From Anaerolineae bacterium (lineage in GTDB: Bacteria > Chloroflexota > Anaerolineae > Aggregatilineales > UBA3940), in contig JAFGOY010000077.1 of assembly GCA_016926255.1 (NCBI GenBank), positions 1-64,000 on the forward strand: DNA of 64,000 nucleotides, given 5' to 3'. A program made the position numbers and the translations under genes. This document shows positions 1-64,000 of this stretch, one piece after another. Positions within the stretch are counted from its first letter, which is position 1; each line of letters opens with the position of its first letter. The notes under the pieces were generated by a model. The model saw only the letters and a list, made by a program, of their open reading frames with translations, searched no databases and had not been told where the DNA came from.

Positions 1-30
1 AAAGAGCAGCAGTGTTCGCCAGAGCGCCGC

Positions 31-59
31 TTGACGCCATATGCGGCAAAAGCTAGAAT
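31..59 (+). promoter_or_regulatory. Putative sigma70-type promoter for coaE
   Basis: TTGACG (31-36) and TAGAAT (54-59) are separated by exactly 17 bases and lie just upstream of the first gene. Both hexamers differ from consensus at one position each. No transcript data are available, so this is a prediction. Confidence 0.5.
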
Positions 60-104
60 AGCCAACAGCAGTATCTGCCAAACTGAGAGCGAGTGGAGCA
101 ACCT

Positions 105-1271
105 GTGAGCAAGCGCTGGCCTGATAAAACGGTGATCGGCATAACGGGTAACATTGCCACCGGCAAGAGTGTCGTCCGTCGCATGTTAGAGCATCTTGGT
201 GCTTTTGGGATTGATGCCGACGGGCTGGCCCACCGGGCGATGTCGCCGGGAGCACCGGCCTACCTGCCGACAGTTGAGACGTTCGGGAAATGGATATTGA
301 GGCGTGACGGGCAGATCAGCCGCCAACGACTGGCTCAGGTCGTTTTTTCTGCCCCGGAAGCATTGACCGAGCTTGAAAAGATCACGCATCCCATTGTCAA
401 GCAGGTGATCGATCTGCTGGTGAAGCGTGCCAAGCAGCCGGTTATCGCGATTGAGGCGATCAAGCTGATCGAGGCCGGGCTTGCGGAAGACTGCGACGTT
501 GTCTGGGTAGTCGATGCCCCGCGTGATGTTCAGCTTCAGCGGCTTGTCGACGAGCGCAAACTCGAAGGAGAAGTCGCAGCCCAGCGGATCGATGTTCAGA
601 ATCCCCAGGCGGACAAACTGGAGCAGGCAACGTTGGTCATCGATAACGGCGCCGGGCTTGAACAAACGTGGCAGCAGGTTCAGGCATCCTATAACGAAAT
701 GATGGGGATCAAGCCGCCTGTCGTAGAGCCAGAACCGGCGCCAGAACCCGCCGTAAGCTTCGAAGCGCCAGTCACCGCCGACGCGGAGATCTCCACGCGG
801 CGTGGCGGGCCGGATCAGGCCGGTGATATCGCGGCATTTTTCAACGGGTTGAACAATACATCGCTCACCCGGATGGATGTCCTGCTCCGCTTTGGACAGA
901 AAGCCTATATGCTTGCCTACGCCGACCAACATATCATCGGGCTGGCTGGCTGGCAGGTCGAGAACCTGATCGCTCGAATTGACGAATTCATCCTGGCACC
1001 CAATGCGCCAGTCGAGAGAACGGTCGACGGGTTGGTCAAGATCATCGAACAATACGCAAGCGATCTGCAAAGCGAAATCGCCCTGTTGTTCCTGGAAGAA
1101 ACAGTACCAGACACGATCAAGCAGGCTGTGCTGGCATCCGGTTATGAAGAAAAAACCGCCGACGAACTGCGCATTCCTGATTGGAAGGAAGCGGCCAGAG
1201 AATCTGCTCCCCCGGATTCGATCATGGTCGTTAAACGCCTGCGTGAAGATCGTGTGCTGAAACCTATGTAG
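105..1271 (+). CDS. coaE: Dephospho-CoA kinase fused to a C-terminal GNAT-like domain
   Basis: The N-terminal 200 residues are dephospho-CoA kinase, the last step of CoA synthesis, cytosolic. The P-loop GITGNIATGKS lies at about residues 12-22, followed by the family's DADxLAHR segment and the adenylate-kinase-like LID region. CoaE is normally about 200 residues; this protein has 388. After a Pro/Glu linker (PEPAPEPA, near residue 210) comes about 160 residues whose strand-helix pattern resembles a GNAT acetyltransferase fold, including a degenerate final strand motif ending SIMVVKRL. I see no clear acetyl-CoA loop (Q/RxxGxG/A), so this domain may be inactive. Start: GTG at 105 has GGAG six bases upstream; GTG at 93 in the same frame is the alternative. 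The next small gene starts 13 bases downstream and is probably co-transcribed. Confidence 0.85.
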   Translation: MSKRWPDKTVIGITGNIATGKSVVRRMLEHLGAFGIDADGLAHRAMSPGAPAYLPTVETFGKWILRRDGQISRQRLAQVVFSAPEALTELEKITHPIVKQVIDLLVKRAKQPVIAIEAIKLIEAGLAEDCDVVWVVDAPRDVQLQRLVDERKLEGEVAAQRIDVQNPQADKLEQATLVIDNGAGLEQTWQQVQASYNEMMGIKPPVVEPEPAPEPAVSFEAPVTADAEISTRRGGPDQAGDIAAFFNGLNNTSLTRMDVLLRFGQKAYMLAYADQHIIGLAGWQVENLIARIDEFILAPNAPVERTVDGLVKIIEQYASDLQSEIALLFLEETVPDTIKQAVLASGYEEKTADELRIPDWKEAARESAPPDSIMVVKRLREDRVLKPM

Positions 1272-1284
1272 TGTGTGAGGTCAA

Positions 1285-1563
1285 ATGGCTGAATTTTTCA
1301 ATAATACCTTAAAATCCCTACGGGAAGGGCCATTAGGCCCGGTTGTACGCTGGATAGAAAACCATCCGCGCCTGGCTGCCTGGTTTGTGCTGGCGGTGGG
1401 GATCGTCATACTCCTGGTGATCGAGGCCCGTGATGTTGGTCTCCAACCCGGCCAGTGGGCGGCGTTGATCGCTGCCACGATTCTCGTTGCCGGGGCCTGC
1501 GTGTGGATCATCAGTTGGGAAGACGACGAAGAAGAAACTCAACCGCCGGGCGAGGACGAGTAG
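1285..1563 (+). CDS. Small two-helix membrane protein, unknown function
   Basis: A 92-residue protein with two predicted membrane helices (about residues 32-47 and 58-76) and a very acidic C-terminal tail ending DDEEETQPPGEDE. The start ATG at 1285 has GTGAGG upstream. It follows coaE by 13 bases and is closed by a strong terminator, so it is probably the last gene of a two-gene transcript. No family recognised. Confidence 0.6.
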   Translation: MAEFFNNTLKSLREGPLGPVVRWIENHPRLAAWFVLAVGIVILLVIEARDVGLQPGQWAALIAATILVAGACVWIISWEDDEEETQPPGEDE

Positions 1564-1604
1564 ATCGACCTCTTTGCCGGTTGATACTGGTCATTATCGC
1601 GCTG

Positions 1605-1634
1605 CAAACCGACTGAATGAAGTCGGTTTGTTTT
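1605..1634 (+). terminator. Intrinsic terminator after coaE transcript
   Basis: A perfect 10-bp stem (CAAACCGACT / AGTCGGTTTG) with loop GAATGA is followed by TTTTA. Confidence 0.85.
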
Positions 1635-1672
1635 ATACTGGACAGTGAGGAAAGAGTTGGCTTGCCGCTCTC

Positions 1673-1695
1673 AGCGCTGAAGCACCGAGCTAAGA
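1673..1695 (+). repeat. Leader element copy 1 (GCGCTGARGCACCGRGCYAAGA)
   Basis: This stretch in the 5' leader of the cobalamin-binding gene matches 25233-25255, in the leader of the S8 protease gene, at 20 of 23 positions, all three differences being transitions. It does not match any riboswitch consensus that I know. Function unknown; chance similarity is possible. Confidence 0.3.
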
Positions 1696-1722
1696 CAGAA
1701 CAACTGCCCGTACCGGAGGGGA

Positions 1723-3375
1723 GTGAATAGATTTATGCGAGTGATGGGTGTTTGCCTGGGTGACTGTGTACATGTTGCCGGCGTGACTCGCTTTCTGAGC
1801 ATTGCCGAAGAACTGGGACATGAAACCTACTTTACAGGCCCGGCCACCGATGTCGAAACGTTGATCGAAGCCGCCCGTGAATTCAACCCGGAACTCATCG
1901 GTGTGAGCTACCGGCTCACGCCAGAGAACCTGACTCCGCTGCTGGTCGAGCTAAAAGGAATGCTGGCCGCCGCCGGGTTAGCCGACAAGCGTCTGGCGTT
2001 TGCCGGTACACCACCTACCGTCGCCGCTGCCCGCGAGCACAAGCTTTTCGAACGCTATTTCGAAGGGGGCGAACCGGCGGCAGTGGTGCGCCGATACCTG
2101 GAGTCTGGTGAGGATGATCAGGCCGGGCCGATCACTTACCCGTCACGGTTGATCGACCGCATTCGCTGGAAAGCGCCGTCTCCGCTGATCCGGCATCACT
2201 ATGGCGAACCGGCCAGAACCATCGAACCGACCCGGCAGGGGATCGGGAAAATCGCGGAGAGCGGCACGCTGGACGTAATCTCGTTGGGAGCCGATCAGGA
2301 TGCACAGGAGAACTTCTTCCATCCCGATCTTCAATACCCCAAATCAAAAGGGGCAGGGGGCGTCCCATTTCGCACGGTCGAGGAACTGCATCAGCTTTAC
2401 GAAGCAACTCAACGGGGCAACTATCCACTGATGCGATCCTATTCTGCCACGCGTGACCATCTGCGGTATGCGGAAATGCTGGTCGAGACGATCAATAATG
2501 CGTGGTGTGCGACTTCTCTGTTCTGGTTCAACGCGATGGATGGTCGCGGCCCGTCACCGCTGGAACAATCGATCCGCGAACATATCGAGTTGATGGCATG
2601 GCACGGCCAGCGCGACATACCGGTCGAGGGGAATGAGCCGCATCACTGGGGGATGCGCGATGCTTCTGATGTGATCGTCTGTGCTGTCTCATACATCTAT
2701 GCGCACAATGCAAAAAGGGCCGGTGTCCGGGACTATATCACGCAGTATATGTTCGAAAGCCCGCCGCATCTCAACAACCGGATGGACCTGGCGCTGCGGC
2801 TGGCCCAGATCGAGCTGGCCGAATCTTTCGCCGACGACAGCTTCCATATCTGGCGGCAGACGCGAACCGGTCTGCTGAGCTACCCGCTGCCGATTCCGCG
2901 GGCGCGCGCCCACCTCGCGCAAAGCGTGACGCTCCAGATGGCGGTTCAGCCACATATCGTTCACGTAGTCGGGTATACCGAAGCCGATCATGCGGCCAAC
3001 GCCGACGAGGTGATCGAAAGTGCAGAAATGGCCAACTATGTGGCCGAAGTCGCGCTGAGAGGTGTGCCGGATATGACCGCCGACTCGCTGATCGAGGAGC
3101 GAAAAGAAGAAATCGTCTCGGAAGCATATATTTTGCTGGATGCAATTCGCTCGTTGACTCCCGATCACCCCGATCCACTGTCTGACCCGGCAACGCTGGC
3201 CCGTGCAGTAAAGATTGGGCTGCTCGATTCGCCGCAACTGGTTAACAACCCCTTCGCGCCGGGGAAGCTCCACACACGCAGCATCGATGGGGCGATCCGG
3301 GCGGTCGATGAGGCGGGTAAGCCGCTGACAGAGAAACAGAGAATCGACCGCGTAATGGCGGATATCGACCGGTAA
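1723..3375 (+). CDS. Cobalamin-binding mutase-like protein (methylaspartate-mutase-like barrel)
   Basis: A 550-residue protein. Residues about 5-130 have the Rossmann-like order of a B12-binding domain, opening with VCLGDCVHVAGVTRFL and containing the G(T/S)PPTV stretch later. The classical base-off motif is DxHxxG; here the spacing is D-C-V-H-V-A-G, one residue longer. Residues about 190-460 resemble the catalytic barrel of glutamate (methylaspartate) mutase-type enzymes, with the segments GGVPFRTVEEL, LMRSYSATRDHL and NEPHHWGMRDA. The natural substrate cannot be read from the sequence. GTG at 1723 lies 4 bases after GGAGG (1714-1718); ATG at 1735 is the alternative. No cobalamin riboswitch box is visible upstream. 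It stands alone between a terminator and a new promoter. Confidence 0.65.
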   Translation: MNRFMRVMGVCLGDCVHVAGVTRFLSIAEELGHETYFTGPATDVETLIEAAREFNPELIGVSYRLTPENLTPLLVELKGMLAAAGLADKRLAFAGTPPTVAAAREHKLFERYFEGGEPAAVVRRYLESGEDDQAGPITYPSRLIDRIRWKAPSPLIRHHYGEPARTIEPTRQGIGKIAESGTLDVISLGADQDAQENFFHPDLQYPKSKGAGGVPFRTVEELHQLYEATQRGNYPLMRSYSATRDHLRYAEMLVETINNAWCATSLFWFNAMDGRGPSPLEQSIREHIELMAWHGQRDIPVEGNEPHHWGMRDASDVIVCAVSYIYAHNAKRAGVRDYITQYMFESPPHLNNRMDLALRLAQIELAESFADDSFHIWRQTRTGLLSYPLPIPRARAHLAQSVTLQMAVQPHIVHVVGYTEADHAANADEVIESAEMANYVAEVALRGVPDMTADSLIEERKEEIVSEAYILLDAIRSLTPDHPDPLSDPATLARAVKIGLLDSPQLVNNPFAPGKLHTRSIDGAIRAVDEAGKPLTEKQRIDRVMADIDR

Positions 3376-3390
3376 ACTCCTTACTGGCGA

Positions 3391-3419
3391 TTGACCGTTC
3401 TCTTGGTGGTCACTACAAT
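3391..3419 (+). promoter_or_regulatory. Putative promoter for the PglD-type acyltransferase
   Basis: TTGACC (3391-3396), 17-base spacer, TACAAT (3414-3419). It sits 48 bases before the start codon, which is preceded by a consensus AAGGAGG. Confidence 0.6.
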
Positions 3420-3467
3420 ACTTATAGGAGCAGGTTCCTGCCCCGTGACGCACGAAGGAGGCACAGC

Positions 3468-4139
3468 ATGGCCGAGAACAAGATACCGGTTGTGATACTG
3501 GGCGCGGGTGGCTACGCTGTCATGGTTCACGAGATACTTTCTGCCTATTCCAATTACCTGGTGCTTGGCTGCACCGATAAAGCCCTGGGATTAAGCGAGC
3601 GAAGCCTGGGTGAGGGGAAGAGCCTGCGTATTCTGGGGGATGACGATATTCTCCCGGAGTTGGCCGAACGGCATCCGGGACTGCGTGGTGTGCTGGCGCT
3701 CGGCCCGGAGTTGATGGATGTCAGGGCGCGGTTGGTATGCACGCTGGATCGGGTCGGGATTTCCCCGGTGACAGTTGTTCACCCACGCTCGATTGTGTCG
3801 AAACTGGCGAAGCTGGGTGGGGGGACCGTTGTCAGCAGTGGGGCGATCATCAATGCGGGCACAGAGACGGGGTCACACTGTGCGCTGGCAGCCGGGGCGG
3901 TTATCGACCACGATACACAGTTGGGAACCAATGTATTTATCGGGCAGGGGGCGCATGTTTCGAGCTATGTCAGGCTGGGAGAAAACGTTGCCATAGAACT
4001 GGGAGCGTGCGTCAACAGTCGGGTGTGTGTCGGCGAGGGTGCCCGCGTGACCGGGGGGGCATTCGTTAATACCAATGTGCCCGATCACGCCGTCGTGATG
4101 GGTGTCCCGGCGCGGGTGGTGCGCTATGTCGATGCCTGA
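3468..4139 (+). CDS. Sugar O-/N-acyltransferase of the PglD/NeuD family
   Basis: A 223-residue protein. The N-terminus (VVILGAGGYAVMVHEIL, residues 8-24) is the Rossmann-like PglD N-domain; from about residue 100 it carries left-handed beta-helix hexapeptide repeats (for example IGQGAHV, VRLGENV, VCVGEGA) and ends with the typical VMGVPARVVR. Such enzymes transfer acetyl groups to sugar nucleotides for surface glycan or glycoprotein synthesis in the cytoplasm. Start ATG has AAGGAGG upstream. It is flanked by a convergent gene, so it is a single-gene unit; the glycan pathway is not in the neighbourhood. Confidence 0.8.
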   Translation: MAENKIPVVILGAGGYAVMVHEILSAYSNYLVLGCTDKALGLSERSLGEGKSLRILGDDDILPELAERHPGLRGVLALGPELMDVRARLVCTLDRVGISPVTVVHPRSIVSKLAKLGGGTVVSSGAIINAGTETGSHCALAAGAVIDHDTQLGTNVFIGQGAHVSSYVRLGENVAIELGACVNSRVCVGEGARVTGGAFVNTNVPDHAVVMGVPARVVRYVDA

Positions 4140-4152
4140 ACGGATGGTTTGA

Positions 4153-4956
4153 TCAGAACACGCGGCGTATCAATCCCAACGCGAGTGCCAGAATTCCCAT
4201 CGAAGCCAGCGAAACGATCAGCACCGCCGGGGGAACGAGACTCTTTTTCCCGCCGATATCCCCGGAAGAGATCGAATCCGGTTGAACATATGCCTGTGCC
4301 GGTGTGAAAGTTGGAAGCACTCCGGCGGCACTTTGCCCGTTTGCACCTGGGGTCTGGGTGAATATGCCGGTAGGCGCGAATGCTGCGGTACCGGTCGCCG
4401 CTTCTATCGCTCCGGGAGTTTGCAGGAGGATCGTCGCTGTCGCCTGGGCTGCCGCCTGGGTGGGATCGGTGGTTGGCGGCGGAGGAGGCTCGACGGCGGG
4501 CACGGTCGTGATATCGCCACGGATAACGACCAGCGGTTCATAAACCCATGCCTGACCATCTGCTCCGTCTTCCCAGGCCACCAGCAGCCAGTCATAGCCA
4601 AGCCATCGGCCAATAATGGGGAGCGTGATCCCCGGCGAAAGAGATTCGATCACGTATTCATCGCCGATGGTGGGCAGCGAGCGCAAGTTGGTGGGATCGC
4701 CGATGACCTCGGCGTAAACAGGTGCGAGGGTTGGGGTGCGGGTTGGGGTCGAAGTCGGGCCGCCGACGACTGTCTGGGTCGCGGTGGGTAACTGAAGTTG
4801 ACCACTGCCACCAGTCGGTGTGGCGGCCTGCTCCAGCAGACCGCCATCGGAGGCGAACGCGGCGTTGGCCGTCAGCCCGACAGCCAGGAGTCCCAGGAAA
4901 ACAGCGGCCAGGAAACCCGATCGTCGGTGAGTTTGCTCGGAATGATTTTCGTCCAT
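4153..4956 (-). CDS. Exported SH3-like domain protein with C-terminal membrane anchor
   Basis: About 267 residues from the ATG at 4956; the open frame continues to 5106 without a better start. A signal peptide or N-terminal anchor (FLAAVFLGLLAVGLTANAAFA) is followed by a Thr/Pro spacer with TSTPTRTPT, a bacterial SH3-type module (VYAEVIGDPTNLRSLPT to AWVYEPLV), a Pro-rich stretch and a final hydrophobic helix followed by IRRVF. SH3b modules often bind cell-wall or extracellular polymers. No strong Shine-Dalgarno sequence is seen before the ATG. It is convergent with the acyltransferase and divergent from the next membrane protein. Confidence 0.65.
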   Translation of the reverse strand: MDENHSEQTHRRSGFLAAVFLGLLAVGLTANAAFASDGGLLEQAATPTGGSGQLQLPTATQTVVGGPTSTPTRTPTLAPVYAEVIGDPTNLRSLPTIGDEYVIESLSPGITLPIIGRWLGYDWLLVAWEDGADGQAWVYEPLVVIRGDITTVPAVEPPPPPTTDPTQAAAQATATILLQTPGAIEAATGTAAFAPTGIFTQTPGANGQSAAGVLPTFTPAQAYVQPDSISSGDIGGKKSLVPPAVLIVSLASMGILALALGLIRRVF

Positions 4957-5124
4957 AGGGGCAGATCGTACCGCTTGCAGGCGGTGCTTGCAACCTGATG
5001 CAGGATGGTTATTCTGATCGAGTGAGTATGATAACTTTTGTAAGCCGGGGACGTATAGTAGTATAGAGTGGATGTGTTCGATAGTTGAGGCAGCGGCTGC
5101 TGCCATAAGTAAGGAGTTCGGATT

Positions 5125-5706
5125 ATGGCCCGCCGATTGGTTGTCCCTCTAGGAGCCTCATGGCGACAAAAACCGGCTGCGATGCTGCTTGTCTTCCTGG
5201 TACTGGTTGCTTTGCTGGCCGTCTCTGTGTATCTCTTCGTCACCGACTATTTCACCAGTGTATACGGGTATAACCTGCTGGGCACGCAGCGTGTATCTGT
5301 TGCCGAAGCCTGGTTTGTGGGCGCGCTGCCGCAGCTTGTCCAGGTTGCGTTCGGATTCATGGCCCTGGAACGGCGCAACTGGGTATTCGGCGCGCTGGCG
5401 GGGGCGGCGCTGGTTCTCGACGTGGGCACCGATATGGCTTTCCGGGTTGGCGATGCGCAGGGATTGGCAGTATATCTTATAGCGCTTTTCCAGAGCATTG
5501 TTCTTTTCACGCTGGGCAGCGAGTTCCTGCTGGTGGCATCGCTCGAAAACATCATCGAGTACCTGCCCGACGTGCTGGAAGCGATGGCGATCTCCTCGAA
5601 CCGGCTGGTCGACAGTTTTACCAACGTCGCCGAGACGTTCCGGGAAGACAACGAGGAGGAAATCCACCCGGTTTCCCGTCGAAAAGGCAGGCGGCAGGGG
5701 CCGTAG
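5125..5706 (+). CDS. Polytopic membrane protein of unknown function
   Basis: A 193-residue protein with about four membrane helices (roughly residues 19-39, 62-80, 87-104, 115-135) and a charged C-terminal tail ending in a basic cluster (SRRKGRRQG). AAGGAG precedes the ATG. No family recognised. It ends in an intrinsic terminator that abuts the ribosome binding site of the next gene. Confidence 0.6.
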   Translation: MARRLVVPLGASWRQKPAAMLLVFLVLVALLAVSVYLFVTDYFTSVYGYNLLGTQRVSVAEAWFVGALPQLVQVAFGFMALERRNWVFGALAGAALVLDVGTDMAFRVGDAQGLAVYLIALFQSIVLFTLGSEFLLVASLENIIEYLPDVLEAMAISSNRLVDSFTNVAETFREDNEEEIHPVSRRKGRRQGP

Positions 5707-5729
5707 ACTTGATCTGCAACATGGTCGAT

Positions 5730-5759
5730 GCCCTGGTGAAAATGCCAGGGCGTTTTTTT
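5730..5759 (+). terminator. Intrinsic terminator before yifB
   Basis: A 7-bp stem GCCCTGG (5730-5736) / CCAGGGC (5745-5751) is followed by G and seven T residues. The yifB ribosome binding site begins only about five bases after the T-run. Confidence 0.8.
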
Positions 5760-5778
5760 GATCGGGCGGGAGGTTCAG

Positions 5779-7311
5779 GTGCTGGCGAAGGTCAATAGCT
5801 GTGCGTTAGTCGGGTTGGATGGTACGCCGGTCGACGTGGAAGTCGACATGGCGCGGGGGATGCCGAGCATCAGCGTGGTGGGGCTGCCCAGCGCGGCGGT
5901 CAAGGAATCGAAAGACCGGGTGCGGGCGGCGATCAAAAACAGCGGGCTGCGCTTCCCCGGACAGGGTCGGTTGACGATCAACCTTGCGCCTGCCGATCTA
6001 AAGAAGGAAGGCCCGGCTTACGATCTGCCGATTGCGTTGGGTGTACTGGCCGCCACCGGGCAGATTCCAACCGACGAGTTGGACAACGCGCTGATCCTGG
6101 GCGAGCTTTCGCTGGACGGCAGTCTGCGACATGTGCGGGGCGTTCTCTCGGCGACACACATGGCGGCGGAACTGGGCTACGACCGGATTTACGTCCCGGC
6201 GGTCGACGCCGCCGAAGCCTCGCTGATCCCCGATATCGACATCTATCCCATCGATCACCTGATCACGCTGGTCGAGCACCTGCTGGGGCTGGACGCGATC
6301 CCGACCTTCGACCGGGTGGACATCCCATCCGACGAAAGACTTGCCGGGTACCAGGCGGATTTCGCCGACGTGAAGGGGCAGGAGCACGTCAAGCGGGCGC
6401 TGGAAATCGCCGCTGCCGGTGGGCACAACGTCCATATGGTCGGCCCGCCGGGGGCAGGGAAGACACTGCTGGCGCGGGCGGTGCCGGGTATCCTGCCCGA
6501 TATGGTGCTGGAAGAAGCGCTGGAAGTCACCCGCATCTACTCGGTGGCCGACATGCTGCCCGAAGATGTCCCGCTGATCCGCCAGCGGCCTTTCCGGGCA
6601 CCGCACCACACGATCAGCCATGCGGGGCTGGTCGGGGGCGGGACGGTGCCGCGACCGGGCGAGATCAGTCTGGCGCATCGTGGAGTATTGTTCCTCGACG
6701 AGCTGCCGGAGTTTGGCAAGAACCTGGAGACGCTGCGCCAGCCGCTCGAAGACCGGCAGGTGACGATCAGCCGGGCGTCGGGGACGATGTGTTTCCCGTC
6801 GAATTTTATGCTGATCGGGGCATCGAACCCATGCCCGTGCGGTTTCTACGGCGACCCGGTCAAGGCGTGCACGTGCAGCTCGGCGATGGTGACCCGCTAC
6901 CGGCAGCGGATTTCCGGGCCGATGCTCGACCGGATCGACATCCATGTGGAGGTGCCGCGTGTGGACTTCGACAAGCTGACCGACGACCGGCGCGGGGAGC
7001 CGTCGGAGAGCGTGCGGAAGCGCGTGCAGGCGGCGCGTGACCGGCAGGCGGAGCGATTCGCAAGGATGGATGGATCGGGGCGGCGGCTGCTCAATAACGC
7101 CGATATGGGCGCGCGGGAAATTACATCAATCGCCAAATTGGATTCTGAGGGAGAGAAGTTAATCCGGTCAGCGATGCAGCAGATGAACCTCAGCGCGCGG
7201 GCCTATCACCGGGTGCTGAAGTTGAGCCGCACGATTGCCGACCTGGATGGCAGTGCGGAGATTCGCCCGCAGCATCTCGCGGAGGCGCTGCAATATCGGG
7301 CGCGGGGGTAG
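5779..7311 (+). CDS. yifB: YifB/ComM family Mg-chelatase-like AAA+ ATPase
   Basis: A 510-residue protein of typical family length. The N-terminal Lon-like fold begins VLAKVNSCALVGLDGTPVDVEVD, the Walker A GPPGAGKT is near residue 222, the Walker B LFLDELPEF follows, and the C-terminal Mg-chelatase helical domain ends the protein. ComM in Haemophilus and Vibrio is a hexameric helicase that promotes branch migration during natural transformation; the role in this phylum is not established. Start: GTG at 5779, aligned with family N-termini, has GGGAGG five bases upstream; an in-frame TTG at 5758 lies inside the terminator T-run and is rejected. Confidence 0.9.
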   Translation: MLAKVNSCALVGLDGTPVDVEVDMARGMPSISVVGLPSAAVKESKDRVRAAIKNSGLRFPGQGRLTINLAPADLKKEGPAYDLPIALGVLAATGQIPTDELDNALILGELSLDGSLRHVRGVLSATHMAAELGYDRIYVPAVDAAEASLIPDIDIYPIDHLITLVEHLLGLDAIPTFDRVDIPSDERLAGYQADFADVKGQEHVKRALEIAAAGGHNVHMVGPPGAGKTLLARAVPGILPDMVLEEALEVTRIYSVADMLPEDVPLIRQRPFRAPHHTISHAGLVGGGTVPRPGEISLAHRGVLFLDELPEFGKNLETLRQPLEDRQVTISRASGTMCFPSNFMLIGASNPCPCGFYGDPVKACTCSSAMVTRYRQRISGPMLDRIDIHVEVPRVDFDKLTDDRRGEPSESVRKRVQAARDRQAERFARMDGSGRRLLNNADMGAREITSIAKLDSEGEKLIRSAMQQMNLSARAYHRVLKLSRTIADLDGSAEIRPQHLAEALQYRARG

Positions 7312-7351
7312 TAGCGAGATAGAATCCTGGGGTTTCTCGCTCCTTCGTTCG

Positions 7352-7855
7352 TCATTCATTGATATTCTGTGATGGTTTCATGATCCAATCTTGAACTTTC
7401 CATTTGATTATCTTCTGATACGTTCTGCCGGACACAATCACTCTAACTCTGATAGGTCTGACTGGCTTTCCATACGCCAGTCCTTCGCGTTCAATAGCCT
7501 CTTTGAGATATTCTCGGTCGATAAGAACAAGGCGTGATTCGCCATCTTCAAGTCGAACATTTCCCTCAAATGGGCGACCAAACTCTCTTCCCCAACCCTG
7601 ATCATTGTAAATCAAACTTGTCGCGTTGGTTATGATGAATATGCTCTCAACCACGACCGGGCGATGCCCACGATTCCTGATCCCAACATATAGAATTTCT
7701 CTTTCGTATCCCGTTATTCTTCCTTGTTTGATACTGATCTTTACACGCCGCCGATCTATAAAAATCTGGCGGATCGCCAGCATGGTAGACAATATCGCTC
7801 CCCAGACAGCCAGAATGTCCGTCAGCGTAAGGGTCAATGGTGGAAATTGGATCAT
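7352..7855 (-). CDS. AT-rich membrane-anchored protein of unknown function (distal of a pair)
   Basis: A 167-residue protein with one N-terminal membrane helix (about residues 10-30), a basic flank (DRRRVKISIK) and a beta-rich remainder containing ILYVGIRNRGHRPVVVES, which suggests an Ig-like or similar sandwich fold. Its ATG overlaps the stop of the preceding gene by four bases (ATGA), so the two are translationally coupled. Base composition is clearly more AT-rich than the flanking genes, which suggests separate acquisition. No family recognised. Confidence 0.6.
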   Translation of the reverse strand: MIQFPPLTLTLTDILAVWGAILSTMLAIRQIFIDRRRVKISIKQGRITGYEREILYVGIRNRGHRPVVVESIFIITNATSLIYNDQGWGREFGRPFEGNVRLEDGESRLVLIDREYLKEAIEREGLAYGKPVRPIRVRVIVSGRTYQKIIKWKVQDWIMKPSQNINE

Positions 7856-8415
7856 TTGTCGTTCCTTTTTATCGCTTCTTTAACTATCTTGTCTGGGGTA
7901 TTAAGCAAAGTCGAAACAAATCTCGCAGGCAATTTCGCAGTATACTTCTTTCCCTGAGCATCGATCACGAGAACCCTACTCCGAGCACTACGAGAATTGT
8001 TGTAGATAGTCTTTTTTAGACGTCTCTTTACCTTCTCTGTGTCCAACGGGAAAACAAGTTTTTGGCTATCAATGTCAAGAGTCTTTGGTAAGGACATGTA
8101 ACTCGCGGTTAAAGATATACAAATGCGCTTGAGGGGAAACTGATTTAATCTAAGCCTCAAGTCTTCGATCCTGATTGGTTGTCCGCCTTTGTACACGACG
8201 GTAATTTCTAAAATTGGTGCATGGCTGGAGACAATAAATTGGTGTCCATTGTTGTCAATTCGTTTGACAGAGTTGAGTGTTTTTGTAGACTGTTTTACCT
8301 TGATTCTCATACGCTTTGTGTGTCGGCGTACTTCGAAGTAACCCAAAGTGAAGGCAATAATAAATCCCAATATACCAAGCCACTCATTTGCTATTGGCAT
8401 TCCGAATATTTCCAT
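7852..8415 (-). CDS. AT-rich membrane-anchored protein of unknown function (proximal of a pair)
   Basis: A 187-residue protein with an N-terminal membrane helix (about residues 12-28), then a basic stretch (RRHTKRMRIKVK) and a beta-rich region in which ILEITVVYKGGQPIRIED resembles the corresponding region of its downstream partner. The two proteins thus share an architecture: anchor, basic linker, sandwich-like domain with an N/K-x-G-x-x-P motif. An extended -10 promoter lies upstream at 8478-8486. AT-rich compared with its neighbours. Function unknown. Confidence 0.6.
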   Translation of the reverse strand: MEIFGMPIANEWLGILGFIIAFTLGYFEVRRHTKRMRIKVKQSTKTLNSVKRIDNNGHQFIVSSHAPILEITVVYKGGQPIRIEDLRLRLNQFPLKRICISLTASYMSLPKTLDIDSQKLVFPLDTEKVKRRLKKTIYNNSRSARSRVLVIDAQGKKYTAKLPARFVSTLLNTPDKIVKEAIKRNDK

Positions 8416-8477
8416 TGGTCAATTCTCTCTCAATCAGGGACATTTGTCCGGGAAACAGTAGCCTGTTTAGTCTGTTC

Positions 8478-8486
8478 ATTATATCA
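8478..8486 (-). promoter_or_regulatory. Putative extended -10 promoter for the AT-rich gene pair
   Basis: On the minus strand the sequence reads TGATATAAT, a TGn-extended perfect -10 box, about 60 bases before the start of the first gene of the pair. No good -35 box is visible. A short palindrome GGACA-TT-TGTCC (8438-8449) lies in the leader and might be an operator. Confidence 0.45.
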
Positions 8487-8576
8487 GTCATAGTGAAAGT
8501 TTATCTGGATGTTCTCATATCCTATGGCCGGGTTGAGACGAGTAGCAAATCAATATTAAGCACGGGGATGATTGAA

Positions 8577-8714
8577 AAGCTCTCCCCCTCTGGCCGACTG
8601 CGTCGCCCATCTCCCCCAATCTGGGGGCGATCAAGGTGTTCTGTTGTTTGAGCGTGAAGAAGTACCCCTTCTGACGAATCTGCGGTTCGCCATCTCCCCC
8701 ACCGGGGGCGATCA
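8577..8714. repeat. Cluster of small hairpin repeats with TGC loops
   Basis: This part of the 368-base gap between genes holds no credible ORF. It contains CGAC-TGC-GTCG (8595-8605), CCCCC-AATCT-GGGGG, GAATC-TGC-GGTTC near 8677-8689 and CCCCC-ACC-GGGGG. The segment from AGCGTGAAG to TGCGGTTCG (8651-8689) is closely similar to 29591-29629, and both clusters end in a CATCTCCCCC...GGGGGCGATC module. It looks like a dispersed intergenic repeat family. Confidence 0.6.
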
Positions 8715-8735
8715 TCTGGGCCATCTGTTCAGAAA

Positions 8736-8760
8736 CAAAAAGGCCGCCGAATGGCAGCCT
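8736..8760 (-). terminator. Intrinsic terminator of the mevalonate operon
   Basis: Read on the minus strand: stem AGGCTGCC / GGCGGCCT with loop ATTC and one G-U pair, followed by TTTTTG. It lies 24 bases beyond the last gene of the HMG-CoA operon. Confidence 0.8.
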
Positions 8761-8783
8761 GTGTGTCGATAAAAGTATAAGAG

Positions 8784-9185
8784 CTATGCTTCGGGGAGGA
8801 GCAGGGGCCGGAACTTGTACCCGTAGACGATCACGCCCTCGTCGCCGTCGGTGCGGAGCTTGCGGGTGACCATCTCGACCCGCATCCCGATCTCCGGTTC
8901 GCCTTCGAGATCGGTAAGCTGGGTGGTGATGATCGGGCCTTCGTCGAGCTTTACCAGCGCCACGACATAGGGCGACTGGTACTCGAAGCCCAGCGGGCCG
9001 TCGATCACGGTCGTGTAGCTGTAGATTTCACCCTTCCCAACAAACGTATACGGCTCCTGAGCCGGTTTCGCGCATTCGGGGCAGGCATCACGCGGGGGGA
9101 AAATCTTTGCCCCACAATGGGGGCATTCCTCACCCTGTAGCCGGTAGCGCTGGCGTTCCAATCGCCAGTTTTGTGATACGCTCAT
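8784..9185 (-). CDS. DUF35-type zinc-ribbon/OB-fold protein, acyl-CoA-associated
   Basis: A 133-residue protein with a rubredoxin-like zinc ribbon (CPHCGAKIFPPRDACPEC, residues 21-38) followed by an OB-fold (GKGEIYSYTTVIDGP to the end). In archaea a DUF35 protein bridges acetoacetyl-CoA thiolase and HMG-CoA synthase in a complex that channels acetoacetyl-CoA; the same role here is inferred from its place in an operon with HMG-CoA synthase. No thiolase gene is in this window. The preceding zinc-ribbon gene ends five bases upstream. Confidence 0.8.
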   Translation of the reverse strand: MSVSQNWRLERQRYRLQGEECPHCGAKIFPPRDACPECAKPAQEPYTFVGKGEIYSYTTVIDGPLGFEYQSPYVVALVKLDEGPIITTQLTDLEGEPEIGMRVEMVTRKLRTDGDEGVIVYGYKFRPLLLPEA

Positions 9186-9190
9186 AGTCT

Positions 9191-9409
9191 CTAGCGTTCG
9201 GCAGGTTCATAGGCGTGGGCGAGCGTATGGCTTGCCCGCCGGGCCGGTTGAACCAGGGATGCTTCATGGCTGGCGCATGCGTCGCAAACGAGGCGCGGCG
9301 AGAAAAAAGTCTTTCCGCATTCCGAGCAGATGGTGCCCGTCAGTCCGTAGCGTTGGTTTCTGAGTCTCCAGTGGCGCGGCATTTCCATAGTTGTTGATCG
9401 TCTCCTCAT
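9191..9409 (-). CDS. Stand-alone zinc-ribbon protein related to DUF35, lacking the OB-fold
   Basis: A 65-72 residue protein whose Cys pairs CSEC and CDAC match the zinc ribbon of the next gene, and whose N-terminus (HWRLRNQRYGLTGTICSECG) is similar to NWRLERQRYRLQGEECPHCG there. It therefore looks like a duplicate that has lost the OB-fold half. The start is uncertain: ATG at 9409 or ATG at 9388, both near a GAGGAG. It may be functional as a small metal-binding subunit or may be decaying. Confidence 0.6.
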   Translation of the reverse strand: MRRRSTTMEMPRHWRLRNQRYGLTGTICSECGKTFFSPRLVCDACASHEASLVQPARRASHTLAHAYEPAER

Positions 9410-9526
9410 TCAAAATCAGTTAGCAGTTGGGATGCTTTTGCATCGCACCATAACCCATTATTACCACCTATCGCTTTCAGAAGCTACCAACGGGGCTGTC
9501 AAAAGCTATCAGATTGCCTGATAGGG

Positions 9527-10615
9527 CTATTTTGTGCGTAATTTCCCCCGGTAGCGGGCGTAGACAGCATAGTCGACCTCGGTGCGGCGGGCGATGTAAT
9601 CTTCGGTTTTGGGGGCACGATCCCGGCGTTCGGCAAGCAGATCGGTGGCCCGTACTGCCATCGCATCGGAGCCTGCGCCGGAACCGAAGGACACCATCAG
9701 GATGCGGTCACCCGGTTTGGCCTGATCGAGGATGGCGGTCAACCCGATCAGCGCGGCCCCGGCATAGGTATTGCCGATCCGGTTCGACAGGAGGCCCACC
9801 TCGATCTGCTCGCCGGTGAAGCCGAGCATCTTCGCGGCACGCTGCGGGAACTTGACATTGGGCTGGTGGAAAACCGCGTAATCGAAATCGGCGGCTTTTG
9901 CGCCAAGCCCATCCATCAGCGCCTTCCCCGCCGAAGTGATGTGGTGGAAATAGGCGGGTTCGCCGGTGAAGCGTTCACCGTGCGAGGGGTAGATTGCCTG
10001 TGCCCGCCGCCAGAAGTCGGGCGTGTCGGTGACGAAGGAGTAGGTCGCCTCGATGACGGCGAGACTTTCCCCGGCGGGGCCGATCAGGTAAGCGGCTCCC
10101 CCGGCGGCGGCAGTGTATTCCAGGGCATCCCCAGGACGCCCCTGGGCGGTGTCCATGCCGATCCCGAGCGCGTAAGGGGCCATTCCACTGCCCACCATGC
10201 CAATCGCCGCCTGCATCGCCTCCGAACCGGCTTTACAGGCGAATTCCATATCGGCGGCAAGGGTGGCGGGCACCGCGCCAATCGCCTCGGCGACGATGGT
10301 CGAACTCGGCTTGACGGCGTAAGGATGGGATTCGGAGCCGACCCACACGGCGCGAATCTGGGAGGGGTCGATATCGGCGCGGGCAAGGGCATTGCGGGCG
10401 GCTTCGATGGACATCGTCACGACGTCTTCATCCAGACCCGGCAGCGATTTCTCGGCGACAGGCGATCCGCCCATGCCGTCTTTCCAGATGCGTGAAATCT
10501 CGGCACCGGGGAGTCGATAGCGCGGCACATACGCGCCGTAGCCAACGATCCCTACTTCGCGGTCGGGTTTCATCGGGGGTAAGGCCGGTTGATCGGTTTG
10601 AGGTGTCATTTTCAC
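9527..10615 (-). CDS. Hydroxymethylglutaryl-CoA synthase, archaeal type
   Basis: A 362-residue thiolase-fold enzyme that condenses acetyl-CoA with acetoacetyl-CoA to HMG-CoA in the mevalonate pathway. The length fits the archaeal family (about 350) and is shorter than eukaryotic enzymes. Catalytic residues can be placed: Glu in [14 protein letters not shown], Cys near residue 127 in [10 protein letters not shown], His in [12 protein letters not shown]. The glycine-rich C-terminal loop ([10 protein letters not shown]) is present. Its start overlaps the stop of the reductase gene by four bases (ATGA). The 117 bases between it and the next zinc-ribbon gene contain a small CTATCAG/CTGATAG hairpin near 9506-9524 and no gene. 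Confidence 0.9.
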
Positions 10616-11889
10616 TGCTCCAACAGTTTTTTGGCATAATCCAGGTTGATCTGTTTGTCTTGCAGCATGCGTTGAACAACTGCGTCGATCTGATCGTCTG
10701 CCGCGCCTGCTGATATGGCGATCTGCCGGGCATGGAGCGCCATGTGGCCTTTCTGAATACCTTCGGTAGCCAGCGCACGGAGCGCTCCGAGGTTCTGGGC
10801 AAGGCCGACGGCAGCGATGATTTCGGCCAACTCGCCAGCTTTTTCGACGCCGAGAATCTTCAAGGCGACCTGGGCCGCCGGGTGAGCGCGGGTCGTGCCG
10901 CCGACGATTCCGACCGCCATTGGCAGTTCGATCATTCCGTGCAGACTGCCGTTCGCATCTTTGTTCCAGGTGCTCAGGGACGTGTAACGCCCGGATCGGG
11001 CGGCGTAGGCGTGGGCACCGGCTTCGATGGCCCGCCAGTCATTGCCGGTGGCGATCACCACCGGGTCGATGCCGTTCATGATGCCCTTGTTGTGGGTCGC
11101 CGCGCGATAAGGGTCGGCGGCGGCGAAGGCCCAGGCTTCGAATACACCCGTGACGACCTGTTCGCCGGAATAGTCTTCGAAGGCCAGCGACTCGACCGGG
11201 AGGATGCATTCGGCGCGGGCAAGGCGGCGGTCGGCAAGGTTCGACAAAATCTTGAGGCCAACTCTGCCCCCGGTCAGGCGTTCGAGCAGCGGGGCGAGCG
11301 CCTCGCAGGAGGTGTTGACCGTGTTGGCTCCCATCGCATCGCGGCAGTCGACGATCAGGTGGACGATCAGCATCGGCCCGGCGGCGGTGTCGTCCAGAAT
11401 GCGGACTTCGATATCGCGCGGGCCGCCGCCGATGCTAACGAGGAACGGGTCTGTCTGTGCGGCGGCTGCCAGCAGGTCGGATTTGTTGTCAAGGATGGCC
11501 TGTTTCGCCGCCGGTAAATCCACCAGATCGAGAATCTGTATCTGGCCGATCATCTCCGGCGGGGTGGCGCTGGCCTTGAATCCGCCATTCGAGCGCACCA
11601 GCTTGGCGATATGGCTGGCGGCAGCGACGACCGACGGCTCCTCGACGGCCATCGGGATCAGCACGTCACGGCCATTGACGACGAAGTTGGCCGCGATGCC
11701 CAGCGGCATGCCAAACACGCCGACCACGTTTTCGATCAGCCGGTCGGCCAGCGCGGGGGTCAGGCCGGATTCGCCGGTGAGGATCGCCAACTCTTCTGGT
11801 GTCAGCATGGACTGTTCGGCGACAATCCGGGCGCGCTCATCGGGTGTTTGCCTGTAGAATCCGGGTAAACGGGAACTTGTGCTCATCAA
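10612..11889 (-). CDS. mvaA: Hydroxymethylglutaryl-CoA reductase, class II type
   Basis: A 425-residue enzyme that reduces HMG-CoA to mevalonate. Family landmarks: Glu in the ENVVG region, the [13 protein letters not shown] motif with the catalytic Asp, THNKGIMNG with the Lys, and the late His in KGHMALHAR. Length and the flap-type C-terminus fit class II enzymes (Pseudomonas, streptococci), which can run in either direction; the coupling to HMG-CoA synthase argues for mevalonate synthesis. First gene of a four-gene minus-strand operon. Two consecutive ATGs (11889, 11886) are possible starts; GAAGAG lies upstream. Confidence 0.92.
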
Positions 11890-11906
11890 CTCTTCGATTC
11901 AGCTAA

Positions 11907-11928
11907 TCGCCCACGTTTTCGTGGGCGA
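11907..11928. promoter_or_regulatory. Inverted repeat in the mvaA leader
   Basis: TCGCCCACG-TTTT-CGTGGGCGA, a perfect 9-bp stem with a 4-base loop, lies 18 bases before the mvaA start codon. It is not followed by a T-run on the minus strand. It may be an operator or a leader RNA hairpin. Confidence 0.45.
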
Positions 11929-11996
11929 AAAAGGTAACACATAGACTGTATAAAGAGAATGCTGCCAAAATCTACCAGAACCGGGAGATTCCGGGG

Positions 11997-12656
11997 CTAG
12001 AGGGCGTGGTCAACCTGGGTGATGGTGGTATCGTAGCCCTCGGATTGGCGCTGCTCGATGCAGCGTTCGGCCAGATAGCGGGCCGATTCGTAGTAGTCCG
12101 GTTCATTGCGGCGCGCTGCCTCGTATTCGACATAGGGGCCAAGCAGAGACCATACCTTGACGACGAAGGGGCTGACCCATTCGATGATCGCATCGCTCGA
12201 TATCAAGTCCTGCTGGAGAAGAAAGCCAAGCTGGTCGAAAGAGTTGAGCACCAGCTTGACGTGGCTGCGGCCCTCGTCGCTGAGGCTTTCCAGGCCGAGC
12301 CGGGGATCGGGGGAAAGGTTCATGTAAATCCAGCGGCGGGCCTCGATGTTCCGGTCGGTCATCATTTTATCGAAGATGCTGTTGTAGGCGGCAAGGTTGT
12401 GAGCGGCGATCTGGGCTTCACGGTTGTCAATCGATTCGACTAACTGGGCCAGCGCCATAAGACCGCCGCCGATAACCGTCGCCAGTGTTGCTGCGCCGGA
12501 CAGCCCTTCGAGCGCGGCCCAGAAATTCGGGTCGACATTGGCAAACCTGAATATCACCCGGCAGATTGTGTACCATATCACAAAAAAGACAAGGCTGACC
12601 ATCCCGGCAAAGGCAATGATCTTTCTAGGTGGATAATCCCGAATCCGGTTTAGCAT
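11997..12656 (-). CDS. DUF4760-like membrane protein
   Basis: A 219-residue protein with two N-terminal membrane helices (about residues 13-36 and 46-66) followed by a helical cytoplasmic region containing AYNSIFDKMMTDRNIEARRWIY and LNSFDQLGFLLQ, the pattern of the uncharacterised DUF4760 family. Function unknown. It ends shortly after the mvaA leader and is preceded on the minus strand by a TAGAAT box near 12700. Confidence 0.6.
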   Translation of the reverse strand: MLNRIRDYPPRKIIAFAGMVSLVFFVIWYTICRVIFRFANVDPNFWAALEGLSGAATLATVIGGGLMALAQLVESIDNREAQIAAHNLAAYNSIFDKMMTDRNIEARRWIYMNLSPDPRLGLESLSDEGRSHVKLVLNSFDQLGFLLQQDLISSDAIIEWVSPFVVKVWSLLGPYVEYEAARRNEPDYYESARYLAERCIEQRQSEGYDTTITQVDHAL

Positions 12657-12730
12657 GACCTATCCTTCCGCTGAAGAATCGCTCCCAAAAGACGTGGATA
12701 TTCTACACCATAAAGGATGCGACTGCGCAA

Positions 12731-13813
12731 TCAGGTATCGGTGACAATCGAGGCAAAGGTAGCGATAGACCAATCCCCCGGAATGCGGATGCGCTGTAAC
12801 TCGAAGGGGCTGGCTTTATCCTGCTGGGCACCGTGATAGGTCGTCAATGCGCCCCAGTAGCCAACCTCTCTGGCAACTGCAATGACTGCTTCGTCATACG
12901 AGCCGGAAGGATAGGCGAGAAAGCGGGGCTGGTAACCCAGGTTCGCCTCGATGGTCTGGGCCGGGCCGAGCAGGTGAAAGAGGAGCCAATCATAATCACG
13001 ATTAGCCATGTCGAAATGCTCGCGGCCATGAACCTCGATATCCATCCCGGCGCGGCTCATCTCGGTGAGCATCTCCCAGGTCATATAACCGGGGTCGCTG
13101 CGGTCGGTGACATCGGTAAGGATGAAGAACGTGCCGACGAAATCGTGTTCCTGGAGGATGGGAAACGCATTCTCGTAGTTATCGACATAGCCATCGTCAA
13201 AAGTCAGCACGATGGGTTTGTCGGGGAGATGTTTACGCCCGGTGTTCAGGGCGATCATCAGGTCGTACAGGGTCACCGGCTCGTAGTCGTTATCGTCGAG
13301 CCATTCCATCTGCTCCTCGAATGTCTCCGGTGCAATAGAAAGGTCTTTTCGATAGATGTCGGCATCGGCGGGGGGAACACTGATGTAATGATACATCAGG
13401 ATCGGGACGTGAAGCTTGCGTTCAACTGTGTCGGGGGTAGGGAGCGATGTTATCAGATAATCGGGCAAAGTGGTCGGTGTCGGCGAGTTAGTGGGCGTGT
13501 CCGGTGGAGGTTTTTCGCTGCCATCTTCGGTTGGCGTATTGGTTTCGGTTTCGATTGGTGTCGAGGAGGGTTCCTGGGTGTCAGTCTGGGTGACCGTAGG
13601 TGTATCGGAGGGAGTAGGCGAAAACAGCGCGGCGATCACTGCCGGGCGGCGGTCGGCAAAACTGGCGGGCGACAGGGCAAATAAACCAATAATCGCACCG
13701 ACAAGAAACAGATTGATCGTAACAAAGACTATAAGGACTAATCGCTTCTTCCAGCGGGGTGGTTGAGGGGTCTTTGCCCGGAGTTTTGGGCGTGTAGATG
13801 GCTGCGGTATCAT
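12731..13813 (-). CDS. Membrane-anchored polysaccharide deacetylase
   Basis: A 360-residue protein: N-terminal helix (about residues 26-48), a Thr/Pro/Glu-rich spacer (to about 120), then a NodB-type domain. Motifs: LTFDDGYVDNYENAF (metal Asp and catalytic Asp) and HGREHF (metal His pair), with the later RFLAYPSG segment. The family removes N- or O-acetyl groups from extracellular polysaccharides such as peptidoglycan or biofilm glucosamine polymers; the substrate here is unknown. It would act outside the membrane. Confidence 0.85.
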   Translation of the reverse strand: MIPQPSTRPKLRAKTPQPPRWKKRLVLIVFVTINLFLVGAIIGLFALSPASFADRRPAVIAALFSPTPSDTPTVTQTDTQEPSSTPIETETNTPTEDGSEKPPPDTPTNSPTPTTLPDYLITSLPTPDTVERKLHVPILMYHYISVPPADADIYRKDLSIAPETFEEQMEWLDDNDYEPVTLYDLMIALNTGRKHLPDKPIVLTFDDGYVDNYENAFPILQEHDFVGTFFILTDVTDRSDPGYMTWEMLTEMSRAGMDIEVHGREHFDMANRDYDWLLFHLLGPAQTIEANLGYQPRFLAYPSGSYDEAVIAVAREVGYWGALTTYHGAQQDKASPFELQRIRIPGDWSIATFASIVTDT

Positions 13814-13960
13814 AGTGTCCGGAGGATACCTTATGGCCGATAGCGTGTCAATGGATATCCATCACGATTTTCGCTCAACTCCAACCAATCAAATTGTACA
13901 ATCTGCACCGGCTGGGTTATCATCGCCCGGTATGCGGCATTCTAGCCAGGGGATAGATCA

Positions 13961-14881
13961 GTGAGCAACATGCGTCGAACAACCATACTAGTGATTGTCT
14001 TTGCCTCCGCCATACTGCTGGCGGCCTGTGCTGATGCAGAGGTCGCGATGCTGCCGACTTCCACACCTGCACCGCTGCCACCCGTACCAACTTCGACGGC
14101 GACGCCGCTGCCTCCTCCCACCGTTACAGCCTTCCCGACGGCGACGCCGGGTGGTGAAGTGCTGGAGGTGCCTGTCGAGGAAGTCGTGGAAGAGGCATTA
14201 GAAGAAGAACCGGCAGCAGAGGAACTTGAGGAAGAGGAAGAAGAACAGCCGCCGGAACCTACCAAGATGCCGGAACCGACCCCCGAACCTACCTCACAGA
14301 GATTCGGTGTTCCTGATGATGTGGACCTGGGTGAGAAGATTTTCAAGGGCGACTTTTTCCAGGGGTGGCCTGAGATCGAAGACGACGATTCGCATGTTTA
14401 CCTAGCTAACGGAGAATACAATTTCGAGGTCGGGCACCGGGTTGTCCGGTTCGTGGCGACAACCGCGCTTGATCTCCGCGATATGTACGCCCAGGTCGAG
14501 GCGATGCCGCAGACATGCCCGGAGGGTGCCGGATATGGTTTATATTACCGGTACCAGGATGAGGACAACCATTACGTGTTGAACGTTTCTTGCAGGAATC
14601 GCATCACAGCGCATGCCAGGGTCAACGGTGTTCTGCAATCTGAACCCCTGCTTGACGAGGCGCTTCCAGCCAGTATAGACGCTGCCAGCTATGGCCCTCA
14701 CCTGATCGGCGTTATGGCCAAAGGGAACAGTGTCGTTGTGTACTACGATGGAGAGGAGATCGGTAGTTTTTCAGACTCCACCCACCGCCGGGGCGATATC
14801 GCGATCTACGCAGCCGGATATGGTGTCGACGTATTTGAAATTGCGTTTGATAACCTGGAGGTCTGGGAAGTCAGCGAATAA
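13961..14881 (+). CDS. Lipoprotein with concanavalin-like C-terminal domain
   Basis: A 306-residue lipoprotein with a signal peptide and lipobox LLAAC (Cys near residue 22), a Thr/Pro spacer, a strikingly acidic segment (repeated Glu, about residues 65-100) and a C-terminal beta-sandwich-like domain (about 125-305) with YGLYYRYQDEDNHYVLNVS and VVVYYDGEEIGSF, resembling LamG/keto-disaccharide-hydrolase-like folds that often bind carbohydrate. GTG at 13961 is preferred because AGGGG lies eight bases upstream; ATG at 13970 is in frame. Confidence 0.65.
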   Translation: MSNMRRTTILVIVFASAILLAACADAEVAMLPTSTPAPLPPVPTSTATPLPPPTVTAFPTATPGGEVLEVPVEEVVEEALEEEPAAEELEEEEEEQPPEPTKMPEPTPEPTSQRFGVPDDVDLGEKIFKGDFFQGWPEIEDDDSHVYLANGEYNFEVGHRVVRFVATTALDLRDMYAQVEAMPQTCPEGAGYGLYYRYQDEDNHYVLNVSCRNRITAHARVNGVLQSEPLLDEALPASIDAASYGPHLIGVMAKGNSVVVYYDGEEIGSFSDSTHRRGDIAIYAAGYGVDVFEIAFDNLEVWEVSE

Positions 14882-14959
14882 CCTATCGGTAATCCGCTTT
14901 ATGGGCCTGGATAGGGCGATCAAAGCGCGATTGCAGCCAATTTGTGGAATAGATACCAG

Positions 14960-16189
14960 ATGATCCGGCAGCAGTTTCTGGAACGTGTCAAAGTCGTCAT
15001 ATTGATCATTGCGCTGCTGGCGCTCGGTGCGATGATAGCACAGCTTGTATCCGGGGTGTTGGCTGTCGATAAGCTTCAGCCTGCAGCAACTTTGGAACAA
15101 ACTACAACGCCGTCTATCCCGGATTTATCGGGAACGGTTATCCGGGATGATCTTGAATCGACCGCTGCAATGGGAACATCGGACCCCCCTGAACCGGTCG
15201 GGCTGGCCGACGAATGGGCCAATCGCCTGCTTGAGCAAATCCGGTTATTGGGGGAAGACTCCCCCCCGAACCTCTACGACCTCGGCTGGTGGCAGGCATC
15301 GGACATCAATGGGATTTTAACAGTGCTGGGCGATGATATTATCATCGGCGAGACACCCATTTCAGTCCACCAGCAGCAGGTAATCGATATTCTTGTTCCA
15401 TCTGCTGGTGATTGGAACTCTTTGAAAACCCAGGCGTCGATCTCCTGGGAAGGTGACGCGTTGCTGCTTACTGTAAACTCGAACGGTGCTGCTTCATCGG
15501 ATTCGCGGTGGTTGATCAGCCGGGGGACTCCGGCGCTGGCAATCGAGACGCTGGTTCGACAGGTCGGGTTGGACGGGCAGATTGTTATTGCCTCATACCG
15601 CGATCTTCCTGGCAACGAAGATCAACTTGTCGTGGTACTTGGGCCTGAGGATGAACCGCTTCTCTTGTCGACTCCGACCCCGTCGGAGAGCCCAACCGTC
15701 CCGCCGATGCTGAATCAAACGCCAACCGCAACCAGTCTACCCGACGAATACCTGGGGAGTGTGATCGCCGGATTGATCGATCCGGTGATCGACGCGGCCC
15801 CGTTATTTCACCCGGCAGCCCAGGCCCGCTTTTCCAATTCAACACCCTGGACGGGCGAATTGACCTGGCAAGAATCGGGTGCTTATGTGGCGGAATATGC
15901 GATACCTTCGGTGAACCTGACCGAATTGAGCCTGTATACGCTCAAGTCCGACGATTCCGGCGGGGCGGTTGTTGGCCTGCTGGATGTGGTCGCCGATGAA
16001 AATGGTCTCCGCCTGCCAAACGAACAGCTTGTTTTCTACGGCCATTCGATCAATGAAACCTATTACTGGTTAGTTCAACATGCTGAAATACGCGGCGGAC
16101 GCCTGGTGATTGCTATCGAAAGCTATGGAACCACGCAGGCGATCACAATAATTGGTTTTGAGCCGTTCGAAGATCAACCCCTCCGATAA
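14960..16189 (+). CDS. Membrane-anchored extracytoplasmic protein, unknown function
   Basis: About 409 residues: an N-terminal signal anchor (VVILIIALLALGAMIAQLVSG), then two alpha/beta regions separated by a Thr/Pro spacer (LSTPTPSESPTVPP). The first region contains repeated segments around WEGDALLLTVNSN. No family recognised. ATG at 14960 was chosen because the hydrophobic segment follows directly; an in-frame TTG at 14942 would add six residues. It lies 78 bases after the previous lipoprotein gene and may share its transcript. Confidence 0.55.
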   Translation: MIRQQFLERVKVVILIIALLALGAMIAQLVSGVLAVDKLQPAATLEQTTTPSIPDLSGTVIRDDLESTAAMGTSDPPEPVGLADEWANRLLEQIRLLGEDSPPNLYDLGWWQASDINGILTVLGDDIIIGETPISVHQQQVIDILVPSAGDWNSLKTQASISWEGDALLLTVNSNGAASSDSRWLISRGTPALAIETLVRQVGLDGQIVIASYRDLPGNEDQLVVVLGPEDEPLLLSTPTPSESPTVPPMLNQTPTATSLPDEYLGSVIAGLIDPVIDAAPLFHPAAQARFSNSTPWTGELTWQESGAYVAEYAIPSVNLTELSLYTLKSDDSGGAVVGLLDVVADENGLRLPNEQLVFYGHSINETYYWLVQHAEIRGGRLVIAIESYGTTQAITIIGFEPFEDQPLR

Positions 16190-16272
16190 CGATTTCGTCA
16201 GTAATTAGTAAGAAAAAGCCTGTGAATTCCCGATAAGAGTGTAGACACACCATACAATCGGAGGTTTTACGC

Positions 16273-16500
16273 ATGGCTGTTTACGATTCGGGGGGAGATC
16301 ACAAGACCCTGGATGACCTGTTTGGTAAAGCTCTGCTGTATGACGAGCTGCGGGCAGCGCTTCTCCAGAGAGACACCCGTCCACATGTTTTACGGGCGTT
16401 TCGTCTATCGAGGGCGGCTCAACAATACCTTGTTTCTTTGCCGGATATGCCTGATTTGAGCGATCTGGCCCAGAACATCTACGATGGATTTTTGAGATGA
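16273..16500 (+). CDS. Small protein of unknown function upstream of lexA
   Basis: A 75-residue soluble protein, mostly helical, with GGAGG about 14-9 bases upstream of its ATG. It begins MAVYDSGGDHKTL and contains LRAFRLSRAAQQYL. No family recognised. It is followed by a short inverted repeat GCGAG-AGTTAA-CTCGC and is separated from lexA by lexA's own promoter. Confidence 0.5.
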   Translation: MAVYDSGGDHKTLDDLFGKALLYDELRAALLQRDTRPHVLRAFRLSRAAQQYLVSLPDMPDLSDLAQNIYDGFLR

Positions 16501-16589
16501 GCGAGAGTTAACTCGCCAGATGATACAGAGGTTTTCGAGAGAAAATTCTGACCGGGGCAAAGGATAACTTTACGCAGTTTTAAGCTCGC

Positions 16590-16619
16590 TTGACTTAGAA
16601 CGCGCGTTCGTGATATAAT
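16590..16619 (+). promoter_or_regulatory. lexA promoter with SOS box in the spacer
   Basis: TTGACT (16590-16595) and a perfect TATAAT (16614-16619) with an 18-base spacer. The spacer holds GAACGCGCGTTC (16598-16609), a perfect palindrome fitting the Gram-positive-type LexA operator GAAC-N4-GTTC. LexA bound here would block RNA polymerase, so lexA is probably autoregulated. A second, degenerate site CGAACCCATGTGCT lies at 16631-16644. Confidence 0.85.
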
Positions 16620-16700
16620 GCAATCACGTTCGAACCCATGTGCTATGGCTTGCTGCGACTTGCCGCAGCGGAAGCCTCGCATGGACCTGGAGGGTTATCC

Positions 16701-17342
16701 ATGTCAGATCAAAAATTATCTGCCCGGCAGGAGGCAATGCTGGAATTTATTGACAGTTTCATGCAAGACAACGGCTATCCGCCGACTATTCGTGAAATTG
16801 GCAAAGCCTGCGATATTTCGTCAACCTCTGTTGTTAACTACAACCTGAACAAACTTGAGCGTGAAGGGTATCTCATGCGGGATAGGGAAGTATCACGCGG
16901 GCTGCGGCTCGCCAATCGTGCTTTCCAGGGCAGCGTGGTACGTGTCCCATTGATGGGGCGTATCGTGGCTGGTGAACCGGTGCCCGTTCCCGATGGCGAT
17001 TTTTCGGTATTTGGCGATGACGAAGCCATTGAATTGACCAGTGATATCGTCGATCCCCACGATGATCTGTTTGCCTTGCAGGTCAAGGGGGATTCGATGG
17101 TCAATGACATGATCAACGACGGAGATATCGTGATCATGCGGCCTCACCGGGATGTCAAAAATGGGGATATGGTCGCTGTCTGGCTTTCCGACCGCGAGGA
17201 GACGACGCTCAAGCGGATTTACATGGAAGGCGAGCGCATCCGGCTTCAACCTGCCAACCCGATGATGGGTCCGATATACGTGGATGATCCTTCGGTGGTA
17301 GAGGTTCAGGGACGCGTGGTGGCAGTTATTCGCCAGATGTAG
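16701..17342 (+). CDS. lexA: LexA repressor of the SOS response
   Basis: A 213-residue transcriptional repressor and self-cleaving protease. The N-terminal winged helix (TIREIGKACDISSTSVVNYN, about residues 31-50) binds DNA; the cleavage site is Ala90-Gly91 in GRIVAGEPVP; the catalytic dyad is Ser132 (GDSMVND) and Lys171 (TTLKRI). All elements are intact, so it should be cleavable by RecA filaments. ATG at 16701 has GGAGG eight bases upstream; longer in-frame starts would run into the leader. Expression is controlled by the SOS promoter immediately upstream. Confidence 0.95.
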   Translation: MSDQKLSARQEAMLEFIDSFMQDNGYPPTIREIGKACDISSTSVVNYNLNKLEREGYLMRDREVSRGLRLANRAFQGSVVRVPLMGRIVAGEPVPVPDGDFSVFGDDEAIELTSDIVDPHDDLFALQVKGDSMVNDMINDGDIVIMRPHRDVKNGDMVAVWLSDREETTLKRIYMEGERIRLQPANPMMGPIYVDDPSVVEVQGRVVAVIRQM

Positions 17343-17373
17343 GTCGTCACTGCTTTTATCTTTGAAAAGTCTT

Positions 17374-17401
17374 ACACGCAGATGCCTGTCTGCGTGTTTT
17401 T
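17374..17401 (+). terminator. Intrinsic terminator of lexA
   Basis: Perfect 9-bp stem ACACGCAGA / TCTGCGTGT with loop TGCCTG and five T residues. It ends directly at the stop codon of the convergent guanylate-kinase-like gene. Confidence 0.85.
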
Positions 17402-18118
17402 CTATTCACGGGCAATAATGTCGAATGCGTCTTTGGGGAGCACTGCTTCAAGGTCGAAACCCTCTGTTACGCGCATTCGCTCCACCTCGATGATCTTCTC
17501 AATCGCCGCGATGGTTTTGTCGATATCTCCTTTGCGGTTGAATACGACATAGTCGAATTCTTTCGCGGCGCGAATATGCCCCCGCGCAGTTTCAATTCGC
17601 TGGGCCAGCGAATGATTATCCATCGTCTGGTCACGCCGTTTTCGAATCCGGTTTACCAGGTCGATAGGGGGAGCGGTGACAAAGATGGTCACGCAGTCCG
17701 GGTAGCGTTCACGCACGAGCCGTGCCCCCACGACATCTATTTCGGCGATGACGATATGCCTGTCTGCGGGGATTCCCTCAAATAGATTGGCTGGCATACT
17801 GTAGAGCTTTCCAAGACCATAGACATCATGGCCGACTGTCTCAGCGTCGGCCTCCATGAGTTTCCCGGCCAGGGCCAGTTCCCGGAATTTTTCGGGCGTG
17901 ACGAAGTGATACTGTTCACCTTCGATTTCATCTTCACGGCGTTCTCTGGTTGTGTAGGTGCGAATCCGGTCCATCTCGTTAGGGTGGTTTGCCAGCAGTT
18001 CTGTTATGATGGTATTCTTACCTACGCCGGAAGGTCCGGCGAGAACAAACAGACGATGTTCAAGGTGATTCTTAGTTTGTTTGATAACCTGTTCGACGTC
18101 AGTCAGGAAACCGGACAT
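17402..18118 (-). CDS. Divergent guanylate-kinase-like protein
   Basis: A 238-residue protein with the guanylate kinase layout: P-loop GPSGVGKNT near residues 27-35, YTTRERREDEIEGEQYHFV for the GMP-binding lid, and a helical C-terminus longer than usual. Differences from classical Gmk: Asn follows the P-loop Lys, and the YG(T/S)xR guanine-binding loop reads YGLGK. GMP specificity is therefore uncertain; it may be a paralogue with another substrate. ATG at 18118 has GAGAGGT upstream. A TGG-extended TATAAT on the minus strand (18161-18169) is a likely promoter. Confidence 0.7.
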   Translation of the reverse strand: MSGFLTDVEQVIKQTKNHLEHRLFVLAGPSGVGKNTIITELLANHPNEMDRIRTYTTRERREDEIEGEQYHFVTPEKFRELALAGKLMEADAETVGHDVYGLGKLYSMPANLFEGIPADRHIVIAEIDVVGARLVRERYPDCVTIFVTAPPIDLVNRIRKRRDQTMDNHSLAQRIETARGHIRAAKEFDYVVFNRKGDIDKTIAAIEKIIEVERMRVTEGFDLEAVLPKDAFDIIARE

Positions 18119-18160
18119 TTGTTTTGACCTCTCGGAAGCAATAGCAGTGCAGCGTCGCCG

Positions 18161-18169
18161 ATTATACCA
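18161..18169 (-). promoter_or_regulatory. Putative extended -10 promoter for the guanylate-kinase-like gene
   Basis: The minus strand reads TGGTATAAT, a perfect -10 box with the TGn extension, about 43 bases before the start codon. Confidence 0.45.
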
Positions 18170-18219
18170 CAACGATTCACTCCCGCGTGTATAAAATCAT
18201 ACAGGAGATTAAGAGACGA

Positions 18220-19206
18220 ATGAAGGTCATTATCCCTATGGCAGGACTGGGCACCAGGATGCGCCCACATACGTTCAGCCGCCCAAAGCCCCTGATCAAT
18301 GTTGCCGGGCAGCCCATGCTCAAACATCTGATTGATTCAATCGTTGAGTTGAACGCCGACGAATATATCTTCATCGTAGGCTATCTTGGTGAACAGATCG
18401 AGGCATTTATCACCGAAAACTACAATTTCAAGGCACAGTTTGTCGAGCAGAAAGAATTGATCGGCCAGGCGCATGCGATCTATCTTGCGCGTGACTATTT
18501 AAATGGGCCGGTCGTTATCCTTTTCTCCGATACGCTGTTTAAGACGGACCTGGGTGTGATACATCGCACCGATGCCGATGCTGTCATGTTTGTAAGAGAA
18601 GTCGAAGACCCCCGCCGTTTTGGAGTCGTTGTGTGTGATGAAAATGGGCATGTGACGCAGTTCATCGAAAAGCCCAACGATATGGCGAATAGAAATGCCG
18701 TAATCGGCCTTTATTACGTCAAAGAATCGCAGGTTATGCTCCGGGCTATCGAAAAGCAGATGGAGCGCAAGCAGATGACTAAAGGCGAATTTTTCCTGGC
18801 CGATGCGTTCCAGATCATGATCGACGAGGGGGCAGTCTTCAAAACGCAAAAGGTCGATGTCTGGTTGGATTGCGGCAAACCGGAGACGGTATTGAGCACC
18901 AACCGGTATCTCCTGGAAAATGGCTGTGATAACAGTGCGGAAATCAAACAATCAGGGGTGACGATCATTCCACCGGTCAATATCCATCCCAGCGCCAAAC
19001 TCGAACACGCCATCGTCGGACCGAATGCTGCGATAGGGGCTGGCTGCGAAGTCAGTTACAGCATCATCAAAGATTCGATAATCAATGCCGGGGCGCATGT
19101 CCACAATATCATCCTTGATAGCTCACTGATCGGTGAGGACGCGACCGTGGCTGGGGCTTATCATACGCTCAACGTCGGGGACAAATCGACGGTGGACTTT
19201 TCCTGA
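18220..19206 (+). CDS. Sugar-1-phosphate nucleotidyltransferase with C-terminal beta-helix
   Basis: A 328-residue protein. The N-terminal Rossmann-type domain begins MKVIIPMAGLGTRMRPHTFSRPKPL, the nucleotide-binding signature GxGTRxxP...KP of NDP-sugar pyrophosphorylases; FSDTLF and FIEKP are further landmarks. From about residue 245 hexapeptide repeats (for example IGAGCEVSYSIIKDS) form a left-handed beta-helix. The family makes dTDP-, UDP- or GDP-sugars; the sugar and nucleotide cannot be assigned. ATG at 18220 matches family starts and avoids an 11-residue N-terminal extension from 18187. Confidence 0.82.
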   Translation: MKVIIPMAGLGTRMRPHTFSRPKPLINVAGQPMLKHLIDSIVELNADEYIFIVGYLGEQIEAFITENYNFKAQFVEQKELIGQAHAIYLARDYLNGPVVILFSDTLFKTDLGVIHRTDADAVMFVREVEDPRRFGVVVCDENGHVTQFIEKPNDMANRNAVIGLYYVKESQVMLRAIEKQMERKQMTKGEFFLADAFQIMIDEGAVFKTQKVDVWLDCGKPETVLSTNRYLLENGCDNSAEIKQSGVTIIPPVNIHPSAKLEHAIVGPNAAIGAGCEVSYSIIKDSIINAGAHVHNIILDSSLIGEDATVAGAYHTLNVGDKSTVDFS

Positions 19207-19268
19207 AAGACTGTCGAGGCATTCAGTAGTGTGTTTCTTGTAATGAAGATCGAGTATTGATTTTAGTC

Positions 19269-19297
19269 CCGCCGAGGAGGGGGCTTTCTCCCGGCGG
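19269..19297 (+). terminator. Stem-loop after the nucleotidyltransferase gene, weak terminator
   Basis: CCGCCG-A-GGAG paired with CTCC-CGGCGG, one bulged A. The following TATTTGTTC is only modestly T-rich, so read-through into the next gene is likely. Confidence 0.5.
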
Positions 19298-19322
19298 TAT
19301 TTGTTCAAATTGGGTAAATGTG

Positions 19323-19850
19323 ATGCCTATTCAAAATGTAATTCTGGGCGCGGTATTGATCTTTCTCGTCAGGGTGATCAGTATCACGCTGTCTACGATA
19401 CGCTACCTGATCATGGGTCGGGCCAATAAAGTAGGCGTGACGGCAATAGCGTTTGTCGAGGCGCTGACCTTTGCGTTGACGTTTGGGGTGGTCGCCAGCG
19501 ATCTTACAAATATGTGGTACCTGATGGCCTACTGCGCCGGGTTTGCGATAGGGACATTGGTTGGAACCAGCATCGAGCAGCGGATCGGGAGGGGGTATTC
19601 GGCGGTGAACATCGTTTCGATGAACAAGTCACTCCCGGTTGCCGAGGAAATCCGCAAGGCAGGGTTTGGCGCAACCCGCACATCCGGCGAGGGAAACACC
19701 GGCACCGTCGGGTTAATCTGGGTCGTCGTTCGCAGGCGTGACGTCGCCCAGGTGGTGTCAATTGCTACCGAGGTCGATCCAAATGCGTTTGTGACCGTTG
19801 AAGAAGCCCGAAGCGTTATGCGTGGGTTCATTCAATACGAGCGCAGTTGA
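19323..19850 (+). CDS. UPF0316 (DUF5698/DUF2179) membrane protein
   Basis: A 175-residue protein with three N-terminal membrane helices (MPIQNVILGAVLIFLVRVIS onward) and a C-terminal DUF2179 domain with GEGNTGTVGLIWVVVRRRD. DUF2179 occurs in several membrane protein families and is proposed to bind a ligand; the function is not known. ATG at 19323 fits the family N-terminus; a longer frame from 19257 would cross the stem-loop. Confidence 0.75.
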   Translation: MPIQNVILGAVLIFLVRVISITLSTIRYLIMGRANKVGVTAIAFVEALTFALTFGVVASDLTNMWYLMAYCAGFAIGTLVGTSIEQRIGRGYSAVNIVSMNKSLPVAEEIRKAGFGATRTSGEGNTGTVGLIWVVVRRRDVAQVVSIATEVDPNAFVTVEEARSVMRGFIQYERS

Positions 19851-19866
19851 ACGGTGTAGGGGGCGG

Positions 19867-20634
19867 CTACTCGCGATAAGTCTCTTTGAGTTCGCCGGTG
19901 GGAAGAACGATCTGTCCATCGACCGGATCGCCGATGGTCAGAACATCGCCTGGCTGCTGGTCGATGCAGCAGGCGGTGTAGGCGGCGACCAACGCGTCAA
20001 GTTCATCATGGCCGATTACTGCATCGAAGTTAAGCTTGCCGGTGAGCAGCCGGTACTCTGTCCATTCTTCCATAAACAACATCGGGTCTTCTACATCGAT
20101 GCCAGCCTGGTATAAAACGAGTTGGCGCTGAAGCAGGCCCTCCAACCGGTTCTTAGAATAGGGTAAACGCTTAAGCAAGACCGTAAAAACAGCGTGCGGA
20201 TAGGTTTCAAACAGGCGTTGTTGGCCTCTCTCCGGGTAAGTTACATAACCACTCTCGAACAGCCTGTCATACAGCTCCCAGCCTGTTTCCATCCATTGAG
20301 GGATTCTCTCTTCGTCGGGGGGCGTGTTGTATAGATAGATGCCGCGTCTGCGGAGTTCGTATTCGCAAACCCGGTAGGTGCTGTAAGTCGAACGGCCTGG
20401 CAACAGCCCAACACTGCGCCGGTACTCCGGATCGGCGAGCAGCCCCTTGTTTTTGGAGATCGGGGCGTCGATGCCACAGACTGCGTCTGGATAAGAGAGC
20501 ACCACTTCGACAACCGATTCGAGCGGCTCACTATCGAGATGCAAAATGCGTAGTTGATTGTCCAGAACCGCACAGGTGATCGCTCGTACTCCGGCGGTCG
20601 GATCGATCCCGATGTAGACGGTATTACCGGTCAT
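19867..20634 (-). CDS. DUF429 family protein, predicted RNase H-like fold
   Basis: A 255-residue protein beginning MTGNTVYIGIDPTAGVRAITCAV, an RNase H-like first strand with an Asp, and containing VCGIDAPIS, YPHAVFTVL and GHDELDALVAAYTA, the acidic motifs typical of DUF429 proteins. Activity is undetermined. GGAGGGG lies immediately upstream of ATG 20634; the longer frame to 20838 runs into the glgP terminator and is rejected. Convergent with the UPF0316 gene, 16 bases apart. Confidence 0.7.
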   Translation of the reverse strand: MTGNTVYIGIDPTAGVRAITCAVLDNQLRILHLDSEPLESVVEVVLSYPDAVCGIDAPISKNKGLLADPEYRRSVGLLPGRSTYSTYRVCEYELRRRGIYLYNTPPDEERIPQWMETGWELYDRLFESGYVTYPERGQQRLFETYPHAVFTVLLKRLPYSKNRLEGLLQRQLVLYQAGIDVEDPMLFMEEWTEYRLLTGKLNFDAVIGHDELDALVAAYTACCIDQQPGDVLTIGDPVDGQIVLPTGELKETYRE

Positions 20635-20787
20635 AGTCACCCCTCCAACGCCTGCTCTCGAAGATGAGTTTCTTCTCTGCTTCTTAAAAAAAAACGGATT
20701 GGCAGGGAAAATGCTCGATCTCAGTCCGGCCAGGGCCATGATACATTGCACACAGTATATACAGGGCATGAGTTTGAAGCCAGCGTA

Positions 20788-20826
20788 CAAAAAAACACCC
20801 GCCGGAGAGAACCTCCCCGGCGGGTG
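20788..20826 (-). terminator. Intrinsic terminator of glgP
   Basis: Minus strand: perfect 10-bp stem CACCCGCCGG / CCGGCGGGTG followed by at least seven T residues. It lies 26 bases past the glgP stop codon. Confidence 0.9.
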
Positions 20827-20851
20827 ACCCAACAACAAGTTCTATCCGGGT

Positions 20852-23422
20852 TTATTCGGCCCAGGTGATCAACCCCAGGTGCATGACCCGGCGCATTTCA
20901 GGATGGCGTGGAAGGATACGGATGGTGTAACCATGCCGCCCAGTTGCCTCGGTGACGAATTCAACCCGGTACTGGCTCCAGCCGTCTTTGGATTTAACAT
21001 CGCTTTCGAGTTCCATTTCGGCGGCCCTTCCCCGTTCGATTTCTCCCTGCCGGTCAAGGATGCCTTCATACAATTGAACGGAGACATCTTCGGGAGAGAT
21101 ATCGCCCAGGTGAATGCTGGCACGTACTTCGAGCAAATCTCCTACACGAATTTCGGAGCCGATGGTCGCCTCGATGTCGCCGATCTGTAATTCGTTCCAG
21201 TGGGAACGCAAATTGATCAGCCAATCGGCATATGACAGCCCCTTCTCGTATTCGTTCTCGGCGAGACTGCGAAAGTTTTCGACGGCGGCGAAATAGTATC
21301 GTCGGCAGTATTCCTGAACCATCCGGGCCGTATTATAGATGGGACCCAGTTCGCGCAGACAGTTCTTCATCAACATGATCCAGCCGCGTGGCAGGTCGTC
21401 AGAGCCGCGATTGTAGAAAGTGGGAATGATATCCTTCTCCAACAGGTCGTACACGGCGTTTGACTCGACGTAGTCTTGAAGTTCTTCGTTATCGTATGTT
21501 TCACCTGCGCCGATTGCCCAGCCCAGGTGCCGCTGGTAAGCCTCAGCCCACCAGCCATCGAGGACGCTCAGGCTCAACACGGCGTTGAGCGCAGCTTTCA
21601 TGCCGCTGGTGCCGCTGGCTTCAAATGGCCTACGTGGTGTATTGAGCCATACATCGGCACCCTGCACGAGATAACGCGCAACGATCATATCGTAGTCTTC
21701 AAGGAAGACGACCCGGTTGCGGCTGCCGCTGGTGCGGGCAAAGTGTACGATCTGACGGATAAATTCCTTGCCCTCGTTGTCATGGGGATGGGCTTTACCG
21801 GCAAAAATAAACTGGACAGGGCGATCGCTTTGAAGCAGGGCCAGGAAACGTTCCGGGTCGAGCAGCAGCAGGGTGGCCCGTTTGTAGGTGGCAAAGCGGC
21901 GGGCAAACCCGATGGTCAGCACGTCGGGATCGAGCGCTTCGTGTGCAGCGTCGATTTCTGCCGGGGGCGCGCCCCGCTTTTGAAGCTGTTCTACCAGCCG
22001 CCGACGGGCAAACGCGACCAGCCGGGCTCGGCGGCGTTCATGTGTGCGCCAGAGTTCTTCATCGGGGATATTGGCCGCGCGCTGCCACACGCGCTGATCG
22101 GTTGGCGCTTCGCGCCAGCGAGGGCCGAGGTAGCGGTCGAACAACATGCCCATATCCGCCGATACCCACGAGAAAGAATGGACACCGTTGGTGATCGAGT
22201 CAATGGGGACTTCGCGCAGCGGCACCGATGGATAAACATCCTGCCACATTTCGCGGGCCACTTCACCATGCAGGCGGCTGACGCCGTTGGTGTAGTTCGA
22301 CGTGCGCAGGGCAAGAATGGTCATGCAGAAACTTTCGGAGACATTGCCGGGGGCGAACCGGCCAAGGGCGAGGAACTCCTCGCGTGAGAGGCCAAGTTCG
22401 GTTCGGTAGGTTTTGAAATACTTTTCGATCAACTCCGGTACGAAGTAATCGTTGCCCGCCGGAACCGGGGTATGGGTGGTGAAGATATTGCTGGACGTGG
22501 TAATCGCCAGGGCTTCCGGGAAGGTAATATTGAGGCGGTTCATCAAAACGCGGGCACGCTCAAGGGACAGAAAAGCCGAGTGACCTTCGTTCATATGACA
22601 GGCTGCCGGTTCGATGCCCAACGCATAGAGGGCGCGCAGCCCGCCGATACCGAGCAGGATTTCCTGCTTGATGCGCATCTCCCGGTTGCCGCCGTAAAGC
22701 TGATCGGTCAGGTCCTGGTCTTCGCGGGCCTTGTTCTGGGGAATGTTCGTGTCCAGGAGATACAGGTCGATGCGTCCGACTTCAACTCGCCAGATTTGAG
22801 CGTATACCGGATGATCGGGCAGTTCAATGTTTATAGTGATTGGCTGTCCATCATTGCCGGTCACCAGCCGGATGGGCATCGTGTAGAAGTCGTTTTCGGG
22901 GTACATCTCCTGCTGCCAGCCGTCGATGTTGAGATACTGGCGAAAATACCCCTGCTGGTATAGCAGCCCAACGCCGACCAGTGGTACATTCAGATCGCTG
23001 GCAGCTTTCAAGTGATCACCGGCCAGAACACCCAGACCGCCGGAGTAGTTGGGGATGCTTTCGGTCAGGCCGAATTCAAAAGAGAAATAGGCGATCTGCG
23101 GTTGTTCCTCGAAGCCAAATTCCTGAGCATACCATGCTTTATGGCCGCTCTGAACATAGGCGTCGTAGTTATTCAACACACGCTCAAGATGAGCCAGGAA
23201 CCCGTCATCACGGGACAGCGCATCGAGCTTGCTCTGGCTGAGCAGGCCCAGCATTTTGACAGGATTATGATTGCTTTCTTCCCATAATTCACCGCCCAGG
23301 CGACGGAACAGATTGATTGTTTCGTGATCCCAGGCCCAGCGGATGTTATAGGCCAGTTCAGGCAGGCGGCTCAACGCCTCTGGCATTGACGATACGACTT
23401 TATAAGTTGCAATTGGTTTCAT
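20852..23422 (-). CDS. glgP: Alpha-glucan (glycogen) phosphorylase
   Basis: An 856-residue enzyme that releases glucose-1-phosphate from alpha-1,4-glucans. It is of the DUF3417-containing type found in many Actinobacteria, Chloroflexota and thermophiles: an N-terminal DUF3417 segment (ALSRLPELAYNIRWAWDHETINLFRRL), GGLGVLAGDH, HMNEGHSAFL, and the PLP region FEASGTSGMKAALN with the Lys near residue 609. A C-terminal beta-domain of about 90 residues follows. ATG at 23422 has GGGAG upstream. A sigma70-type promoter and a terminator-like hairpin precede it, suggesting attenuation. Confident family call. Confidence 0.92.
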   Translation of the reverse strand: MKPIATYKVVSSMPEALSRLPELAYNIRWAWDHETINLFRRLGGELWEESNHNPVKMLGLLSQSKLDALSRDDGFLAHLERVLNNYDAYVQSGHKAWYAQEFGFEEQPQIAYFSFEFGLTESIPNYSGGLGVLAGDHLKAASDLNVPLVGVGLLYQQGYFRQYLNIDGWQQEMYPENDFYTMPIRLVTGNDGQPITINIELPDHPVYAQIWRVEVGRIDLYLLDTNIPQNKAREDQDLTDQLYGGNREMRIKQEILLGIGGLRALYALGIEPAACHMNEGHSAFLSLERARVLMNRLNITFPEALAITTSSNIFTTHTPVPAGNDYFVPELIEKYFKTYRTELGLSREEFLALGRFAPGNVSESFCMTILALRTSNYTNGVSRLHGEVAREMWQDVYPSVPLREVPIDSITNGVHSFSWVSADMGMLFDRYLGPRWREAPTDQRVWQRAANIPDEELWRTHERRRARLVAFARRRLVEQLQKRGAPPAEIDAAHEALDPDVLTIGFARRFATYKRATLLLLDPERFLALLQSDRPVQFIFAGKAHPHDNEGKEFIRQIVHFARTSGSRNRVVFLEDYDMIVARYLVQGADVWLNTPRRPFEASGTSGMKAALNAVLSLSVLDGWWAEAYQRHLGWAIGAGETYDNEELQDYVESNAVYDLLEKDIIPTFYNRGSDDLPRGWIMLMKNCLRELGPIYNTARMVQEYCRRYYFAAVENFRSLAENEYEKGLSYADWLINLRSHWNELQIGDIEATIGSEIRVGDLLEVRASIHLGDISPEDVSVQLYEGILDRQGEIERGRAAEMELESDVKSKDGWSQYRVEFVTEATGRHGYTIRILPRHPEMRRVMHLGLITWAE

Positions 23423-23459
23423 TTTGAATACTCCCGGAAACTGCCGGTACAACAAGTTG

Positions 23460-23489
23460 AAAAAATCTGGCTCGCAAAAAGCGAGTCAG
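23460..23489 (-). promoter_or_regulatory. Terminator-like hairpin in the glgP leader (possible attenuator)
   Basis: Minus strand: CTGACTCGC-TTTTT-GCGAGCCAG (9-bp stem, one G-U pair) followed by ATTTTTTC. It stands between the predicted promoter (23524-23552) and the glgP ribosome binding site, so transcripts from that promoter must pass it. Confidence 0.6.
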
Positions 23490-23523
23490 TTCTGAGCACA
23501 CGGTAATGGAATGAGACACTCTC

Positions 23524-23552
23524 AGTATAAACAAAACGGTTGTTCGTGCCAA
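23524..23552 (-). promoter_or_regulatory. Putative glgP promoter
   Basis: Minus strand: TTGGCA (23547-23552), 17-base spacer, TATACT (23524-23529). The spacer contains CGAACAACCGTTTT (23533-23546), which resembles a LexA site with GTTT in place of GTTC. Confidence 0.6.
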
Positions 23553-23760
23553 TGATATACCTGTTGAGGATAGCGTGACAAAGTGTGGGGGAAATCAGCT
23601 GAGCAAATGAGATTTTAGTTGAAATTCGCTATCCAGGCTCAAATCCAGGCGCGAATTGGTTCTGTTGATTGCCTGAGCAATTGTTCTTTCCCCCTAAAAT
23701 GTCATGCTATCCCTGTTGAGTGGCGAGTATTTTACCGGGGAATCACAAAAATACGGATAA
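23553..23760. other. Intergenic stretch between divergent glgP and radA, no gene seen
   Basis: About 200 moderately AT-rich bases between the two promoters. I see a short near-repeat (TGCTCAG/CTGAGCA pairs around 23600 and 23672) but no ORF, RNA gene or clear motif. Confidence 0.4.
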
Positions 23761-23790
23761 TTGGTTTTCGTTCGGAAGTGCCTATAGAAT
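23761..23790 (+). promoter_or_regulatory. Putative radA promoter
   Basis: TTGGTT (23761-23766), 18-base spacer, TAGAAT (23785-23790). Moderate match to consensus. Confidence 0.4.
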
Positions 23791-23797
23791 GATGAAC

Positions 23798-23826
23798 ATT
23801 GATCACCAGTGTTGCCGGTGATCAAT
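23798..23826 (+). promoter_or_regulatory. Perfect hairpin in the radA leader
   Basis: ATTGATCACC and GGTGATCAAT form a perfect 10-bp stem around the 9-base loop AGTGTTGCC, just downstream of the predicted transcription start and 27 bases before the radA ATG. No T-run follows. It may stabilise the mRNA or be an operator. Confidence 0.55.
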
Positions 23827-23853
23827 GCTTATCAATTACCGATCGAGGAGACT

Positions 23854-25227
23854 ATGGCAAAATCACGCACCATATACGTCTGCCAGAACTGTGGGCGCAC
23901 GTCACCGCGCGAGATGGGGCGCTGCCCGGGCTGCGATGAGTGGAATACGATGGTGGAACAGGTCGAGGCACCGGAGCCTTCCGGTATGGCCCGGAGGGTA
24001 GCAGGAGAGCGCAGCGAGCCGAAGCGCCTCGCCGAGATCGAGGGCGATCCCTGGGAACGGTGGCCGATCCCGATGGAAGAATTCTCGCGAGTGCTGGGCG
24101 GCGGGATCGTGCCGGGAAGCCTGATCCTTATCGGCGGGGAACCGGGGATTGGGAAAAGCACGCTGCTGCTCCAGGTCGTGGCAATGATGGCTGATTACAC
24201 TGGCCCGGCGCTGTACGTCTCCGGAGAGGAGTCGGCGCGCCAGATCAAGATGCGGGCCGAGCGATTGGGGATCACCTCCGACAACCTGTTCCTGGTGACC
24301 GAAACCAATCTTCACGTGATCCTGAACCATGTTGAGCAGCTTCGCCCCCGTGTGCTGGTTGTCGATTCGATCCAGACCACCTATCACGACGACCTGCAAT
24401 CGGCACCGGGCAACGTCTCACAGGTCAAGCAGTGTGCAAGTGTTTTCCAACAGTTAGCTAAAGAAAGCGGGATCGCGGTTTTCCTGGTCGGGCATGTGAC
24501 CAAAGAAGGGAGCATCGCCGGACCGCGTGTGCTGGAGCATATCGTCGATACGGTGTTGTATCTGGAGGGCGATGCCTTCCATACCTTCCGCCTGCTGCGC
24601 AGCGTCAAGAACCGGTTTGGCGCAACCTCTGAAGTTGGGGTATTCGAAATGCAGGGTGGGGGGATGATCGAAGTGCTGAACCCCTCCGAGGCGTTTCTCG
24701 CGGAACGGGTGATCAATGCTCCTGGCTCGGTGATCGTGGTAACGATGGAGGGAACGCGCCCGCTGCTGGCCGAGGTTCAGGCGCTGGCGACGACCACCAG
24801 CTTCGCCAACCCGCGCCGCACAGCCAACGGGGTCGATTTCAACCGGCTGGCGCTGGTCGCGGCAGTGCTGACCCGCCGCGCAGGGATCAGGCTTTCTGAG
24901 CAGGATATCTTCGTCAACGTGATCGGCGGTTTGAAGATCGACGAGCCTGCTGCTGATCTTGCGGTTGCGCTGGCGATTGCCTCCAGTGTAAAAGATCGGC
25001 CAATGCCCGCCGACCTTGCCGTTGTGGGCGAGATCGGCCTGAGCGGGGAAATCCGTGCGGTGAGCCAACTCCCGGCGCGGATGAACGAGGCGGCCAAGCT
25101 CGGTTTCGGACGGGTGCTGATCCCGAAAACCGTCCGGCGAGGAGATCCGCTGCCGGATATCATCGACTCGATTGCGGTCAGGTCACTCGACGAGGCGCTT
25201 GACGTTGTTTTTCGTGGGGATCATTAA
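23854..25227 (+). CDS. radA: DNA repair protein RadA (Sms)
   Basis: A 457-residue RecA-like ATPase of typical length that processes recombination intermediates and extends D-loops as a hexameric helicase. Four-Cys zinc finger CQNCGRTSPREMGRCPGC (about residues 9-26), Walker A GGEPGIGKST near 94-103, the RadA-specific KNRFG motif, and a C-terminal Lon-like domain. ATG at 23854 has GAGGAG immediately upstream and matches the family start MAKSRTIYVCQNCG. Single-gene unit with a hairpin in its leader. Confidence 0.95.
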   Translation: MAKSRTIYVCQNCGRTSPREMGRCPGCDEWNTMVEQVEAPEPSGMARRVAGERSEPKRLAEIEGDPWERWPIPMEEFSRVLGGGIVPGSLILIGGEPGIGKSTLLLQVVAMMADYTGPALYVSGEESARQIKMRAERLGITSDNLFLVTETNLHVILNHVEQLRPRVLVVDSIQTTYHDDLQSAPGNVSQVKQCASVFQQLAKESGIAVFLVGHVTKEGSIAGPRVLEHIVDTVLYLEGDAFHTFRLLRSVKNRFGATSEVGVFEMQGGGMIEVLNPSEAFLAERVINAPGSVIVVTMEGTRPLLAEVQALATTTSFANPRRTANGVDFNRLALVAAVLTRRAGIRLSEQDIFVNVIGGLKIDEPAADLAVALAIASSVKDRPMPADLAVVGEIGLSGEIRAVSQLPARMNEAAKLGFGRVLIPKTVRRGDPLPDIIDSIAVRSLDEALDVVFRGDH

Positions 25228-25232
25228 TTCCC

Positions 25233-25255
25233 GGCGCTGAGGCACCGGGCCAAGA
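25233..25255 (+). repeat. Leader element copy 2 (GCGCTGARGCACCGRGCYAAGA)
   Basis: Second copy of the element at 1673-1695, 20 of 23 positions identical, located between radA and the S8 protease gene about 45 bases before the latter's start. Unknown function. Confidence 0.3.
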
Positions 25256-25299
25256 TGGGCGATACTCGATTGGGATCAGATAGACAGGAAGAATGGTGA

Positions 25300-27717
25300 G
25301 TGATCATGCAGGAAGAAACATCAAAATCAAACGCGACTATCAAATCATCCAGGGAGACAGAAGTCGCCCGACCGCACGGCTGTGTGACGGGGCTGTTCGT
25401 TGGAGTAATTCTGCTGGTTGCCGGATCGCTGGGCTGTGTCTGGCTGTCGATGTTAATGCCGGGGCTGGTGCCTGAGTCAACCGTCTCCAACCTGTCACCG
25501 GTGGCGGTCTATTCGTTCGTGCTGCTCCTGCTGTTCGGCGCGGTCGCACTGTTCGTGAAGGATGAACGGTTTGGCTTGTGGCGTGGGATCGCCCTGTCAC
25601 TAGCGATGAGTGGTGCATTTGTGCTGGTGATCGGCGGGCTGTATGCCGCCGATCAGTCGCTGACCTGGCCCGGCATGCCCGACTGGGTGACCGCGCTGTG
25701 CGGTCTGCTGTTTGGTGCGGTGATGATTATCATCTGGCGCAGGCATTTCATTGCTCCCCCGCTGCGAGGTACGATCCTGCTCGGCATGGGGCTGGGGCTG
25801 ATCGCTTCACTGGCCTGGGGGGTGAGCGGATCGCTGGGAACGCCCGACGAAGTACTGCTTGCTTTTCTCGATGCCCTGTCACTGTCGGTGGTGGTGGCGG
25901 TGCTGATCCGCCTGATCTTCATCTATGACGAGGATTTCCTGGCCCGCTGGCCGATCTGGTCGATGCTGATCAGCGGTGCGGTCTGCGCGGCTTTTCTGCC
26001 GGGGTTGTTTGCGATGCGGGGGTACTGGGTGCAGGGGAATGCGCTGCTGGTCGCGGTGATTCCCTTTGGCGTGATCGCCGGGATGCTGCTTACCCTCGGC
26101 GAGGAACCCCAACCGCGCCGCACGTGGTGGGCGACAATCGGCTTTTTGTTTTGTGGCTTTCTGCTTCCCTTCGCGTTCACCGAGGGTGTCGAAGGTGACT
26201 GGATGCTTGACGAACTGCTGGCTGCCTGGTCGAGGCCGACACTTGTCGGCCTGCTGACCGGTTCTGCGCTGGCGGTGCTGGGAATGCCACTTCGCCGCTG
26301 GATCGGGCGTGATAAAAACCGCCTCCCGGTTTCGGTTGGAGTTGGGATCGGTGGTATAGCACTTGCCGCTGGTGCCTATCTGGGATTGGGGCAGCCGGGT
26401 GTGCAGCCGTTCAGCTATTTCGTCGTGATGGCGGATCAGGCCGATACCGATTTTGCCGCCGACATTACCGATCTCGACGAACGGCGTCAGGTGGTCTTCG
26501 ATACGCTGATCGAACATGCCGAGGAGACTCAATCCGATCTACGGGCATACCTCGATCAACGAAATGTCAGCTATACCCCGTATTACCTGGTCAACGGGAT
26601 CGAGGTTCAGACGTACAATCCACTGCTTCGCTATCAAATTATTGGGCGTTCGGACGTGGAAAAGATACTTGACAGTCCGCAAGCTCGCCCACTTCCCCCT
26701 GAAGCCGAGGCGATTGACTTGCTCATGGATGCTTCACGTGAGGAAGAGTCGCTGTCCTGGGGTATCGACTCGGTGGATGCCGAACTGGTCTGGGAGGAAT
26801 ACGATGTGACCGGGGAGGGGATCGTCATTGGTCATGCCGACAGCGGCGTCGACTGGCATCACCCGGCGTTGGAATCGCAGTACATGGGCAGTGAAGATTC
26901 GCACGACTATACGTGGTTCGATCCCTGGGAAGGTACCACCGAGCCAACAGATGCCGGGGGGCATGGCACGCACACGCTGGGGACGATTCTGGGGCAGGAT
27001 CGGATCGGGGTTGCGCCCGGCGCGAAGTGGATCGCCTGCCGGAACCTCGCCCGAAACCTGGGTAATCCACCATTCTATCTGGACTGTATGCAGTTTCTCT
27101 TTGCGCCCTTCCCCCAGGGTGGCGATCCGTTCGCCGACGGTGACCCATCGCACGGGGCGAATATCACCAGCAACTCGTGGGGATGTCCGCCGGAGGAAGG
27201 CTGCGATGGGCTGACGCTTGCCATCGGCGTGTCGCATCTGCGAAATGCCGGGCAGATGTTCGTGGTCAGCGCCGGAAACGAGGGGCCGGTATGCAGCAGC
27301 GTATGGGCCCCGGCCAGCGCCGACGACGCTTTTTCGGTCGGCGCGATCGGCAGCGGAGGGGACATTGCTTACTTTAGCAGTCGCGGGCCGGTGCTGGTCG
27401 ATGGCAGTGGCCGTGTCAAGCCAGATATTGTCGCGCCGGGTGTCAATGTGCTTTCCAGTATACCTGGCGGGGGATACGGGTATTCGGATGGGACGTCAAT
27501 GGCCGGGCCACATGTCGCCGGAGTCGTTGCGCTGCTGTGGTCGGCTGATCCCGTTCTGATCGGGGACGTGGATCGCACCGAGGAAGTCCTGACCGGCACG
27601 GCGCACTATTCGTCTGCCGGAAACCTGTGCGGGGCCGACACCGGGGAGGTCAACAACGTTTATGGTTATGGATTAATCGATGCTGACGATGCCGTCCAGT
27701 CAGCACTCGGCAAGTAG
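25300..27717 (+). CDS. Polytopic membrane protein fused to a subtilisin-like (S8) protease
   Basis: An 805-residue protein. The first 370 residues hold about ten hydrophobic helices, an arrangement unlike secreted subtilisins, which have only a signal peptide and propeptide. After an intermediate region (about 385-480) that may act as a propeptide comes a complete S8 domain: Asp514 in GHADSGVDW, His555 in GGHGTHTLG, an Asn in ITSNSWG, and Ser733 in GTSMAGPHVAG. The triad is intact, so it should be active; the protease would face the outside if the helix count is even. GTG at 25300 has AGGAAG eight bases upstream; ATG at 25306 is the alternative. Confidence 0.8.
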   Translation: MIMQEETSKSNATIKSSRETEVARPHGCVTGLFVGVILLVAGSLGCVWLSMLMPGLVPESTVSNLSPVAVYSFVLLLLFGAVALFVKDERFGLWRGIALSLAMSGAFVLVIGGLYAADQSLTWPGMPDWVTALCGLLFGAVMIIIWRRHFIAPPLRGTILLGMGLGLIASLAWGVSGSLGTPDEVLLAFLDALSLSVVVAVLIRLIFIYDEDFLARWPIWSMLISGAVCAAFLPGLFAMRGYWVQGNALLVAVIPFGVIAGMLLTLGEEPQPRRTWWATIGFLFCGFLLPFAFTEGVEGDWMLDELLAAWSRPTLVGLLTGSALAVLGMPLRRWIGRDKNRLPVSVGVGIGGIALAAGAYLGLGQPGVQPFSYFVVMADQADTDFAADITDLDERRQVVFDTLIEHAEETQSDLRAYLDQRNVSYTPYYLVNGIEVQTYNPLLRYQIIGRSDVEKILDSPQARPLPPEAEAIDLLMDASREEESLSWGIDSVDAELVWEEYDVTGEGIVIGHADSGVDWHHPALESQYMGSEDSHDYTWFDPWEGTTEPTDAGGHGTHTLGTILGQDRIGVAPGAKWIACRNLARNLGNPPFYLDCMQFLFAPFPQGGDPFADGDPSHGANITSNSWGCPPEEGCDGLTLAIGVSHLRNAGQMFVVSAGNEGPVCSSVWAPASADDAFSVGAIGSGGDIAYFSSRGPVLVDGSGRVKPDIVAPGVNVLSSIPGGGYGYSDGTSMAGPHVAGVVALLWSADPVLIGDVDRTEEVLTGTAHYSSAGNLCGADTGEVNNVYGYGLIDADDAVQSALGK

Positions 27718-27756
27718 GGTAAACGTGATTATCGATAAGTTCCAGGGAACCGATCT

Positions 27757-29565
27757 GTGACACCTGACGCTCTCACCGTATTAATAATCACCGGGGCTGC
27801 ACTGGTTCTGTTCGTCACTGAGTTGGTTGCACCGGATATCGTTGCCCTGATGGTGCTGGTCAGCCTGGGAGTGACCGGTATTCTCGATCTGTCCGAGTTG
27901 TTCAGTGGATTCGGCAGCCCGGTGGAACTGACATTGATCGGCATCTTCATGCTGACGTCGGCACTCCGGCAGACGGGGGTGACGGCCTATATCGGTCAGT
28001 TCATCCTGCGCTGGACTCAGAATCTCGACGAGCGCCCGCTGGTCGGGATGCTGGCGCTGTCGTCGGCATTTGCCGCAGTCTGGATGAACACTGTTGCCGC
28101 CGCCGCACTGATCGCCCCGGTTGGGCGGCGCATTGCGCTGAAGCGGGATATCAGCCCGTCCCAGTTGATGATGCCGATCTCTTTTGGCGCGCTGCTGGGG
28201 GGGATGGCGACTCTGCTCACGACCAGCAACCTGCTGGTATCAGGGCTGCTCTCCGAACGCGGGCTGCCTGCCTTCGGCCTGTTCGATTTCATGCCGGTCG
28301 GCGGGCCGATTGCGCTGATCGGGCTGGTGTACCTGACCCTGTTCAGCAAATCGCTGCTGCCCAACCGCGCTCCAAGCGATCAATGGAGCGGGCTTCGTAA
28401 CGCACGCAAGGAACTGACGAAAACGTACCGGCTGTCGATGCGGCTGCACGAAGCCTATGTGCTGCCTGATTCGCCGCTGGTGGGCATCTCACTTGCGGCG
28501 AGTGACCTGGGGCACCAGTATGGGGTCACCGTATCAGCGGTGGTGCGCGGGCGCGACACCTTCGCGCCGCCCGATCCCGCGATCAGGCTGCGGGCCGGGG
28601 ACTGGCTGCTGTTACAGGGTCGGCCTGCCGAAGTGGATACCGCCGCCGGGAACCTGGGCCTGGACCTGTTCGAGTTCGAAGAAAGCTCGCAGGCAGTTCT
28701 GTTCCGGGCTAACAGCGAACTGGCCGAAGTCGCCCTGTCGCCCCGGTCGAAGCTGTTTGGCCGAACACTCTCTGAAATCAGTTTCCGCGACAAGTACGGA
28801 GTGACGGTTCTGGCGATCTGGCATGAGGGACGTCCGGTGCGGTCGTATCTCTCAGAGTATGCGCTCAACCGGGGCGATGCGATGCTGGTGATGGGGACGC
28901 CGGAACGGCTGGGTGTTCTGAGCCGTGATTCGGATTTCCTGGTGCTGACTCATCTGCCGGAGATTCCAGAGCACCGCGAACGGGCAGCGACTGCCCTGCT
29001 GATCCTGGTGGCGTTTCTGGTGGTCGTGGCTTTCAACTGGCTGCCGGTGGCGCTGGCGGCTTTGCTGGCGGCGATTGCTTCAGTGCTGGCGGGCTGTGAG
29101 ACGGTCGAGCAGGCGCGGGACAGTATCTCCTGGCAGGTGCTTTTCCTCGTCGGGGGGATGCTGCCACTGGCGACCGCGCTCGACCAGACCGGGGCGGCGG
29201 GCCTGGTAATCGATGGCCTGTTCAGGCTGACGGGCGAGATCGGCCCGCGCGGGGTGCTGATGCTGTTCTTTTTGCTGACGGCACTGGTCAGCCAGTTCAC
29301 GTCGGGGCAGGCAGCGACGCTGATCGTCGCGCCGCTGGCGCTTTCGAGCGCGTTCCAGTTTGCCATCAATCCACAGACGTTGCTGGTGGCGGTGGCGATT
29401 GGCGCATCGACCGGGTTCCTCTCGCCGATCAGTCATCCGGCTAACCTGCTGGTGATGGGCTCCGGCGGCTACCGGTTCGGGGATTACGCCCGGTTGGGCG
29501 CGCCGCTGGTGCTGGTGGCCGCCTTGGGGGTCTACTTGCTGGCTCCGCTGGCTTACCCGTTTTGA
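27757..29565 (+). CDS. SLC13/DASS-type permease with two internal TrkA-C domains
   Basis: A 602-residue membrane protein of the ion transporter superfamily: helices before about residue 210 and after about 410 surround a cytoplasmic insert with two RCK_C (TrkA-C) modules (LPDSPLVGISLAASDLGHQYGVTV and LSPRSKLFGRTLSEISFRDKYGVTV). Re-entrant motifs NTVAAAALIAPVG and SGQAATLIVAPLAL mark the two halves. Relatives move dicarboxylates, sulfate or other anions with sodium; the substrate here is unknown. GTG start at 27757 with GGGA upstream. It follows the protease by 39 bases and may be co-transcribed. Confidence 0.82.
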   Translation: MTPDALTVLIITGAALVLFVTELVAPDIVALMVLVSLGVTGILDLSELFSGFGSPVELTLIGIFMLTSALRQTGVTAYIGQFILRWTQNLDERPLVGMLALSSAFAAVWMNTVAAAALIAPVGRRIALKRDISPSQLMMPISFGALLGGMATLLTTSNLLVSGLLSERGLPAFGLFDFMPVGGPIALIGLVYLTLFSKSLLPNRAPSDQWSGLRNARKELTKTYRLSMRLHEAYVLPDSPLVGISLAASDLGHQYGVTVSAVVRGRDTFAPPDPAIRLRAGDWLLLQGRPAEVDTAAGNLGLDLFEFEESSQAVLFRANSELAEVALSPRSKLFGRTLSEISFRDKYGVTVLAIWHEGRPVRSYLSEYALNRGDAMLVMGTPERLGVLSRDSDFLVLTHLPEIPEHRERAATALLILVAFLVVVAFNWLPVALAALLAAIASVLAGCETVEQARDSISWQVLFLVGGMLPLATALDQTGAAGLVIDGLFRLTGEIGPRGVLMLFFLLTALVSQFTSGQAATLIVAPLALSSAFQFAINPQTLLVAVAIGASTGFLSPISHPANLLVMGSGGYRFGDYARLGAPLVLVAALGVYLLAPLAYPF

Positions 29566-29590
29566 TGGTATTCGGTGGAGAGTAGTTTTT

Positions 29591-29709
29591 AGCGTGACGG
29601 AGCACCCCCTCTGCCGAACCTGCGGTTCGTGCCATCGTTAATCAACCTGCGGTTGATTATTAGGAGTTTTGCCGCAGGCAAAACATCCATCTCCCCCACA
29701 GGGGGCGAT
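29591..29709. repeat. Array of four small hairpins with TGC/GCA loops
   Basis: Between convergent genes: CGAACC-TGC-GGTTCG (29615-29629), TAATCAACC-TGC-GGTTGATTA (29639-29659), GTTTTGCC-GCA-GGCAAAAC (29666-29684), CCCCC-ACA-GGGGG (29693-29705). The first module and its upstream flank match 8651-8689, and the last matches the CCCCC/GGGGG modules there. The second and third hairpins look inserted between conserved outer modules. No ORF. Confidence 0.65.
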
Positions 29710-29749
29710 CGGGTTGGCTTTGTTTGATAAGGACTACCTAGTCTCGCCT

Positions 29750-30547
29750 TCAGTGGACGATCAATATAATTGACGCCGCAAATGCCAGCACGATGATCGC
29801 GGCGACGTACCAATCGACGGGCTGCATGTGGATGTCGTGCAGGATGGTGCGGCGGCGCGGAGCGCTGGCATTACTCGCGATCCCGAATCCGCGTGCGGCC
29901 AATCCCAGTGAGAGCGAATCGCTCAAACGCAGTGAAGCAACGATCAGGGCGATCAGCGTCGGGAAGGTCGCCTTGACCCGCTTGATGACGTTCCCCTTAC
30001 TCGTATCCCAGCCGCGCGTCTGCTGCGCTTCGGTGATGGTTGTGTACAGGCGGCGGATGGTGCCCAGCGCATGGATCGCCAGCACGAAGATCATCGCCCA
30101 GGGGTAGGGCATTCCGAATTTCTGGAAGGCCAGCACGAGCCTGTCGGCGGGGGTGGTCAGCACGGGGACGAGTGCAGTGAAGGCTGCCGCAGCGATCCGC
30201 AGGCCGTAGGACAGGCCCAATAGAACCCCCGATTGTGAAATCTGTATCGTGCCAACCTGGAACATCACTGGCCCGCTGCCGGGGCTGAACAAGGGCTGAA
30301 CGATCAGGATGATCAGGATCAGAAAGGCCAGGGTTTTCCACGTCTCACCGATCTTTTTAAGGGGCAGCCCTCCGGTGAGCAGAATTACCTGGGTCGAGAG
30401 AAGCAGCACGGCAAGCCCTGCCACGTTTGACATGACGATGCACAGGATCAGCCAGCAGAAGGCGAAGATCAGCTTGACACGCGGATCGAGACGGTAAAGC
30501 CATCCGCTTTCGACGGTGTTCAGAGTGAAGACTCCTGTCTGGGTCAT
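29750..30547 (-). CDS. ecfT: ECF transporter T component (EcfT)
   Basis: A 265-residue membrane protein of the energy-coupling factor family (CbiQ/EcfT). It has about five to six helices and the two Ala-Arg-Gly-type coupling motifs near the C-terminus (QQTRGWD and LAARGFG) that contact the ATPases. Its ATG overlaps the stop of the ATPase gene by four bases (ATGA), so it is translationally coupled. With the neighbouring S and A genes it forms a complete dedicated ECF importer. Confidence 0.9.
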   Translation of the reverse strand: MTQTGVFTLNTVESGWLYRLDPRVKLIFAFCWLILCIVMSNVAGLAVLLLSTQVILLTGGLPLKKIGETWKTLAFLILIILIVQPLFSPGSGPVMFQVGTIQISQSGVLLGLSYGLRIAAAAFTALVPVLTTPADRLVLAFQKFGMPYPWAMIFVLAIHALGTIRRLYTTITEAQQTRGWDTSKGNVIKRVKATFPTLIALIVASLRLSDSLSLGLAARGFGIASNASAPRRRTILHDIHMQPVDWYVAAIIVLAFAASIILIVH

Positions 30548-32247
30548 GGCAGGCGCTCCGAGAGAGTCCGGGCTGCGCCCTGCGGTGTGAGGTCAGCGGC
30601 CAGCCAGGGAGCATCCAGCAGGGTGGCAAGCTGAACGGCGAAGGGCGGTTCAAGCCCGGCCTGCCTGAGTACGGCAGCCTGTGAAAATACGTCGGCGGGC
30701 AGGCCATCGGCGGCGATGCGGCCCCCGTCGAGGACGAGCAGGCGTTCGGCGCAGCGGGCGGCCATCTCCATGTCATGGGTAATCAGGATGATCGTGGCCC
30801 CGGCGCGGTGGCGGCCTTCGAGCCAGCCGACCACCCGATCACATCCGGCGGCATCCAGCCCAACTGTTGGCTCGTCGAGGACAAGGATCGGCGTGTTCAG
30901 CGCGGCGACCGAAGCTAAAGCAACCATCCGGCGCGTGCTGAAACTCAATTCGGCGGGCGGGTAATCGGAGAGATCGGCCAGGCCAAACTGTTCGAGCGCT
31001 TCCTCTATCCTGCATCGAATCTCCCGGTTATCCAGACTGATATTGTGCGGGCCGAAAGCGACCTCCTCGTACACGGTCGGGTTAAAAATCTGCACTTCGG
31101 GATTCTGGAAGGCGAAGCCGACCTGCCGGGCGATCTGCCCGATGGGGCGTTTGGCGATGTCTTCGCCGAACAATTTGACGGTTCCCTCAGTGGGACGCAG
31201 CAGGCCGATCAGGTGCTTTGATAGGGTCGTCTTGCCCGCACCGTTGTCGCCGGTCAGGACGGCGAACTGGCCAGACGGGATGGTGAGATCGAGATCAGCC
31301 AACACCAAGCGCTGATCGTAGGCGAAACTGAGGCGGGTCAATTCGACCGCCGGGGGAGCATCGTCGGGGGTTCTGGTCGACTTCTTCACCGGTCCCGGGC
31401 CGTTGGGAAGGATCGGGAGGATTTCGGCGGCGGCTTCTTCGGCGGTCAGGCAGTTCGATACCAACCGGCGGTGGCCATTCAACTGTGCCATGAACTGGCT
31501 GGTAGGTGGCAAGGTGATCCCTTGATAGAGCATCCCACCGAATATCTCACGCGGCGTCCCACTGGCGACGATCCGGCCCTGGTTGAGGATCAACACCCGG
31601 TCGGCGAGAGCGGCGATTACTGCCGGGTCGTTTTCAGTGAGCAAGATGGTTAAGTTCTCGCTGCTTTTTAAATCACGCAGCACGGCGATCATCTCGGCTC
31701 TGGCAGCAGGGGCCAATCCGCCGGCGGGCTGATCGAGAATCAGAACCTTTGGTTTCAACGCGAGAGCCGCCGCAAGCGCAAGGCGCTTCTGCTGCCCGCC
31801 CGATAAGGTCTGCGGCGGCTGGCTGCGGGGAAGATCTGCGAGGCCGACCGCGCCGAGCACCCAGTTGATGCGCTTCCGCATTTCGGTGGGTGGAACGCCC
31901 AGGTTTTCCATTCCCCAGGCGATTTCAGCTTCGACGGTGGGATTGAACAACTGGCCTGACGACTCTTGCAGCACCAGCCCGATCAGGTCGGAGAGCGCGC
32001 CGGGCGGCGCTTCTTGAACATCCTTCCCTTCGACAAGTATTTGCCCGTCCAACTGGCCGATGGTCAGCCGGGGGGCAAGCCCGGCGACCGACAGGCAGAG
32101 AGTGGTTTTCCCGGCGTTGTTCGGTCCGGTGATAGCGGCACAGGTTCCCGCCTCGATATCGAAGGAAACATCGTCAAGCGCCGTTTGCCAGGGCTGGCCG
32201 GGTTTGAGCGGTGGATAGGAATAAGTAAGGCTCTCGACGCTGATCAT
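30544..32247 (-). CDS. ECF transporter A component, two ABC ATPase domains fused
   Basis: A 567-residue protein with two ABC cassettes in one chain, replacing the EcfA1/EcfA2 pair. First Walker A GPNNAGKTT at residues 41-49 with signature TLSGGQQKRLALA; second Walker A GDNGAGKTT near residue 330, whose signature is degenerate (PAELSFSTRRMVALA in place of LSGGQ). The second Walker B (PILVLDEPTVGLD) is intact. Loss of one canonical signature suggests an asymmetric dimer in which one ATP site is regulatory. Confidence 0.9.
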   Translation of the reverse strand: MISVESLTYSYPPLKPGQPWQTALDDVSFDIEAGTCAAITGPNNAGKTTLCLSVAGLAPRLTIGQLDGQILVEGKDVQEAPPGALSDLIGLVLQESSGQLFNPTVEAEIAWGMENLGVPPTEMRKRINWVLGAVGLADLPRSQPPQTLSGGQQKRLALAAALALKPKVLILDQPAGGLAPAARAEMIAVLRDLKSSENLTILLTENDPAVIAALADRVLILNQGRIVASGTPREIFGGMLYQGITLPPTSQFMAQLNGHRRLVSNCLTAEEAAAEILPILPNGPGPVKKSTRTPDDAPPAVELTRLSFAYDQRLVLADLDLTIPSGQFAVLTGDNGAGKTTLSKHLIGLLRPTEGTVKLFGEDIAKRPIGQIARQVGFAFQNPEVQIFNPTVYEEVAFGPHNISLDNREIRCRIEEALEQFGLADLSDYPPAELSFSTRRMVALASVAALNTPILVLDEPTVGLDAAGCDRVVGWLEGRHRAGATIILITHDMEMAARCAERLLVLDGGRIAADGLPADVFSQAAVLRQAGLEPPFAVQLATLLDAPWLAADLTPQGAARTLSERLP

Positions 32248-32268
32248 AGGTGGCTCGGTCGCTTCTGG

Positions 32269-32802
32269 CTATATCTGGGGCGGTTGGTTCAACTGGCGCA
32301 GTCGCGGGTAGGCGCGGGCAACGGCGGCATAAACGACCGCTCCCAGCGCGCCGAAACCGGCCTGCACCGCGTTGAACGGGACTTCGCTGGCGGCGACAAC
32401 CGGCCCGCCGTAGATGGCGATCAATGCCTCGCCTGCGAAATAGCCGCTAACCAGGATCAGGCCACCGATGATAACGCCCAGCGCCAGCCGCCCGGCATTC
32501 GGTTTGCGGTAGGCGATCCACCCGGCGACAAACCCCTGCAGTCCATGGACAACGAGTGAAAGCGGGGCGAAACTGGCATACCCGCTGACGATATCGGCCA
32601 GCCCGGTGCCCAGCCCGCCTGCGATCAATCCTACCCAGGGGCCGAAAGCGAACGAAGCCAGATAGATCACAATATCGCCCAGATGGACATAGCCAACGGC
32701 GGGCGTGATGGCGACATGCACCATTGTCAGGCCCCAGACGAGTGCGGTCATCACAGCGGTGATGGCTAATGTACGTGGGTTGTTCAAATCGAATTTCATC
32801 AT
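32269..32802 (-). CDS. ECF transporter S (substrate-binding) component
   Basis: A 177-residue membrane protein with six predicted helices and the ECF S pattern VGYVHLGDIVIYLASFAFGPWVGLIAGGLGTGLADIVSG, closest in appearance to the PF07155-type (HmpT/RibU/PdxU-like) S components. Substrate cannot be read directly; the MocR-type PLP regulator leading the operon makes a vitamin B6 compound a reasonable guess, not more. It lies 22 bases after the regulator gene and 21 bases before the ATPase gene. Confidence 0.82.
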   Translation of the reverse strand: MMKFDLNNPRTLAITAVMTALVWGLTMVHVAITPAVGYVHLGDIVIYLASFAFGPWVGLIAGGLGTGLADIVSGYASFAPLSLVVHGLQGFVAGWIAYRKPNAGRLALGVIIGGLILVSGYFAGEALIAIYGGPVVAASEVPFNAVQAGFGALGAVVYAAVARAYPRLRQLNQPPQI

Positions 32803-32824
32803 ATTCTCCTAACAACAAACCATT

Positions 32825-34306
32825 CTATAAAAACGGGCCGCTGAAATCCTGTTCAGGGTATTCATACCCGATGACAAGGTCTTTCCAGGTCGATGCCAGC
32901 CGTGCGATCCCCTGTTCGATTACATCGGGCGGGTGGGCGACCATGTTCAGCCGCAGGTGATGGCTGCCCCGTTCGTTGGTATAGAACAGCGGGCCAATCG
33001 CAAAGGCGACATTGTTTCGCACCGCATTCAGGTAAAGCTCGGTGGCGGTCGGGCCATCTTCGGGGAGTTTCACCCAGAGATAGAGTCCGCCGGTCGGTTC
33101 GATCCAGTTCGCTTCCGGCCAATGACGGGTCATGGCGGTCAGCATGGCCGTCCGGCGCGAGCGGCAGGCGGCGCGGACATTCACCAGGTGATCGTCGATC
33201 TGACCGCTTTCCAGCGCGAGGTGGATCGCCCGCTGGTTGAGGGCCGGGGTGCAGATATCGGCGGCGGTCTTGACCCGCGCTAAACGTCGATACAGTTGCC
33301 CGCTGGCGAGCAGGTAGCCGATCCGCATGCCGGGGAGCAACACCTTGCTGAAACTGCTGGCGTACAGTACGAGGTTGGCCGTATCGAGAGCCTTGAGCGG
33401 CGGCGGCGGAGTGCCGACCGTATTCAATTCTTCGTAGACGCCGTCTTCCAGAACCGGGACACGGTAGCGTTCGGCCAGCGTGAGCAGCGTGCGCCGACGA
33501 TGGAGTGGCATCACCGTGCCGGTCGGGTTGTGATAGGTCGGCGCGATGTAGATCAGGCGTGGGCGGTGCTCAACGATCAGCGTTTCGAGTTGATCGACCT
33601 GCAATCCTTCCTCGTCAACCGGCACACCGACCGGGATCACGCCGCGCGCATAGGCGATATCGAGGATGCCGGGGTAGGTGGGATTGCTGGTCAGGAGCAC
33701 GTCGCCGGGGTTGAGCAGCGCCTGGATCGCCAGGTCGAGCGCCTGCTGGCAGCCGCCGGTGATCAGCACTTCGCCCGCAGTGATGTCGATCCCGCGCCTG
33801 TTGAACGATGTAGCAATCGCCTCACGCAGCGGCGGGAACCCTTCGGGAACTTCATAGGAAATCGCTGCCCCACCGTCGCGGGTGAGCACGGTATTGATCG
33901 ACTCGCGGATAATATCGACCGGCAGGAAACTGTCAGGGGGAGTGCCCTGCCCGAAATCGATCACGCCGGGTCGACCGGCAAGGCGTAGCAGTTCGCGCAG
34001 TGCCGCGCCCTGCGGACGGGACGTCCCCGCCAATACGCTGGTATCGTGTTCGATGGGGGTGATATCCGGTTCGGCGACGAATGTCCCCCGCCCAACGCGC
34101 GCCTCGATGTAGCCGTTAGCCTTCAAGTCGTCATAGGCAGCGACGACACTGATCCGCGCCACGCCCAGCTGCTCTGCCAGATCGCGGGTCGCAGGGAGGC
34201 GGTCACCAGGAGCCAGATGCCCATCCTCGATCTGCCGGATCAACTGGTTCTTTAGCTGCTCGTAGAGCGGCTTCGGGTTGTTGTGCTCGAGTGTTATCGC
34301 CAGCAT
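32825..34306 (-). CDS. MocR/PdxR-type transcription factor: GntR helix-turn-helix plus aminotransferase fold
   Basis: A 493-residue protein. Residues about 10-75 are a GntR winged helix (PLYEQLKNQLIRQIEDGHLAPGDRLPATRDLAEQLGV), and the rest is a class I aminotransferase fold with the PLP Lys in SSFSKVLLPGMRIGYL and an intact YHNPTG motif. MocR proteins sense PLP or amino-acid aldimines and control B6 or amino-acid genes. It is the first gene of the ECF operon, whereas MocR genes are usually divergent from their targets. A true aminotransferase role is the alternative. ATG at 34306 has GGTGAGAG upstream; the frame upstream to 34468 overlaps the divergent leader and was not used. Confidence 0.8.
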   Translation of the reverse strand: MLAITLEHNNPKPLYEQLKNQLIRQIEDGHLAPGDRLPATRDLAEQLGVARISVVAAYDDLKANGYIEARVGRGTFVAEPDITPIEHDTSVLAGTSRPQGAALRELLRLAGRPGVIDFGQGTPPDSFLPVDIIRESINTVLTRDGGAAISYEVPEGFPPLREAIATSFNRRGIDITAGEVLITGGCQQALDLAIQALLNPGDVLLTSNPTYPGILDIAYARGVIPVGVPVDEEGLQVDQLETLIVEHRPRLIYIAPTYHNPTGTVMPLHRRRTLLTLAERYRVPVLEDGVYEELNTVGTPPPPLKALDTANLVLYASSFSKVLLPGMRIGYLLASGQLYRRLARVKTAADICTPALNQRAIHLALESGQIDDHLVNVRAACRSRRTAMLTAMTRHWPEANWIEPTGGLYLWVKLPEDGPTATELYLNAVRNNVAFAIGPLFYTNERGSHHLRLNMVAHPPDVIEQGIARLASTWKDLVIGYEYPEQDFSGPFL

Positions 34307-34433
34307 GGTTCTCTCACCAATCACTGCTATCACTTTCGAGTTTACCGCATCGATAAGTCCATGTATAGGGCCATATAAGACCAATTTGCCAACGGGAATA
34401 GGGATCGCTATGCTGCTTATGGAGGGAGTCACA

Positions 34434-35921
34434 ATGGCAAAAATCAGACCTGAGCGGGTGGTAATCATCGATATCGACGGGCTGCGACCCGAAGTCTATT
34501 TCAGTGCCCTGAAGCAGGGGAACGTCCCACATTTACAGCGCATCGTGGGTTCGGCGCGGCATGTGCCTGCCTTGAGCACTGCGCCGAGCGTGACCTTCGC
34601 ATCACAGGCGAGCATCTTCACCGGGGCGCATCCCGCCGATCACCGTGTACCGGGCAACGAGTGCTTCGACCGGTTGGGGCTGATCAGCAAGGGCAGGCCG
34701 CGCCATTTCGGGTTCGATGTGGGCGATACGCTGGCGGTCGACGATGCGATTGCCGTGTTCAGCGACGGCCTTGCCGACCGCCTGCTCAACCCGGAAACGC
34801 CGACCGTTTACGAATCGGCAGCGGCGCAGGGCAAGACGAGCCTGGTGGCCTTCAACATGTACGCGCGTGGTGCGGATTATGTCGCTCGTCCCAGCCTGAT
34901 CGATATAGCCCGGTTCACTAAAGGAAAGGGGTCGTTGGGGCTGGAAGCAGGAGCCTACGACACCAGAATGCTCGACGACTTGGAATCGCTGCTCCGCAAA
35001 GCCGAACCGAAACCCGACCTGATCACGGCGTATTTCATGGGCCTTGATCACCATTCGCATCTGCACGGCCCGGTGTCGCAGGCGGAATACCTGGCTGATA
35101 TTGTCGATCCGCAGATCGGGCGGCTGGTTGATCTGCTCGAAGAACTGAACCTGTTCGACGGCACCCTGTTCGCGCTGGTATCCGATCACGGCCAGATCGA
35201 GACGCCCGGCGACGATGCCCACTCGATCCGGCTGGGCTTCCCCTTCGATATGGAACTCAGCCCATTGTTCGAGGCGCTGGGACTTGATCTTCACGACCGG
35301 CCCGGCGAAGATCCCAAAGTCGACGCGGTGGTCAGTTTGAACGGCGGGCTGGCGCAGGTCTATCTGCGTCACCGCGAGGCCGAATGGAGTGCGTTCCCGC
35401 GCTACGAGGATGACGTGCTGCGGGTGGCGCAGGCGTTCCACGAGATGAACGAGCAGGGGAAATATCGATCAGAGCTAAAGGGAACGCTTGATCTGATCCT
35501 CGTCCGCGACGCGGAGAGCGCCGGAGACTGGCGAGCCGATTACCGGGCCTACCTGGGCGATGGCATCACACAGCCGTTTGCCGACTGGCTGGCCGAACAT
35601 CCCGATCTCCCTTACGCCGACGCCGACAACCGCCTCCGGCTGGCGAACTCATCGATGAGCGGCGACCTGATCCTCTCAGCGAAAGCGGCGAATGGGGTGT
35701 ATTTCGGCGGAGAAGGGCTGCGCGGGGTGCATGGCAGCCTGCTCTCCGGCGATTCGGAGGTGGTGTTGAGTTTTTCACTGCCGACTGGTTCCGAGGATGA
35801 CATCGCCAGCCTGTACGACCGGGTGGACAGCATCATCGAGGTGCGCTGCGCCGCTGAGGGGAATCGGCAGCCGAGCGTGGCCGACATGAGCGCGGTGATC
35901 CGCGATCTCTGGCTTGGCTGA
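34434..35921 (+). CDS. Alkaline phosphatase superfamily phosphodiesterase/pyrophosphatase
   Basis: A 495-residue protein related to nucleotide pyrophosphatase/phosphodiesterase (NPP) and AP-superfamily enzymes. Metal ligands: Asp in IIDIDGLRP, likely nucleophile Thr in SVTFASQASIFTG, the GLDHHSH pair, LVSDHGQIETP, and a late His in LRGVHGSL. No signal peptide is evident, so it may be cytoplasmic or use an unrecognised route. Substrate unknown. ATG at 34434 has GGAGGG upstream. Divergent from the MocR gene across a 127-base region with the imperfect palindrome TATAGGGCCATATA. Confidence 0.78.
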   Translation: MAKIRPERVVIIDIDGLRPEVYFSALKQGNVPHLQRIVGSARHVPALSTAPSVTFASQASIFTGAHPADHRVPGNECFDRLGLISKGRPRHFGFDVGDTLAVDDAIAVFSDGLADRLLNPETPTVYESAAAQGKTSLVAFNMYARGADYVARPSLIDIARFTKGKGSLGLEAGAYDTRMLDDLESLLRKAEPKPDLITAYFMGLDHHSHLHGPVSQAEYLADIVDPQIGRLVDLLEELNLFDGTLFALVSDHGQIETPGDDAHSIRLGFPFDMELSPLFEALGLDLHDRPGEDPKVDAVVSLNGGLAQVYLRHREAEWSAFPRYEDDVLRVAQAFHEMNEQGKYRSELKGTLDLILVRDAESAGDWRADYRAYLGDGITQPFADWLAEHPDLPYADADNRLRLANSSMSGDLILSAKAANGVYFGGEGLRGVHGSLLSGDSEVVLSFSLPTGSEDDIASLYDRVDSIIEVRCAAEGNRQPSVADMSAVIRDLWLG

Positions 35922-35967
35922 GGAATCTATCCGGCAGTTCGCTTCGTTCATTTTTATGCAACAAAAA

Positions 35968-35996
35968 GAGGGCAAACCCTGCAACGGGATGCCCTC
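35968..35996. terminator. Bidirectional terminator between convergent genes
   Basis: GAGGGCA / TGCCCTC stem with an inner CCC/GGG pairing. T-rich tails occur on both strands (CTTTGCTTTTT on plus, TTTTTGTTGC on minus). Confidence 0.8.
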
Positions 35997-36014
35997 CTTT
36001 GCTTTTTGAGAGGA

Positions 36015-36740
36015 CTATTCAGGATAGGCGACGAAGTCGAGGCTCAGGACAGGATCGTTCTCGACAAACAATACCCCGGCAATTTCCGGCGGGTCGAAGC
36101 CGAAATCGGTCATCAGGATGGTGGTCGTGGCGGTGCCTGTAAGCTTGTCGCTGGCAAGGCTGGCGGTGACGTCGAAAGTGGTGGGATTGGTCATATCGCG
36201 GATGGTCAGATCGCCGGTCACCTGGAAGGAGAGCGTCTCGCCCTCGGTGTAGCTGTCGGACAGTCCGCTGATCTCGGTGGGAACGAAAGTGGCGATTGGA
36301 TAGGTGGCCGATTCAAGCCAGCGGCCTCTGATCGCATTATCACGCTGGGAGGAGTCGGATTTGAACTGGCTGATGTCGATGGTGATCGGGCCGACTGCGC
36401 TGTTGGCCGGGTTTGCCGGGTCGACGGTGATCGTGCCTCCGACGACATGGGTAACGCCGACGGCAATTGCAAAGCGGTTATCCTGGTTGAGGAAAGTCTC
36501 TCCGACCTCGTAGCTGGCCGCTGATTCGTCGGCGTTGATTACGTAGACAGTCGGGCCGCCGGTGCTTCCGGCAGGCTGGGCTGCCTCTGCGGGATTGGCG
36601 GATACCATTTCGGATACAGTCGGCTCTGCGGTGGGGGCCAGTTCGGGTTCAACAATAGCTTGGCCACCACAGGCGGCCAGTACCAGGGTAGCCAGCGCAA
36701 GAATAGCTATCAGAATAATCCTGTCATGCAGCGTTTTCAT
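36015..36740 (-). CDS. YceI-family lipoprotein
   Basis: A 241-residue lipoprotein: signal peptide with lipobox VLAAC, a short spacer, then a YceI lipocalin-like domain (about 60-240) with YVINADESAASYEVGETFL, SSQRDNAIRGRWLES and the closing DFGFDPPEI. YceI proteins bind isoprenoid lipids or amphiphiles in a beta-barrel; the role in this organism is unknown. ATG at 36740 with CAGGAG upstream. The upstream AT-rich stretch holds TATACT- and TATTAT-like boxes but no convincing -35. Confidence 0.85.
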   Translation of the reverse strand: MKTLHDRIILIAILALATLVLAACGGQAIVEPELAPTAEPTVSEMVSANPAEAAQPAGSTGGPTVYVINADESAASYEVGETFLNQDNRFAIAVGVTHVVGGTITVDPANPANSAVGPITIDISQFKSDSSQRDNAIRGRWLESATYPIATFVPTEISGLSDSYTEGETLSFQVTGDLTIRDMTNPTTFDVTASLASDKLTGTATTTILMTDFGFDPPEIAGVLFVENDPVLSLDFVAYPE

Positions 36741-36866
36741 ACCAATACTCCTGTCAAATTTTCTAATTTGTATCAACTTAATCATAATAAAGTATAGATA
36801 AAGCAGACCTCGATATCAATGGGGTCTGCTTTCGGCTTGAATGGTTTGTGATTTAGAGCCGGGACT

Positions 36867-37610
36867 CTACCCGGCTGCGCTGAGTGCCGCGATCAGCAGG
36901 TTCAATACAATGACAAGGACAATACCGGCCAATATCGGCAGGATCATGGCCAGGATGGTCTTGCCGGTGGGTAGCTCGTTGACTATCGATACGGCCTTGA
37001 CGTAGATGACCAGGCCCCAGATCGCTGCTGCCAGACCAAGAAGAGGTCCCATAATCGGAATGAAGGCCAATACATTCAGGATATGGGGTACCATGAACAG
37101 CGCCGTCGTACCGAGCATCGTCTGGATGTTGGCTTTACCACCCAGCCACTTGGCGAAGAGCAGCACCAGCACGGCGTAGAGCATCCAGCTTCCCATGCCT
37201 TTGAGGATAGTCGAGGTGAAATCGCCCAGTGATTCGAGAATCACCTTGATAAAACGCGGGAAGGGCATCAATAGTGAATTGAACCGGGCTACCGTATCTG
37301 CCCAGGGCTTCATGTTCTCGATAATGCCCTGCTGAACGTCCGGCGGGATTTCCACAAACGCGGCGGCAGGCCCCAGCAGTGAGCCGATTGGATCGCTCAG
37401 AAAGGCTTCTACTTGCGCCTGCCGGGCGGCGGCAATGGAAGGGATTACGCCTGCGAAATCTGAGAACAGCGGAATGAGGCCGACCAACAGGGCAATCGCC
37501 AGAAAGATCAGGATGCCCCGCTTCATGACGTCCTCGTGTTCGGCGTGGTCTGTGAATGCATCGGTTTTAAGAAACGCGGCGTCGCGTGCAAGCTTCAACC
37601 ATTCATTCAT
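36867..37610 (-). CDS. Yip1-family membrane protein (distal of a pair)
   Basis: A 247-residue protein with five or so membrane helices; begins MNEWLKLARDAAFLKTDAF and contains the GLVIYVKAVSIVNELPTGKTI segment typical of bacterial YIP1 domain proteins. Function unknown. Its ATG overlaps the stop of the upstream gene by four bases (ATGA), so the two proteins are probably made together and may form a heteromer. Confidence 0.75.
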   Translation of the reverse strand: MNEWLKLARDAAFLKTDAFTDHAEHEDVMKRGILIFLAIALLVGLIPLFSDFAGVIPSIAAARQAQVEAFLSDPIGSLLGPAAAFVEIPPDVQQGIIENMKPWADTVARFNSLLMPFPRFIKVILESLGDFTSTILKGMGSWMLYAVLVLLFAKWLGGKANIQTMLGTTALFMVPHILNVLAFIPIMGPLLGLAAAIWGLVIYVKAVSIVNELPTGKTILAMILPILAGIVLVIVLNLLIAALSAAG

Positions 37611-38314
37611 GATGATACCCCCTGGATGAACACAGCCATGCCAACACCACCGGCAACGGCCATCAGAAGACCGATTACCACGTAAGGCAGCAGCGTCGCT
37701 GTCAGGGCGCGGCCCCATTTGATGTGATGCCCGGATTTGATCGCCACGTAGCGGCAGCTCATTGTCCAGATGAAGACCAGCCAGCCTACCTGGACGCCGG
37801 GGATCAGGGCGGTCAGGTTAATCAGCATGGGGCTGATCGCCAGTGCTGTTACACCATAGGTCTGCTTGAAGCTGGCATCACCGCCAAAGATTCTGGCAAA
37901 CAGGTGCCCAAGCAATCCCCATCCCAGCCAGACAAGAAGTGCAGTAACCGGCGTGGTGATGACATTGAGCAGCGAGCCGCCGACGGTCGAGAAGGTGATC
38001 ATAGAAATGCCGGTAAAGATCATATCGAATTGTTCATTGAAGACACTATCATAATCTTCGACTGCTCCGGAAGATTCCGCATACCATCCCTGTTCCTTGA
38101 TCGTTTCCTGGATGATTTCACGGACATCGTCTGGTGAGGGAGATATGCCCCAGTTGAGAATGCCGCCAACAGCCCTGGCGATTCCGACGGCTGCCGCGAT
38201 GATCAGCAGCAGTTTCAGACCATCGAGGAACGGTTTCTCGGAATCGCGCAGTTGGTGATAGGGCGCAGCCTTCAAAAACAACGCATTCCAGGCGATGACA
38301 AACGATTCTTTCAT
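37607..38314 (-). CDS. Yip1-family membrane protein (proximal of a pair)
   Basis: A 235-residue protein with an amphipathic N-terminus (MKESFVIAWNALFLKAAPYHQL, like its partner's start), about five helices and the Yip1-type MSCRYVAIKSGHHIKWGRALTATLLPYV stretch. A consensus AAGGAGGAG precedes the ATG. A promoter at 38497-38524 is likely to drive both genes. The two share architecture and probably arose by duplication. Confidence 0.75.
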   Translation of the reverse strand: MKESFVIAWNALFLKAAPYHQLRDSEKPFLDGLKLLLIIAAAVGIARAVGGILNWGISPSPDDVREIIQETIKEQGWYAESSGAVEDYDSVFNEQFDMIFTGISMITFSTVGGSLLNVITTPVTALLVWLGWGLLGHLFARIFGGDASFKQTYGVTALAISPMLINLTALIPGVQVGWLVFIWTMSCRYVAIKSGHHIKWGRALTATLLPYVVIGLLMAVAGGVGMAVFIQGVSS

Positions 38315-38496
38315 AGCGCCTTCTCCTCCTTACTATATTCTTACTGGCTCGACAAGCTGGCGCAGCGGCAGGCTGTTGCAGGGCGGAGGTTCGATTGAAA
38401 TCGACTGGTAGAAAAATAAGGCGGCTGGAGGATGAAGTGCTCGTGTCTGAAACCGCCATCGGGATGGCTAAAATATGGCCGAAGCGCTTGATATTC

Positions 38497-38524
38497 ATTA
38501 TAAGCGAAGAGAGTCTGTATGCAA
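38497..38524 (-). promoter_or_regulatory. Putative promoter for the Yip1 gene pair
   Basis: Minus strand: TTGCAT (38519-38524), 16-base spacer, TATAAT (38497-38502), about 185 bases before the first Yip1 gene. The 230-base gap contains no other gene that I can support. Confidence 0.5.
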
Positions 38525-38544
38525 TTTACAATGCCAGACCGGGG

Positions 38545-40479
<1,935 letters not shown>

Positions 40480-40601
40480 GATGATCCTTGATTGTTCGAT
40501 ATGCCTACCGATTATAACGAAGGCCACATGATTGGTCACGAACATCAAGTTGGGTTTTGGAACAGCGATACCGGGAAACCTATCCGTAAAAAATACAACT
40601 G

Positions 40602-40630
40602 CTGCAATTTATGGATAGACACTATATAAT
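40602..40630 (+). promoter_or_regulatory. Putative promoter with TATAAT close to a start codon
   Basis: A perfect TATAAT at 40625-40630 lies 10 bases before the ATG at 40641; a poor -35 (CTGCAA, 40602-40607) is 17 bases upstream. Transcripts would have a very short leader. Confidence 0.4.
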
Positions 40631-40640
40631 TCAGGTCATT

Positions 40641-41075
40641 ATGAGCCAGGAACAGAATGAGAAAGCAGTCCCGCGCCGTGAATTTGTCGAGGCGTCACAT
40701 GTCAGCGTGGTCATTGGCGGTGTGATACTGGCCGTCGGCGGCTGGTCGACACTGGTGTGGCTGGTCAACAATACGCTACCCACCGTGCCGAACCGGTGGG
40801 CGTTTTTTGCCCTGCTCCAGGTATCGCTGACCGGTACTGCACTGCCCTTTATCCGCTTTCTCCACCAGCGATTTTCAACGGAACGGGCGCTGTTCATCAA
40901 TCCAAACGTGATGGTGCGGCAAGCCATATGGGTCGGGATGTTCGGCTCGGTCTGCGCCTGGCTGCGGATTCCTCGCCTGCTGTCGATCCCGATTGCAGTG
41001 GTGGTAGCTCTGGCACTGGTCGCTATCGAGTTTCTGCTTCGCATCCGGGAACGGACCCAGTGGAGACCTGAATAA
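40641..41075 (+). CDS. Small polytopic membrane protein, unknown function
   Basis: A 144-residue protein with four predicted helices (about residues 20-42, 52-72, 88-108, 112-132) and a basic C-terminus (RIRERTQW). ATG at 40641 was chosen over an upstream ATG at 40611 because the -10 box lies inside the intervening codons. No family recognised. Confidence 0.6.
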   Translation: MSQEQNEKAVPRREFVEASHVSVVIGGVILAVGGWSTLVWLVNNTLPTVPNRWAFFALLQVSLTGTALPFIRFLHQRFSTERALFINPNVMVRQAIWVGMFGSVCAWLRIPRLLSIPIAVVVALALVAIEFLLRIRERTQWRPE

Positions 41076-41164
41076 CATATCGTTGTTCAGGTCGCAGCGG
41101 CCAGAGTGATCTGTCGATACATGATGACCTTCTGATTGTTAGCTTAAAATTCCCAGGAGAAAGA

Positions 41165-41650
41165 ATGAGCGATAACCAGACCTTGGAAGAACAACTGGTT
41201 AGCCTGCGCAAAGAACTGGACAGGAGCCATACTGGCCGCCTGCTCTGGCTGTTGAACGGCCTCAAAGACCGGCTTGGCGAGCAGGTCGTCGAAGCCGTAA
41301 ACGACATCGTCGAACATGATGTCCGGGAGGAATGGAAACAAATCGCCGAGCGTGAAAACAGCCACACAATTGAGGATTTCCTTCGCCTGTTATGGGAGCT
41401 GCTGTCCGAACAGGGGTTTGAATATACGTCTGAAAAGACTGACGAAGGCTGCCAGATGTGTGTGACGGCCTGCCCGATTGCCACTCTTGCGAAGGAACTC
41501 AACGCGCAAGACTGGTTATATGCGTATAACTGCGCATGCGACCCGCTTATGGTCGAGGGGTTCAACCCGAAGATCGGGTTCCGCCGCACAAAGACTCTGC
41601 TTGAAGGCGATGACTGCTGCGATCATTTCTATTTTTACCGGGAAGAGTAA
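41165..41650 (+). CDS. L-2-amino-thiazoline-4-carboxylate hydrolase-like protein
   Basis: A 161-residue protein. Its C-terminal half carries a Cys/Asp-rich pattern (CQMCVTACPIATLAKELN, YNCACDPLMVEGFNPKIGF, GDDCCDHFYF) that resembles the ATC hydrolase family, enzymes that open a thiazoline ring on the way to cysteine in Pseudomonas. The N-terminal half is a helical region. Six Cys residues suggest metal or thiol chemistry. The actual substrate is unproven. The stop codon overlaps the start of the peptidase gene (TAATG), so the two are coupled. Confidence 0.65.
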   Translation: MSDNQTLEEQLVSLRKELDRSHTGRLLWLLNGLKDRLGEQVVEAVNDIVEHDVREEWKQIAERENSHTIEDFLRLLWELLSEQGFEYTSEKTDEGCQMCVTACPIATLAKELNAQDWLYAYNCACDPLMVEGFNPKIGFRRTKTLLEGDDCCDHFYFYREE

Positions 41651-42870
41651 TGAAATCGGACTTAGATTCTTTAATGCAGGAGCGCGGCTTTGATGCCATC
41701 GTGGTGCTGGGCGAAGTCAGGGAAAACCCGGCCTTGCGCTATATGATCGGCGGCAGTCGCGTCTCGGATGGGATCGTTATCAAGAAGCGGGGCGAGACGC
41801 CGGTTCTAGTGTGCAACGCGATGGAGCGCGACGAGGCTGACAAAAGCGGGCTGCGCGTGGTAACGACCAACGACTTTGATTTCTACCGGCTGATCAAAGA
41901 AGCGGGAAGCCTTTTCGAAGGCGAACTGCGGATGCTGGCAAACGTCCTTGAGCACTTCGGGGTGGGGGGAAAGGTCAGCTTTTACGGGAGGGAAGACCCC
42001 GGCAAAGCCTACGTAATGCTCCGGCGGCTGGAAGAAATGCTCTCGGCGGTCACCGTCAGCGGGGAACCGGAGGCGACGATCTTCGATACAGCCTTTGCGA
42101 CGAAAGACGCAGACGAGATCGCGCAGATCAAATCGGTGGCGGAGCGCACCAACCGGGTGATGGCCAAGACGGTCGATTTCATCAGGGGGCACATAGTCGA
42201 GCAAAACCGGCTGGTCAAGGCAAATGGCGATCCGCTGACCGTTGGCGATGTCAGGCGGTTCGTGCTGGAGCGGCTGCTGGATTCCGACCTGGAGGAAGCG
42301 GGGGATACGATCTTTGCCATTGGTCGCGATGCGGGCGTTCCCCACTCACGCGGGGAGGATGGCGATATTCTCGAACTGGGCAAGAGCATCGTCTTCGATC
42401 TTTATCCCAGGGGAGCGGGCGGCGGTTATTACCACGATATGACTCGCACCTTCTGCCTGGGGTTCGCTCCAGACGAAGTGCAGCGGGCCTACGATCAGGT
42501 CATGGAAGCATTCGATGCTTCGGTTGCCGCCCTGGAAGTCGGCGAGATCGGGAAGACCTACCAGGCGCTTGTCTGCGACATCTTCGAAAAGTACGGGCAC
42601 CCGACACCGCGTTCGAAACCCGGAACAGAAGAAGGCTATGTCCACAGCCTGGGGCACGGGCTGGGGTTGGAGGTGCATTCAGAGCCGCGTCTCTCGGTGG
42701 TGGGAAACGATCCGCTTCAGCCGGGCCATGTCTTTACCATCGAGCCGGGATTGTACTACCCAAAACGGGGATTCGGCGTAAGGATTGAAGACACGTTTTA
42801 TGTCGACAAGCAGGGTGATTTCCACTCGCTCTCGACCTACCCGAAGGATTTGGTCATCGCGTTCGAATAG
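41650..42870 (+). CDS. M24-family metallopeptidase (Xaa-Pro dipeptidase/aminopeptidase-like)
   Basis: A 406-residue protein with a creatinase-like N-terminal domain (to about 170) and a pita-bread catalytic domain. Ligands of the two-metal centre: Asp in VFDLYPRG, Asp in YHDMTRTF, His in HGLGLEVHSEP, Glu in TIEPGLYYP and Glu in VRIEDT. Such enzymes remove N-terminal residues from Xaa-Pro or related peptides. Middle gene of a tightly spaced three-gene operon; the next gene starts 14 bases on. Confidence 0.88.
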   Translation: MKSDLDSLMQERGFDAIVVLGEVRENPALRYMIGGSRVSDGIVIKKRGETPVLVCNAMERDEADKSGLRVVTTNDFDFYRLIKEAGSLFEGELRMLANVLEHFGVGGKVSFYGREDPGKAYVMLRRLEEMLSAVTVSGEPEATIFDTAFATKDADEIAQIKSVAERTNRVMAKTVDFIRGHIVEQNRLVKANGDPLTVGDVRRFVLERLLDSDLEEAGDTIFAIGRDAGVPHSRGEDGDILELGKSIVFDLYPRGAGGGYYHDMTRTFCLGFAPDEVQRAYDQVMEAFDASVAALEVGEIGKTYQALVCDIFEKYGHPTPRSKPGTEEGYVHSLGHGLGLEVHSEPRLSVVGNDPLQPGHVFTIEPGLYYPKRGFGVRIEDTFYVDKQGDFHSLSTYPKDLVIAFE

Positions 42871-42884
42871 GAGATCGGTTGTTC

Positions 42885-44045
42885 ATGACTCAGGCGACAG
42901 CAGACGGTATGGCCCAGATGGAGGCGATCCTCCGGGCAGTGGTTCAGGACTGGTACAACTCGCTTGACGATCCGGCTGCGGCACAGGAGAAAGTGCTCCA
43001 CCGGCTGTTGAAGGGATACGCAAAGACAAAAGACGGGAAGGTGCACAGTGCGGATCAGATCGATACGATTGAGGATTATCGACGCGCGTTCCCGGCCCGT
43101 ACCTATGACGATTACCGCCCGCTGCTCGACAGGGTCTATACCGGCGACCTGGAAACCCTGCTCTACGAGGAACCGATCGGGATTGCAATGACACGCGGCA
43201 CGACCAGCGACCGGCCCAAGATGATCCCGATGACCCCCGACGATCTCAAGTCGCGCCCGGCGGCTTCGCGGGCGGTGCTGAACCATGTCTTGCAATCCAA
43301 ACAGTTCGATATCCTGACCGGCATCAACCTGAATCTGGGTTTCCCTTCACGGCTGTGGACGATGACCGTCGGCGAAAAAGAAATCGACGTGGGGTATTCG
43401 TCGGGGATATACATTCGTCACGTGAGCAGCAAAACGATGATCAAGAGCATCCCGACGATGCAGGAGATCGACGCGCTGGGCGGTGATCAGGGCCGCTCGG
43501 CCTGGGATCACCGCTTCGAACTGGCTTATCAGTCGGCAAAAGATCAGAACGTCACCATTCTGGGCGGGGTGGTGAACGTTTTCCTGAAGTTCGGGAAGTA
43601 TCTGCACCAGCATTACGGGCTGAGGCCTAAAGATGTGTGGCAGCCCCGTGTAATGACGCTGGGCAGCGCACCGGGGATCAACCGGAAGTGGGCACCTGCG
43701 CTTCATGCCAACTGGGGATCACAGGCCGCGATCCGGGAGATATATGGCGCGACCGAGGGGATGTTCGGGCAGCAGCTAGATGAAAATCGGGCCTGGTCGC
43801 CGAATTACGACCTGTTCTTTCTCGAAGTCGAGGTCAACGGCAAGGTCAAGATGTTGCATGAAATGCGCCCCGGCGAGATTGGCAGCCTGATTGCCAGTAC
43901 GGTTATTTTCCCGCGTTATAAAATCCTCGATCTGGTGCGGGCCTATCGACCACCCTATTTTCGCTGCGTCGGGCGCGATATGCGCTGGACGCGCCTGCGT
44001 GATTGGTGGCAGGGGATCATCTATCTCGATTTTAACCGGTTATAG
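42885..44045 (+). CDS. Short GH3-family acyl-adenylating protein
   Basis: A 386-residue protein of the GH3 (auxin-responsive GH3) fold, whose plant members join carboxylates to amino acids through an acyl-adenylate. Motifs: the nucleotide loop TRGTTSDRPKMIPMT (about residues 103-117) and the YGATEGMFGQQ motif (near 288). Plant enzymes have about 600 residues; this protein ends soon after FPRYKILDLVRAY, which aligns with the RYRIGDLVRV hinge, so most of the C-terminal cap domain is missing. The reading frame is otherwise intact and a terminator follows, so this looks like a natural short form. ATG at 42885 is preferred; TTG at 42879 is closer to AGGAG. Confidence 0.72.
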   Translation: MTQATADGMAQMEAILRAVVQDWYNSLDDPAAAQEKVLHRLLKGYAKTKDGKVHSADQIDTIEDYRRAFPARTYDDYRPLLDRVYTGDLETLLYEEPIGIAMTRGTTSDRPKMIPMTPDDLKSRPAASRAVLNHVLQSKQFDILTGINLNLGFPSRLWTMTVGEKEIDVGYSSGIYIRHVSSKTMIKSIPTMQEIDALGGDQGRSAWDHRFELAYQSAKDQNVTILGGVVNVFLKFGKYLHQHYGLRPKDVWQPRVMTLGSAPGINRKWAPALHANWGSQAAIREIYGATEGMFGQQLDENRAWSPNYDLFFLEVEVNGKVKMLHEMRPGEIGSLIASTVIFPRYKILDLVRAYRPPYFRCVGRDMRWTRLRDWWQGIIYLDFNRL

Positions 44046-44050
44046 CAAAA

Positions 44051-44075
44051 CAGGAGGCAAAACATCTGCCTCCTG
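44051..44075. terminator. Bidirectional terminator after the GH3 gene
   Basis: Perfect 9-bp stem CAGGAGGCA / TGCCTCCTG with loop AAACATC; the minus strand has TTTTGC after it, the plus strand TTGT. Serves both convergent genes. Confidence 0.75.
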
Positions 44076-44099
44076 TTGTACTGGTATTGAGATTTGCTG

Positions 44100-44600
44100 T
44101 TAGCGTCTGAATATAACGCTGAACAGGATAGAAACGCCAACGATGACCAGGATCAGCGGCCAGACGATCTCCGGGTTACCAAGCATAGAACTGAGTCCGA
44201 CGGCAATCAAAGCCCCGGCGAAGATGAACCGGCCTCTGACCGGGCGGGCGTAGTCGGGGGAGACCAGTCGAATGATCGCTTCGAGGAAGAGCAGCAGCCC
44301 AGCTCCTACGGCGATCCAGTGCCAGACCTCGACACTTCTGAACTGCCCTGTGTTGGGAAGGAAGCCCATGTTGTCGGCCAAGAAGATCAGCCCGGCGAGG
44401 ATCAAAATCCCGGCCCAGAACGCCGCACTGAGCGGATCGCGCCGATATTTTTCCGCGTAGGCCGCACCCTTTTCAGCCTCTTTTTCCTGCTCCTTTTCCT
44501 GCTCTTTTTCTTTTTCCTTTTCTTCTTCCCATGAGTAGTGGGGTGGCTGGGGTGGCTGTTCCGAGGGAGGGAGTTCAGAAGGTGGGTACTCTTCGCTCAT
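44100..44600 (-). CDS. Membrane protein with charged Glu/Lys N-terminal segment
   Basis: A 166-residue protein: Pro-rich start, a Glu-Lys repeat region (about residues 24-45, probably a charged single helix), then four hydrophobic helices in a pattern typical of DUF5668/LiaF-like envelope proteins. Function unknown. ATG at 44600 has GGAG upstream; a longer frame to 44810 would run into the sigma-factor promoter region. Confidence 0.6.
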   Translation of the reverse strand: MSEEYPPSELPPSEQPPQPPHYSWEEEKEKEKEQEKEQEKEAEKGAAYAEKYRRDPLSAAFWAGILILAGLIFLADNMGFLPNTGQFRSVEVWHWIAVGAGLLLFLEAIIRLVSPDYARPVRGRFIFAGALIAVGLSSMLGNPEIVWPLILVIVGVSILFSVIFRR

Positions 44601-44791
44601 TGCCTTCTCCTTTTTCTTAAGAAATGACACCAGTGCTATTTTATCATAGATACGCCGGCGAACGGAAAGCGTTGCAGCGTCGGGTTTTTGGTGGTTCGTC
44701 GACCTTGACTCACCTGCCCCATGGGTTATGATCAAAGTGAATATCGTGCGAGGTTTTGCCAATTGTGAAACTTTAACCATCTCCTTACGTA

Positions 44792-44828
44792 CTGGTTGGT
44801 AGAGTTTCACTTCTAAACTCTGGTTGGT
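44792..44828 (+). promoter_or_regulatory. Direct repeat CTGGTTGGT in the ECF sigma leader
   Basis: CTGGTTGGT occurs at 44792-44800 and 44820-44828, 28 bases apart; between them GAGTTT (44802-44807) and AAACTC (44815-44820) form a short inverted repeat. GTGAAACTTT lies upstream at 44765. The arrangement upstream of a sigma gene suggests an autoregulated promoter or operator. Confidence 0.35.
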
Positions 44829-44856
44829 GAACTCAACGGTATGTGGACGGTGAAGT

Positions 44857-45438
44857 GTGGGTAACGATCAAGAACTGGTCGCGCAGGTAATAAACGGCGA
44901 TCAGAGAGCTTTTGCCGAACTAGTAGAAACCTACCAGCAGTCTGTGTACAATTTGACGTACCGGATGCTGGGCAATGCGGGTGAAGCCGAAGATGCCGCA
45001 CAGGAGGCATTCTTGCGGGCTTACCAGCATATCAAACGCTACGATCCGGAGCGTTCGTTTAAAACGTGGCTGTTGTCTATTGCATCTAACTATTGTATAG
45101 ACCGCATCCGGAAGCGGCGGCTGACATGGCTCTCGATTGACGAGCCGCTCCCGCCCCATCCATCGCTGACGAGCAGCAGCCCGGACCCGGAAGCGTATAC
45201 ATCTGACAACGAACAAAGCGTCGTCGTTCAGGAGTTGCTGGGTGAACTGGCTCCTGATTACCGAGCGGCGGTAGTGTTGCGTTACTGGTATGATATGTCG
45301 TATATTGAGATAGCGAAGACGTTAGGGACAACTGAAAGTGCAATTAAGTCCCGCCTGTTCAGGGCACGCCAGATGCTGGCCGAACAGGTCCGTTCAGGTA
45401 ATATGTCTGAGCTTTCAATCGCGATGGAGGGTGCGTAA
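44857..45438 (+). CDS. ECF (group 4) RNA polymerase sigma factor
   Basis: A 193-residue sigma factor. Region 2 (RMLGNAGEAEDAAQEAFLRAYQHI and FKTWLLSIASNYCIDRIRKRR) binds the -10 element and core polymerase; region 4 (AAVVLRYWYDMSYIEIAKTLGTTESAIKSRLFRARQML) has the -35 helix-turn-helix. The GTG start at 44857 follows a GGACGGTGAAG stretch. Its stop overlaps the anti-sigma gene start by one base (TAATG), so both are co-translated, as usual for such pairs. Targets unknown. Confidence 0.93.
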   Translation: MGNDQELVAQVINGDQRAFAELVETYQQSVYNLTYRMLGNAGEAEDAAQEAFLRAYQHIKRYDPERSFKTWLLSIASNYCIDRIRKRRLTWLSIDEPLPPHPSLTSSSPDPEAYTSDNEQSVVVQELLGELAPDYRAAVVLRYWYDMSYIEIAKTLGTTESAIKSRLFRARQMLAEQVRSGNMSELSIAMEGA

Positions 45439-46010
45439 TGGCACATAATCCATACGAACTGATGATCAGCCTGTCACTGGATGGCATGCTTGAGGATGAA
45501 GAGGAGTTCGAACTCCAGACTCATCTTGCCGACTGTGAGACCTGTGCCGACATGTTCGACCGGATGGCGCTGGTCGATACGGTGCTGGTCAATGCAGGCG
45601 AGGTCGCCCCGCCGGTCAACTTTGCTGTCTCGGTGATGCTGCGCATCAAAGCCGAGGAAACCGGACGGCGCTGGTACCCCTGGTTGATCGGGATACTGGT
45701 TGTCGCCTCGGTACTGGCGGCGGTCAGCATTGCCGCACCGATCCTTTTCCTGTCGATTGGCGTGGAGCGGATCATCGCCCAATGGCCCGCGCTGGCCTCT
45801 CTTGTCGATAACAGCCTTCACTTATTTGAAACGCTGCTGATGAGGGCCTGGTTTATCACCAATGCTGTGACAGATTGGTATTCATACCTGCTCAGCGACC
45901 CGGCTGCGCTGGCAGTGGTGGTCACTGCACTGGTCTTCGCCTCGATCTGGATCGGTTTTCTGGAAGTCTCCAAAGCTAACCGGCTGGCAATGTCCGGCCA
46001 GGCGGCATGA
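45438..46010 (+). CDS. Membrane anti-sigma factor with zinc-finger (ZAS) motif
   Basis: A 190-residue protein. The N-terminal anti-sigma domain has the HxxxCxxC zinc-binding motif (THLADCETC, about residues 29-37), followed by a membrane helix (about 78-103) and further hydrophobic segments toward the C-terminus. It should bind and hold the upstream sigma factor at the membrane until a signal arrives. Translationally coupled to the sigma gene and closed by a strong terminator. Confidence 0.88.
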   Translation: MAHNPYELMISLSLDGMLEDEEEFELQTHLADCETCADMFDRMALVDTVLVNAGEVAPPVNFAVSVMLRIKAEETGRRWYPWLIGILVVASVLAAVSIAAPILFLSIGVERIIAQWPALASLVDNSLHLFETLLMRAWFITNAVTDWYSYLLSDPAALAVVVTALVFASIWIGFLEVSKANRLAMSGQAA

Positions 46011-46036
46011 GAATTTGACAGTTGGTTAAAATGTGA

Positions 46037-46067
46037 AGCCCTCGCCATAACAGGCGGGGGCTTTTTT
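46037..46067 (+). terminator. Intrinsic terminator of the sigma/anti-sigma operon
   Basis: AGCCCTCGCC / GGCGGGGGCT stem (10 bp, one G-U pair), loop ATAACA, followed by six T residues. Confidence 0.9.
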
Positions 46068-46148
46068 CTTGCCAGTGCTGCATTGTGATTGATATCGTCC
46101 GCCTGTAACGGTACACTTGGGCGGTCTTGAATAACCTATGGAGTTGAA

Positions 46149-46958
46149 ATGGCCCGTCCACTGATTCTATTGACAAATGATGATGGCGTGAACTCGCCTG
46201 GCCTGCTCGCCGTAGCGAAAGCCTTCGATTCGCTTGGCGACCTGCTGATCGTGGCTCCGCAGGAACAGCAGTCGGGTATGGGGCGCAGTGTGCCATCGTA
46301 CAGCGATGGCCGATTGTTCCCAACGACAATCGGCAATGGTGAACAAAGCTGGGAAGCCTACGGGGTCAATGCGTCCCCGGCTCAGGCAGTACTGCATGGG
46401 CTGCTAGAACTGGCCGACCGCAGGCCATCGCTGGTGGTATCGGGGGTCAACTATGGGGAGAATATCACCACATCGGTCACCAGTTCCGGCACGGTCGGCG
46501 CGGCGTTCGAAGCAGCGGCGAGAGGCTTTCCGGCGCTGGCGGTCTCGCTCCAGGTCGACCCCACGCTTTTCCTGTCTCATGATAACTCGGTCGATTTCAG
46601 CGCTGCCGGTCATTTTGCCCGCCTGTTTGCGGAGCACTGGCTTACTGCCGGGCTGCCCGACGATGTCGACGTGCTAAAGATCGATGTCCCCACAAAAGCC
46701 ACCAGGGAATCCGAGTGGCGGATCACCCGGCTGGAAAGGCAGACTTATTTCCTTCCGCTCCCTCCAGAACGTGAAAGTCCCGATGCTGTCGGGCCGCTCG
46801 GATATACCATTGACATTCCTCAAAATGTCGATCCCGATACGGATTTGGGCGCGCTGCTCGATGTGATTGTTTCGGTGACTCCCCTTAGCCTGGATATGAC
46901 CTCTCGGATTGACCTTTCCGAGCTTGGTGATCTGCTGCAGGAGCAGCTAAGAATCTAA
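46149..46958 (+). CDS. surE: 5'/3'-nucleotidase SurE
   Basis: A 269-residue metal-dependent phosphatase of typical length that dephosphorylates nucleoside monophosphates, linked to stationary-phase survival. The N-terminal ILLTNDDGVNSPGL carries the metal-binding Asp pair, VAPQEQQSGMGRS the loop Ser, and VSGVNYGENI the Asn ligand. The last four bases overlap the end of recD2 on the other strand, a convergent overlap. Confidence 0.92.
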   Translation: MARPLILLTNDDGVNSPGLLAVAKAFDSLGDLLIVAPQEQQSGMGRSVPSYSDGRLFPTTIGNGEQSWEAYGVNASPAQAVLHGLLELADRRPSLVVSGVNYGENITTSVTSSGTVGAAFEAAARGFPALAVSLQVDPTLFLSHDNSVDFSAAGHFARLFAEHWLTAGLPDDVDVLKIDVPTKATRESEWRITRLERQTYFLPLPPERESPDAVGPLGYTIDIPQNVDPDTDLGALLDVIVSVTPLSLDMTSRIDLSELGDLLQEQLRI

Positions 46959-49174
46959 ACGGCTTGCTGGAGACGGTCGGCGAGGGCGGTATAACGCTTC
47001 GAAACCTGGTCGTTGCCTACGGCGATGGCAATCGCTTTCATCGAGCCAACCAACACGACGAGTTTTTTGGCGCGGGTGATCGCTGTGTAAAGCAGGTTGC
47101 GCTGCAAGAGCATGTAATGCTGGGTGACCACCGGCATCACCACCGCCGGGTATTCACTGCCCTGTGAGCGGTGGACGCTGATCGCGTAGGCGTGGATCAA
47201 CTCACTGGCCTCTGACCAATCGTATTCGACCTGCCGGTCATCGAACAGGATTTGCATCGACTGGTTGGTGAAATCAAAGGCCCTGATGCGTCCCACGTCG
47301 CCGTTGAAAACTTCCTTGTCGTAGTTATTCCGGGTTTGCAGAACCTTATCCCCTACGCGGAACATCCGCCCACCGAGGATGCGCTGAGCCGGTCGTCCCG
47401 GCGGGTTTAGAGCTTCCTGGAGCTGCCGGTTCAGCGCGGCGACTCCCGCCTGCCCACGATACATCGGGGCCAGCACCTGAATATCGTCGAGAGGGTGCAG
47501 GTTGAACTTCTGTGGAATGCGATTCTTCACGATATCGACCACCATCTCGGCAACCCGTTCGGGTTCGTCGCCTAGGTTGAACAGGAAAAAGTCTTCGACG
47601 TCATCGGGAAAATGAGGCATTTTGCCCTGGTTGATGCTGTGGGCATTTTGGATGATCAGGCTGCCCGCTTCCTGCCGAAAGATCGTCGAGAGGCGGGTAA
47701 CCGGTACTTCCCCCGATTTGATGATGTCGCGCAGCACATCGCCCGCGCCGACGCTGGGAAGCTGGTCGACATCGCCGACCAGCAGCAGGTGGGAGCGTGG
47801 ATCGACCGCCCGGAACAGCGAATAAGCCAGAAAGTTGTCGAGCATCGAGCACTCGTCGACGATCACGAAATCGACCGGCAGCGGGTTGTCTTCGGCGTGG
47901 GTAAAGCCCTGGGTGGGGGAGAACCCCAGCATCCGGTGAATGGTTCGCGCCGGACAGCCGGTCGCTTCGCTGAGGCGCTTGGCGGCCCGACCGGTGGGCG
48001 AGGCGAGGGCGAAGCTCAGGCCCTCTGCTTGCAGCACCTGGATCAACACCCGGAGCGTGGTCGTCTTACCGGTGCCGGGGCCGCCGGTGAGGACGCTGAT
48101 TTTATGCGTCAGGGCCAGTTCGACCGCCTCCTGCTGCTGACCGGACAGGGCGTCGTCGGAGTCCTTCGAGTATTGGGCGACTCTCAACTGCCAGTCGAGC
48201 GGGCCGTAAGTCTGGAGCCGGGAGCGCGGCTCACCGATAATTGCGCGCAAGGTGCGCGCCGCGCCGACCTCGGCATGGTAGAAAGCGGGGATATAGCCGA
48301 CCCGTGCGGGGTCATCTTCACCGTCTTCTACCGGCACCCGGTCGATGATCACCTGCTCGGACTGCCGGGCGCGCTCGATGGCCGCCTCGATCTCCTCTGT
48401 GGAGACTTCGAGCAGTTCGGCGGCGGTTTCTACCAGTTCAGTTTCGGGCAGGAAAACATGACCGTCGTCGGCAGCCTGATTCAAGGTATAGACGATCCCC
48501 GCCTCCAGCCGGGTGGGATGATCATGCGGCAGACCGAGGTCTCTGGCGATCTGGTCGGCGGTCTTGAAGCCGATCCCGTAAATATCGCGGGCCAGCCGGT
48601 AGGGATCGTCTTCGACCTGGCGGATAGCGTCGTCGCCGTATGCCTTGTAGATTTTCACCGCGAGGTTGGTCGAGATGTTGTGACTCTGCAAAAAGAGCAT
48701 CACGTTCTTGATCTGCTGCTGTTCGGCCCAGGCGCGGGTGATCAGCCGGACACGGTGGCGGCCAACTCCTTCGACGTCGTAGAGGCGTTCGGGGTCGTGA
48801 TCCAGGATGTCGAGTGTTTCCAGTCCGAAGTGATCGACGATCCGTTCGGCGGTTTTTGGCCCGATTCCCTTGATCAGCCCCGATCCCAGGTAGCGGCGAA
48901 TCCCCTCGATGGTCGCCGGGGCGATCCGGCGGATGTTCTCGACCCTGAACTGCCTGCCAAAGCTGGCATGAGTCTGCCAGATTCCCTCAACTTCGACGCT
49001 TTCGCCGGGGGTCACCTCCGGCAGGACGCCGACTATCGTCACCAGCCCATTCTCGTCGACGCCTGACCAGAAACCAAGCGGGGCGTTCGGGGCGAACCGG
49101 ATGACGCTGTAACCGGTTTCCTCGTTGTAATAGGTGATCCGTTCGATAGAGCCTTCGAGGGTGATCAGTTCCAT
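46955..49174 (-). CDS. recD2: RecD2-type ATP-dependent 5'-3' DNA helicase
   Basis: A 739-residue superfamily 1B helicase. The N-terminal region (to about 330) has the OB-like start and helix-hairpin-helix repeats (GIGPKTAERIVDHFG, GVGRHRVRLI) that mark RecD2 as distinct from RecD. Walker A LTGGPGTGKTTTLRV lies near residue 360; motif II is VDECSML; motif VI is SVHRSQGSEYP. RecD2 proteins act in repair without RecBC. It follows the TPR-protein gene on the minus strand after two hairpins. Confidence 0.93.
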   Translation of the reverse strand: MELITLEGSIERITYYNEETGYSVIRFAPNAPLGFWSGVDENGLVTIVGVLPEVTPGESVEVEGIWQTHASFGRQFRVENIRRIAPATIEGIRRYLGSGLIKGIGPKTAERIVDHFGLETLDILDHDPERLYDVEGVGRHRVRLITRAWAEQQQIKNVMLFLQSHNISTNLAVKIYKAYGDDAIRQVEDDPYRLARDIYGIGFKTADQIARDLGLPHDHPTRLEAGIVYTLNQAADDGHVFLPETELVETAAELLEVSTEEIEAAIERARQSEQVIIDRVPVEDGEDDPARVGYIPAFYHAEVGAARTLRAIIGEPRSRLQTYGPLDWQLRVAQYSKDSDDALSGQQQEAVELALTHKISVLTGGPGTGKTTTLRVLIQVLQAEGLSFALASPTGRAAKRLSEATGCPARTIHRMLGFSPTQGFTHAEDNPLPVDFVIVDECSMLDNFLAYSLFRAVDPRSHLLLVGDVDQLPSVGAGDVLRDIIKSGEVPVTRLSTIFRQEAGSLIIQNAHSINQGKMPHFPDDVEDFFLFNLGDEPERVAEMVVDIVKNRIPQKFNLHPLDDIQVLAPMYRGQAGVAALNRQLQEALNPPGRPAQRILGGRMFRVGDKVLQTRNNYDKEVFNGDVGRIRAFDFTNQSMQILFDDRQVEYDWSEASELIHAYAISVHRSQGSEYPAVVMPVVTQHYMLLQRNLLYTAITRAKKLVVLVGSMKAIAIAVGNDQVSKRYTALADRLQQAV

Positions 49175-49187
49175 GCGGGTACCTTAG

Positions 49188-49211
49188 AGCCTATTCAATG
49201 ACGAATAGGCT
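49188..49211. promoter_or_regulatory. Perfect hairpin just upstream of recD2
   Basis: AGCCTATTC-AATGAC-GAATAGGCT, 9-bp perfect stem, ending 14 bases before the recD2 start. No T-run on the minus strand. It may be an operator or leader hairpin. Confidence 0.4.
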
Positions 49212-49220
49212 ATCACCAAA

Positions 49221-49248
49221 CAGGGGCGCGGTCTGATCTGCGCCCCTG
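49221..49248 (-). terminator. Terminator-like hairpin after the TPR gene
   Basis: Minus strand: CAGGGGCGC / GCGCCCCTG, perfect 9-bp GC-rich stem, followed by TTTGG, a weak T-tract. Confidence 0.55.
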
Positions 49249-49268
49249 CTATGATCGATTCGAAAACG

Positions 49269-51524
49269 TCAAGGCGCGGGAGGCTGATCCGCCGGGGGCG
49301 CTTCGGGTGTTGGGGTAGCCGGTGCCGCCGGGATCGGCGTCGGGAAGGGGGTGGGGGTGGGCGTTGGCTCGATGAGGTAAAGCGCCTCGACTTCGGCTGC
49401 GGCGTCATCGGCGAAGGGGTAGCCGAAAACCTGATCCCAGTAGAGAACCCATTCCAGTTCCCTGATCGCCTGCTTGATGTCGCCCTGCGCCTGAAGGATA
49501 CGGGCTTTCGTATAATGACGTCTGCCGGTCTGGGTGATCTGAAGCGCCTGGTTGATGTCGATCAGAGCGTTGTCGAAATCACCGATAGTATAGTAAGCTC
49601 GGCTTCTGGCTTCCAACACATATCCGGCCTGATCCGGGGTGAGCGGGAGCAGCAGGGCTTCATTCGCGGCGTTAATAACTTTGTCTTCCTGCCCGGTTTC
49701 GATCAAGGCCCGGATGTAGAAAGTTTCGATCTCCGGTGATCCGGGGAGTGCTGCCCGTAGCACTTCGAGATCGTCAAGTGCCGCTTCATATTCCTCAAGT
49801 TCGAATCCGGCTTTTGCCCGCGCCAGCCGCAGTTCTGCGTCACCGGATGAATTTTCGAGCGCGGCGCTGAGATCGGCAAAGGCCCGCTCGAAATCGCCCC
49901 GGTTGTAGTAGAACAATCCCCGGCCCCGCAGTGCGAGCGGGTTGTTCTCGGAGATTTGCAATGCACGGATATAGGCAACCTGTGCGTCTTCGTCACGGTC
50001 TACCTGCCCGTAGGCATCGCCGAGCAGCGCCCAGGCGTCGGAACTGGCGAGGTTGACCCGGTCGAGGTAGCTCTCCAGCCCCATAATTGCCAGATCGTAG
50101 AGGCCAAATGCCAGCCTGCCGCGTGCCTGAGCGAGAACCACGCCCTCCGCTGCCGGGTCGATATAGGCGGCAAGGTTGGCATAGGCGGCAGCGTTTTCCG
50201 CATCGCCGCTGGCAAGGTAGACTTTGCTGCCCATCACCAGTACGTTAACGTTGTTCCGAGCGATCTCGCGGGCGGCCTGGACTTCGGATAGGGCTGCGCC
50301 GGTATTGCCTTCGTCGAGATAAACCTGGGCCAGTGCGAGGTAGGCGTCGATCAGCTTTGGATCGATGCTCTTGGCCTGCTCGAAGAAGGATCGCGCCTGT
50401 TCCGTATTACCTTCATCTGCTGCCAGGATACCGGCGGCGACTTGCAGCGGTGCGAAATCTTCGCCTCGGTCGAGTCCCTTTTCGACCGCTTCTTTCGCGC
50501 CTTCAAGATCGCCCAATTCGATGAGCGACATGGCTTCGAAATAATAGGCATCGACCGGATCGTAATCCGCCCCACGTGACTGCTCGATCAAGGTCAACGC
50601 GTCCTGATAGCGGCCTTCATGGAAAGCGTCACGCGCCTGACTCATCAATGGGAAAGAACGGTGCGGTGTGGCGATATAGGGTTCGGTCGGTGTTGGCAGG
50701 CCAAAATCCAGGTCGGCTCTGGGCGCTTCGCCGGTGGGGAGCATTGGCTCCCAGGGTACTTCCCGGCCTTCCGGAGTGGGTGTGCGTGTGGAGAGCGGAG
50801 TCGCTGTTGCCACGGGCGTGGCGGTGATGGTCGGGGTAGGGCTGGGAGTGATGCGCGCTGCAATTTGACGCGTCCTCACGACGGAAATAATCTGTGAGGT
50901 CAGGACGATGGCGGCAATGACCAGCACCGCGCTGCCGGCGATTGCCAGGATCATCGGGTTGATGGGGATGCTTGCTTTATGTGGTTTCTTTTCGAGAATC
51001 TCCGGTTCGGCCCAGTCGATGCCCGGCGTCGAGGACGCTGCAAGCCGCGATTCCTGGGCTTCGATGATCGGCTCGACTTCACGCCTGGCCCTGGCAATAA
51101 CCTCCTCGTCGATAACCGGTACACCGCCGGTGTCAGGCGGTAATTCTTCCAGTTCTTCCGGTTCGGGAGCGGGTTTGGCCGTTGGTGGTGGGGCGTATTC
51201 CGCCGCTTCGATGGGGTCGTGCCCGTAGTGTTGAACGGGTTCTTCGGGGAGGACTGGTTCCGGCTCAAACTCCGGTTCGGGTTCAGGTTCCAGCGCGCCG
51301 AGTGCCTTCAACCCTTTGAGCGCCAGTTCATTTGCCGGGTTGATGGCTAAAACCTGCTTCAGGCAGTGAACCCGTTCGGATGGCTTGTCTACGGTGGCGC
51401 TCATCCATATCCAGGCTGCTTCGCTGCGTGGGTTGGCCTTGAGCACCTGGATCAACAACTGCTTGGCGTGATCCTTCTCACCGGCTCTAGCCGCTGCAAT
51501 CGCTTGTTGTAACAGATCGTCCAT
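49269..51524 (-). CDS. Membrane-anchored TPR-repeat protein
   Basis: A 751-residue protein. The N-terminus has one TPR-like pair (residues 1-75), then a Glu/Pro-rich linker (EPEPEPEFEPEPVLPEEP), one membrane helix (about 193-212), a Thr/Pro spacer (TPSPTPTITATP), and from about 290 to 700 roughly ten TPR units (for example DAYLALAQVYLDEGNTGAAL). It ends with a Pro/Thr tail. TPR arrays bind partner proteins; orientation puts the larger array outside the membrane. Partner unknown. It begins a minus-strand transcript ending at the 49221-49248 hairpin. Confidence 0.75.
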   Translation of the reverse strand: MDDLLQQAIAAARAGEKDHAKQLLIQVLKANPRSEAAWIWMSATVDKPSERVHCLKQVLAINPANELALKGLKALGALEPEPEPEFEPEPVLPEEPVQHYGHDPIEAAEYAPPPTAKPAPEPEELEELPPDTGGVPVIDEEVIARARREVEPIIEAQESRLAASSTPGIDWAEPEILEKKPHKASIPINPMILAIAGSAVLVIAAIVLTSQIISVVRTRQIAARITPSPTPTITATPVATATPLSTRTPTPEGREVPWEPMLPTGEAPRADLDFGLPTPTEPYIATPHRSFPLMSQARDAFHEGRYQDALTLIEQSRGADYDPVDAYYFEAMSLIELGDLEGAKEAVEKGLDRGEDFAPLQVAAGILAADEGNTEQARSFFEQAKSIDPKLIDAYLALAQVYLDEGNTGAALSEVQAAREIARNNVNVLVMGSKVYLASGDAENAAAYANLAAYIDPAAEGVVLAQARGRLAFGLYDLAIMGLESYLDRVNLASSDAWALLGDAYGQVDRDEDAQVAYIRALQISENNPLALRGRGLFYYNRGDFERAFADLSAALENSSGDAELRLARAKAGFELEEYEAALDDLEVLRAALPGSPEIETFYIRALIETGQEDKVINAANEALLLPLTPDQAGYVLEARSRAYYTIGDFDNALIDINQALQITQTGRRHYTKARILQAQGDIKQAIRELEWVLYWDQVFGYPFADDAAAEVEALYLIEPTPTPTPFPTPIPAAPATPTPEAPPADQPPAP

Positions 51525-51621
51525 TCCCCACCTCTGGTAGTTTCACACGACTGTTCCATTGTACACCACCCCTTCACGATGCTACAATGCCGGTGAGAGT
51601 CCATCAGCAAGGAAAAGGACA

Positions 51622-52209
51622 ATGAACGAAACTTACCGGCTGTTTATCGCCGTTGAACTACCAACCGATGTGCTCGACGCGCTCGGCAAAACCCAGTCCG
51701 ATTTGAAACAGACAATACCCTCCCGCATGGTGCGCTGGACACGCACAGAGGGGGTTCACCTGACCTTGAAGTTCCTGGGTGACGTGGCGAGCGACCGGGT
51801 TGGTGATCTGCAAGATGGCCTGATCACTGCGATCTCCGGCCACGAGCCATTCTCGTTGAGCGTCGAAGGGTTAGGCTGCTTCCCCGATTCAAAGCGCCCG
51901 CGCGTGATCTGGATCGGGGTAACCGGCGACATACCCAGACTAGCAGCGCTCCAGAAAAGTGTCGAACAGCATATCGCACTGCTTGGCTTTCCAACCGAGA
52001 ACCGCCTGTTCACGCCGCACCTGACATTAGGGCGGATTAAGAATCACACCAGCCGGGATGATATCGCCCGCGCCGGGCGGATTGTCGAGGAGTATGACCT
52101 GGGGATGATCGCGCGCTGGCGAGTCGAGTCGATCAGCCTGATGCGGAGCCAACTCAAGCCCGACGGGGCAGTCTATATGCAGTTGCTTGAGGCGAAGCTC
52201 GGATCATGA
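51622..52209 (+). CDS. thpR: RNA 2',3'-cyclic phosphodiesterase
   Basis: A 195-residue 2H phosphoesterase that opens 2',3'-cyclic phosphates in RNA. Both catalytic motifs are visible: HLTLKFLG (about residue 47) and HLTLGRI (about 133). ATG at 51622 is preceded by AAGGAAAAGG. Its last four bases overlap the start of the Mut7-C gene (ATGA), so the products are coupled. Confidence 0.88.
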   Translation: MNETYRLFIAVELPTDVLDALGKTQSDLKQTIPSRMVRWTRTEGVHLTLKFLGDVASDRVGDLQDGLITAISGHEPFSLSVEGLGCFPDSKRPRVIWIGVTGDIPRLAALQKSVEQHIALLGFPTENRLFTPHLTLGRIKNHTSRDDIARAGRIVEEYDLGMIARWRVESISLMRSQLKPDGAVYMQLLEAKLGS

Positions 52210-52679
52210 GCAGCGAAGCACCTCCTCTGCTGCTCGATGCAATGCTGGGCCGGTTGGCCCGCTGGCTGCGCCTGATGGGTTACGACGCCGCCTTTCTTGC
52301 CGATACGCCCGACCTGCTGATCGTGCGGAAGGCGCGGTCTGAATCGCGGCTGGTGCTGACCCGCGATCATGCTCTGTCGAGGCATCGCGGGATCGAGGCG
52401 CTGTTCATCGAGGGGGAGGATATCGACGAGCAGATCGCGCAGGTGGTCGAGGCGATTGGCCCTGCCGGTGATCCGCCATCGCCGCGCTGCGGATATTGCA
52501 ATCAACCGCTCATTCCGGTTGATCGGGATGCGGTGGGGGATCGCGTTCCGCCTTACGTGCTGCGCACCGAGTCAGAGTTCAGGGTATGCGAGAAATGCAG
52601 GCGCGTCTACTGGCCGGGGACGCACTGGGAATCGGTCGAAGAGCGGATCGATACAATCGAAAATCAGGGACAGGATTGA
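52206..52679 (+). CDS. Mut7-C RNAse domain protein with zinc ribbon
   Basis: A 157-residue protein with a PIN-like Mut7-C domain (LLLDAMLGRLARWLRLMGYDA, and LTRDHAL with acidic residues) and a four-Cys zinc ribbon (CGYCNQPL, CEKCRRVYWPGTHW). The family is predicted to be an RNase. It lies between a cyclic phosphodiesterase and coaBC, four-base overlap upstream and four-base gap downstream, so the three form an operon. Confidence 0.85.
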   Translation: MSSEAPPLLLDAMLGRLARWLRLMGYDAAFLADTPDLLIVRKARSESRLVLTRDHALSRHRGIEALFIEGEDIDEQIAQVVEAIGPAGDPPSPRCGYCNQPLIPVDRDAVGDRVPPYVLRTESEFRVCEKCRRVYWPGTHWESVEERIDTIENQGQD

Positions 52680-52683
52680 ACCT

Positions 52684-53904
<1,221 letters not shown>

Positions 53905-53972
53905 ATCGATGAAGAAATGTCTGTAGGCGATGTCAAAACATTCACCTCTCGACTGCTGGGGCTTATATCGTT

Positions 53973-55232
53973 ATGTCTAAATCTAAGTTCACTCCAGGTG
54001 GTAGACAGCTTCTTGCAGATGCACAGCTAGAAGCTACTCAGCGGAATCATAGAGAGATTACCTGCCTGCATCTTGTGAAAGCAATGTTGCAGCAAAAAAC
54101 GTCAATTGTGGAGGATGTTTTAAAAAGGTTCCCTGGATACGAGAAACTGCCCCAACGTATTGAAGTTGAACTCAAGAGGTTGGACTCTAGGCCTGACGAT
54201 GCAAAGATCGAACTGGCCCCGGAAACCAGACACTGCCTTGAAGAGTCAGTCAAATATGCACAAAAACTAAACCACCCGTCAATAGCCCCCATCCATTTAT
54301 GTATTGTACTGTTGCAAATCGAGGAAAGTTCGACATACCAGCTTTTGCACGATCTGGGCTTCACTGCTGATGGAGTGGAACAGCAGTACCTTTCCATTTT
54401 GGAATACAAAGAAAAAGCGCCGCGCCAGCACAGTGGAAACGGGCATGGCAGCAACAAAGAAAGGGAAAAAGCTAAGCATAAAAGCTGGCCGTTCCCAGTT
54501 TTACTAGTGTTCATGCTTGCCACTGGTACCCTAATTGCCATGCCTGACGAAGATATGGTTCAACGAGTTGGACTGTTTCTATTTGTTGTTGCTGGTTGGC
54601 TAGCTTCAATATCATTACATGAATTTGGACATGCCTATATCGCTGTGATCGGTGGCGATAAATCTGTTATTGGAAAGGGTTACCTGACGCTTAACCCTTT
54701 TAGATATACTCACCCCTTATATAGTATTGCCATGCCGCTCATTTTCCTCTTGCTAGGCGGTGTGGGGTTGCCTGGAGCTGCGGTCTACATTGACCAATCA
54801 AAAATAAGCACACGGAAGCTGCGTAGCCTGGTCTCGGCAGGTGGCCCGTTGGGAACACTTGGTGTGATAGTAACTCTGTTGCTCATTCTGGCATTACTTC
54901 GGCAGGGCTACTACCAGGGGCAAGTGAGTGGGGTTTTCTGGAGCGCTTTCAATATGCTCTTCTATCTTAATGTGATGGGCCTGATGCTGACCCTTTTTCC
55001 GATCCCGGGTTTTGATGGCTTTGGCATTCTGCACCCTTTCCTTCCTGAGAGATGGGTGAAATCAGTCTACCGGATCAATACAGCCTACTACTTTATCGGT
55101 GTCTATGTGCTCCTGTCTATTCCGACACTTAATCATATATTCTGGTCTTGGGTTGATGCTGGTGCGTCCCTTATTGGAGTTGACGTTTACGCAGCTAAAA
55201 CGGGATTTTATCTGTTTCAATTTTGGAGATGA
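53973..55232 (+). CDS. Clp N-domain fused to a site-2 (M50) membrane protease
   Basis: A 419-residue protein. Residues about 5-150 resemble the double Clp_N repeat of ClpA/B/C chaperones (FTPGGRQLLADAQLEATQRNHREITCLHLVKAML; second repeat LEESVKYAQKLNHPSIAPIHLCIVLL). A basic linker with GHGSNKEREKAKHK leads to a hydrophobic domain with the S2P metal site HEFGH (His216-His220) and the second-half GFDGFG with Asp348, about six helices in all. No ClpATPase part is present. Codon use is clearly less GC-rich than the neighbours on either side. Function unknown; a regulated intramembrane protease with a substrate- or adaptor-binding domain is the obvious inference. Confidence 0.78.
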   Translation: MSKSKFTPGGRQLLADAQLEATQRNHREITCLHLVKAMLQQKTSIVEDVLKRFPGYEKLPQRIEVELKRLDSRPDDAKIELAPETRHCLEESVKYAQKLNHPSIAPIHLCIVLLQIEESSTYQLLHDLGFTADGVEQQYLSILEYKEKAPRQHSGNGHGSNKEREKAKHKSWPFPVLLVFMLATGTLIAMPDEDMVQRVGLFLFVVAGWLASISLHEFGHAYIAVIGGDKSVIGKGYLTLNPFRYTHPLYSIAMPLIFLLLGGVGLPGAAVYIDQSKISTRKLRSLVSAGGPLGTLGVIVTLLLILALLRQGYYQGQVSGVFWSAFNMLFYLNVMGLMLTLFPIPGFDGFGILHPFLPERWVKSVYRINTAYYFIGVYVLLSIPTLNHIFWSWVDAGASLIGVDVYAAKTGFYLFQFWR

Positions 55233-55259
55233 TCGAGACATTGTCAGACATGGGGATTT

Positions 55260-56495
55260 GTGTATCCAATTAACCGCCAAGTAATACTACTCCTGATGAT
55301 TTATCTGATCATTGCTTTCCTGCTGGCCGCCTGCCGGGGAACGGTCGGTGCCGCCGAATCTACGCCAACCGCGCTGGCCGATCCGACCGACTCGGTCACT
55401 TCGACGGCAGCGCCTACCCTGCCGCCCCCCGACATCACAGAGACCCATTTGCTCTGGCAGTGGACGGATTCCGTACCGGCTGCGCTGGTCGCATCGGGCG
55501 ATCAGGTGGTGGTGCTGACCACCGATGGATCGGCGGTGTGGCTCGATGCCGAGACCGGCGAGCGGCTGGCCGAATACCGGCTGTGGTCGGGGATTATCGA
55601 AGGGGCAGTGACGGGCGAGGTCTATTCGGACGAAGAACGGGTGATCGTCACCGCGCATCAGAACCCGCTTTTGCCCGGTGATGGCTTTCAGTCCAGGGTG
55701 GTTGTGTTCGATGGCCTGGCTTCCGAAAGCTGGTCGCTGCCGGAGCTTTCCGATCAGCGGTACTATCTGATCGCGCCGACCGGGGACGAGTTGATCGCGG
55801 CGGCGTCTTCGCCCGATCCGGCCTTGCCGGGGTTGAGTGCATTTGATCTTGATTCGGGCGATCGGCTCTGGCAGATCGAAAACGGCGAAGCGTTGGATAT
55901 CCGTCAGCTTACCGCCGCCAACGAGAAGATGTTTGCTCTGTTCGATGTTGCCGAGGGCGGGCGCATCGATGCGCGGCTGGTGGATGGCACCAAGTGGTGG
56001 GAGTGGATCGACCCGTCGGCCCCACAGCCTGATCACCTGCTGGTGAGCGATACCGGCCTGTACGTGATGGGAGTCAGCCGGGTACAGGCATTCGATCCGG
56101 AGCGCGGCACACCGCGCTGGTGGGTCGACCTGGCGGTTTCACCCGAAGCGGGCTTCGCGGCGGCGGGCGATAATCTGCATCTCGTTCCGGCTCCGACGGC
56201 GGAAACCGAGTTTCGATCCGGCGTCGTTAGCCTTGATGCTTCGTCTGGAAACCTAACCTGGCATGCGCTGGGGGGGATGCTCGTCGAGGCAATAGTCGTC
56301 CAGGGCGACACGTTATGGGTACTGACTAAAGATATCGACCGGGGGACGGTTTCGCTGAGCGGGTTGGAGGCACTGACCGGGTTGGAGCGGGTTCGTCTGG
56401 AAGTAGAGGGTTCGCCCGATTCGTTGTATCGACTGGCCGCCGGGGATCGAAATGTCTACGTGCTGGGTGATTCGCTGTATGCATTCGGTTCCTGA
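55260..56495 (+). CDS. Lipoprotein with PQQ-like beta-propeller
   Basis: A 411-residue lipoprotein: signal peptide with lipobox LLAAC (Cys near 25), Thr-rich spacer, then repeated WLDAETGERLAEYRL, FDLDSGDRLWQI, FDPERGTPRWWVDL and LDASSGNLTWHAL segments typical of PQQ-like propeller blades. Probably a scaffold or ligand-binding protein outside the membrane. GTG at 55260 follows TGGGG; a later ATG (residue 13) is possible. Unlike the preceding protease it has the GC-rich codon use of the region. Confidence 0.75.
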   Translation: MYPINRQVILLLMIYLIIAFLLAACRGTVGAAESTPTALADPTDSVTSTAAPTLPPPDITETHLLWQWTDSVPAALVASGDQVVVLTTDGSAVWLDAETGERLAEYRLWSGIIEGAVTGEVYSDEERVIVTAHQNPLLPGDGFQSRVVVFDGLASESWSLPELSDQRYYLIAPTGDELIAAASSPDPALPGLSAFDLDSGDRLWQIENGEALDIRQLTAANEKMFALFDVAEGGRIDARLVDGTKWWEWIDPSAPQPDHLLVSDTGLYVMGVSRVQAFDPERGTPRWWVDLAVSPEAGFAAAGDNLHLVPAPTAETEFRSGVVSLDASSGNLTWHALGGMLVEAIVVQGDTLWVLTKDIDRGTVSLSGLEALTGLERVRLEVEGSPDSLYRLAAGDRNVYVLGDSLYAFGS

Positions 56496-56573
56496 TGTGG
56501 TACTCTTCTTGTAGATTTCCCCTGGCAGGATAAATTCTGAACACAAGGGATCAACCCGTTCCGGTATTGAGAT

Positions 56574-57290
56574 ATGGATCGACTCGTTCAAACAACCCAG
56601 GAATTATTAAACTTCCGGCTCAACGCAGCCCAGCGCCACGCGTTCGAGGTCTATGCACGCGAACTGCTGGACTGGAACGCGCATACGAACCTTACGGCAA
56701 TTACCGATCCTGCCGACATCGAAATGCGCCATTTTGTCGATTCCCTCTCCTGCCTGAGCGTGATCAACCCCCGACAGGGAGCACTGCGGGTCATTGACGT
56801 AGGCACCGGGGCAGGGTTCCCCGGCATACCGATCAAGATCGCGTGCCCGGCAATCGACCTTGTGCTGGTCGAGGCAACTGTGAAAAAGGTCAGGTTTCTG
56901 GAACATATCGCCGAACAGTTGGGACTGGAACACGTTTCGATCATCCATGCGCGGGCCGAGTCGCTGGGACAGATTGCCGATCACCGCGAACAGTATGACT
57001 GGGTGCTTGCCCGCGCCGTCGCCGCGCTGCCGATCCTCGCTGAATACCTGCTGCCGCTGTGCCGGATCGGGGGGCACTGCCTGCCGCAAAAGGGGGAAAC
57101 GGCCCATCAGGAGGTCATCGAAGCGCAGCACGCGATCAACCTGCTAGGTGGAAAGGTGATACAGTTGACCCCTGTCGAGCTGCCCACAGTGGTCGATACC
57201 CGCTACCTGGTCGATATCGAGAAAGTTGCCAGTACCCCACCCAAATATCCGCGCCGCCCCGGCATGCCCTCCAAGCGCCCGCTGGGATGA
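56574..57290 (+). CDS. rsmG: 16S rRNA (guanine527-N7)-methyltransferase RsmG
   Basis: A 238-residue S-adenosylmethionine enzyme. GTGAGFPGIPIKIA (about residues 77-90) is the cofactor-binding motif and NLTAITDPADIEMRHFVDSL the conserved N-terminal signature; the C-terminal YPRRPGMPSKRPLG is the usual closing motif. It methylates G527 of 16S rRNA; loss gives low-level streptomycin resistance in other bacteria. Intact. Confidence 0.95.
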   Translation: MDRLVQTTQELLNFRLNAAQRHAFEVYARELLDWNAHTNLTAITDPADIEMRHFVDSLSCLSVINPRQGALRVIDVGTGAGFPGIPIKIACPAIDLVLVEATVKKVRFLEHIAEQLGLEHVSIIHARAESLGQIADHREQYDWVLARAVAALPILAEYLLPLCRIGGHCLPQKGETAHQEVIEAQHAINLLGGKVIQLTPVELPTVVDTRYLVDIEKVASTPPKYPRRPGMPSKRPLG

Positions 57291-57352
57291 AAGCAAACCG
57301 CAGAGGGTTCGGAGAGCTACCTCATACGACAAAGCTTTGAAGGAGCGAACAA

Positions 57353-57706
57353 ATGCCAAATCGGTTGGATGAATTCCGCACCTATCGTAAAAAAATGAAC
57401 GCTCGCATTTTCGAGATTGATCACCGGGGGATCAAACGTTTCTTCAACCTCGACAGCGCCGCCTATCGAGATGATGCGCTGGACGCAAAGACGAAAGAAC
57501 TGCTTGGCCTCGTTGCCTCGACGGTCTTGCGCTGCAACGATTGTATCGACTATCACCTGGATCAGTGCGTGCAGATCGGATGGACGGACGAGGAACTTTA
57601 CGAGGCCCTAAACGTGGCGTTGATCGTTGGGGGGAGCATCGTGATCCCGCACCTGCGGCATGCCGTTGAGACTATCGATCTGCTGCGGGCGGAAGAGGGA
57701 GAGTGA
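57353..57706 (+). CDS. Carboxymuconolactone decarboxylase/AhpD-like protein
   Basis: A 117-residue all-helical protein with CNDCIDYHLDQC (about residues 60-71): the CxxC with nearby His is the AhpD-like redox or proton-relay site. Such proteins act as peroxidase adaptors or decarboxylases. The ATG is preceded by GAAGGAGCG. Its stop abuts the end of recF on the other strand with no gap. Confidence 0.85.
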   Translation: MPNRLDEFRTYRKKMNARIFEIDHRGIKRFFNLDSAAYRDDALDAKTKELLGLVASTVLRCNDCIDYHLDQCVQIGWTDEELYEALNVALIVGGSIVIPHLRHAVETIDLLRAEEGE

Positions 57707-58933
57707 TCAGCGTTCCCTGACCTGGATCGTCCCGGCGTGAACGTGCCAGTGGGCGGCGTCTTCCAGCAAGCGGCTGTCCAGTAAGGATGGTTCAGCGGTG
57801 GTGACGACAACCTGTTCGACTTCGCCGATCTGCTCAAGCAAATAGCTTCTCCGGTGCGGGTCGAGTTCTGCCGCGACTTCGTCAAGAAGCAGGATCGGCG
57901 ATTCGCCGGTTTGCTGGCGCATCCAGTTCAGTTCGGCCAGCTTGAGGGCCAGCACAGCAGTGCGCCCCTGCCCGCGTGATCCATACAGCCCCAGATCGTA
58001 ACCGTTGACCAGAAATCGAATCTCATCACGCTGCGGGCCGATGGTCGTCATCCCGCGTTTGATATCCTCGCCGTAGCGTTCTTTCAACACACCCTGGAAC
58101 CGTTCGGCGATTTCCGCCGGGGGGAGTTTGGGTAGGGCCGATGCGCCCAGTGCCCCCGCATCGAGGGTAAGCTGCCCGCCGGGGGTGGAATTGGCGTCGA
58201 AGCCCGGTTCGTACTGCAATCGCAGGTGCTCGTCCTCCCCACTGAGATCGCTGTGAAAGACCTGGGCGCGGTGTTCCAACTCGCGGATCAACCGGTAGCG
58301 CCCGGCGACGAGCGTCGCGCCGTGCGTGGCGAGCTTCTCGTCCCAGAATTCAAGCTCGGTGAGATCAGGGCGCTTGCCCCGGAAATACTGCTCCTGAAGC
58401 TGTTTCAACAAGGCGTTTCGCTGTCCGAGGACTTTGTCGTACTGGCTGAGGGCATGGCAGTAGTCGGGATCGGTCTGGCAGAGGGTGATGTTCAGATAGC
58501 GGCGGCGACCGCTGGGTGATCCTTCGATCAGTGAAAGGTCCTGCGGGAGAAACATCACTACCCGCACCTGCCCCAGCAAATCCATCACCCGGCGGGGTAG
58601 CCCGTTGACGCGCACCTCTTTCTTGAAGCGGGTATTTCGCCCGTTTTGCTCGATCATCAGGGTGACCTCGACGCGTTTCAACCCTTCGAGGGTTTTGACT
58701 TCGGCTACAAGGCGCGCATAGGGGATGGGATCATCCTGCACCAGCCAGTTGATCAGTTGGCGGTCGGAGGTGGTATAGGGCGAGCGAGAGGTGGCGAGAT
58801 AGTAGATCGCCTCGATCAGGCTGGTTTTCCCCTGGGCGTTATCGCCAAACAGGACGACGGCGCCGGTCGGGAAAGGCATCTCAAGCCGGGCATAGTTGCG
58901 AAAATTGGTTAGCGAGAGATGGGTGATGTGCAT
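57707..58933 (-). CDS. recF: DNA replication and repair protein RecF
   Basis: A 408-residue SMC-like ATPase that loads RecA at gaps. Walker A GDNAQGKTSLIEAIYYLATSRS (about residues 31-52), the signature GSRGQGRTAVLALKLAELNWM, and Walker B ILLLDEVAAELDPHRR. Slightly longer than typical RecF (about 370). No dnaN or gyrB is adjacent, so it is outside the usual replication cluster. Single gene; TTACAAT-like -10 box on the minus strand near 58976. Confidence 0.92.
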   Translation of the reverse strand: MHITHLSLTNFRNYARLEMPFPTGAVVLFGDNAQGKTSLIEAIYYLATSRSPYTTSDRQLINWLVQDDPIPYARLVAEVKTLEGLKRVEVTLMIEQNGRNTRFKKEVRVNGLPRRVMDLLGQVRVVMFLPQDLSLIEGSPSGRRRYLNITLCQTDPDYCHALSQYDKVLGQRNALLKQLQEQYFRGKRPDLTELEFWDEKLATHGATLVAGRYRLIRELEHRAQVFHSDLSGEDEHLRLQYEPGFDANSTPGGQLTLDAGALGASALPKLPPAEIAERFQGVLKERYGEDIKRGMTTIGPQRDEIRFLVNGYDLGLYGSRGQGRTAVLALKLAELNWMRQQTGESPILLLDEVAAELDPHRRSYLLEQIGEVEQVVVTTAEPSLLDSRLLEDAAHWHVHAGTIQVRER

Positions 58934-59026
58934 ACCGCTGGTTTCCGGTTGGGCTGAATGATCACGGCGTGTATTGTAACATGCCGGAGCGAAAACGGTA
59001 TGAAATTGGCGGGGTGATTTCCCTGA

Positions 59027-59665
59027 TCAGCCGTGATACCGGTGAAAATCGTCGATCTGTTCGGCGGTCAGCGTGACCGGCTGGCCGACCTGCAAGGCGA
59101 GGTGATAAGCCTGCGCCGCCGTCTCGATGTCGAGGGCATATTCGAAGGCCCGATCGAGCGTTTCCCCAATCGTGACCAGCCCGTGATTTTGCAACAGGAG
59201 GCCCTTCAATCCGGGGCGTGATTGGAATACTGCTGCCGCGCCGCGCCCGACTTCGGGTGTCCCGGCAGGGGCGTAAGGTGCGACCGGGATATTCCCTCCT
59301 GCCGGGATGAGTTCTATCGAGATTGCGGGGATTTCTTTCACCAGCGAGGCAAAGACCAGCGCGTAGATCGAGTGGGTGTGGATGACGGCATTGACCTGGG
59401 GCAGGGCGGCAAGGATTGCCGTGTGGAGCGCCCATTCGGATGAGGGCTTGTGGCCCGGCTTCGCATCGACGACCGCGCCGTTCGGGTCGATGATGACGAT
59501 GTCATCCGGCTGCATTTTCTCGTACCACAGCCCGGAAGGAGTGATCGCAATCAGGCCGTCGTCGCCACGCAGGGAGACGTTCCCCGCCGAAAGCCGGATC
59601 AGCCCGGCCCCGTAGAGCCGGAGGGCCATTCTGTAAACCTGTTCGCGCTGGTCGGTGATGTTCAT
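59027..59665 (-). CDS. Class II aldolase/adducin family protein (fuculose-phosphate-aldolase-like)
   Basis: A 212-residue zinc aldolase-like protein. Zinc ligands HTHS (about residues 92-95) and the later His in LKGLLLQNHGLVTIGE; catalytic Glu in PSSEWALH (about 74); RLSAGNVSLR is the phosphate-binding start. Substrates of this family include L-fuculose-1-phosphate, L-ribulose-5-phosphate and methylthioribulose-phosphate; not decided here. ATG at 59665 has AAGGATACTCG upstream. Confidence 0.85.
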   Translation of the reverse strand: MNITDQREQVYRMALRLYGAGLIRLSAGNVSLRGDDGLIAITPSGLWYEKMQPDDIVIIDPNGAVVDAKPGHKPSSEWALHTAILAALPQVNAVIHTHSIYALVFASLVKEIPAISIELIPAGGNIPVAPYAPAGTPEVGRGAAAVFQSRPGLKGLLLQNHGLVTIGETLDRAFEYALDIETAAQAYHLALQVGQPVTLTAEQIDDFHRYHG

Positions 59666-59680
59666 CGAGTATCCTTTAGC

Positions 59681-59706
59681 AAAAATGGCTGCGGTTATGC
59701 AGCCAT
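59681..59706 (-). terminator. Intrinsic terminator of the ABC exporter operon
   Basis: Minus strand: perfect 8-bp stem ATGGCTGC / GCAGCCAT with a 6-base loop and TTTTTGC. It separates the exporter operon from the aldolase gene. Confidence 0.85.
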
Positions 59707-59736
59707 TATGCCCCCGGATGAGCAATTGATCCAGGA

Positions 59737-60528
59737 TTATCCCGACGGCTGAGTTACCGTATCGGAGACGATCAGGCCGTCGACCAGCTCGATGCGACGG
59801 CTGGCACGTTTTGCGAGGTCTTCGTCATGGGTGACGAGCAGCAGGGTTTTTCCCTGCCCGACCAGGGTTTCGAAGATCGACCAGATCGTGTCGGCGGTTC
59901 TCGAATCCAGGTTGCCGGTCGGCTCGTCGCCGATGATCACCTGCGGATCGTTGGCGAGGGCGCGGGCAATCGCGATGCGCTGCTGCTGCCCGCCTGATAC
60001 CGCCGTCGGGCGTTTGTGGGCGTGCTCGGCGATCTCGACCATCTCCAACAGATGCATGGCCCGTTCGACCCGCTCTCGGGGGGTGAATACGTCGCAGAAA
60101 TCCATCGGCGCTTTGACGTTCTCCAGCACCGTCAGTGATGGTAAAAGCTGGAAGAACTGGAACACGATGCCGATATGGATGCCGCGCCATATGGCTAACC
60201 GGTTCTCGTTGAGATCGTTGGTACGGGTGCCGCCGATGATCACATCACCGGATGTTGGCCGGTCGATGCCACCGAGCATGTTGATCAGGGTTGTTTTCCC
60301 GGCCCCCGATTTTCCCAGGACGGCGACCATCTGCCCTTTATCAATCGACAGATCGATGCCGCGAAGGGCGGGGAATTCTCCCGATGGCGTCCGGTAGTTT
60401 TTGATTACCTGCTTAAGCTCGATCTGAACATGCCCATTCGTCGGCTCGATAAGCTCAGGCTGCATTGTTTGAAGTTGTCCGGGTTGGGCCAGTATACTGT
60501 TCATTATCTTCGTTACCTTTGAGATCAT
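59737..60528 (-). CDS. ABC transporter ATPase, MacB/LolD type
   Basis: A 263-residue ATPase with Walker A GKSGAGKTT, signature SGGQQQRIAIARALA and Walker B IGDEPTGNLD. It closely follows the LolD/MacB pattern and pairs with the FtsX-type permease gene, whose stop overlaps this start by four bases (ATGA); ATG at 60504 is a possible later start. Likely exports a substrate or couples to an envelope process; substrate unknown. Under control of the upstream TetR is inferred from divergence. Confidence 0.9.
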   Translation of the reverse strand: MISKVTKIMNSILAQPGQLQTMQPELIEPTNGHVQIELKQVIKNYRTPSGEFPALRGIDLSIDKGQMVAVLGKSGAGKTTLINMLGGIDRPTSGDVIIGGTRTNDLNENRLAIWRGIHIGIVFQFFQLLPSLTVLENVKAPMDFCDVFTPRERVERAMHLLEMVEIAEHAHKRPTAVSGGQQQRIAIARALANDPQVIIGDEPTGNLDSRTADTIWSIFETLVGQGKTLLLVTHDEDLAKRASRRIELVDGLIVSDTVTQPSG

Positions 60529-62915
60529 TCGTAAGCCAGGGCTTCCCGCACGCTGATTTGTACGGCGCGGAAAGCAGGTGTCCAGCAGGAGATGATCGCC
60601 AGAATGATGGAGAAAATCGCCCAGATAGTGACACCTTCGAGAGAATAATAGTAATCAAATGGACCGTCAATAAAGGCCATGCCAACCGCCCTGTTGAGCG
60701 CCAGACCGACCGGGTAAGCCAGCAGCGCACCAAACAGCGAACTGATCAGGCTGATGACGATCCCCTCGGCGATGACGATGCCCCAGACCGAGAAATTGGT
60801 CGCGCCGACGGCACGCATCACGGCAATCTCGCGGGTGCGCTCCAGGACATTCAGGCTCATCGTTCCGGCCAGCCCTAAACCGCCAACGACGGCCAGCAGC
60901 AGGGCGACGACGAACAGCAGGATGATTATAATGTTGAAGTTGGATGTGATCCCGTTGCGAAATGAGATGATAGAAGTCGTCTGGGTAACCGGGAAATCGA
61001 CGCTGTCCTTGAAATGATCGGAGAGTGCCTGGGCAACATCGAGCTGGAAATCCTGTGTATGCCGGGATGTTTCTATAATCAGCCGTCTGGCATAGTTCCG
61101 GGTCCCCCAGTGACTCTGGTAATAGGTGTCGGTGATAAAGGCAAAGCCGTCGGCGGTGGGCGATCCCAGGGGCGAAACCGCCCCGACGATTACCAGGGTT
61201 TCCTCTTCACCATCCACTTCGAGCGTGATTTCCTTGCCGATTTGCATTTCCGGGTTGTCGATCAATATGTCTTTGGTGAACACTACCTCGTTGACGTTCC
61301 CCGAATTCAGCCAACGCCCCTCTTCGATGATGGGGTTTGAATAACGAGAATCGGGCGGCAGTCCAAAGATGGTAACATTCTGACCTTCGCTGCCATCGTC
61401 CCGGATATGCTGGCCTTTGTTGATATTCCATGCTTCACAGTTCTGGACGCCATCGATTCGACGCGCTTCCCGCAGCAGCGTGTCGATGGGCTGGTCGGTC
61501 TGGAAATCAACGGCCACGTCATATTCCATCAGGTGGAAAATGTTATATACCATTGTCAGCATACCTGTACGCACGCTGAAGATCGCGATAAAGACCGAAC
61601 TGGCGATGATCAACGTGCCAAGAGTGAGGCGGAGACGGCCCCTGCGTCGAAAGGTGTTGCGCAGCGAAAGCATCAGGGGGCGGGGGAGGCCGCGCAGCTT
61701 TTCGATCAATCTGTCGATGTCGCCTTTCTTCTGGAGGGCATCGCTCGACTGCTGATCGTAGATTGCTTCCCTGGCAGTGATCCACGTCCCACGAAGGATC
61801 GGGATGACGGCTGCCAGCGGGGGAACGATCAGACCAATAAAAATTTGGAGGAACAGGATCGTCGGAGAGAGCGTGAAATTCACGATGTCGAAATTGATTC
61901 GACCTGCAACGAACCTGGCAAACGTCTGCGCTCCAATCACCCCCAGCGGCACCGAGATGCATACGGCCATAAGACCGTATACCAGCATCGAAGCAAGGTA
62001 GACGACCAAAAGTTGTTTGCTCCTCGCTCCGATAGTTTTCATCATCCCGATTTGTTTTGTCTGCTGTTGGAGGATGGCCGAAGTGGTATTGATCACCAGG
62101 AACCCACTGAGAATCAGGCTGAATGCGCCGATGACTCCCAGTACGACGACGAGAGTCGTGATGATGTTCATCCCCCAGTGGGTTTTTGGAATGTCAGAAG
62201 AAGATACAATATATCCCTCGTTTTCGATCCGTTCCTGGATGTCGGTGATGGTATGTTCAATCTCGCTGCGGCTTGACGTATCGTTCAGGGCGATATAGAG
62301 CTTATTGTAATCGCGGGAGCCGATCAGCCAATTGAGAGTGTCAAATGAGATATACCCGTAGCCCTCGCCATAATTCTCCGCCGGAAACTGGACGACATCG
62401 TGGACTGTCCCGACGACTGTCAGGTCCTGGGTACTCCCGTCTGCCAGTTCGATATGGAGGGTTTCGCCGGTCGGAAAATCGGGGATATTGTAGCTGGAAC
62501 GTTCGAGCAGCACCTCACGTCGACGAGGGGGCCACTGGCCGCTTTCTGGCGTAAATTTAGCCACTTCAATATCGTCAAAGTCGGAGATTGCATACAGGTT
62601 GAAAGATTTCCAGTTTCCGGGCGATTCTTCAAGATTGATGACGGTCTCATACCGGCCTTCTGCCACCTCAACCTGACGCAGCCCGCTTACGAAATCGACC
62701 AGGCTGTCATCAAACGGTGAAACGGTCATGATCGCGGTCGCCGGGCTGCTATCGATATATTCACGTTCCAATTCGCTGAGTATCACCCCGCGAGCATTCG
62801 CAACGACGCCAAAAGCAAAAACCCCGACGGCGATGGCGAGGGCTACCAGTAAAGTCCGGGCCTTGTTATCCCATAAATCGCGGAAGACTTTTTGCCAGCG
62901 TATATCAATAATCAT
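60525..62915 (-). CDS. ABC transporter permease with two FtsX/MacB modules
   Basis: A 796-residue permease: a helix near residue 20, a large extracytoplasmic domain, three helices from about 265 to 390, a second extracytoplasmic domain, and three helices near the C-terminus, the double FtsX layout. Segments MSLNVLERTREIAVMRAVGATN and VNTTSAILQQQTKQIGMMKTIGARSKQ show the paired FtsX motif. Works with the following ATPase. ATG at 62915 has AGGAA upstream. A perfect TATAAT on the minus strand (62935-62940) is the likely -10. Confidence 0.88.
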   Translation of the reverse strand: MIIDIRWQKVFRDLWDNKARTLLVALAIAVGVFAFGVVANARGVILSELEREYIDSSPATAIMTVSPFDDSLVDFVSGLRQVEVAEGRYETVINLEESPGNWKSFNLYAISDFDDIEVAKFTPESGQWPPRRREVLLERSSYNIPDFPTGETLHIELADGSTQDLTVVGTVHDVVQFPAENYGEGYGYISFDTLNWLIGSRDYNKLYIALNDTSSRSEIEHTITDIQERIENEGYIVSSSDIPKTHWGMNIITTLVVVLGVIGAFSLILSGFLVINTTSAILQQQTKQIGMMKTIGARSKQLLVVYLASMLVYGLMAVCISVPLGVIGAQTFARFVAGRINFDIVNFTLSPTILFLQIFIGLIVPPLAAVIPILRGTWITAREAIYDQQSSDALQKKGDIDRLIEKLRGLPRPLMLSLRNTFRRRGRLRLTLGTLIIASSVFIAIFSVRTGMLTMVYNIFHLMEYDVAVDFQTDQPIDTLLREARRIDGVQNCEAWNINKGQHIRDDGSEGQNVTIFGLPPDSRYSNPIIEEGRWLNSGNVNEVVFTKDILIDNPEMQIGKEITLEVDGEEETLVIVGAVSPLGSPTADGFAFITDTYYQSHWGTRNYARRLIIETSRHTQDFQLDVAQALSDHFKDSVDFPVTQTTSIISFRNGITSNFNIIIILLFVVALLLAVVGGLGLAGTMSLNVLERTREIAVMRAVGATNFSVWGIVIAEGIVISLISSLFGALLAYPVGLALNRAVGMAFIDGPFDYYYSLEGVTIWAIFSIILAIISCWTPAFRAVQISVREALAYE

Positions 62916-62934
62916 TGTTTTTCCTATCGGTACC

Positions 62935-63005
62935 ATTATAAAACAGCTCGTCTATTTATAGACGACTTGATCATATTTGAACATAATGTTCAAATACAAT
63001 ATAAT
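62935..63005. promoter_or_regulatory. Divergent promoter region with two palindromic operators
   Basis: Plus strand: TTGAAC (62977-62982), 17-base spacer, TATAAT (63000-63005), promoter for the tetR gene. Minus strand: TATAAT (62935-62940) for the permease. A perfect 23-base palindrome with 11-base arms (62974-62996, half TATTTGAACAT) covers the tetR -35, and TCGTCTA-TTTA-TAGACGA (62948-62965) lies upstream of the permease -10. Both are good TetR-type operator candidates. Confidence 0.7.
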
Positions 63006-63097
63006 TCATATACCGGAATGGCGAAAGGCTCAAACTCGATCAATTTCTACGGCGTGTCAGTTTTGAACAAATGTCTATTTAACACAGGAGTGTTTCG

Positions 63098-63709
63098 ATG
63101 GCGGAGGAGACTCTCAATCGTTTCGAACGTCGGAAGCTACGTACCCGCCAGCAGTTGAAGGAGGCGGCGGTCGAGTTGATCCTGGAAATAGGGTACGACT
63201 CGACTACTGTGCAGGATATCACCGACCGGGCCGACCTGGGGCGAGGAACGTTTTACGTCCATTTCAAAGATAAAGAAGACATCGTTTGGACCATCCTGCA
63301 AGACAGCCTGACGGGGATGATGGAGTCTATCCGGAAGTATATTCCAAGCAGCATCGAGGAAGTGTCGGGACTGTACCATATCTACACTGCGATTTTTCGC
63401 TACGCGGAATCGAACCGTGCTTTTCTTCAGGTAGCCCTGGGGAAGAAAGGAAATGCACTGCTGACTGCCCGAATTAAGGAATACGCCGTTCAGCAAATAC
63501 AAACCAACATCCAGGAGCGTGTCGCCCTTCAGGTTGTGGCATATAACGTCCCTATCGAATGCCTGGCGCGGTACAAAGCCGGGGCATTGATCGAGGTGCT
63601 GCTCTGGTGGCTGAACGAAGACGACCGGTATACTCCCGAAGAAATAGCCGAGATATTCTATCGAATCGAGATGCACGGGGGGCCGCCTATCGGTTCGATT
63701 GTGAAATAG
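63098..63709 (+). CDS. TetR-family transcriptional regulator
   Basis: A 203-residue regulator. Helix-turn-helix region ILEIGYDSTTVQDITDRADLGRGTFYVHFKDKEDIVW (about residues 25-60) is the standard TetR DNA-binding part; the C-terminal helical part is the ligand domain, of no recognisable subclass. AGGAG lies ahead of the ATG at 63098. Divergent from the ABC exporter, so it probably represses that exporter and itself. The half-sites TTGAACA (63063-63069) and GTCTATTTA (63073-63081) recur in its leader. Confidence 0.9.
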   Translation: MAEETLNRFERRKLRTRQQLKEAAVELILEIGYDSTTVQDITDRADLGRGTFYVHFKDKEDIVWTILQDSLTGMMESIRKYIPSSIEEVSGLYHIYTAIFRYAESNRAFLQVALGKKGNALLTARIKEYAVQQIQTNIQERVALQVVAYNVPIECLARYKAGALIEVLLWWLNEDDRYTPEEIAEIFYRIEMHGGPPIGSIVK

Positions 63710-63738
63710 ACTATCAATGAAAGCCCTGACGGGCGACC

Positions 63739-64000
63739 TTAACGTTTCAGGTGAAAGGGAATGTCGATAATCGCGCGGGTCTTTCCCATCCGGTGACGTC
63801 GATACATCAGCGCCAGCTTGAGCCGCCAGGCGGTCTGGTTGTGAAGCAGGTTGTGCCACCATTTCGCGGGGATAAATTCCGGAATGACGATGCTGGCTAA
63901 CTGGCCGTCGTCGGCTTCGTTGTCGAGCCTATCAAGGTAGTCCAGTAATGGGCCAATAAAAGATCGATACGGCGATGGTACGATATCCAGCACTGCAACC
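63739..64000 (-). CDS. C-terminal end of an APC-family amino acid permease (cut by window edge)
   Basis: The last 87 codons or so of a gene that begins beyond the window. The visible part, with VIPEFIPAKWWHNLLHNQTAWRLKLALMYR and a final IIDIPFHL, resembles the soluble C-terminal tail of APC-superfamily amino acid permeases found in Chloroflexota and Actinobacteria. No membrane segment is inside the window, so the family call rests on this tail. Convergent with tetR. Confidence 0.6.
   Translation of the reverse strand, partial: VAVLDIVPSPYRSFIGPLLDYLDRLDNEADDGQLASIVIPEFIPAKWWHNLLHNQTAWRLKLALMYRRHRMGKTRAIIDIPFHLKR

Follow-up and report, generated by a model that had tools for sequence, protein, structure and literature searches.

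Site-2 proteases (S2Ps) cleave membrane segments, not soluble proteins. Their regulation by added domains has been described for RseP, which is controlled through PDZ domains, and for SpoIVFB, in part through a CBS domain (PMC6242693), and adaptor-based substrate selection for intramembrane proteases has been reported in two cases only (PMC9042235). In the Clp unfoldases, Clp_N is a docking domain for substrates and adaptors, and the phospho-arginine pocket residues of ClpC are E32 and E106 (PMC12583610). ATPase-free Clp_N proteins, among them mycobacterial ClpC2, also provide examples of Clp_N without an unfoldase; the roles described for ClpC2 are those of a transcription factor and of a sponge, and not of a membrane protease (PMC10030653).

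The window, i.e. the whole stretch of 64,000 nucleotides analysed here, carries a gene (contig C28 of the genome) in which a Clp_N head precedes an S2P core, located between coaBC and a PQQ-repeat gene, with the following features:

52687..53904, plus strand: coaBC, upstream neighbour (Pfam Flavoprotein and DFP)
53973..55232, plus strand: Clp_N-S2P fusion gene, 419 aa, ATG start (ORF list, Pfam, AlphaFold model)
54021..54164, plus strand: first Clp_N repeat (30 bits, above the curated cut-off)
54252..54401, plus strand: second Clp_N repeat (30.7 bits, above the curated cut-off)
54420..54485, plus strand: basic flexible linker, residues 150-171, ending KEREKAKHKS (pLDDT, Lys/Arg count)
54486..54542, plus strand: first predicted membrane helix, residues 172-190 (hydropathy; model helix 174-189)
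54618..54632, plus strand: HEFGH zinc-binding motif, residues 216-220 (H216, E217 and H220 invariant, 54/54)
54996..55019, plus strand: FPIPGFDG, residues 342-349, with the third zinc ligand D348 (invariant, 54/54)
55260..56495, plus strand: PQQ-repeat lipoprotein-like gene, downstream neighbour (Pfam PQQ_2)
56574-57290: rsmG, next after the PQQ gene (Pfam GidB)

The preferred reading, held at slightly better than even confidence, is that of an S2P-clan protease for which Clp_N selects substrates on the cytosolic side; copies linked to the suf operon in related genomes would most likely act in iron-sulfur supply or stress, and the window copy would be a divergent member of the family without the suf link.

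Clp_N matched the window protein twice in Pfam (E 7.3e-14, 52.1 bits against a cut-off of 20.7), the double repeat covering residues 4-149, and the double four-helix repeat fold of this domain (PF02861) was supported by both the Pfam and the fold matches. In the AlphaFold model, residues 4-142 were aligned across 134 residues with the N-domain of ClpB (Z 22.1, 1.2 A) and with those of ClpC and ClpA at about Z 17-20; for the double repeat shared with the Clp N-domains, the range was Z 16-22. Among the NCBIfam models, the N-terminal parts of Clp ATPases matched the window protein, in addition to a weak match to RseP. The AAA+ module of Clp/Hsp100 ATPases was absent from the 419-aa protein in both Pfam and NCBIfam searches, and thus, unlike in ClpC, ClpA and ClpB, the head is joined to a membrane protease without AAA+ modules. 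The initial annotation, which had proposed Clp_N joined to an S2P/M50 protease with HEFGH and GFDG motifs and without an ATPase, was borne out on each of these points. Elsewhere in the same genome, an ATPase-free fusion of YjeF_N (NAD(P)HX epimerase-type) with two Clp_N repeats was identified on contig C18 (L006 454-1647), as well as a 312-aa protein on contig C57 consisting of Clp_N repeats only, with at least three matches and without ATPase (L007 1420-2358).

Recognition of arginine phosphate by the head, also suggested initially, was not supported by the pocket, in which L32 and I107 of the window protein replace E32 and E106 of ClpC; none of the 28 fused sequences examined has the second glutamate. 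The Clp_N head could be regarded as a reader of phospho-arginine or N-degron tags by which proteins of the cytosol so marked are passed on to the protease. This would be consistent with the Clp_N fold and with E32 in the first pocket being retained in 19/28 fused proteins and in 10/10 of the suf clade. However, E32 lies within an EHLL motif that the ClpB-like copy of the window genome shares, and is therefore not diagnostic; moreover, S2Ps cut membrane segments and not soluble proteins. A search for an arginine kinase gave no match in the window genome, nor in the control genomes. A tag-reading head is regarded as very unlikely.

For the protease core, a single-sequence Pfam search returned Peptidase_M50 at residues 208-381 with 22.8 bits, which is below the cut-off of 27.2. 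The HMM search proposed in the initial annotation was positive for Clp_N in the window protein itself. M50 was matched at E <= 0.01 by all 54 aligned relatives, and Clp_N by 28, the number built into the 54-sequence alignment as fused. By sequence, the core profile matched the solved S2Ps MJ0392, RseP and SpoIVFB. H216, E217, H220 and D348 were invariant throughout the alignment, HEFGH being located within a model helix at 194-226, and most of the core-invariant residues were retained in the window protein. One exception was position 340, the Asn of the NLLPxPxLDG motif, which among the 54 aligned sequences was Thr in the window protein only.

The AlphaFold2 model of the whole protein, built with the 54-sequence alignment, had a mean pLDDT of 90.4 with residues 151-161 as the single floppy stretch (pLDDT <50), and the protease part folded alone reached 91.6. 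In VIA-align, the five best PDB chains for the isolated protease model were RasP (integrative model), E. coli RseP, MjS2P, Kangiella RseP and SpoIVFB, with Z from 10.2 to 8.0 and the next match at 5.9. Foldseek alone returned nothing significant for the isolated S2P model against the PDB (best 3b4r, E 0.16). Chance matches or mis-called domains were ruled out by the Pfam scores, the fold matches and the core profile. The window protein is most likely an intramembrane zinc protease of the S2P (M50) clan, as predicted from sequence.

With SpoIVFB and MjS2P (S2P subfamily 3), the protein shares the catalytic core fold, the zinc ligands and a predicted cytosolic accessory domain on the core; in these proteins the accessory domain is a C-terminal CBS, whereas in the window protein it is the N-terminal Clp_N. 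With RseP and RasP (subfamily 1), it has in common the HExxH and LDG-type motifs, the core fold and an added domain that would choose the substrate, but the PDZ domains of RseP are extracytoplasmic. Neither a PDZ domain nor a C-terminal CBS domain was found by Pfam scan in the window protein or its relatives. According to the positive-inside rule, basic residues mark the cytosolic side of a membrane. In the 28 fused proteins, Lys and Arg averaged 5.3 in the 25 residues preceding the first membrane helix, and 0.36 in the loop that joins helix 1 to helix 2, a distribution by which the Clp_N head would be placed in the cytosol.

A different role for a cytosolic head may be considered on the grounds that ClpC N-domains were the best-scoring target of the family Clp_N profile (76 bits), and that ClpC-like ATPases are encoded in the window genome. 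The head might be a copy of the N-domain of ClpC that is tethered to the membrane and captures ClpC, its adaptors or molecules that target it, in the manner of ATPase-free ClpC2, which soaks up cyclomarin (PMC10030653), with protease activity of secondary importance. A passive tether would have no need of zinc ligands, yet these are invariant in 54/54 sequences, and the protease core is widespread without Clp_N. We regard such a sponge-like function as unlikely, and retain substrate selection for an active protease as the preferred reading.

Scanning some 85,000 species genomes brought up 506 stretches encoding a relative, and the best 80 of the 506 were fetched. The layout of Clp_N repeats, linker and S2P was common to the window protein and to 20 full-length matches among 60 same-order relatives. 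A tree of 113 cores contained 46 with and 67 without Clp_N. All 46 fused members came from Chloroflexota, which was the only phylum with the fusion among the sequences gathered; one fused record was labelled Dormiibacterota, and its nearest neighbour (G139) was assigned to Chloroflexota. The 67 solo cores belonged to Actinomycetota, to further Chloroflexota, to Cyanobacteriota and to a small number of other groups. Membership of the window genome in Chloroflexota is indicated by named records that are identical to same-order relatives of it. Clp_N-S2P is not an isolated recent chimera but, as judged from its shared architecture, a conserved Chloroflexota family, and a chimera of one genome was ruled out by the same architecture across Chloroflexota relatives. 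The S2P tree as drawn requires five gains or losses, its well-supported branches are compatible with one gain, and the Clp_N tree is too weak to separate one fusion event from several. No split Clp_N gene, which would have given Rosetta-stone support, was present in the flanks of solo S2Ps.

In two cyanobacterial members, C-terminal TPR repeats were found in place of Clp_N (L070 6911-8317 and L075 1187-2440). As the core may carry no such module, Clp_N or TPR, the S2P core bears different protein-binding modules in different phyla. The open-access literature searched held no earlier description of the fusion, in agreement with the initial expectation, and within that literature the Clp_N-S2P family is apparently undescribed.

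A survey of genomes for the fusion and its neighbours, as the initial annotation had advised, found the fusion to be widespread in Chloroflexota, and in addition brought up sister genes in the suf operon that had not been foreseen. Clustering of the flanking genes placed one fusion clade at the end of this operon, and tblastn mapping of the suf-linked relatives gave the order sufC-sufB-sufD-sufS-sufU-[Clp_N-S2P]-Rieske on a single strand. The last gene codes for a Rieske [2Fe-2S] protein according to Pfam, and a Rieske ferredoxin was next to the fusion where examined. The likely start of the fusion lies about -25 to +16 bp relative to the sufU stop, overlaps included, and this proximity indicates one operon. 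Among the 21 same-order genomes that carry the complete fusion, 17 have it directly downstream of sufU (families f3 and f8; G010, G015, G017, G021, G023, G026, G031, G033, G036, G038, G040, G042, G046, G048, G050, G052 and G054). The four exceptions were the window genome, G008 (other contig), G001 (sufU not found) and G056 (30 kb away, with the Rieske gene adjacent). The suf arrangement was seen at none of the solo S2P loci mapped.

Whereas sufC-B-D-S-U and the Rieske ferredoxin flank the fusion in these relatives, the window copy is outside any suf operon. The suf operon of the window genome is located on a different contig (C34, L169) in the order sufC, sufB, sufD, a 276-aa ORF, sufS, sufU and Rieske, the last two being immediate neighbours. 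The 276-aa ORF, which interrupts the operon between sufD and sufS (L169 8538-9368), has a low GC content (43%) and no Pfam match.

In the other fused clades, the neighbouring genes encode a small membrane protein rich in glycine or a membrane protein with DUF2721, or are proC-like or cysS-like, these last two names having been assigned by eye. The link to suf is thus confined to one large clade. In one of the non-suf fused clades, the fusion is followed by a conserved glycine-rich membrane protein of 155-160 aa (L060 8309-8776, L071 8297-8761, L109 3172-3651, L123 8285-8749), which had no Pfam match (checked for L071) and is a possible partner or client.

From analogy with the described proteases and docking domains, we infer a docking role for the head, protease activity for the core and an iron-sulfur function for the suf-linked copies. 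Clp_N would dock a membrane client by its cytosolic tail, or through an adaptor that carries it, and present the membrane segment of the client for cleavage by the S2P without ATP, thereby taking the place of PDZ in RseP or CBS in SpoIVFB as substrate selector. The suf-linked copies of f3 and f8 may release a membrane-bound regulator, or clear a failed membrane client, in iron-sulfur supply or a stress response. The suf products are soluble by name, so that the operon offers no obvious membrane client, and nothing relevant on a membrane protease in a suf operon, or on a link between S2P and suf, was found in the open-access literature searched.

A bolder proposal, put forward only tentatively and with considerable doubt, is that the family constitutes an undescribed Chloroflexota branch of regulated intramembrane proteolysis in which an ATPase-free Clp head picks the clients or regulators of an S2P, one large clade serves iron-sulfur homeostasis from the suf operon, and the window copy, an offshoot that spread by horizontal transfer, has a client of its own. 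The known substrate selectors for intramembrane proteases are few (PDZ filters, one CBS domain, adaptors), and Clp_N, if the proposal is true, would be a further one and a case of a Clp recognition module working without the unfoldase. The suf link provides a testable function, since a membrane protease would then be expected to take part in the biogenesis of iron-sulfur clusters.

The window gene was less GC-rich than its flanks, as first reported, with 46.2% GC and 46.0% GC3 against 54.5-64.0% and 66-77%, respectively, in 11 nearby genes, and its codon score was -0.21 against +0.10 to +0.23 for nine neighbours, each left out in turn. In 31 relatives, the fused gene was within 5 GC points of its own flanks, and the low GC is therefore peculiar to the window copy and not a family trait. 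The recent acquisition suggested in the initial annotation fits this base composition; a donor lineage was not found among the relatives searched, and the nearest full-length sequences were only about 30-34% identical to the window protein over the whole length (SufU among genomes of the same family is 61-86% identical, for comparison). In the S2P core tree, the window protein is on a long branch, and in view of this and Thr340 its activity or specificity may have changed.

There was no convincing flanking repeat or target duplication at the window gene. In the family relatives fetched, coaBC did not lie beside the PQQ gene, so that these gave no empty site for comparison. No relative was confirmed in viral contigs, one weak Clp_N match (E 7e-5) came from an uncultured phage record, and plasmid matches concerned the S2P part only, starting at residue 159 or beyond. 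The simplest explanation is import from a lineage of lower GC that has not been sampled, which probably accounts for the origin of the window copy.

The foreign codon usage, the long branch, the loss of the near-invariant N340, a coaBC-to-PQQ junction without counterpart in the family relatives fetched and a search for a forward promoter that gave no match could also be explained by a decaying or near-neutral import, without a lasting role in its own genome whatever the sister genes do. The 419-codon frame is nevertheless unbroken, the set of zinc ligands is complete, most of the residues invariant in the core have been kept, and the predicted fold is confident, which makes a decaying copy fairly unlikely. 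Following the preferred reading of a substrate-selecting Clp_N head on a protease, the window copy represents a divergent family member that lies apart from the suf operon and was probably acquired by horizontal transfer, and its client may differ from that of the suf-linked sisters.

A second foreign-looking segment was observed at 7352-8415 of the window, as an island of 42% GC within sequence of about 60% GC. It adjoins a ComM/Mg-chelatase-like gene and contains two small ORFs of 167 and 187 aa on the minus strand, with an apparent N-terminal membrane helix.
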